A DNA stretch of 33,119 bases from Synechococcus sp. AG-670-A05 (GTDB lineage: Bacteria; Cyanobacteriota; Cyanobacteriia; PCC-6307; Cyanobiaceae): assembly GCA_003211535.1 (NCBI GenBank), contig QCSJ01000013.1:1-33119 (forward strand), in the 5' to 3' direction. The notes under the pieces are model-generated. The model searched no databases, was not told where the DNA came from, and saw nothing but the letters and a program-made list of their open reading frames with translations. A program made the translations under genes and the position numbers. Shown here in pieces: positions 1 to 33,119 of the stretch (position 1 is the stretch's first letter; every line of letters begins with the position of its first letter).

Positions 1-201
1 GAGAACTTTGTTATCCGGGCAGGCATGCCGTGCAGCCGAACCGCTTGCGGTGATCACCCAGTTGCCCTCACGGGCACCCACGGGGTCCACGGCCACCAGC
101 TTCTTGCCCTTGTTGTTGCGCAGGATGCGCAGGTGCATGTGATCCAGTCCCGCCACGCGGAAGCTGCAAACCAACGTGCCCATCACCTGCATGATCTCCA
201 T
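1..201 (-). CDS. csoS4B: Carboxysome vertex pentamer CsoS4B (3' end outside window)
   Basis: The first 67 codons of an EutN/CcmL-family (BMC-P) protein are present; the reading frame is open to the window edge, so the C-terminus is missing. The translation starts MEIMQVMGTLVCSFRVAGL and contains the family block with LRILRNNKGKKLVAVDPVGA and GNWVITASGSAAR. Such proteins form pentamers that cap the twelve vertices of the alpha-carboxysome shell. The start ATG (201-199) overlaps the csoS4A stop in a TGATG arrangement, which suggests translational coupling of the two paralogues. It is clearly homologous to the neighbouring CsoS4A (both carry a VAVD-VGA block and a GxWVI block), consistent with the usual csoS4A/csoS4B pair. 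Confidence 0.95.
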   Translation of the reverse strand, partial: MEIMQVMGTLVCSFRVAGLDHMHLRILRNNKGKKLVAVDPVGAREGNWVITASGSAARHACPDNKVL

Positions 202-512
202 CAGCTGACCTTGCCTCCTGCTGGTTTGCTGGGGCTGGGAGATGGAGAAGAAGCAGAGGTCTTCGGAGGGTCGGGTTCCCAGTGGTCAATGATCCCCACG
301 ATAGTGAGGTCGCTGGGATACGACTTGCTTCCGGCGGCTTCACGGGCGGCAGAGCTACTGACGCAGATCACCCAGTCACCAGGTTTCGCACCGACCGCAT
401 CGACGGCCACCTTTTTGGTGCTGCCATCCAGCACCACCTGAAGATGCTTGTGCTCGAAATCGGGGATCCGATTGGTGGAAACGAGCGGCTTGACGACCTT
501 GACGATGAGCAT
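201..512 (-). CDS. csoS4A: Carboxysome vertex pentamer CsoS4A
   Basis: This 103-aa BMC-P protein begins MLIVKVVKPLVSTNRIPDFE and carries VAVDAVGAKPGDWVICVSSS and the closing LTIVGIIDHWE. It forms pentamers at the vertices of the alpha-carboxysome. The conserved fold ends near residue 80; the remaining roughly 20 residues are a Ser/Pro/Lys-rich low-complexity tail (residues 84-103), longer than the compact bacterial homologues I know. The start ATG lies 2 nt after the csoSCA stop, and the stop overlaps the csoS4B start, so it is translated as part of the cso operon. The identification is secure; any role for the tail is unknown. Confidence 0.96.
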   Translation of the reverse strand: MLIVKVVKPLVSTNRIPDFEHKHLQVVLDGSTKKVAVDAVGAKPGDWVICVSSSAAREAAGSKSYPSDLTIVGIIDHWEPDPPKTSASSPSPSPSKPAGGKVS

Positions 513-514
513 GA

Positions 515-2260
515 TCAGTGAGTCTCAGGAAGTTGCGGGTCGAGCGTGGAACCAACGACCTCGGCCGGAGCCGTCTGATTGCGGTCGCGAATGGTGAGAC
601 AAGTGTGGAGCAGACCCTCATCGACGAGAGCTGCGTAGCGATCGGCGATGGCCTGGTTAACCCGTTGGCAATCAGCGATGGCCCGTTCCCGAGCTCCGGG
701 CACACGGCCTGAGTAGTCGAAACGCACCACAACCGGAATCGGCAGATCCCGGGACACATTCAGACCCTTAAAAATTTTCACGCCCACATCAAGATCAGGG
801 GCGCCCTCCTCGACGGTGTCGAGGTGGGCGAAATAAGTGAGGTTGCGCAGATGCACCTCTTTAAAGCCGATGCCAACGCCAATGAACCGCTCAGCGTGCC
901 CGGCATCGGGGTAAGTGCCCCCGTGCAGATCCTGCACGTAATCAATCTGGGAGAAGTTGTTTGCGAGCAACCGGGTCAGGAAAGACACCATCCCGGCATC
1001 CATGGGGCCAGGAGCAGAGCTCTCAACTGCTTCAGCAATCTGCGCCATCGCCTGATCAGCACTCATCGATGCCGTGGCTGCATGCAGTTCCCTGGCGCAA
1101 AGCCAATGGTTGAGAACCATTTCGCTGTCACGGCTTGGGGAGTGCACCCGGATCGCATCGGTGTCGGTGTCAAGGCCGATCAGCAAAAGATCAACGGAGG
1201 CACCGCAGCAGAAGCTGTTTTCCACCGACTCACGAAAGTCGAGCAGGCGCTGATGACCTGCCGCTGCCGCCAGTTCATCATTGCTGCCATGGGCAGCGCA
1301 GCCCTGGTGGGAGGGATCGAGAGAACTGAAGTGGTAGGTGACCACCTTTAGATAACGGGTCGGTTCGGAGGAGGGATTGGGTGAACCTTCTCGGTAGCGA
1401 CGATGCTCGGTTTTGACCCAGCGGTTCACCGTGTTCTCAACATCGAACATGGCGCCTGCGTGGGAGCGGCGACGCACAGCGCTGAAGGGAATGCGCAGGG
1501 CATAGGCCACGGTGTGGGCCAACCGACCATCGGCACAGGGCGTCAGATCGAGCAGATGAATTCCGCAGTCGAGCAGGAACTGTTCAAACTCTCTGGAGGC
1601 AGCACTGCCCGTGCCGGCATCCAGTGGGTCGTCCTGGAAGAAACGATCACTAAAGAGCCGGTGGCTTTCGAACACACACCAGGCGAACAGGGCGCGCATG
1701 TCAAGGGGGCGAACCCAGGCCCGCTGCAGGATGTGATCCGGCAGATCAAACCCGAGTTCGGTCCGGCACAACCGTTGGGCTTGGGGAATGAAATCGGTTT
1801 CGTGCTGGAGCGCTGAAACCTGCTGAAGCAGGGGAACGATCCGATCAAAACGTCCCTTGATCTCCTGCTCGTAAGCCTGAAGACGGGCGTTCGTCGCTGC
1901 ATCCGTAAGCGGATGGCGCAGATGGGTGATCGGCAGAGAACTGCGGCTCAGGTTGAAAGGAACCGCCCGGGTTGCTGCTTTCTCACGTCGTACCCAGCCC
2001 GGCTGAGACGAAGCTGGACGCCGGACATCCTTGATGGAGCGAATCCGGCCGTCGCCTACTGAGGCGGGACCCAGTTGAGCGGCCTTGCCCGAGGTGGTGA
2101 GGGCACGGCGCCGATCCAGAGCGGCCTGGCGTGTGGAGGACTCCAATTCAGACGTTGTCTGGGCTGAATTAGAAGTTGTGGCCAGCTGTTGAAGCTGACG
2201 ACGGGTGGGAGCCGAGGGGGCCTGGGGTCGCCCGCCACGGAGAGGCTTGGAGCGAACCAT
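515..2260 (-). CDS. csoSCA: Carboxysomal carbonic anhydrase CsoSCA (CsoS3)
   Basis: Carboxysome-lumen carbonic anhydrase that converts bicarbonate to CO2 for Rubisco (epsilon/beta-like class). With the ATG at 2260 the protein has 581 aa; a TTG directly upstream at 2263 could add one residue. The zinc site is visible: C242 in CADGR, H310 in YHFSS and C321 in GCAAHG, with the H-to-C spacing of 11 known for this family, and the catalytic Asp/Arg pair D244 and R246. Residues 1-90 are basic and probably disordered. Residues 48-59 (LDRRRALTTSGK) nearly copy the first N-terminal repeat of CsoS2 (LERRKALTTSGK), and the GDG-R-R-D-R pattern that follows is shared too, which suggests the same Rubisco-binding function. 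The csoS2 stop is 7 nt upstream. Confidence 0.97.
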   Translation of the reverse strand: MVRSKPLRGGRPQAPSAPTRRQLQQLATTSNSAQTTSELESSTRQAALDRRRALTTSGKAAQLGPASVGDGRIRSIKDVRRPASSQPGWVRREKAATRAVPFNLSRSSLPITHLRHPLTDAATNARLQAYEQEIKGRFDRIVPLLQQVSALQHETDFIPQAQRLCRTELGFDLPDHILQRAWVRPLDMRALFAWCVFESHRLFSDRFFQDDPLDAGTGSAASREFEQFLLDCGIHLLDLTPCADGRLAHTVAYALRIPFSAVRRRSHAGAMFDVENTVNRWVKTEHRRYREGSPNPSSEPTRYLKVVTYHFSSLDPSHQGCAAHGSNDELAAAAGHQRLLDFRESVENSFCCGASVDLLLIGLDTDTDAIRVHSPSRDSEMVLNHWLCARELHAATASMSADQAMAQIAEAVESSAPGPMDAGMVSFLTRLLANNFSQIDYVQDLHGGTYPDAGHAERFIGVGIGFKEVHLRNLTYFAHLDTVEEGAPDLDVGVKIFKGLNVSRDLPIPVVVRFDYSGRVPGARERAIADCQRVNQAIADRYAALVDEGLLHTCLTIRDRNQTAPAEVVGSTLDPQLPETH

Positions 2261-2267
2261 CAATGAA

Positions 2268-4628
2268 TTAGCCCCGTGCGCCGCCGGAGACGGTGATCAA
2301 GGAACCCTTCTCGGTGTTGCCGCTGGAGCCGGTCACGCGGCTCAAAGGCCATTCGGACTCCTCGTTGCGCTTGCGCTCGAAGGCAGACATGGCACTCATC
2401 GGGCCGGGACGGCTGGGGTTACGACGGCGGGCCGAAGCACCCTCAGTACCGGTCACGTGCTCACCACGGTCCCAGTCGTCACCGGTGATATTGGTGGAGG
2501 AACCCTCGCCGGTCACCCGGGATGCAGGCTTATCAGAGGGCTCACTGACCACAGCCACGGTGGGCTGGAACTGGCGCTGCTGACGGTTTTGGAACTCGCG
2601 GTTGTCGAAGCGGAACTGCTCGGTACCGGTCACCTTGCCGCCAGCCATGTCAAAAGGGCCGGTGATGCGATTCCCCTGTTCATAGGAGGTGCCAGTCACG
2701 CCGGCATTGGCCTCACGTTGCTGCTGGGCAGCACGGGCAGGAGACACCACGCTGAAGCGGGTCCAGGCAGCGCCCTCAGGGGCTTGACCGTGGGTGTCGG
2801 TGCCAGCAGGGGCATCAGCGCCGCAAGCAGCGGCCAGCTGATCGGCACCCACGTAAGGCGTGCCGGTGACCGCTTCACAAGCACCACGCTTGTCGCCGGT
2901 CATCACACCACCCACACCAGGTTGGATGCCAGTCATGGCAGCAGAAGGAGTGCCAACACGCACGGGGGTGCGCTCACGGATGGACTGCACGGCGGGAGTT
3001 CCGCAGTGTTGACCAGCCTGCTCAAGACCTGCATACGGGGTGCCGGTAACGGCCTGGCAACTGCCGGGCTCATCGCCAGTCACACGCTCCGAACGACCGG
3101 TGCGGGTGCCGCTCACAACCTGATTGCGGTTAGTGACGCTGAAACCAACCTTGGCTGCTTCGGGTTCGGGCTTGAAGCCACAGAAGGCATTCACCTGCTC
3201 GGCACTTATGTATTGATCACCAGTAACGCGCTGGCAGGAGCCGAACTCATCGCCAGTGACCTGAGCCGAGCGGCCCACCATTGTGCCCGTCACACCAGTG
3301 CCCGAAAGGGTTCCGGACAGACCCACCTTGGCGGCCGGTCGACCTTCGGGCAGGGGATCCGAACCAAGATATTGATCACCGGTGAGGCTGCGGTTGGCGC
3401 CGGCTTCATCACCGGTGACGCTGGCAGAGCGACCGACCATCACACCGCTCACAGGACGACCCTGTTCGGTGAGACTTAGGCCAACCTTGCGCGGGGAGCT
3501 CACGCCACTACCGCAGTAGGCAGCGGATTGATTGGCTGAGATGTACTCGGTGCCGGTCACGCTCTTGCAGGTGCCGGGCTCATCGCCGGTGACCTTTTCG
3601 GAACGGCCAACTTCATTGCCGGTAACGCGGTTGCCATGACTGGTGGCGGTGACGCGAACCTTGGCCGGAGTGGTGGAAGCGGGAGCGGTCTGACAGAAGG
3701 TCTGGAAGACTTCAGCACCCAGGTACTCGGTACCGGTAATGGAACGGCAGGTGCTGGCTTCATTGCCGGTGGTTTTCACCGAGCGATTCGCTTGGGTGCC
3801 TGTCACAGTCTGGCCTGCCGTGGTGGTGCTTTCACCCACTTTCCAGTGGGCATCAGCGGCCGCAGCTTGCTTGGCGCCGTGACGGTTGGGACCGGTGGGG
3901 CGGGTCACACCAGCGCTTTGCTTGTTGCGGGCGCCGGCCTTGGTGCGCAGTTCACGCACCTGTTGGGCCAGCTCACGGCTGGTGAGATCAGGGTTGGCCT
4001 GACGGGCAACTGCAGCTGCACTGGTGGGTTGCTTGCCAGCGGTTTTGCCGTGCTTCGCCATGGCCTCACGACGGGCTAAAACCAGCGCACGGCTGGGGTT
4101 CTCGATGGCACGACGCTTGGGGGTTGCCGAACGACGCTCCGAACGGGCAGAAAACATTGGTGCCGGTGCACTAACGGCAGCCTTCTCGACAGCACGCTTG
4201 CCACCGCAGCCACAGCTCTTGGTGATTTCTGTGGACGCAGCGGCAGGGGCAGGGGCTTTGGTCTGGCGGGCAACATCAGCGCGGTTGCGATCGCGGCTGG
4301 TGTCGGCTGTCTTGCCGCGGCGAGCCAGAGCATCACGACGGGCGAGCACCAATTCGCGGCTGGGGTCGCGATGCGGCTTGACCTTGGAGCTGCGGTTTGA
4401 AGGAGCAGCTGTGAAGGACGTGGTCCGCTGAGGAGTTACAACAGCGGGGGTGGCAGGTGCTGAGGCAGGCTCAGCAGCTGGTGCCGCATTGGTGCGGGTG
4501 GGACGTGCATCAGCAACGGTGCGAACACGGTTGGCGCCATCACCAGCCGCTACCGAGGACTTCTTACCGGAAGTGGTCAGCGCCTTTCGGCGTTCAAGTG
4601 CGAGTTCGCGACTGGAGAGTCTTGCCAT
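2268..4628 (-). CDS. csoS2: Carboxysome assembly scaffold CsoS2
   Basis: This 786-aa intrinsically disordered scaffold links Rubisco to the shell during alpha-carboxysome assembly. Domains: N-terminal region with four Rubisco-binding repeats at about residues 6-24, 89-108, 178-197 and 216-235 (pattern SRELxLxRRxALxxxGK); a middle region of six M repeats at about 263-312, 323-372, 381-426, 434-483, 493-542 and 557-602 built around VTGDE/VTGT(E/P)Y blocks; and a C-terminal region 623-786 with further VTG motifs ending in a short hydrophobic peptide LITVSGGARG. Five M repeats carry a cysteine pair exactly 18 residues apart (294/312, 354/372, 465/483, 524/542, 584/602); the third has none. A CGC motif lies at 139-141. 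I saw no convincing frameshift site, so only the long form is predicted. Confidence 0.97.
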   Translation of the reverse strand: MARLSSRELALERRKALTTSGKKSSVAAGDGANRVRTVADARPTRTNAAPAAEPASAPATPAVVTPQRTTSFTAAPSNRSSKVKPHRDPSRELVLARRDALARRGKTADTSRDRNRADVARQTKAPAPAAASTEITKSCGCGGKRAVEKAAVSAPAPMFSARSERRSATPKRRAIENPSRALVLARREAMAKHGKTAGKQPTSAAAVARQANPDLTSRELAQQVRELRTKAGARNKQSAGVTRPTGPNRHGAKQAAAADAHWKVGESTTTAGQTVTGTQANRSVKTTGNEASTCRSITGTEYLGAEVFQTFCQTAPASTTPAKVRVTATSHGNRVTGNEVGRSEKVTGDEPGTCKSVTGTEYISANQSAAYCGSGVSSPRKVGLSLTEQGRPVSGVMVGRSASVTGDEAGANRSLTGDQYLGSDPLPEGRPAAKVGLSGTLSGTGVTGTMVGRSAQVTGDEFGSCQRVTGDQYISAEQVNAFCGFKPEPEAAKVGFSVTNRNQVVSGTRTGRSERVTGDEPGSCQAVTGTPYAGLEQAGQHCGTPAVQSIRERTPVRVGTPSAAMTGIQPGVGGVMTGDKRGACEAVTGTPYVGADQLAAACGADAPAGTDTHGQAPEGAAWTRFSVVSPARAAQQQREANAGVTGTSYEQGNRITGPFDMAGGKVTGTEQFRFDNREFQNRQQRQFQPTVAVVSEPSDKPASRVTGEGSSTNITGDDWDRGEHVTGTEGASARRRNPSRPGPMSAMSAFERKRNEESEWPLSRVTGSSGNTEKGSLITVSGGARG

Positions 4629-4686
4629 GTCCGCCCGAGGATGTCGTCGTGAGGTGGAAGGGCACTTGCCCCTCCGGAAAAAGCTG

Positions 4687-4709
4687 GAGCCCGGATCAGG
4701 TCAGGGCTC
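4687..4709 (-). terminator. Hairpin plus T5 tract in rbcS-csoS2 spacer, possible attenuator
   Basis: On the minus strand the arms GAGCCC (4709-4704) and GGGCTC (4692-4687) pair perfectly with an 11-nt loop; after a 4-nt CAGC follows TTTTT. The stem is short and the U tract is not directly attached, so as a terminator it would be weak. Its place between rbcS and csoS2 fits partial termination that keeps the scaffold and carbonic anhydrase below Rubisco levels. The function is inferred; only the structure is seen. Confidence 0.4.
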
Positions 4710-4720
4710 GGAACCATGGG

Positions 4721-4744
4721 TTCGAAGGATCAGCGTCCTTCGAA
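4721..4744 (-). promoter_or_regulatory. Perfect 9-bp hairpin enclosing the rbcS stop codon
   Basis: The arms TTCGAAGGA (4744-4736 on the minus strand) and TCCTTCGAA (4729-4721) are perfectly complementary, separated by the 6-nt loop CGCTGA, which holds the last sense codon and the TGA stop of rbcS. It is probably a mRNA 3'-end stabilising or processing element that forms after ribosomes leave. No T tract follows directly. A second hairpin with a T5 tract lies a few bases downstream. Confidence 0.6.
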
Positions 4745-5071
4745 GACCACGAAGCAGGCACCCTGGCTTTGGGTGTAGGCGTCGTAACCGACGATGCGCA
4801 CGTGGTGGTCGGGGTATGCGCGATGGCAAGCCTCGAGCTCACTGACAACGACGTTCAGATCCTTCTCACCGAAGAAGGGGAGCTTCCAATACGACCAGTA
4901 GGTGGCCATGGAGTTACTGGGGTGGACGTGCTCGACGAGCGGGCTCCAACCCTGGGCAATGATGTACGCGATCTGGTCATAGATCTCGTCCTGGGTCATC
5001 GGCGGAAGAAAGCCGAAGGTCTCCAGGGTGGCGACTGTTTGGTAGTCACCCACGGTGCTTTGGAAAGGCAT
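4730..5071 (-). CDS. rbcS: Rubisco small subunit, form IA
   Basis: The 113-aa small subunit (also called cbbS) caps the L8S8 Rubisco. It begins MPFQSTVGDYQTVATLETFG and contains the family block GWSPLVEHVHPSNSMATYWS and WKLPFFGE, then a conserved C-terminal YPDHHVRIVGYDA. The length and the lack of the long beta-A/beta-B insertion fit the proteobacterial-type form IA of alpha-cyanobacteria. It lies 58 nt downstream of rbcL in the same operon. An AGGA about 7 nt upstream of the ATG is a plausible ribosome-binding site. The stop codon is inside a perfect hairpin loop. Confidence 0.98.
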   Translation of the reverse strand: MPFQSTVGDYQTVATLETFGFLPPMTQDEIYDQIAYIIAQGWSPLVEHVHPSNSMATYWSYWKLPFFGEKDLNVVVSELEACHRAYPDHHVRIVGYDAYTQSQGACFVVFEGR

Positions 5072-5088
5072 GGGGATCCTGGTTTAAG

Positions 5089-5119
5089 AAAAAAGGGTGG
5101 CCGATTGCATCAACCGGCC
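5089..5119 (-). terminator. Terminator-like hairpin with T6 tract in rbcL-rbcS spacer
   Basis: On the minus strand GGCCGGTTG (5119-5111) pairs with CAATCGGCC (5107-5099), a 9-bp stem with one G-U pair and a 3-nt ATG loop, followed by ACCC and then six T (5094-5089). The form resembles a Rho-independent terminator with a 4-nt offset of the U tract. Because large and small subunits are needed in equal amounts, a stabilising or processing role, or a modest attenuation, is as likely as termination. Confidence 0.45.
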
Positions 5120-5129
5120 GAAGGAACGA

Positions 5130-6545
5130 TCAGTTCTGAACGTCGAGCTTGTCGACGGTGTCGAATTCGAACTTGATCTCCTTCCAGGTCTCGAGGGCGA
5201 TGGCCAGCTCAGGGCTGTGCTTACCGGCTTCCATGAGGATGTCGCGGCTCTCTTTCTCGAGATGACGGCCGGCGTTGCGTGCCTTGACGCAAGCCTCAAG
5301 GGCCACACGGTTGGCAGCAGCTCCTGCAGCGGAGCCCCAGGGGTGACCGTGGGTACCACCACCGAACTGAAGAACGGAGTCGTCGCCGAAGATGGTGACC
5401 AGGGCGGGCATGTGCCACACATGGATACCGCCGGAAGCAACGGCGAATACACCAGGCATGGAACCCCAGTCCTGATCAAAGAAGTTGCCGCGGCTGCGGT
5501 CTTCGGGCACGAAGGATTCGCGCAGCTGGTCTATGTAGCCGAGGGTGGTCTGACGATCACCTTCCAGCTTTCCGACCACGGTGCCGGTGTGGAGCTGGTC
5601 ACCACCGGACAGACGCAGACACTTGGCGAGAACGCGGAAGTGAATGCCGTGCTTGGGGTGACGGTCGATCACCGCATGCATGGCGCGGTGGATGTGCAGC
5701 AACATGCCGTTCTTGCGGCACCACTTCGACAGACCGGTGTTGGCCGTGAAGCCACCGGTAATGAAGTCGTGCATGATGATCGGCATGCCGAGTTCTTTAG
5801 CGAACTCAGCGCGCTCGTACATCTCCTCGGGAGTGTTGGCGGTCACGTTGAGGTAGTGACCCTTGCGCTCGCCGGTCTCTTGCTCGGACAGCTTGATGGC
5901 TTCTGCAACGAATTCGAAGCGGTTCTGCCAACGCTGGAAAGGCTGGGAGTTGATGTTCTCGTCGTCCTTGGTGAAGTCCAGACCGCCGCGCAGGCACTCA
6001 TAGACAACACGGCCGTAGTTCTTACCGCTCAGGCCGAGCTTCGGCTTGATGGTGCAACCCAACAGAGGACGGCCGTACTTGTTCATCCGGTCGCGCTCGA
6101 CCTGGATCCCGTTCGGCGGGCCGTAGCAGCTCTTGATGAACGCCATCGGGAAGCGGATGTCTTCCAGACGGAGGTGGCGCAGGGCCTTGAAGCCAAACAC
6201 GTTGCCGACCAGGGAAGTCAGAACGTTGGTGATGGAACCCTCTTCGAAAAGGTCGAGGGGGTAGGCGATGAAGGCGTAGAAGGACTCCTTGTCACCAGGG
6301 ACGTCCTCGATGCGGTAACAACGGCCCTTGTAGAAGTCGAGATCGGTGAGGAGCTCGGACCAAACAGTGGACCAGGTGCCGGTGGAGGATTCAGCAGCCA
6401 CAGCAGCTGCGACTTCTTCCTTGGGCACACCTTCCTGGCCGGTGCACTTGAAGCAGGCCAGCAGGTCGGTGTCGAGGGGGACGTAATCAGGAGTCCAGTA
6501 AGTGTCCCTGTACTCCTTGACCCCAGCGTCGTACTTCTTGCTCAT
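5130..6545 (-). CDS. rbcL: Rubisco large subunit, form IA
   Basis: This 471-aa catalytic subunit of ribulose-1,5-bisphosphate carboxylase (also cbbL) fixes CO2 in the carboxysome lumen. The active-site blocks are intact: K167 in TIKPKLGLS, the carbamylated lysine K193 with metal ligands D195 and E196 in [10 protein letters not shown], the HIHRAMHAV histidine block, and the SGG and [11 protein letters not shown] phosphate-binding blocks. The sequence is of the proteobacterial-like form IA that defines alpha-cyanobacteria. The start ATG at 6545 has GGAG 7 nt upstream. It follows csoS1 by 74 nt and precedes rbcS by 58 nt, so Rubisco is the second and third product of the carboxysome operon. Confidence 0.99.
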
Positions 6546-6592
6546 GGGAAAACTCCGTTAGGTCGGTGAAGGGGGGGGTGAGACGTTCGCGT

Positions 6593-6606
6593 GCCTCGTT
6601 AGAGGC
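6593..6606 (-). promoter_or_regulatory. Small hairpin in csoS1-rbcL spacer
   Basis: GCCTC (6606-6602 on the minus strand) and GAGGC (6597-6593) form a perfect 5-bp stem with a TAAC tetraloop, about 50 nt upstream of the rbcL start. There is no T tract. It may protect the 5' end of a processed rbcL-rbcS message, but the stem is short and could be chance. Confidence 0.3.
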
Positions 6607-6619
6607 TCAGCGGAAGATC

Positions 6620-6931
6620 TCAGTCCTTCTGACCGAGGAAGTTGCCGTTGCCCAGAGCAGGCTCCACTTCGCGATGGGGGCGGGCAATGATGTGAGCAGC
6701 CACGAGGCCGTCACCGACACGCTCGCAAGCGTCAGCGCCAGCGCGGACGGCTGCGTTAACAGCGCCGGTTTCGCCGCGCACCAGAACGGTGACGTAGCCG
6801 CCGCCGACGAACTCACGACCGATCAGGCGCACTTCGGCAGCCTTGGTCATGGCATCAGCTGCCTCGATAGCGGGGACCAGACCGCGGGTCTCGATCATGC
6901 CGAGGGCGATGCCCATGGTTTCGTTAGCCAT
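6620..6931 (-). CDS. csoS1: Carboxysome major shell hexamer CsoS1
   Basis: This 103-aa BMC-H protein assembles as hexamers that tile the facets of the alpha-carboxysome. It starts MANETMGIALGMIETRGLVP and contains the canonical EAADAMTKAAEVRLIGRE and GGYVTVLVRGETGAVNAAV blocks, with a pore-side GGG motif and the AHIIARPHREVE C-terminal stretch. It is the first gene of the minus-strand cso operon and the only csoS1A/B/C-type copy in the window, as expected for marine picocyanobacteria. Its upstream region holds a palindrome and a TTGACA hexamer. The identification is firm. Confidence 0.98.
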   Translation of the reverse strand: MANETMGIALGMIETRGLVPAIEAADAMTKAAEVRLIGREFVGGGYVTVLVRGETGAVNAAVRAGADACERVGDGLVAAHIIARPHREVEPALGNGNFLGQKD

Positions 6932-7024
6932 TGCCTACCGGGAGAAGGGATGGAATGTTCGTCGGGGACATTGGTCCGCCGGATCCCCTCCCGTCAAGCA
7001 ATTGGGGGGCACGCCCGCAATCAC

Positions 7025-7030
7025 TGTCAA
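7025..7030 (-). promoter_or_regulatory. Candidate -35 element of the cso operon
   Basis: A perfect TTGACA lies on the minus strand 10 bp downstream (toward csoS1) of the inverted repeat at 7040-7058, the spacing expected for an activator bound just upstream of RNA polymerase. No good -10 hexamer is seen 16-18 bp further on, so the assignment is weak. Confidence 0.25.
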
Positions 7031-7039
7031 TAGTGCACC

Positions 7040-7058
7040 TGATAAGCCGGGCTTATCA
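7040..7058. promoter_or_regulatory. 19-bp inverted repeat upstream of csoS1, candidate LysR-type operator
   Basis: TGATAAGCC-G-GGCTTATCA is a perfect 9+1+9 palindrome about 110 bp upstream of the csoS1 start. Its core GATA-N9-TATC contains the T-N11-A pattern of LysR-type regulators (CbbR/RbcR/NdhR family). The same GATA-N9-TATC pattern occurs upstream of csoS1D (8735-8751). The regulator is inferred from the motif type only. Confidence 0.5.
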
Positions 7059-7279
7059 CCCTGTCCCAGACTGTTCCGAACTGCTGTGGTAGTTCCTGTG
7101 ATCACATCCGCACAAGTCGTTGTCGGCCGTGGTCAAGCTTCATAAATTTACGAATTCGAATGGTCCCGATTCCAATGGCAGAGGGGTGGAACGTTCAATC
7201 CATTCCATTTGGTCGAATCCGATCGAGAGATTTCTTCGCTTAACCTCTCAATGATGAGCCTTTTTGAGCCATCCATTAG

Positions 7280-7858
7280 TTGCGACGTCTGATCATCGCC
7301 ACCGGCAATCCCATCAAGGTTGCCGAAATTGAAGCCATGCTTGGTCCGCTGCCGATCGAGGTCCAACGACAACCCGACGACCTTGACGTCGAAGAGACAG
7401 GTTTGACCTATTTGGACAATGCGTCTCTCAAGGCATCCGCTTCCGCAAGGCGAACAAAGAACTGGGCCCTTGCCGATGATTCTGGTCTTGAAGTTGATGC
7501 CCTAGGGGGAGCTCCAGGTCTGTTCTCCGCTCGTTATGCCTCCGGCAACGATGCGAAGCTTCGGCGACTCTTGAGCGAACTCGGTGAATCCCCCTACCGG
7601 AGTGCCTGTTTCCGCAGCACGATGGTGCTCAGTGATCCCAACGGTCGCTGCGTGGCATCGGCGGAAGGCGTCTGCTGGGGTGAACTCCTCAGAGAGCCCG
7701 CCTACGAAAAAGGTGGCTTTGAATCACTGTTGTGGGTGCGTGAGGCCCAGTGCACCTATGGGGAATTCAATTCAGCCCAACTCGCGCGCCTGGGCAGCCG
7801 TGGCAAAGCAGCTCGCGCACTCGCTCCGGATCTGAGACGTCTACTGAACCTGAGCTGA
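7280..7858 (+). CDS. rdgB: Non-canonical purine NTP pyrophosphatase (RdgB/HAM1)
   Basis: The 192-aa protein hydrolyses XTP, dITP and ITP to the monophosphates and so keeps deaminated purines out of nucleic acids. The substrate-binding motif is ATGNPIKVAEIEAM at residues 7-20 (T8, N10, K13) and the catalytic ADDSGLEVDAL with D66 and D67 follows, then GAPGLFSARYA. The start must be the TTG at 7280: a TAG stop stands directly before it in frame, and the next ATG would remove the TGNxxK motif. It is divergent from the cso operon and converges on csoS1D with a 7-bp gap, so it is embedded among shell genes although the family has no carboxysome role. Confidence 0.93.
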   Translation: MRRLIIATGNPIKVAEIEAMLGPLPIEVQRQPDDLDVEETGLTYLDNASLKASASARRTKNWALADDSGLEVDALGGAPGLFSARYASGNDAKLRRLLSELGESPYRSACFRSTMVLSDPNGRCVASAEGVCWGELLREPAYEKGGFESLLWVREAQCTYGEFNSAQLARLGSRGKAARALAPDLRRLLNLS

Positions 7859-7865
7859 GTGAGGG

Positions 7866-8651
7866 TTAGCTCAATGTGGAGCGTCGGTTGACGGTTTCGA
7901 TAGCCCGCATGGCCGCCGCTGCCGCCTCCTCCACATCACCCTCCCGTCCGGCCAGGGTGAGACGTCCGAAGGCGCCGACAGCTTTCACATCCACCAGGGT
8001 GATGTTGGAGGCTTTCTCCGCCTCGTTCGCTGCAATAAGCACATAGCCGGCTGGCTCCGTCTCGAGGATGAACATGCTCATCCCTGCCTCGATCATCGAT
8101 CCGCGGCGGTTCTGGCGGTTGATCAACACCGCATGGTCCGGCGTGATCGCCCTTATCACCTCCGTCCAACTCACATCGGCGGGGGAACGCTGCTCGATCG
8201 TGCTGCCGATAGCTTCCAGCACCACATCACCGGAATGAAGCACTGTGCTCTGGTCCCGGTGATAAAGCGCCATCGATCCGAAGGCGCGTTCCACAATCAT
8301 CTGACCAAGGCGAACATTGCTCGCCTTGAGGGCGATATCCGTCACCCGGTGGACAGCCATGCCAGGCGACACCTCCATCCACAGACAAGCATCACCCGGA
8401 ATCGGCAGAAATCCCTGACTAACGGAACCCATGTAGGCCGCTAGCTGAGGCTGTAACGAGTCGATGAAGACGTGGGTGCGCAGCTCTATCGACTGCACGT
8501 GGCTGTTCTGACGCTGCAACCTGGGGGATTCCGAATCCGTGGTCACAACACAACTCGCGCCCCCCTGGGGAGGCTTCACCTCAGTGCCGGTCACGAGAGC
8601 GCTTCCACCGCGCCGCCGCTCCCGGGCCTCGAAGCTGGCGAAACGGGTCAT
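7866..8651 (-). CDS. csoS1D: Tandem-BMC gated shell protein CsoS1D
   Basis: This 261-aa protein has an N-terminal extension of about 50 residues and then two BMC domains (about 55-150 and 160-250). It forms trimeric pseudohexamers that stack and have a large gated pore, probably passing RuBP and 3PGA. The gate residues are visible as E121-R122 in [11 protein letters not shown], matching the Glu/Arg pair of the Prochlorococcus protein. The extension contains ALVTGTEV (18-25), which resembles the VTGTE blocks of CsoS2. The gene stands apart from the cso operon, separated by rdgB in the other direction, and has its own 119-bp upstream region with a palindrome shared with csoS1. Confidence 0.96.
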
Positions 8652-8734
8652 GGCGTGGAGTGTACCGGATAAATTCGGTGCTCATGGCCGTGATCACAGG
8701 CGTGGGCAGCGGTCTTGCGTGGCGAAGCGCAGCC

Positions 8735-8751
8735 GATACCGTCCGCTTATC
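8735..8751. promoter_or_regulatory. GATA-N9-TATC site between csoS1D and the divergent gene
   Basis: The 17-bp element has the same outer half-sites and 9-bp spacing as the perfect palindrome upstream of csoS1. It lies 84 bp upstream of the csoS1D start and 20 bp upstream of the start of the divergent gene at 8771. One side extends to GCTTATCA, the exact half-site of the csoS1 palindrome. An 11-mer GTGATCACAGG (8690-8700) also recurs in the csoS1 region (7105-7095, minus). Confidence 0.4.
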
Positions 8752-8770
8752 AACACTGAGGACCCCGGTG

Positions 8771-9148
8771 ATGAGCGAGCAATCCCCCGTGAATGCCGTT
8801 GAACTGAACGCCGACCAGGCCCTGGGCATGGTCAGCTTCGGATTGATGCAGCGGTTGGCCAAGGATGGACAGGTGGAGCTGCCCTGGCTGGAGACCGCTG
8901 TGGACAGCGACGTTGAACGGGCAAGGCAGCTGCGTCAGCGCCTAGAACTAACTGCCCTGGCCATTAAGACAGGAGCACCGCTCACCACAGCCGAGGTGAC
9001 GCTGCTGCTGGGGGCCCGCCCCGGCAGCGAGCAGGTTGAGCGTGGCGGACTGGTGGCGCGCCGCGTCAGCCGCAACGTCTGGCGGCTCAGCAAGCTGGAA
9101 GAGAACGATCGTTCCGACCGCTACGACGGCTTCCGCCGTCGCCTCTAA
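8771..9148 (+). CDS. Conserved-looking 125-aa protein of unknown function
   Basis: I do not recognise a named family. The start chosen is the ATG at 8771 (MSEQSPVNAVELNADQALG); the frame is open 37 codons further up, but that part would cross the control region and the candidate operator. The protein is soluble and helical, with a possible helix-turn-helix at residues 68-100 (APLTTAEVTLLLGARPG followed by VERGGLVARRVSRNVWRL). The gene is divergent from csoS1D with a shared 119-bp region and lies 80 bp upstream of chlN. A DNA-binding role is a guess from the helix pattern only. Confidence 0.75.
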   Translation: MSEQSPVNAVELNADQALGMVSFGLMQRLAKDGQVELPWLETAVDSDVERARQLRQRLELTALAIKTGAPLTTAEVTLLLGARPGSEQVERGGLVARRVSRNVWRLSKLEENDRSDRYDGFRRRL

Positions 9149-9171
9149 TCCCGAAGAGTTTCAGCGACTGA

Positions 9172-10506
<1,335 letters not shown>

Positions 10507-10510
10507 CGCC

Positions 10511-12085
10511 ATGGACCTGACCCTCTGGACCTACGAAGGACCACCCCACGTGGGCGCCATGCGCATCGCCGCCTCGATGGAAGGGGTCCACTACGTGCTG
10601 CATGCGCCGCAGGGGGACACCTACGCCGACCTGTTGTTCACCATGATCGAGCGACGCGGTCAGCGCCCACCGGTGACGTACACCACCTTTCAGGCCCGGG
10701 ACCTGGGGGGCGACACGGCCGAACTGGTGAAGCGCCACGTACGGGAAGCAGTGGACCGGTTCCAACCCGATGCGCTGCTGGTTGGGGAAAGCTGCACGGC
10801 GGAACTGATCCAGGATCAACCCGGTGCCCTGGCGCAGGGCATGGGATTGACCATGCCGGTGGTGAGCCTTGAGCTGCCGGCTTACAGCAAAAAGGAGAAC
10901 TGGGGGGCTGCTGAGACCTTCTATCAATTGGTGCGCAACCTGCTCAAAGCGCAGGCGCCAGTCAACAGCGAGCACGACCCCAAGGCCTGGCAACAACAGG
11001 GGCGCCGGCCGCGGGTGAATCTGCTCGGCCCGTCCCTGCTCGGATTCCGCTGCCGCGATGACGTCCTTGAAGTGCAGACGCTGCTCACCATGCACGGCAT
11101 CGATGTAGCTGTGGTCGCCCCCCTCGGTGCGGGGGTCGACGATCTCCAACGCATCCCCGATGCCGACCTCAACATCTGCCTATATCCGGAGGTAGCTGAT
11201 TCCACCTGCAGCTGGCTGGAACGCAATTTCGGCATGCCCTTCACCCGCACGGTGCCGATCGGCGTCGGCGCCACCCACGACTTCCTCATTGAGGTGCACA
11301 CCGCCCTGGGACTGGAACCTCCATCGCCGAAGGAGGGTTATCGCCGCTCACGCCTGCCCTGGTACTCGGAATCGGTGGACTCCACCTATCTCACCGGTAA
11401 GCGGGTGTTCATCTTTGGCGATGGCAGCCATGCCATTGCTGCCGCTCGCATCTGCACTGAGGAGCTGGGCTTCCAAGTGGTAGGGCTGGGCACCTACAGC
11501 CGTGAGATGGCTCGTCCAATCAGGGCCGCCGCTAAGGCCCTGGGACTGGAGGCCCTGATCTGTGACGACTATCTGGCCGTTGAAGCCGCCATGGCCGAGG
11601 CGGCTCCGGAACTGGTGCTGGGCACCCAGATGGAACGTCACGGCGCCAAGCGACTCGGAATTCCCTGCGCAGTAATCAGCACACCAATGCATGTTCAGGA
11701 CGTGCCGGCACGAATGAGTCCTCAGATGGGCTGGGAAGGGGCCAATGTGATTTTCGACAGCTGGGTCCACCCGCTGATGATGGGGCTAGAAGAACACCTG
11801 ATCGGCATGTTCCGCCACGACTTTGAATTTGTGGATGGCCACCAGAGCCATCTTGGCCATGCCGGTGGATCAGGAGCCACCAAGCACAGCGACTTGTGCG
11901 ACGTCCCCGAGGTTGGCGAGGACGACGTGGTTTGGACCGCTGATGGAGAAGAGGAACTGCGGAAGATTCCTTTTTTCGTGCGTGGAAAAGTTCGCCGCAA
12001 CGCTGAGGCCTATGCCCGACAGGTGGGCTGCCGGGAAATCAGCAGCGAAACGCTCTATGACGCAAAAGCCCACTACAAAGCATGA
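10511..12085 (+). CDS. chlB: Light-independent protochlorophyllide reductase subunit B
   Basis: This 524-aa subunit of DPOR starts [20 protein letters not shown]. The unusual aspartate ligand of the inter-subunit [4Fe-4S] cluster is D36 in [12 protein letters not shown], and the aspartate implicated in proton donation to the substrate is D290 in [11 protein letters not shown]. The GESCTAELI block (C95) and the ferredoxin-reductase-like C-terminal DPOR domain (about 470-520, [19 protein letters not shown]) are intact. It is 4 bp downstream of chlN. chlL follows on the same strand after 151 bp, so the reductase ATPase may have its own promoter. Confidence 0.98.
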
Positions 12086-12236
12086 GCAAATTCACTTAAT
12101 TCTTTTCAGTTGACCAATAGAAATTCTGGAGCATCGCCATGCGTTGACATTCAGATCTTTCATTTCTTGGTGAAACACAGCCAGCCCTCATCTGTTGATG
12201 TTGAATGAACCCATCTCCTCTTGTGAAGGTCGCTGA

Positions 12237-14111
<1,875 letters not shown>

Positions 14112-14146
14112 TCAGCATCCGCGGAACTCATGGCTGGTCACGAATC

Positions 14147-14515
14147 TCAGCGCCAGATCACCCGCAGTCGATTGGGTGCAATCCATTGGTCCTGCTCGCT
14201 TAGCAACCGTTTCTCACCGCCGATGCTGAACAAGCGATCAAAGCGACTCTGCAGGGTCTCTAACTTCTTCGACTCAAGATTCAAAACGGCGGCGATCTCA
14301 CCATGGCGATCCAGTCGTTCCTGGTAAGCCACCGACAGCCTTGCAACACTGACGCAGCCGACCAGGATCATCGCTGCCTTGGCTGCCAGAGCGATCAGGC
14401 TGCAATGAAGTTCCTGCCTGTCGAGCTGACGTTGGATGGACGCAGCGCGGTTTACGGCAGCCTCGGAAGAGGCCTGATCCCTGACACGGGATGGCTTTGC
14501 CTTGGACGACGTCAC
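14147..14515 (-). CDS. Small single-pass membrane protein, unknown function
   Basis: The 122-aa product starts with GTG. Residues 1-35 are basic and polar, about 38-60 form one transmembrane helix (SLIALAAKAAMILVGCVSVA), and the rest is an amphipathic helix with LESKKLETLQSRFDRLFSIG and the ending DQWIAPNRLRVIWR. I believe similar proteins occur next to photosynthesis genes in other marine Synechococcus, but cannot name a family. It lies between psaM (35 bp upstream) and por (68 bp downstream) on the same strand, so a thylakoid role is plausible but unproven. Confidence 0.75.
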   Translation of the reverse strand: MTSSKAKPSRVRDQASSEAAVNRAASIQRQLDRQELHCSLIALAAKAAMILVGCVSVARLSVAYQERLDRHGEIAAVLNLESKKLETLQSRFDRLFSIGGEKRLLSEQDQWIAPNRLRVIWR

Positions 14516-14550
14516 CGCGACTTCTTAGATGACCGCTTGTAACGCAGCTA

Positions 14551-14655
14551 TCAGGCCTCGTAAAGGCTAATGGAGAGACGCAGGGCCAGCACAGCAGCAT
14601 GGGCAGCCACCACAAGAGCGACGAATACTTCAGCCGAAGTCAGAGCAGTGGCCAT
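14551..14655 (-). CDS. psaM: Photosystem I subunit XII (PsaM), 34 aa
   Basis: A 34-codon frame encodes a one-helix membrane protein: MATALTSAEVFVALVVAA at the N-terminus and LALRLSISLYEA at the end. Length, the xxAEVFVALVVA entry into the helix, and the L-x-x-RL-x-x-SLY exit match PsaM, a peripheral helix of cyanobacterial photosystem I involved in trimer stability. The start is the ATG at 14655 and the stop is TGA at 14553-14551. No strong Shine-Dalgarno is visible. It heads a minus-strand run with the 122-aa membrane protein and por. Genes this short are easily missed by automatic calling. Confidence 0.85.
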   Translation of the reverse strand: MATALTSAEVFVALVVAAHAAVLALRLSISLYEA

Positions 14656-14738
14656 GAGAAGAAAGACACAAGCGATCCCATTGTTCTCCCTCAGCAGGGC
14701 TTCAGGCCATCATTCGCAAAGGCCTGTCACACCCGTAG

Positions 14739-15209
14739 ATGGAACCGGTTCAGATCAACGCCGACGCGATCCGGCGTCTCGACCTCACCCCCCTGCAGCC
14801 CTGGAGCAGCCAACCGCTGCCGTCCCTGCTGGAGATGGGCCCTGCCTTGGAGCTGCAGTTCTACTGGCCTCGTGATCCTTCTGATCCCAGGGAGCTGCCC
14901 GAATGCCCCGAGCCAAGGCTCTGGGCCCTACGAGCCGATGCCAATTACCCCTGGCTGCCACTGCTGCTGGAACGCGACCAGGGCAGTTTGATCCGCCACG
15001 TGGCCATGGTGGTCCCCCATAGCTTCAACCGTAGTGAAGGACTGCGCTTCGAGCCCCAGGCCCTTGAGCTGTGGATCACCCACCGGCTGATGCAACTGGA
15101 TGATCTCTGCACATCCAAGCTGGGACTCTCGCAACGGGGCAACCTGTCACAGATGGCAGCCTCACTTGGATACGAACTGGATGCAGGCTTCTGGACTCTA
15201 TTGAGCTGA
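14739..15209 (+). CDS. CRR6-like NDH-1 assembly factor (DUF1817)
   Basis: The 156-aa soluble protein begins MEPVQINADAIRRLDLTPLQ and has the family hallmarks FYWPRDPSDPRELPECPE, RLWALRADANYPWLPLLLER and MVVPHSFNRSEGLRF. It resembles plant CRR6 and Synechocystis Slr1097, which help mature the NdhI subunit of the NDH-1 complex used in cyclic electron flow and CO2 uptake. I assign it from remembered motifs, not a search. It is divergent from psaM (83 bp) and its stop is 2 bp from the reversed stop of the TauE-like gene. Confidence 0.8.
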   Translation: MEPVQINADAIRRLDLTPLQPWSSQPLPSLLEMGPALELQFYWPRDPSDPRELPECPEPRLWALRADANYPWLPLLLERDQGSLIRHVAMVVPHSFNRSEGLRFEPQALELWITHRLMQLDDLCTSKLGLSQRGNLSQMAASLGYELDAGFWTLLS

Positions 15210-15211
15210 GA

Positions 15212-15985
15212 TCAGACCAGCAGCAGATGCAGAGCCCGCCGGCAGCTGTCCACCGCCAGAACGATGGCCAAGCCCCGCAGCAGCCGCACCAGCACTACCG
15301 CATCGAAACGGTCCAGCCGGCTGGCGGACCACTGGGCCGCCAGAGCTGCCACTCCACCCAGCACCAGGCCCATCCAGGGCACCCCTCGCCCCTCATGCAG
15401 GAACTGCAACGAGGCTGCGGAGGCGGAGCAGAACACCGCCATGGTGCTAAGGCGCACCGCCCGATGGATGGGTACCCCCAGAGGTCCGTTCATCAGCGGC
15501 ACCATTACCAGGCCACCACCGAGGCCGAGCATTCCGGCCGTCCAACCGGCAATGCAGCCCACCCCAGCCAATAACCCCACCTGGGCATTGGTTTCATCGT
15601 CCTCACCAGGTGTCTCCTCGTCCTCGCGCACGCGCACAGCAAAGGCCAGCACCACATAAATAAGCGTCTGCATCGCCAGCAGAAGCCAGCCGAACACCAA
15701 CCCGGCCAGACCACCGAACAACAACGCAGAACCAAAGGCCGACGCACCTATGGCAACACTGGTTCGAACCGGCAGCGATCCACTGCGCAGGTGGGACACC
15801 AGGCCCGCCAGAGCCGTCGGAACGATGGCAAAGCTGCTGGTGGCCAGAGCCTGATGGGGCGGGAGATCCAACCAGAGCAGCAGAGGCGCGAAGATGAGAC
15901 CACCTCCTATTCCCAGCAGGCCAGCCAATCCACCAGCCAGCAGGCCCAGTCCGATCAGCAGGGGGATGTCCCACCAGGGCAGCAC
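15212..15985 (-). CDS. TauE/SafE-family membrane permease
   Basis: The 257-aa integral membrane protein has about eight hydrophobic segments in two homologous halves, each with the family glycine signature: LLAGGLAGLLGIGGGLIFAP (15-34) and GMLGLGGGLVMVPL. A charged loop DEETPGEDDETN separates the halves. The family exports or imports sulfite, sulfoacetate or other organosulfur anions; the substrate here cannot be told. The start is GTG at 15985. Only 26 bp separate it from the divergent lipoate-ligase-like gene, so at least one promoter must overlap coding DNA. Confidence 0.85.
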   Translation of the reverse strand: MLPWWDIPLLIGLGLLAGGLAGLLGIGGGLIFAPLLLWLDLPPHQALATSSFAIVPTALAGLVSHLRSGSLPVRTSVAIGASAFGSALLFGGLAGLVFGWLLLAMQTLIYVVLAFAVRVREDEETPGEDDETNAQVGLLAGVGCIAGWTAGMLGLGGGLVMVPLMNGPLGVPIHRAVRLSTMAVFCSASAASLQFLHEGRGVPWMGLVLGGVAALAAQWSASRLDRFDAVVLVRLLRGLAIVLAVDSCRRALHLLLV

Positions 15986-16011
15986 GTCATCGTTCGCTCA
16001 CGATCAACAGC

Positions 16012-16764
16012 ATGCCGACCGCCGGATCCCCTGGCCGACTCATTCCCAACCTGATAGGAGACGGTCCGACTCAGATGGCCATCGACGCGATGCTGCTGGA
16101 TCAGGCCACACAAGCCCCGGTGCTGCGCTTTTATCACTGGGATGGGCCCTGGCTGTCCCTGGGCCGCCATCAACGACACCGGCCCCAGCACTGGGATCAA
16201 CTGGCGCTGGAGGGGCGCCTTCGCATGGTGCGTCGACCCAGTGGCGGCCAGGCCGTGCTGCATGCAGGGGGGCTCACCTACGCACTGATCTGGCCATCAG
16301 CGCCGCGCCGACGCAAGCAGGCCTACCGGGAAGCCTGCCGATGGTTGATAGATAGCTTCACGCAACTGGGGCTGCCATTGCAGTTTGGGGACGATCCCGC
16401 CGTCGCCAGCAGCAGCAATTGCTTCGCCAGCTCCACCGCCGCGGATCTCGTGGATCATGCCGGCGTGAAACGAATCGGCAGCGCCCAGTGCTGGCAGCGC
16501 GGACGGCTGCTGCAGCACGGCGAAATCCTGCTGGACCCTCCGCCAGCGCTCTGGCAGGCCGTGTTCGACGAAGCCGCCCCACCCTCTGCACCCCAAGGGA
16601 TCGACCGACAAACGTTGGAACAAAAGCTGATTGATGCCATCGCCATCGCCTGGCCTGATGTCTGCTGGGACGAAGAACCCCTGAGTGACGACGAACGGGA
16701 TCAGGTGGACGCCCGTTGCCGATCGGATGGTTCGGAACTTACCGGCATCGACGCAACGATCTGA
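16012..16764 (+). CDS. Lipoate-protein ligase/octanoyltransferase-like protein
   Basis: The 250-aa protein belongs to the biotin/lipoate ligase superfamily. It shows GDGPTQMAIDAMLL, YHWDGPWLSLGRH, the lipoyl-AMP binding block RRPSGGQAVLHAGGLTYAL and the conserved lysine in GVKRIGSAQ, followed by GEILLD. It probably attaches or transfers lipoyl/octanoyl groups to the E2 subunits or glycine cleavage H protein; it resembles the LipM/LplA type rather than LipB, and whether it uses free lipoate or octanoyl-ACP is not clear. Its last 64 bp overlap the 3' end of the opposing site-2 protease gene. It has no lplA-type accessory C-terminal domain. Confidence 0.8.
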   Translation: MPTAGSPGRLIPNLIGDGPTQMAIDAMLLDQATQAPVLRFYHWDGPWLSLGRHQRHRPQHWDQLALEGRLRMVRRPSGGQAVLHAGGLTYALIWPSAPRRRKQAYREACRWLIDSFTQLGLPLQFGDDPAVASSSNCFASSTAADLVDHAGVKRIGSAQCWQRGRLLQHGEILLDPPPALWQAVFDEAAPPSAPQGIDRQTLEQKLIDAIAIAWPDVCWDEEPLSDDERDQVDARCRSDGSELTGIDATI

Positions 16765-17960
16765 GGCAGCATCACCAACCCCATTGGGTAGCGGTTATGG
16801 CGTCGGGCCTCATCCAGGATCGGTGCAGGCAAGCGCACCCCTAAGCGCTTCAGCACCGCTTCACCGATGTCCATGCGGTCAACTGTGCCGGCGGGAAGCC
16901 CGGCTGGGCTGAGCACCAATGCCCGGCCCTGTTCTGTGGCCTCCACAGCCTTGATGGCTTGCCAAATAGGAGCCGATTCGGCAATGGAGGCAAGGGAATT
17001 CAGGGGGCGGAGATGGTCACCGACGGTCTGCAGGTCCCATTGCTGAACAGGAAGATCTCGCAGTGGCTGGTCATCCAACCAGCCCAGCCAGCGGGGACCA
17101 CGGCAGATCAGCACCCAATCCGCTCCACGCTTGGCTTCGTCGTCCTGAAGACGCAGCTGACTGAGCCGACGCAGGGGCTGATCGGATTCCATCACCCTGA
17201 AACGACGGCTGGCGGCATCAGCCACCTTCAGGTCACGCAGCACCTGATGCAGCACCAGCATCTGGGACTGGCTGCGATTCGCTCCAAGCCCGAACCAGCC
17301 GATCAGCATCAACATCACGCCGTTGAAGACACCGCCCTGCAGCAGCAGCAGGCCTCCCAGCACAATCAACAAGCTGGAGAGGGCGCGCCCAGATGCAGCG
17401 GCCACCTGCATCCCCCGTTTCTGACTGCCACTGAACTGCCAGACCAGCGCCTTGAGAATCAATCCCCCATCCAGTGGCAAACCGGGCAGGAGATTGAACA
17501 TCCCGAGCATCAGGTTGAGGAGGCCGAGCTGGGTGCAGAGCAGTGTCAGCACTGGACTCACTGCACCGGCCGGCGCCGCTGAAAGCAGCAGACCCAGCGC
17601 CAGTGACAGGCTGACAAGAGGACCAGCGGCAGCGATGCGCAAACTGCCCATCGCCGTGGTGCACTCCTTCTCGACCCGGGCAATCCCCCCAAGATGAAAC
17701 AGAGTGATGCTGAGCACCTTCACCCCTTCACGAACGGCCATCACCGCATGACCGAGTTCGTGCAACAACACTGACAGGTAGAGAAGAAACGCTGTTGCCA
17801 GACCCAAACCCCAACTCACCGTCAAGGGGACGGCTGGCGTGAGCTCAGATGCGTAACGCCCCTGGAAGAGCGTGGTGAAGATGGCGAGGGCAAACAGCCA
17901 GCTGGGCTGAATCCGCAGCGGAATGCCCCGAAAGGTCAAGAGTGTCCAGCCTTCTCCCAC
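16701..17960 (-). CDS. Site-2 protease-like zinc metallopeptidase (M50) with CBS-like tail
   Basis: Intramembrane protease of the Rip/SpoIVFB class with the zinc motif HELGH in a membrane segment (residues 67-71 from the GTG at 17960) and the second metal motif LLPGLPLDGGLI. Helices at the N-terminus (GIPLRIQPSWLFALAIFTT) and after GSLRIAAAGPLVSLSLALGL complete a six-helix core; the last 180 residues form a degenerate CBS-pair-like domain. Substrates are probably membrane-bound regulators, but none is identifiable here. A TTG at 17987 would add 9 residues and overlap the longest trpF frame, so GTG is preferred. The gene overlaps the opposing ligase gene by 64 bp. Confidence 0.87.
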   Translation of the reverse strand: MGEGWTLLTFRGIPLRIQPSWLFALAIFTTLFQGRYASELTPAVPLTVSWGLGLATAFLLYLSVLLHELGHAVMAVREGVKVLSITLFHLGGIARVEKECTTAMGSLRIAAAGPLVSLSLALGLLLSAAPAGAVSPVLTLLCTQLGLLNLMLGMFNLLPGLPLDGGLILKALVWQFSGSQKRGMQVAAASGRALSSLLIVLGGLLLLQGGVFNGVMLMLIGWFGLGANRSQSQMLVLHQVLRDLKVADAASRRFRVMESDQPLRRLSQLRLQDDEAKRGADWVLICRGPRWLGWLDDQPLRDLPVQQWDLQTVGDHLRPLNSLASIAESAPIWQAIKAVEATEQGRALVLSPAGLPAGTVDRMDIGEAVLKRLGVRLPAPILDEARRHNRYPMGLVMLPQIVASMPVSSEPSDRQRAST

Positions 17961-18002
17961 CGCTACTCCATGGCGTCGCTGCCCCAATGGGGCGTGTCCA
18001 CC

Positions 18003-18692
18003 ATGATCCTAAGGAGATCAGCCTGCAGGTTCTTGCGCGATCAACCCACCTCTCCAGCCGTGAAGATTTGCGGCCTGACCGACATTGAGCAGGCGCTGGC
18101 GATCGCCGCCATGGGCGCCGATGCCATCGGCGTGATCGGTGTTGAAGGAACCCCCCGATACATTGAGGAAACTCCACGCCGGGCTTTGTTCAGCCAGCTT
18201 CAGCAGCGCTTCCCTGCGCTCCAAAGGGTGTGGGTGGTGGCAGACGCCTCGGAAACGTTGCTCGATGCAGCACTGCAGGGTCAGGGTACCCCGACGGTGG
18301 TGCAGCTACATGGAGGGGAATCACCAGCTCAATGTCTGGCGTTGCGGAAACGCCATCCCCGAATGCGCATTTGGAAGGCCCTGCGTTTGCGCACTCTGGA
18401 CGACCTGGCTGCCGTGGAGAACTATCTGGAATCCGTGGATGCCCTGTTGCTGGAAGCCTGGAGTCCGAATCAGCTGGGGGGCACGGGCCACCGGCTTCCC
18501 CTGGACTGGTTGGCGGAAACCCAACTACCACTGCCCTGGTGGTTAGCCGGCGGCATCAGTGCTGAATGGATCCCCGAACTACTGGAACGTGTGACACCCG
18601 ACGGACTCGATGCTTCAAGTCGACTGGAGGTCAGTCCAGGTTGGAAGGACCTCCAGAAGGTGAACGCTTTGCTATCAGCGGTTCGAGCCTGA
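18003..18692 (+). CDS. trpF: Phosphoribosylanthranilate isomerase
   Basis: TrpF performs the Amadori rearrangement of phosphoribosylanthranilate in tryptophan synthesis. The (beta-alpha)8 barrel has the catalytic cysteine in VKICGLTDIEQA, the VQLHGGES strand, and the phosphate-binding WLAGGISAEW and PDGLDASSRLE blocks. The start is uncertain: ATG at 18003 gives 229 aa, ATG at 17970 gives 240 aa but would crowd the divergent protease start, and true family N-termini usually begin just before VKICG. trpF converges on folE with 3 bp between stops. No other trp gene is nearby. Confidence 0.9.
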   Translation: MILRRSACRFLRDQPTSPAVKICGLTDIEQALAIAAMGADAIGVIGVEGTPRYIEETPRRALFSQLQQRFPALQRVWVVADASETLLDAALQGQGTPTVVQLHGGESPAQCLALRKRHPRMRIWKALRLRTLDDLAAVENYLESVDALLLEAWSPNQLGGTGHRLPLDWLAETQLPLPWWLAGGISAEWIPELLERVTPDGLDASSRLEVSPGWKDLQKVNALLSAVRA

Positions 18693-18695
18693 CGA

Positions 18696-19451
18696 TCAGG
18701 TGCTGAGCAAAGCCTCCTGCTGACGTACCAGTTCAAAGAATTCCTGCTTCAGGCTGGAGTCGTGACGGAAATCGCCCCGCACTACGGAGTTAACCATGCT
18801 GGTCTGAGGTTCCTTCACGCCACGCCACTTCATGCAGTAATGCTGGGCCTTGATGATGATGCCGAGGCCCTGGGGTTCGCAGAGCTTCTCGACCTCATCG
18901 GCCAGGATCATCACGGCCTCTTCCTGAATGTGAGGCCGGGAGAACACCCAGTCAGCCACGCGCGTGAACTTGGACAACCCGATCACCCGGGCGCCAGGCT
19001 TAATACCGATCCAGCAGTTGCCCATTATCGGCACCAGGTGGTGGGAGCAAGCCGATCGCACCGTGATTGGTCCAACGGTGTAGATCTCGTCAAGTTGTTT
19101 GACGTTGGGGAAACTGGCCACCTTGGGCTGATGGTGGTAGCGACCCTTGAAAACCTCATGGAGGTACATCCGAGCAACTCGCTCGGCGGTTTCATGGGTG
19201 TTGTGATCGTTGTCAATATCGATCACCAGGGTGCGAAGCAGATCGCGGATTTTGTCCGCCACCTCGACCTCCAGAGCTCTCAGTTCACCGGGTTCGATGT
19301 AGTCGGCGATGTTGTCGTTGGCAAGGAACGACACACCTGCGGCCTGAAGCCGCTCGCGAATCCGGCTGGACACCTCAGCACTTAGACGGGGCTGACCGTT
19401 GCCGTTGGATTGGCCGGCGCCGTTGGACACTAAAGGGAAGGTGGTGGTCAT
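18696..19451 (-). CDS. folE: GTP cyclohydrolase I
   Basis: FolE converts GTP to 7,8-dihydroneopterin triphosphate, the first step of folate and pterin synthesis. The 251-aa protein has a 20-residue Gly/Asn-rich leader, the tunnel-fold core with DNDHNTHETAERVARMYLHE, and the zinc ligands C135 and H138 in RSACSHHLVP and C206 in QHYCMKWRG, with the same 71-residue C-to-C spacing as E. coli FolE. It is last in a tight minus-strand run aar-accA-SDR-folE; the SDR gene ends 10 bp upstream. Confidence 0.95.
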   Translation of the reverse strand: MTTTFPLVSNGAGQSNGNGQPRLSAEVSSRIRERLQAAGVSFLANDNIADYIEPGELRALEVEVADKIRDLLRTLVIDIDNDHNTHETAERVARMYLHEVFKGRYHHQPKVASFPNVKQLDEIYTVGPITVRSACSHHLVPIMGNCWIGIKPGARVIGLSKFTRVADWVFSRPHIQEEAVMILADEVEKLCEPQGLGIIIKAQHYCMKWRGVKEPQTSMVNSVVRGDFRHDSSLKQEFFELVRQQEALLST

Positions 19452-19461
19452 AGCTAATCGT

Positions 19462-20169
19462 TCAGAAGGCGCCGGCAGCCGGCATGAGGGTTAAGTCTTC
19501 GATCACCTGGTTCACAGGTTGTTCAGCCAGGTTCACCAAGGTCTCTGCCGCTTGATCGACGGAGAGCATGGCACGACGATCGAAATCGCTTTGTACGGTT
19601 TCTGCGTCCCAAAGTGGGGTGTTAACGGCACCAAGGGTGAGGGTGCAGGCGCGGATTCCATGGGCACGCTCCTCCTCCGCCAGGCAGCGAGTGAAGCTGG
19701 CCAAGGCCGCTTTGCTGACGCAGTACGCCCCCCATTGCGGGAAGGCGTTGCGAGCAGCATGACTGTTGAGGTTGATCACCAAACCTCCATTAGCACGCAT
19801 GGCAGGGACCACGGCCGCACAAACCTGCATGACGCTGGTGACATTCAGCTGCATCAACCACTGCCAACGTTCCAATGGCATGGCCAGCAGGGCTCCGGTG
19901 TAAGCCGCCCCAGCGTTGTTGATTAACACCGCTGGAGGTGCCCCCTGCTTTAGGAGTCCTGTCAGTTCAGAGGCGATCACCTGCGGATCCGTTAGATCAA
20001 CAGAGCGACAATCCACCTGCACACCCATCGGACGCAGCTCGGCTGACAATTGCTCCAGCTGGTCACCACGGCGAGCAATCAGCAGGAGATCCCAACCCTT
20101 GCGGGCCAGAAGTTCAGCGGTTCTGCGGCCAATGCCACGGCTTGCACCCGTAATTAGAGCCGTTGGCAA
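19462..20169 (-). CDS. Short-chain dehydrogenase/reductase between accA and folE
   Basis: The 235-aa classical SDR has the NADP(H) motif TGASRGIGRRTAE (7-19), LINNAGAAYTG, and the catalytic Ser-Tyr-Lys set in INLNSHAA and YCVSK. The arginines after the glycine motif and in LIARRGDQ favour NADPH. The start appears to be a TTG at 20169, since no ATG or GTG is in frame downstream of the accA stop. Substrate unknown: the accA/aar context suggests fatty aldehyde or 3-ketoacyl chemistry, the folE context (10 bp) a pterin reductase of the sepiapterin or dihydromonapterin type. Confidence 0.88.
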   Translation of the reverse strand: MPTALITGASRGIGRRTAELLARKGWDLLLIARRGDQLEQLSAELRPMGVQVDCRSVDLTDPQVIASELTGLLKQGAPPAVLINNAGAAYTGALLAMPLERWQWLMQLNVTSVMQVCAAVVPAMRANGGLVINLNSHAARNAFPQWGAYCVSKAALASFTRCLAEEERAHGIRACTLTLGAVNTPLWDAETVQSDFDRRAMLSVDQAAETLVNLAEQPVNQVIEDLTLMPAAGAF

Positions 20170-20193
20170 ATGCTGTTTGCAAACCTTGACACA

Positions 20194-21183
20194 TTAAGCG
20201 CTTTGGTCGTGATCCTGTGAATTTCCCTCAATGAACTGCCCCATCGCACGGAATTTTCGATAACGGGCATCTTTCAACGCATCATCCGAAAGGGCCATCA
20301 GCTCGCCAAGGTGACGCTCCAATGATGCCCGCAGGGTCTGACCAGCCTCGAGTGGAGCCCAGTTGTTGCCACCGGACGGTTCCTCAAGAACCTCATCCAC
20401 CACACCAAGCTCCAGCAGGTCGCTGCCGGTGATGCGGAGCGCCGCGGCCGCATCGGGTGCCTTGGCCGCATCACGCCAGAGGATCGATGCACACGCTTCC
20501 GGACTGGCCACGGTGTAGACGCTGTGCTCGAACATCAGCAAGCGGTCTGCAACACCGATGCCAAGGGCTCCACCGGAGCCGCCTTCTCCGATCACCGTGG
20601 CGATCACGGGCACCCGTAGCCGGAACATCTCGCGCAGATTCACGGCTATGGCTTCCCCCTGCCCCTGCTCTTCCGCCTGAAGCCCTGCATAGGCCCCAGG
20701 AGTGTCAATGAAGCTCAGGATTGGGAGCCGGAACCGATCTGCATGCTCCATCAGCCGCATGGCTTTGCGGTATCCGCCTGGAGTGGCCATGCCGAAGTTG
20801 CGTGCAACGTTCTCCTTGGTGTCACGCCCTTTCTGATGGCCGATCAACAGCACGGCCTGATCCCCAAGACGCCCGACTCCGCCAACCAGAGCCTGATCAT
20901 CGTTGCCGCGACGATCGCCATGTAATTCGATCCAGTCGTCGCAGAACATCTGAATGAAATCCAGGGTGCTGGGACGATGGGGATGGCGGGCCACCTGAAT
21001 CTTCTGGGCGGGAGTCAGCCCCTGGAAAATCTCCTGACGACGGCGAGCAGCTAGAGACTCCAGCTGATGGAGCTGCTGACTGACATCAACCTCGGAATCC
21101 CTGGCAAGCTGCCGAATCTGTTCGATCTGCTGCTCCAGCTCCACCAAAGGCTTCTCGAATTCGAGTATTGGACGGCGAGGCAT
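20194..21183 (-). CDS. accA: Acetyl-CoA carboxylase carboxyltransferase subunit alpha
   Basis: AccA with AccD transfers CO2 from carboxybiotin to acetyl-CoA, making malonyl-CoA for fatty acid synthesis. The 329-aa protein has the N-terminal helical pair ([20 protein letters not shown]), the [20 protein letters not shown] and [18 protein letters not shown] blocks, and the crotonase-fold site [10 protein letters not shown] ... [18 protein letters not shown]. It is 11 bp downstream of aar, the gene that consumes the end product of the pathway, a linkage conserved in cyanobacteria. Confidence 0.98.
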
Positions 21184-21194
21184 GGCGTTGGAAT

Positions 21195-22235
21195 TCAGGC
21201 GGCGGCGGCCTGAACAGAAGGGTTGAGGTTCAGCGTGGAGAAACCATGACGCACGGAAGCAGCTCCGATGAAGTCCATTTTCTCAAGGGTGATGTTGTTT
21301 CTGCCCCAGCTGAAGTTCGTGTGGCAGCGTTCGAACTCCAGCAGCATCGCTTCAGCAAAGCAGGCGAACATCTGTCGCTGAGGCTTGTCCATCTCGGCGA
21401 TCTGCATCATTGTCCAGCCGATGTCTTTGCAGAACTCCACGATTCCACCCTTGAGGACGTGGATGCCGCCACCGGCAACCTTGGAGTCGAGATTTTTCGG
21501 ATAGCCGCCATCGATCATCAGGCAGGGCTTGCGCAAGGTGCTCTGATCAATCTCCAGGGTTCGGGGCATGCTGGCGACCCAGACCACCACATCCGCCTCT
21601 GGCAGTGCTTCATCAAGGGTGAGAATTCTTCCACCGCCGATCTGGGCCTGAAGGTCCAGCAACGGCTGCTGTTGCCTGGCCACCAGCAGAAGTTCACCTA
21701 CCCCGGTCCGAGCTGACAGCCAGCGACAGACCGCACTGCCGATGTCGCCGGTGGCACCCACCACGGCCACCTTGGCTGTTTTCAGATCAATGCCGAGGCT
21801 TGGTGCGTTGTTCTCGACTTGACGGCAGATAACCCAGGCGGTGTGGGTGTTGCCGGTCGTGAAACGCTGCCATTCGAGCGTGGTACTGCGCACCGTCTGG
21901 TGCTGCAGCAGATTGAAGTTCTCAAAAATGATCGAGGTGAAGCCGCCCAAGGCGGTGATGTTGATCCCCTTCTTCTGTGCCAGCTCCATGGCATTTAGAA
22001 CCTTCCGCCGCGCAGTTTTGAACCGACTCAGCATCTCGGGAACGAAGCAGGAGTCGATGTAGGCACCCTTGATCGTGGTCCCCGTGGGACTGGAGATCTC
22101 AACGTGTTCCACCAGTTGAGGCGGTGCACTGCACCACACATCAAGATCTCCATCAGCGATGTGATCGAACCCCAGTTCCATCGCCTTGCGACGGGCAGCG
22201 TCGAAGCTCGTTGAATGCCCGATCAGACCAAACAT
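21195..22235 (-). CDS. aar: Long-chain acyl-ACP reductase (aldehyde-forming)
   Basis: AAR reduces fatty acyl-ACP to fatty aldehyde with NADPH, the first step of cyanobacterial alkane synthesis. The 346-aa protein starts [20 protein letters not shown], has the coenzyme motif [16 protein letters not shown] (158-173) and the acyl-thioester cysteine C292 in [14 protein letters not shown], equivalent to Cys294 of the Synechococcus elongatus enzyme. The upstream neighbour is ado (112 bp), the downstream one accA (11 bp), so it is the first gene of aar-accA-SDR-folE. The upstream spacer holds a strong hairpin and a weak TAATTA candidate. Confidence 0.97.
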
Positions 22236-22272
22236 GCACCCGCTCTAAACACGCCGCTAATTACGACCCGAT

Positions 22273-22304
22273 CGTCCATGCTCCCACGGCAGCGTGGGAA
22301 GACG
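22273..22304 (-). promoter_or_regulatory. Hairpin in the ado-aar spacer
   Basis: TCCCACG (22299-22293 by complement) and CGTGGGA form a perfect 7-bp stem with a 4-nt loop at 22282-22299; outer CGTC/GACG arms (22273-22276 and 22301-22304) add four pairs after a small internal loop. A weaker 5-bp stem GCCGA/TCGGC follows the ado stop near 22329-22342. There is no T tract on either strand, so the element could be an ado mRNA 3' end or part of the aar leader. Confidence 0.4.
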
Positions 22305-22347
22305 GACAAGGTCCTGTGAACAAACCGGCCGAAGGGTCGGCGTCGGA

Positions 22348-23067
22348 TCAGACCGCCAGGGCCGCTGCAGCCATCCGGGCAATGTCCCTGGAGGTGAAAC
22401 CGATTTCACCGAGAGCTTCCTGATAAGCAATCAGGAAATCCTCGATCAGATCCTCTTTTTCCATGAGAAGCACCGCGGCATCGGAGGCAACGTCCTCCAA
22501 CATCGTGCGAATCAAGGGGAGGTTGGCCTTGTTGGCCTCAAACAACTCATCCCTACTGGCTTCGAAATTGGCCTTCAGCCATTCCTGTCCGTAGTTGAGG
22601 TGAGTGTATTCATCCTTCACAACGCCCTCAGTGATCTTGCGGGCGAATGGATCAGCGACGGGAATATAAATGTGATAAGCCGAGATAGCAAAAGCTTCGA
22701 TCAGCAGGGCCTGGATCAGTAGGCAGGTCACCACTTTTCCTTCATTCAGGGCCGCCTGGAAGTTCCCATGCAGAGGCTCAAAAAATTTCTTAGCGAATGC
22801 TAGGTCTGCTTTAACACCCAAGTTACGACCACAGGACGTGAAGCCTTTCATGTGCTTCATCTCCATCCGCGCCAACTTGGCCAGCTCCTCCTTCTGATCG
22901 GGGATCAGGGTGCCCAGGGAGATGTAATTGTCGTGAGCTTCCTGCTCACCCTCAATTACGATCGCGTTTATGCGGCTGTACGCGTCCTTGTAAGCCTCAC
23001 TGGTGAAATCTGGCAGCGCATCCAGCCCCTCCACCACAGCTGCCTCGGGTGCATTGAGGGTCGTCAT
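22348..23067 (-). CDS. ado: Aldehyde-deformylating oxygenase (alkane-forming)
   Basis: ADO converts fatty aldehydes from AAR to odd-chain alkanes/alkenes plus formate. The start is the ATG at 23067 ([14 protein letters not shown]), giving 239 aa; an in-frame extension to 23175 lacks family similarity. The ferritin-like di-iron ligands are all present: E41 (GEQEAHDNY), E69 and H72 (MEMKHMKGF), E124 ([11 protein letters not shown]), E153 and H156 ([10 protein letters not shown]). It precedes aar by 112 bp and follows the creatininase-like gene by 76 bp. Products probably insert in thylakoid membranes. Confidence 0.98.
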
Positions 23068-23143
23068 AGGACGTGGTCCACCACTTTCAGTGGGACTGAG
23101 AATAACCAGGACCCAAGACCTTGGAGAGCACAGCGTTCTAAGT

Positions 23144-23974
23144 TCACGATGCAGAGGTCCTATCAACGGCCTCACCAGGCACCGGCCATTCGCTCACCAA
23201 TAGGGCTCGCAACAGTTTTGTCCAATGCACCACCAGGTGCTGTTCCAGCAGCTTCCCGAGCTCTGCTGATGCAGCGCTACTGTCTCCGATCACACCGCTT
23301 CGACTGAGGTCCTGCATCACCCAGGTGAAGGGAGCCGCCCCCTCGAGACTCCAACCGCTGGGCGGATATAACCTGCCCTCCAATCCAGGCAGACCGTCCA
23401 CAGGGCGCTGTTCACCCACCAGTTCAGGGGCTTGATGGAGCATGAGCGAAGTCTCCGCCATGCCGGCGTGGAGGCCGTTCTCCAGCTCATCCGCCGGCAG
23501 CAGATCGGCAAGACCCTCAACCCCACTCCAAAGAAAACAAGGCAGGACGGTCATAGCAGGACAGCGTTGCCGCAACTCTCTGGCAGCCACCTGGAGCAGA
23601 GCGATCTGTCCCCCATGGGCGTTGAACAGCACCAGGCGACGCCATCCCATGGCAGCCAGCTGTTCCCCCAGCTGCACCACCACAGCAATCAGCAGGTCGG
23701 AGGAGAGGCTGAGGGTGCCGGGAAAGGCTCGATGCTCTGGGGAGAAGCCGATGACCTGGGTCGGCAATCTCCAGATCGGCAGTTCGGGATTGAGCTTGCC
23801 CAAAACAGCCTCAGTTATCCGTTCGGCAAAAAGCGCATCGGTAACCAAGGGAAGATGGGGGCCGTGTTGTTCACATGCACCAAAGGGCCAGATCAGGGTT
23901 GATCCATCACCTTTGGCCAACTTCTGAATCTCTGGCCAGGCGAGCTGCTCGTATTGGCGCTGATGGCCAGTCAT
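23144..23974 (-). CDS. Creatininase-family amidohydrolase
   Basis: The 276-aa protein has the metal-binding set of the family: E35, H37 and D46 in [18 protein letters not shown]120 in FNAHGGQ, and E174 in [11 protein letters not shown]. In true creatininase the H120 block reads HxE; here it is HGG, so it is more like the broad COG1402 branch that includes MftE and archaeal FAPy deformylase. Substrate unknown. It is divergent from the S1-domain gene (71 bp) and upstream of ado on the same strand; a link to alkane synthesis is not supported by the family. Confidence 0.87.
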
Positions 23975-24045
23975 CGAAACTCCCTTTTCATAGTTCCATG
24001 GCCAGTCCTTCCCTGTCAGAATGGCCGATCGATCATCTCTGGTTC

Positions 24046-25272
24046 ATGGCCGCAGCCGGCAGTTCGCAGCCCAATCGCCCAAAGGCACCGCGAGCGGCAG
24101 CGACCCCTCCGCTTCAGGTGATGAAGATCAATCGCAAGGAAGAGCAGGAACAGCTGCAACGCGAAGCTGCTGAAGCGCGCGCCGCCGCTGAAGCAGCGGC
24201 CGAGAAAGCGCGGCTGCTGGAGGAGAAGGCCGGGCTGTTGGGTCCCCCCAGAACCGCGCCGGCAGAAGCTGATGAGGAGCGATTCGATATGGGCGCCATG
24301 GAGGGCATGACCATGGCGGATCTGATGGGGGCTCCCGAACAGTCCCCCCGCCGCCAGAACGAGAGCAAGCCCCGCAGCGTCGACGACTTCGACTTCGATG
24401 AAGAGGCCTTCCTCGCTGCCCTGAACGAGAACGCACCCATCGGCACCACAGGAGACGTGGTGGAAGGAACGGTTATCGGCCTTGAAAGTGACGGGATTTA
24501 CGTCGACATCGGCGGCAAAGCGCCGGGATTCATGCCCAAAAGCGAGGCTGGCCTTGGTGTGATTACCAATCTGAGTGAACGGTTCCCCAAAGGACTGCAA
24601 GTCCAGGTGCTGGTCACTCGCGAACAGAATGCCGACGGCATGGTCACAATCAGCTGCCGGGCCCTCGAACTACGCAAGAGCTGGGACAAGGTCAAGGAAC
24701 TCGAAAAAGAAGGCAAAATTGTGCAGGTCATCGTCAATGGTTTCAACCGTGGGGGTGTGACCTGCGATCTCGAAGGTCTGCGGGGGTTCATCCCCCGATC
24801 CCAGCTTCAGGACGGCGAGAACCACCAGGAGTTCGTCGGCAAGACCCTTGGGGTGGCCTTTATTGAGGTCAACTCTGAAACCCGCAAGCTGGTGCTGTCG
24901 CAGAAGCGGGCTGCAGTGGCAGCCCGCTTCCAGGAACTGGAGGTCGGCCAGCTGGTGGAAGGCGTGGTCGCCGCAGTGAAGCCCTACGGACTGTTCATTG
25001 ACCTTGGGGGAATCAGCGGCCTGCTGCACCAGTCCGCCATCACCAATGGCAGCCTGCGCTCGATCCGCGAGGTGTTCGATCAGGGGGAGCGTGTTAAGGC
25101 TCTGATCACCGAACTGGATCCCGGTCGTGGCCGCATTGGTCTGAACACCGCATTGCTGGAGGGGCCGCCCGGTGAACTCCTTGTCGAAAAAGACAAGGTG
25201 ATGGCCGAGGCCAGTGATAGGGCAAGCCGCGCCCAGAACATGCTCAAGCAACGGGAACAGGACGCAGGATGA
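24046..25272 (+). CDS. S1-domain RNA-binding protein, ribosomal protein S1 homologue B
   Basis: This 408-aa protein has a basic/alanine-rich start, a coiled coil at about 29-65 (KEEQEQLQREAAEARAAAEA), an acidic linker, then three S1 domains at about 137-205, 222-290 and 305-375 (for example VVEGTVIGLESDGIYVDIGG and LVEGVVAAVKPYGLFIDLGG). It matches the second, divergent S1 of cyanobacteria (rps1b/nbp1 type), not the main ribosomal S1. The ATG at 24046 is preferred because MAAAGSSQPNRPKAPR fits relatives; ATG at 23998 is an alternative. Its TGA overlaps the next ATG by 4 bp (ATGA). Confidence 0.9.
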   Translation: MAAAGSSQPNRPKAPRAAATPPLQVMKINRKEEQEQLQREAAEARAAAEAAAEKARLLEEKAGLLGPPRTAPAEADEERFDMGAMEGMTMADLMGAPEQSPRRQNESKPRSVDDFDFDEEAFLAALNENAPIGTTGDVVEGTVIGLESDGIYVDIGGKAPGFMPKSEAGLGVITNLSERFPKGLQVQVLVTREQNADGMVTISCRALELRKSWDKVKELEKEGKIVQVIVNGFNRGGVTCDLEGLRGFIPRSQLQDGENHQEFVGKTLGVAFIEVNSETRKLVLSQKRAAVAARFQELEVGQLVEGVVAAVKPYGLFIDLGGISGLLHQSAITNGSLRSIREVFDQGERVKALITELDPGRGRIGLNTALLEGPPGELLVEKDKVMAEASDRASRAQNMLKQREQDAG

Positions 25273-26150
25273 ACGCTACGCAAACGGTCGGTGCGGATTG
25301 GGAGTTGGATTTCTATTCCCGACCGATTCTTGAAACCGACGGGCGCAAACGCTGGGAACTGCTGATCACGGCGACCCCCGCTGCGGATGCCAAGAAAACG
25401 CCCTTCCGTTTTTCGAAGCGCTGCCCATCGGGGGAGGTCAATTCCATCTGGTTGAGTTCCGCCCTCGCCGAAGCCCGACAGTGCGCCCTTGACGCGGGCT
25501 GGCCGGCACCCCGACGCCTGCGCTGCTGGCGCAGCTCCATGCGAACAATGGTTCAACGCGCCGCCACGGAGCTGGATCTCGAGATGATCGCCAGTCGTCG
25601 CACCTACGCGCTGCTTGATTGGTTGCAACAGCGGGAGCAGGAGGTTTACCCCCAGGAAGAAGGCTTCATGGCAGGGCCTCTGGCCCCACCATCCGCACCC
25701 ATCGCCACCCCGCCGGTGCCTCTCCCCGAGGAGGTTCAAGGCGATGCTTGGTCCTGGGCATCACTGCCGGCGGATCTTCTGCGTGACGCCTCGGACTGGC
25801 CCAGCAGTTTCAGCGGACTGTTGCCCCTGCCTGAGGGGCTGGACATCGATCAGTCGGTGCCTGGCTTGCGTCTTTTCAGCAGCAGCCGTGCCCTGGCGAT
25901 GGCCGGCTGGCTGGGAGGCCTTGAGCCGGTGCGGCTTCTGGTGGAGGGTCGTCAGCTCGTGCTCGAGGCAGGGCAGGACGACCGCTGGTTGGTCAGTGAT
26001 CTCGATTCAGCCGCGGCCGATGCCATCGCTGGGGACCTAGGCCGATCCAAGGAACGGGGCAAAGGGCTCCAATTCATTGCAATCCAGACCAGTCCGGACG
26101 AGCAGGCGTTCGCAGGCTTCTGGATGATGCGTGACATAGCCACGCTCTAG
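25269..26150 (+). CDS. Tab2/Atab2-family RNA-binding translation factor
   Basis: The 293-aa protein shows the family signature WELDFYSRPILETDGRKRWE at the N-terminus, the central WRSSMRTMVQRAATELDL and the ending AGFWMMRDIATL. In Chlamydomonas Tab2 and Arabidopsis ATAB2 activate translation of photosystem I (psaB) mRNA by binding A/U-rich leader RNA; the cyanobacterial role is less certain. A Pro-rich linker lies at about 135-155. The start codon overlaps the stop of the S1-domain gene (ATGA), so two RNA-binding proteins are translationally coupled, and the YfiH gene follows after 7 bp. Confidence 0.9.
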   Translation: MNATQTVGADWELDFYSRPILETDGRKRWELLITATPAADAKKTPFRFSKRCPSGEVNSIWLSSALAEARQCALDAGWPAPRRLRCWRSSMRTMVQRAATELDLEMIASRRTYALLDWLQQREQEVYPQEEGFMAGPLAPPSAPIATPPVPLPEEVQGDAWSWASLPADLLRDASDWPSSFSGLLPLPEGLDIDQSVPGLRLFSSSRALAMAGWLGGLEPVRLLVEGRQLVLEAGQDDRWLVSDLDSAAADAIAGDLGRSKERGKGLQFIAIQTSPDEQAFAGFWMMRDIATL

Positions 26151-26157
26151 GTCAGCC

Positions 26158-26976
26158 ATGCCGACGGAAGGCTGCGATCCCTTCGATCGACCCGACAGCA
26201 GCTTCAACAACCTGCAAGATTGGACCTGGATTGGCTGCTACGGCGGCTACTACCTCCAAAGCGATCTGCTGCAGGAGCAGGGCTTTGAGCATGGCTTCTT
26301 CACGCGCCGCTGGCAGGGTCGAGGCCCCGACGTACTGGCTGGGTATATCAGCGCGGGGATCAGCGTGCACCGCCCCCAACAGGTGCACAGTGGAATCGTC
26401 CTGAACGCCAGCGACGCCCGTCAGGATCCTTGGCCGGAAGCCGATGGTCTGGTGAGCACAAGCGGCAGCCAGAGCCTCTGGGTCTGTGGAGCCGACTGCA
26501 CCCCCGTCCTGATCGCCGATCCCGGCACCGGCCATGCTGCGGCCTGTCATGCCGGCTGGCGCGGGGTTGCTGCCGGAATTCTGCCCACGGCCCTGGACCG
26601 ACTGACGGAGCGGGGTGCCCGGCGGAAGGATCTTCTGGTGGCCCTGGGCCCAGCCGTGAGCGGGCCGCACTACCAGGTGGGACAGGAGGTAGTGGAGACC
26701 ATCGCCGCGGCGATTCCAGGTCCTGTTGACCTGTCTGAACGCGGAGCCGTCTCACCGGATGAGCAACCGGGGCGGCATCGCCTGGACATTCGAGCCGCTG
26801 CCCGGTTGCAACTCCAGCAGGCGGGAATCACAGACGAACGGATCGCCCAATGCCCGCTTTGCACCGTCAGTGAACCCGAGCTGTTCCACTCATGGAGACG
26901 GGATCAGGTGAAAGCGGTGCAGTGGAGCGGCATCGTCAGTCAGGCCGCTGCGTTGGAACCAGACTCCAGCAGCTGA
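26158..26976 (+). CDS. YfiH/LACC1-type multicopper-oxidase-like purine nucleoside enzyme
   Basis: The 272-aa PF02578-family protein has the three metal ligands H77 (QQVHSGIV), C114 (CGADCTPVLIAD) and H131 (CHAGWRGVAAG), with spacings of 37 and 17 like YfiH. Family members were called polyphenol oxidase or laccase but are now known as adenosine phosphorylase/deaminase-type purine enzymes. The first 45 residues before GFEHGFFTRR are family-typical. It is third in the rps1b-tab2-yfiH run, and its last 37 bp overlap the opposing FAD oxidoreductase gene. Confidence 0.9.
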   Translation: MPTEGCDPFDRPDSSFNNLQDWTWIGCYGGYYLQSDLLQEQGFEHGFFTRRWQGRGPDVLAGYISAGISVHRPQQVHSGIVLNASDARQDPWPEADGLVSTSGSQSLWVCGADCTPVLIADPGTGHAAACHAGWRGVAAGILPTALDRLTERGARRKDLLVALGPAVSGPHYQVGQEVVETIAAAIPGPVDLSERGAVSPDEQPGRHRLDIRAAARLQLQQAGITDERIAQCPLCTVSEPELFHSWRRDQVKAVQWSGIVSQAAALEPDSSS

Positions 26977-28628
26977 CGAGCCATCGCTTCAGCAGCCCGG
27001 ATGCCATCGATTCCGGCCGACAGGATGCCGCCGGCGTAGCCCGCCCCTTCACCAGCAGGCACCAGCCCCTTCACATTGAGGGACTCCAACGCCGTATCCC
27101 TGGGAATGCGCACAGGCGATGACGTGCGGGTTTCCACCCCAGTGAGCACCGCATCGGGGTGGTCATAACCCGTCAGCTTGCGGGCAAAGGCCGGCAGTGC
27201 CTCCCGCAAGGCCGTAGTGATGTGAGCGGGCAACAGCTCGGCCAAATCGGCGGGATGCACACTCGGTTGATAGGACGCAGCTATGACGCCGAGACGGGTG
27301 GATGGCCGGGCTGCAAGGAAATCCTCCAGGCGTTGCGCCGGCGCGGCATAGCTGCTGCCCCCCAGCTTGAAAGCACGCTGCTCAAGCTCCCGTTGAAGGC
27401 CAATCCCCGCCAACGGGTCTCCGGGGAAGCGTTCAAACGGAGCCAGATCGTCGGCATCCAGGGCAACCACCAAACCGCTGTTGGCGTTGCGCTCGTTGCG
27501 GGAATGCTGGCTCATGCCGTTGGTCACGACCCGCCCCTCTTCCGAGGTCGCCCCCACCACAAATCCACCGGGACACATGCAGAAGCTGTAGACGCAGCGG
27601 CCATTCTCGGCATGGTGCACCAGCTTGTACTCGGCCGCCCCGAGACGCGGATGGCCGGCTGCCTCCCCCCAGCGGGCCACATCGATCAGACACTGCGGAT
27701 GCTCGATCCGCACGCCCACCGAAAAGGGTTTGCGCTGCAGCTGTACACCGATCTCGTCCAGCATTTCGAAGCAGTCCCGCGCTGAATGACCGGGAGCCAG
27801 CACCAGATGGCGACAGGAGATCTCCGTTCCATCGGCCAGCAGCACCCCCTCAAGTTGATGGGGCTTATCACCAGAGTTGGTGCCGAGTTGAAGTCGTGTC
27901 ACGCGACTGTTGAACCGCACCTCACCCCCCATGGCTTCGATCCGAGCCCGCAGGCCACGCACGACCGTGGCGAGCTTGAACGTGCCGATATGCGGGCGAT
28001 GCACCGTTAGGATCTCAGCGTTGGCACCGCAAGCCACCAACTCCTCCAGCACCTTGCGGCCGTAGTGCTCGGGATCACTCACCTGGCTATACAGCTTGCC
28101 GTCGGAGAAAGTGCCGGCACCTCCCTCCCCGAACTGAGCGTTGGATTCCGGGTTGAAGTCTCTGGTTCTACGCCAGAAGCCAAAGGTATCAGCTGTGCGT
28201 TGCTTCACTGCCTGACCCCGCTCGAGCAGCAATGGTTGGAACCCCATCTGTGCCAAGAGCAGCGCAGCGAAGTAGCCGCAGGGGCCTGCCCCCACCACCA
28301 CCGGTCGATCGCCCGCGACCAATGGGAAGTCTTCAAGCGCATGACCGACGGACCGATAGCGAGTATCCGGTGCAGGTCGAACCCGACTTTTGTTGCCAAT
28401 ACGCCGCAGCAGAGCAGCTTCACCCTTCACCCGCACATCAACGCTATAGATAAGCTGGATCCGATCACGACGACGGGCATCAATACTGCGCTTGACCAGA
28501 CGCTGCTCCAGCAGCTGATCTTGCGGGATCCGCAGACGCCGAAGAACGGCCTGCGTCAACTCCGCATCGGCGTGATCCAGCGGCAGCTTCAGCTCAGCCA
28601 GTCGTAGCATCAACTCGTTTGCCGTCAT
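26940..28628 (-). CDS. FAD-dependent oxidoreductase, COG2509 type
   Basis: The 562-aa flavoprotein begins with a roughly 90-residue domain (LMLRLAELKLPLDHADAELT ... IYSVDVRVKGEAALLRRI) before the FAD motif VVVGAGPCGYFAALLLAQMG, then GEGGAGTFSDGKLYSQV, and near the end GYAGGILSAGIDGIRAAEAM. This architecture is typical of the uncharacterised NAD(FAD)-utilising dehydrogenases of COG2509; no substrate is known to me. The start overlaps the 3' end of the lipoprotein gene by 35 bp, implying coupling; an in-frame ATG at 28610 is an alternative. Confidence 0.88.
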   Translation of the reverse strand: MTANELMLRLAELKLPLDHADAELTQAVLRRLRIPQDQLLEQRLVKRSIDARRRDRIQLIYSVDVRVKGEAALLRRIGNKSRVRPAPDTRYRSVGHALEDFPLVAGDRPVVVGAGPCGYFAALLLAQMGFQPLLLERGQAVKQRTADTFGFWRRTRDFNPESNAQFGEGGAGTFSDGKLYSQVSDPEHYGRKVLEELVACGANAEILTVHRPHIGTFKLATVVRGLRARIEAMGGEVRFNSRVTRLQLGTNSGDKPHQLEGVLLADGTEISCRHLVLAPGHSARDCFEMLDEIGVQLQRKPFSVGVRIEHPQCLIDVARWGEAAGHPRLGAAEYKLVHHAENGRCVYSFCMCPGGFVVGATSEEGRVVTNGMSQHSRNERNANSGLVVALDADDLAPFERFPGDPLAGIGLQRELEQRAFKLGGSSYAAPAQRLEDFLAARPSTRLGVIAASYQPSVHPADLAELLPAHITTALREALPAFARKLTGYDHPDAVLTGVETRTSSPVRIPRDTALESLNVKGLVPAGEGAGYAGGILSAGIDGIRAAEAMARQLLESGSNAAA

Positions 28629-29832
28629 CCTTCATTCGATCAGATGGCGATGTCTTCAGCAGCCCTGCTGCCGCCCGACCCGACGGTGTCATGCCGGCCC
28701 GCAAGCGGAAATCACTGGCCGCTGCCTTCAGCCGCAGTGACTCTCCCCGCTGTCGCTGCACCAGAGCGGTGCAGAAATCAATCGCATCCTGGTCAGGACT
28801 GATCCAACCCATCGGATCAGGGACCCCTTCATCCGACACCGGCAGCGGCGCCGCTTCCACCAGCGCTAGCACACGCGCCGTGTCGTAGCCCGCCGCGGCG
28901 AGCAAGTCAGGTGCCTCCCCCCAGCGGAGGCTGAACGCCTGTTCAAAGCCTGACCAGTTGTCACCACGGGCCGGATGTTCCAGACCAAGTTGCTGCCAGG
29001 GCACTTGCGGCAGATTCTGCAGCGCATCCGAGTCAGAAAGGTACACCCAGTTGGGCGTCAATGGAGCACCGCCACCGAACGCACCATCACGCTGCTCCCG
29101 CCGGAGCCGAGAGGCCAGAGGCCCATCAGGTTGATCGGCTACCACCACCGTGCCGGCCCATGAGAAGGTCATGTCCTTGCGGAAACGGTCAAGCCGTTGA
29201 TCATCCGTTGGATCCACCTGCTGAACCGCGGTGGGTTCGTAGCTCTCCACCAGACCACCTGAAGCTTTGTAATGATTAACAAACGTCGTCGACAGGGTGG
29301 CTTCGAGCGAATTTGGATCGACCACCACCATGGCCCGATCCCAACCGGCTTTCAGGGTAGCCTCCACAGTTGCCTTGACGTCTTCCTCAATCGATGGGAC
29401 CAGCGGCCAGAGCTTGTTGCGGCCCTCCAGGCCCCTGAGGGTGTCAATAGACTTACCCCGCTGATACGGAAGCAGAACGCTGATCCCGTGATGCTCGGAC
29501 AGGGCGCTGAAGGCGCGTAGATCAGCAGAGGGTGGTGCCACTACAAGGTGCTGATCAGCGTGGTTAGGCAGCTGCTCAAGCGGAGACTGATCTGGTCTCA
29601 GCGAGATCCAAAGCACCGTGGGCAGGGGATGACCGCAGGCCCTGATCGTCGATTCACCAATGGCAAAGCCCTGAAGGAAGCGATCCCGGAGGACTGAATC
29701 GTCCGGAGCGGAAGGCAACATCACGACGACTCGCTGTCGAGGTAACGAACTGGAGACGAGAGCCTGACAGCCGATTACGACAGCCGCAAAACAGGACCAT
29801 GCAAGCCATGGACCCGGTGCCAACCTCGACAT
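28594..29832 (-). CDS. Periplasmic-binding-protein-like lipoprotein
   Basis: With the ATG at 29832 the protein has 412 aa; a TTG at 29862 would add ten. The N-terminus is a signal peptide ending in a lipobox: LAWSCFAAVVIGCQALVSS, with C22 as the acylated residue. The body looks like a type 1 periplasmic binding fold (VVVMLPSAPDDSVLRDRFLQ, a hinge around RAMVVVDPNSLEA, and AAGYDTARVLALVEAAPLP), as in branched-chain amino-acid binding proteins or LppC-type lipoproteins. No permease or ATPase gene is nearby, so it may act alone at the membrane. Ligand unknown. Confidence 0.82.
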   Translation of the reverse strand: MSRLAPGPWLAWSCFAAVVIGCQALVSSSLPRQRVVVMLPSAPDDSVLRDRFLQGFAIGESTIRACGHPLPTVLWISLRPDQSPLEQLPNHADQHLVVAPPSADLRAFSALSEHHGISVLLPYQRGKSIDTLRGLEGRNKLWPLVPSIEEDVKATVEATLKAGWDRAMVVVDPNSLEATLSTTFVNHYKASGGLVESYEPTAVQQVDPTDDQRLDRFRKDMTFSWAGTVVVADQPDGPLASRLRREQRDGAFGGGAPLTPNWVYLSDSDALQNLPQVPWQQLGLEHPARGDNWSGFEQAFSLRWGEAPDLLAAAGYDTARVLALVEAAPLPVSDEGVPDPMGWISPDQDAIDFCTALVQRQRGESLRLKAAASDFRLRAGMTPSGRAAAGLLKTSPSDRMKDDGKRVDATTG

Positions 29833-29863
29833 AAAACGGGAACGCCAACCCGACCCAGTCAAA

Positions 29864-30085
29864 TTAGGGAGAACGGTCGTCGTCGTCAGGCTTTGTCACC
29901 TGTTCGTCGGACGACGGCAACTGTGACAACAGTCCGGCCCCAAACAGAGCGGCACCAATGGCAATGGCCAGGCCCCGGTTATCAGCCGCAGCGCCCTGCC
30001 CCCATGCCGCCGTGGCCAGAAAAGCACCTCCAAGCAAGAGACAGGGCACTAAAACGATGCCACGGGCGATGCGGTTGTCTGCCAT
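29864..30085 (-). CDS. Small two-helix membrane protein, unknown function
   Basis: The 73-aa product has two hydrophobic stretches, GIVLVPCLLLGGAFLATAA (9-27) and GLAIAIGAALFGAGLLSQL (38-56), and an acidic tail with DDDD. The ATG directly follows the stop of the upstream SNase-like gene with no spacer, and the lipoprotein gene starts 31 bp downstream, so it is one gene of a tight operon. I recognise no family. Confidence 0.75.
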   Translation of the reverse strand: MADNRIARGIVLVPCLLLGGAFLATAAWGQGAAADNRGLAIAIGAALFGAGLLSQLPSSDEQVTKPDDDDRSP

Positions 30086-30454
30086 TCAGACGGACTCCGC
30101 GGGGCAACTGTCGCCCGCCAGGCCAGCGGCCACAAGCCCAGTGCTCAGATCCTTCTCATCACCAAGGGGCGTGACCCTGGCCAGCAACTGGCCTTCCCTG
30201 CGTCCAACCGGGCGGAGATTGACTCGCCTCCTACGAGGGAGTTGCTCCCTCAACCAGCCGAGGGCGGCGGACTCTGCATCAGGCTCAACGTCGATGCAGG
30301 CCAACTGAACCGTATAGGTGCGATTGCCGTCACCCACCTGCAGAAGGGAGGCAGTCCGAACCTGCAGAACCTCGGCTGCCACTGCCGGTGAAGCAGCAAC
30401 CAGCACAACCATCAGGAACGCCAGCAAACGGGAGATCACAGAGATGCTCCGCAC
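30086..30454 (-). CDS. Secreted SNase-like domain protein, probably catalytically inactive
   Basis: This 122-aa protein has a signal peptide ([20 protein letters not shown]) and a small beta-barrel domain with the pattern [18 protein letters not shown] ... [20 protein letters not shown] ... GQLLARV ... GLVAAGLAG, which follows the order of staphylococcal nuclease. Aligned by eye, the catalytic Arg and Glu around RLxxVDTPE are replaced (QLACIDVEP), so nuclease activity is unlikely. The GTG start at 30454 is 19 bp inside the end of ilvB. The fold assignment is inference. Confidence 0.72.
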
Positions 30455-32289
30455 TGGGGACAGAAGCGATGTTCATGGGCGGTGGTAGCTCCACAAGAGC
30501 CGCAGGTGCGGGTGGTGCCCATAGCCAGCTCCGGATGGGATGGCAGACCCACCATCTGGGCGTTGCTCTTGCCCGGAGGGACCATCGGATAGCAGTTCTC
30601 CCCCCGCCTCACATGCACGTCGATCATCATCGGCGTCGGTGATTGCAACGCCGCTGCCAGGTCGCGGTGCAGAGCCTCGCGCTCGGTGATCTTGACGCCA
30701 TCCACTCCGAAGGACCGGGCCAGAGCTATGAAATCGGGCATGCCGTTCAGCATGTCGGAGGAGGAATAGCGTTCGTCGTAGAAGCTCTCCTGCCACTGGC
30801 GCACCATGCCCTGCCAGTGGTTGTTCACGATCACTACCTTCACCGGCAGGCCGTAGGCCGCCAGGGTTCCGAGTTCCTGGATGTTCATCAGGATGCTGGC
30901 ATCGCCGGCGATGCAGACCACCTGGCGATCAGGCAAGGCCACCTGAGCCCCCATCGCGGCCGGCATCCCATAACCCATGGTCCCCAGGCCTGCGCTGCTG
31001 ATCCAGCTTCTGGGTCCGTTGCGCAGGTACTGAGCCGCCCACATCTGATGCTGTCCAACGTCCGTAGTAACGATCGCGTCGGGGGCCAGATCCCTCACCG
31101 CCAGCAGCACCTCCTGGGGGTATACAGGCCCTTCCATAGGAGGAATCGTGAGGGGATAACGGTCCTTCCAGGTGTTGATGCGCTCCAGCCAGGCCGCTGT
31201 GCGGGGTTCCGCCGCGCGCTGCAGGCAGATCTCCACCATCCGCGCCAGGCTCAGTCCGAGATCACCGAGCACAGCCACATCGGCCTGGCGGTTCTTACCG
31301 ATCTCCGCTGGATCGATCTCGAAGTGCACCACTCTGGCCCGGGGGGCGAAGGTGTCCAACTTTCCGGTGACACGGTCATCGAACCGTGCCCCCACGGCGA
31401 TCAACAGGTCGCACTCGGTGACGGCGAAATTGGCATAAGCGGTGCCGTGCATGCCAAGCATGCCCACCGACAGCGCATCATTTTCGTCAAAAGCCCCCTT
31501 ACCCATCAGAGTGGTCGTGACGGGAAGCTGATAGCGCTCGGCCAGCAAGCGCAGGCTGTCATGTGCACCGGCGGAGATCGCGCCACCACCCACATACAGC
31601 AGAGGGCGTTGTGCCTGCTCGATCAGATCGAGCGCCGCCGCCACAGCAGCATCGAGCGGGGGCTCAGGCTGATGGAAACCGCCAGGGATGACGGAACCGG
31701 GCTCCACCGGCAGATAGTTGAACCGCTCCTGCCCCACATCCTTGGGAATGTCGATCAGCACCGGACCGGGCCGGCCGCTGGCGGCGATCAGAAACGCCTG
31801 AGCGACAATCGACCCCAGGTCGGCAGGGTCACGCACCACCCATGAGTGCTTCACGATCGGCAGGGTGATGCCGAAAATGTCGGTTTCCTGAAAGGCGTCG
31901 GTGCCGATGGCCGGCCTTGGAACCTGTCCGGTGACCACCACCATCGGCACGGAATCCATCTGTGCCGTGGCGATGCCCGTCACCAGGTTGGTAGCCCCTG
32001 GACCGGAGGTTCCGAAGCAGACACCCACCTTGCCGGTGGCCCTTGCATAGGCATCAGCGGCATGGGTACCTGCCTGCTCATGGCGCACCAGGATGTGCTT
32101 AACCCAGCCTTCGCCTTCAGCGATGTGCAGGGCGTCGTAAATCGGCAGGATCGCCCCGCCCGGGTAGCCGAAGATCGTGTCCACCCCATGGCGCCGCAAC
32201 GCATCCATAAGCGCTTCCGCGCCGCTGATGGTCTGAGGTTCATCGGAATCCAGTCCACCAACAACCGTGGATGCGGAAGTAAGGGTCAC
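30436..32289 (-). CDS. ilvB: Acetolactate synthase large subunit with C-terminal zinc ribbon
   Basis: IlvB joins two pyruvates (or pyruvate and 2-oxobutyrate) in branched-chain amino-acid synthesis. The 617-aa ThDP enzyme starts with GTG, has the catalytic glutamate E71 in [16 protein letters not shown], the FAD region, and the ThDP/Mg motif [20 protein letters not shown]. After the normal end near [12 protein letters not shown] it carries a 25-residue tail with C596-x2-C599-x10-C610-x2-C613, a zinc-ribbon pattern. The regulatory subunit gene ilvN is not in the window. The gene leads a minus-strand run with four small or unrelated genes that follow. Confidence 0.97.
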
Positions 32290-32694
32290 GGCAGCTGGTC
32301 AGGAATGACCCTCAAGGTTAAGGGCCTGCAGCTCCTCCGGCTTGGTGGCTACTGATCATGACGCTGAGAGTCGGTGCCGGATCCATCCGTCTCCCCGCGT
32401 ATTGGATTCCCCAGGTCAGCCTGGCCTGAGCGCACCGCTGCTGCTGCAAATAGCAGCAGGTGTGTTTGTAGCCACCGGAGACCACCAACTGAGCAGAGGG
32501 GATCCCAACGGTGCTGCGATATCAAGGCCGGTATGTGGCCTTAACTGACCATCCCGCCGCGGCGAAGACCGAAATGACTGGTGTACCCATCGAAAACCGC
32601 GATGGGAAACACACCGAATCTCCAGCGAACATCCACCTGAACTGGAAACAGACTCGAAACCAGGCCAAAGGTGACCAGTGCGCCGAGCAGCTCC
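32290..32694. other. 405-bp ilvB-hemH spacer with three perfect hairpins
   Basis: No convincing gene is seen. Three perfect stems lie in it: CTGCTGC/GCAGCAG with a 5-nt loop (32441-32459), AAGGCC/GGCCTT with a 7-nt loop (32524-32542) and CCCATCG/CGATGGG with a 7-nt loop (32586-32606). None has a T tract on either strand. The stretch must contain the hemH 3' end and the ilvB promoter, which I could not place. Confidence 0.55.
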
Positions 32695-33119
32695 TCAGAG
32701 CAGACCGAGAGCGTGCAGCGGGCCGTGGCCACTGATCAACTCCAACAGGAAAGCGGAAAAACCGAGCATGGCCAGTCGTCCATTCCATACCTCGGAACTG
32801 TTGTTCCAACCCCATTCCCACTTCTCCTGGGGGTAAAGCTTCACTTTGGTGGGCAGTTCCGCAGCTGCATCGAGGCTCACTTCTGGCCCCTCGAGGCTGC
32901 TGGTCACCAGATCCGCCAGACCCTCGATGAAGGGTGGATAGATGTCGAGCGCACGCACCCGACGGAAATTGATCACACCTGCTTCAGTCGCAAGTTCCCT
33001 GTATTCGATGTCGATTTCCTCAAGCGTCTCGATGTGCTCGCTGACAAAGCTGATCGGCACCACCACCAGATCGTTGGTCTTGGCCTCTCCCAGCTGCTCA
33101 AGCGCCTCCTCGGTGTAAG
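32695..33119 (-). CDS. hemH: Ferrochelatase, C-terminal part, with chlorophyll-binding tail
   Basis: The last 141 codons of hemH are present; the N-terminal part lies beyond the window. [20 protein letters not shown] and [20 protein letters not shown] are the conserved ferrochelatase blocks, with H and E of the SEHIETLEE metal/proton pathway. The enzyme inserts Fe2+ into protoporphyrin IX. After a linker it ends in a light-harvesting-like helix with [20 protein letters not shown], the ExxNxRxAM chlorophyll-binding motif typical of cyanobacterial and plastid type II ferrochelatase, which links the enzyme to thylakoids and pigment status. Confidence 0.97.

Follow-up and report, generated by a model that had tools for sequence, protein, structure and literature searches.

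We found that the carboxysomal carbonic anhydrase CsoSCA of marine Synechococcus carries, in its N-terminal tail, an element whose sequence supports its assignment as a CsoS2-type N repeat, related specifically to the repeat N1 of the scaffold. The motif is nearly fixed in two Synechococcus genera and kept by purifying selection; in the scanned genomes it occurs in CsoS2 and CsoSCA only. The explanation that we favor, and hold with considerable confidence, is that this CsoS2-N1-derived SLiM would dock CsoSCA on the conserved groove of Rubisco, in addition to the ancestral PTAPxRR element. The core observation is not new since the motif had been noted before in 'a handful' of CsoSCAs by Blikstad et al. 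2023 (PMC10614612), who suggested an evolutionary link; the passage of that paper dealing with it assigns these sequences to Prochlorococcus. The original prediction, made from the DNA sequence, had overlooked this remark.

The window, by which we mean the whole stretch of 33,119 nucleotides that was analysed, contains an alpha-carboxysome operon on its minus strand with cbbL, cbbS, csoS2, csoSCA and csoS4A (Table 1). The encoded CsoSCA is above the cut-offs of PF20687, PF20686, PF08936 and TIGR02701 (N-, catalytic and C-terminal domains), and a gap of only a few bases separates the csoS2 stop codon from the csoSCA start. Beyond the carboxysome genes, positions 9172-14081 of the window hold chlN-, chlB- and chlL-like genes (dark protochlorophyllide reductase) together with a light-dependent protochlorophyllide reductase-like gene, all named by eye from their translations.

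Table 1. Positions in the window of the carboxysome genes and of the sequence elements discussed in the text
Feature	Position	Strand	Basis
csoSCA, carboxysomal beta-carbonic anhydrase, 581 aa (stop included)	515..2260	-	Pfam CsoSCA_N/cat/C and TIGR02701
QPGWVRR, CsoSCA residues 86-92, conserved element adjoining the module	1985..2005	-	dN/dS of the region 0.14
CsoSCA residues 41-95, colinear with CsoS2 positions 4-57	1976..2140	-	NCBIfam NF050159 match, E 9.6e-6
Module tail in CsoSCA, residues 71-81, GRIRSIKDVRR, matching RVRTVADAR after CsoS2 N1	2018..2050	-	tail-only profile
CsoS2-type N-repeat motif in CsoSCA, residues 44-59, RQAALDRRRALTTSGK	2084..2131	-	fits RxxxxxRRxxxxxxGK
PSAPTRR, CsoSCA residues 15-21, variant of PTAPx[R/K]R, an element that most cyanobacterial CsoSCAs have	2198..2218	-	
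csoS2, carboxysome scaffold, 786 aa	2268..4628	-	NF050159 1261 bits; Pfam CsoS2_M
Fourth N-repeat-like CsoS2 segment, degenerate, SRELAQQVRELRTKAG	3933..3980	-	by eye; fails the strict motif
CsoS2 repeat N3, RALVLARREAMAKHGK	4044..4091	-	
CsoS2 repeat N2, RELVLARRDALARRGK	4311..4358	-	
RVRTVADAR tail behind CsoS2 N1	4503..4529	-	
CsoS2 repeat N1, residues 7-22, RELALERRKALTTSGK, nearest relative of the CsoSCA motif	4563..4610	-	profile comparison
cbbS, Rubisco small subunit; Y99 and D97 are counterparts of Halothiobacillus Y96 and D94	4730..5071	-	
cbbL, Rubisco large subunit; F71 (6335-6333) at the place of Halothiobacillus Y72	5130..6545	-	

The identity of 10 out of 12 residues on which the original prediction was built holds when LDRRRALTTSGK (CsoSCA residues 48-59, window 2119-2084) is aligned with LERRKALTTSGK (CsoS2 residues 11-22). 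The start of the motif had been overlooked, and adding four residues in front gives a full 16-mer, RQAALDRRRALTTSGK, that shares 12 of 16 residues with N1 (RELALERRKALTTSGK). The two 16-mers conform to RxxxxxRRxxxxxxGK, which Blikstad et al. 2023 (PMC10614612) cite as the pattern by which CsoS2 binds Rubisco. To estimate how often such a match arises by chance, we shuffled the 113-residue tail of CsoSCA itself: 131 of 200,000 shuffles contained the strict pattern, and none of 20,000 had an identity to N1 above 10/16.

To score the motif, we generated a profile covering CsoS2 N1 and the tail behind it exclusively from genomes whose CsoSCA is motif-less. The CsoSCA of the window scores 36.3 bits with this profile and the median over the 57 motif-bearing CsoSCAs is 37.2 bits, while 1,114 shuffles reach at most 7.8 bits and non-motif CsoSCAs at most 5.9 bits. 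Profiles of the other repeats yield medians of 10.4 bits (N2) and 8.9 bits (N3) on the same motif-bearing CsoSCAs, far below the roughly 37 bits of N1, and we reject an origin from either. Two libraries that were not built for this analysis agree with the N1 profile. The curated NCBI model of CsoS2 (NF050159) aligns its positions 4-57 with CsoSCA residues 41-95 in all 23 marine Synechococcus proteins and in 0 of 27 controls, and a phmmer search with the CsoSCA 49-mer against the PDB (177,635 sequences) returns residues 5-44 of Prochlorococcus MED4 CsoS2 as its best match (E 0.011). Against the full-length CsoS2 model the CsoSCA of the window scores 24.7 bits for a cut-off of 1100, only the N-terminal 55 residues being in common.

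The 16-mer is followed in both proteins by a shared tail. Of the continuation GDG-x-R-[VI]-R-[TS] that had been claimed for both, the R[VI]R[TS]xxD part is indeed common but the GDG is not. The GDG lies two residues before RVR in CsoS2 and immediately before RIR in CsoSCA, and CsoSCA relatives mostly have GGG, AGG or SGG at that place; being out of register and unconserved, it is coincidental and we do not count it as part of the common element. With a profile of the tail only, CsoSCAs have a median of 6.0 bits and 63 % of the tails are above the 99th percentile of shuffles (3.9 bits); the tail of the window itself is weak (1.2 bits). Among 23 relatives R72 and R74 are invariant and D78 is nearly so.

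A short Rubisco-binding motif might also have come to resemble N1 by convergence instead of common descent. Short linear motifs converge easily, and the Halothiobacillus CsoSCA reached the same Rubisco site with an unrelated peptide (PMC10614612). We nevertheless disfavor this explanation and give it very little credence: the match is specific to N1 rather than to N2 or N3 and includes the non-defining positions ALTT, the R[VI]R[TS]xxD tail stands at about the same distance in both proteins, and the NCBI CsoS2 model is colinear with CsoSCA across 55 residues.

The relationship with N1 is not a recent one. As originally proposed, the two genes mostly spell the motif differently, with 9 of the 12 residues encoded by different codons and 3 by identical ones compared to the 4.5 expected from codon usage. 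Nucleotide similarity between csoS2 and csoSCA is 0.625 within genomes and 0.635 between genomes, and gene conversion is thus rejected. Together, the differing codons and a within-genome similarity that does not exceed the between-genome value leave no sign of recent copying or conversion. In 23 relatives, dN/dS is 0.095 for the motif, 0.069 for the folded domain and 0.63 for the adjoining linker, with intermediate values in the PTAP region (0.26) and the QPGWVRR region (0.14) of the tail. The five residues that define the pattern (R44, R50, R51, G58 and K59) are invariant in these relatives. The view of the motif as old and selected is borne out by these results.

We found the motif in 57 of 146 distinct CsoSCAs. 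When about 400 genomes of the family were searched with a CsoSCA-derived profile, the CsoSCA copy was seen, among the matches listed, only in the genus of the window (g1) and in one further genus (g34), and the remaining listed matches fall in CsoS2. The motif is absent from every CsoSCA extracted from the other genera, although weak copies may exist elsewhere. Cyanobium-type CsoSCAs are without it, as are all 53 loci of the Prochlorococcus clade, where the tails that were read are short and leave no room for the motif. A CsoSCA-length match in a third genus (g9) was rejected because it is a CsoS2 cut by the contig end. In the scan of 17 whole genomes, strong matches were confined to CsoS2 (three) and CsoSCA (one), and nothing outside these two proteins had an E value better than 0.0027.

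Absence from close relatives had been set beforehand as the observation that would count against the proposal; we found that nearly all relatives in both genera carry the motif. Three of their genomes have lost it. In G162 (locus L171) the motif is gone and the RVRS tail is kept, while in G193 and G181 (loci L159 and L160) a clean gap separates PTAPTRRQLQ from QPAW[IV]RR. These three loci represent useful natural motif-less controls. A tree of CsoSCA does not reject a single marine Synechococcus clade (AU p 0.48); in the free tree, one gain followed by a loss in Prochlorococcus or two gains fit equally well. Most simply, the motif was acquired once in the ancestor of marine Synechococcus.

The tail of CsoSCA contains other conserved elements. 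PSAPTRR is a second candidate Rubisco element in the CsoSCA of the window that had been overlooked earlier. On the other side of the module, R92 of QPGWVRR is invariant in the 23 relatives and Q86, P87, W89 and V90 are conserved in at least 90 % of them; this element, which lies behind the module and ahead of the folded domain, is kept in the form QPAWVRR even in CsoSCAs with the motif deleted. Two unusual tails were observed. In locus L156 (G267) the 20-residue RNGRPQAPSRRQLRQNQDRS, which holds a PTAP-type element, is present twice, on either side of the CsoS2-type motif, which suggests that the second candidate Rubisco element was duplicated internally not long ago. In locus L169 (G239) the linker between motif and domain is enlarged by tandem TSNRQ copies, resulting in an unusually long tail.

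It is conceivable that PTAPxRR is the main recruiter and that the motif binds Rubisco as an accessory sticker, the helix adding avidity or tuning the number or position of particles. PTAPx[R/K]R was proposed in 2023 as a general cyanobacterial and possibly Rubisco-binding motif (PMC10614612), an AP-x-[R/K] element is found in 57 of 57 motif-bearing and 85 of 89 motif-less CsoSCAs, and the three motif-loss genomes retain PTAPTRRQLQ. Conversely, the motif is under tighter constraint than the PTAP region (dN/dS of 0.095 compared to 0.26) and the role of PTAPxRR is itself putative. We regard this accessory role as a real possibility, well short of an even chance.

The residues of Rubisco that would receive the motif are for the most part conserved. 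At the positions that form the Halothiobacillus site, the window has F71 (for Y72) and D98 (for D99) in CbbL and D97 (for D94) and Y99 (for Y96) in CbbS. The CbbS tyrosine is kept in 122 of 122 loci. Halothiobacillus CbbL Y72 has been described as conserved in alpha-carboxysome Rubisco; the position is F in all 57 alpha-cyanobacterial loci readable there, and this pattern is common to all alpha-cyanobacteria checked, motif-bearing or not. This substitution retains the aromatic ring for cation-pi stacking and removes the hydroxyl that the Halothiobacillus CsoSCA contacts, which would favor the CsoS2-type mode of binding.

Alternatively, the basic helix may touch shell proteins or some other partner instead of Rubisco. 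In a peptide array, not only Rubisco but also CsoS1 and CsoS1D produced signals with the N-repeat regions of CsoS2 (PMC4499774), and the Halothiobacillus CsoSCA associates with shell protein (PMC12646314). The N repeats are nevertheless the established Rubisco-binding part of CsoS2, and the contacts between CsoSCA and the shell have been termed nonspecific, no particular peptide having been defined for them (PMC12646314); we consider a shell partner improbable.

Taken together, these results suggest that CsoSCA is probably drawn into the carboxysome by the sticker of the scaffold, because its tail carries an old copy of the N1 motif. In the docking reading that we favor, the ancestor of marine Synechococcus would have gained in its csoSCA a stretch with homology to the ~55 initial codons of csoS2 (N1 and the RVR[TS]xxD tail). 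The RxxxxxRRxxxxxxGK helix would most likely dock where the CsoS2 N repeats do, in the groove that two CbbL and one CbbS create, and the hexameric anhydrase, with at most 6 motif copies per particle, would be recruited into the Rubisco-CsoS2 assembly during carboxysome formation. The older PTAPxRR element may act alongside as the main or a second contact. We observed the homology, the distribution, the selection, the confinement to CsoS2 and CsoSCA in the scanned genomes and the conservation of most site residues checked; we infer Rubisco binding, its site and mode, and a role in encapsulation. The motif cannot be the sole route into the carboxysome since three genomes have lost it and the CsoSCAs of Prochlorococcus and Cyanobium type are without it.

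Several observations count against docking. CsoSCA has one copy of the repeat compared to three strict copies in CsoS2, and a single copy means low valency except via the hexamer. An acidic position 2 is a trait of CsoS2 N repeats (PMC4499774), and this position is Q in the CsoSCA of the window; D or E is found there in 5 of 57 CsoSCA motifs compared to 106 of 123 CsoS2 N1, CsoSCA usually having S, Q, K, A or G. The match of the CsoSCA tail in the window is weak, as mentioned above. AF2 (23 sequences) predicts helices at residues 43-55 (the motif) and 20-27 (behind PSAPT) in an otherwise unstructured tail with low confidence (pLDDT ~43), as would be expected for a helix that forms upon binding, yet this is no proof of one.

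The original prediction inferred that scaffold and anhydrase compete for or share the same groove. In Halothiobacillus, CsoSCA and CsoS2 compete for one site, yet CsoSCA joins Rubisco-CsoS2 condensates, and the authors argue that binding sites are in surplus (PMC10614612). Because of this surplus, sharing appears likelier than limiting competition. More tentatively, the anhydrase may have taken the first sticker of the scaffold by partial duplication of csoS2, the hexamer with its six stickers plus PTAPxRR acting as a Rubisco-crosslinking co-scaffold that draws on one pool of sites with CsoS2; we think this broader reading possible but would not bet on it. If true, it would be a bacterial counterpart of the common Rubisco-binding motif of pyrenoids.

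Marine Synechococcus are a major group of ocean primary producers. The Halothiobacillus peptide is unconserved, and the CsoSCA motif is a testable candidate targeting signal for cyanobacterial alpha-carboxysomes as well as a possible tag for loading enzymes into them. The case illustrates how a client may acquire its address from the adjoining scaffold gene, and the natural losses in a few strains will help testing.

Compared to the CsoSCAs of Blikstad et al. 2023 (PMC10614612), the motif and its host protein are the same. The difference is that the passage in question speaks of a handful in Prochlorococcus, whereas we found it nearly throughout two Synechococcus genera and in none of 53 Prochlorococcus-clade loci, and traced it to N1; our additions are the near-fixed scope, the N1 origin with its tail, the constraint, the exclusivity and the identifiable losses. 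With the CsoS2 N repeats (PDB 6UEW; Oltrogge 2020 as cited in PMC10614612), the motif shares the 16-residue pattern, a predicted helix and an N1-like sequence with an RVR[TS]xxD tail; it differs in being single, in an enzyme rather than a scaffold, and usually non-acidic at position 2. In Halothiobacillus, encapsulation of CsoSCA requires its tail, which binds to Rubisco where CsoS2 does (PMC10614612). The peptide PRLDLIEQA of this CsoSCA (H. neapolitanus, PDB 7SMK) likewise sits in a disordered N-terminal tail, and an overlapping Rubisco site is expected. The sequence is, however, unrelated, as the original prediction had correctly stated, and its deeper, hydrogen-bonded mode contacts the hydroxyl of Y72 where alpha-cyanobacterial CbbL has F. 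Finally, the Rubisco-binding motifs of pyrenoids (EPYC1 and others, cited in PMC10614612) are also a case of one motif common to scaffold and client, but they are eukaryotic, of another sequence and bind another site, on the small subunit.
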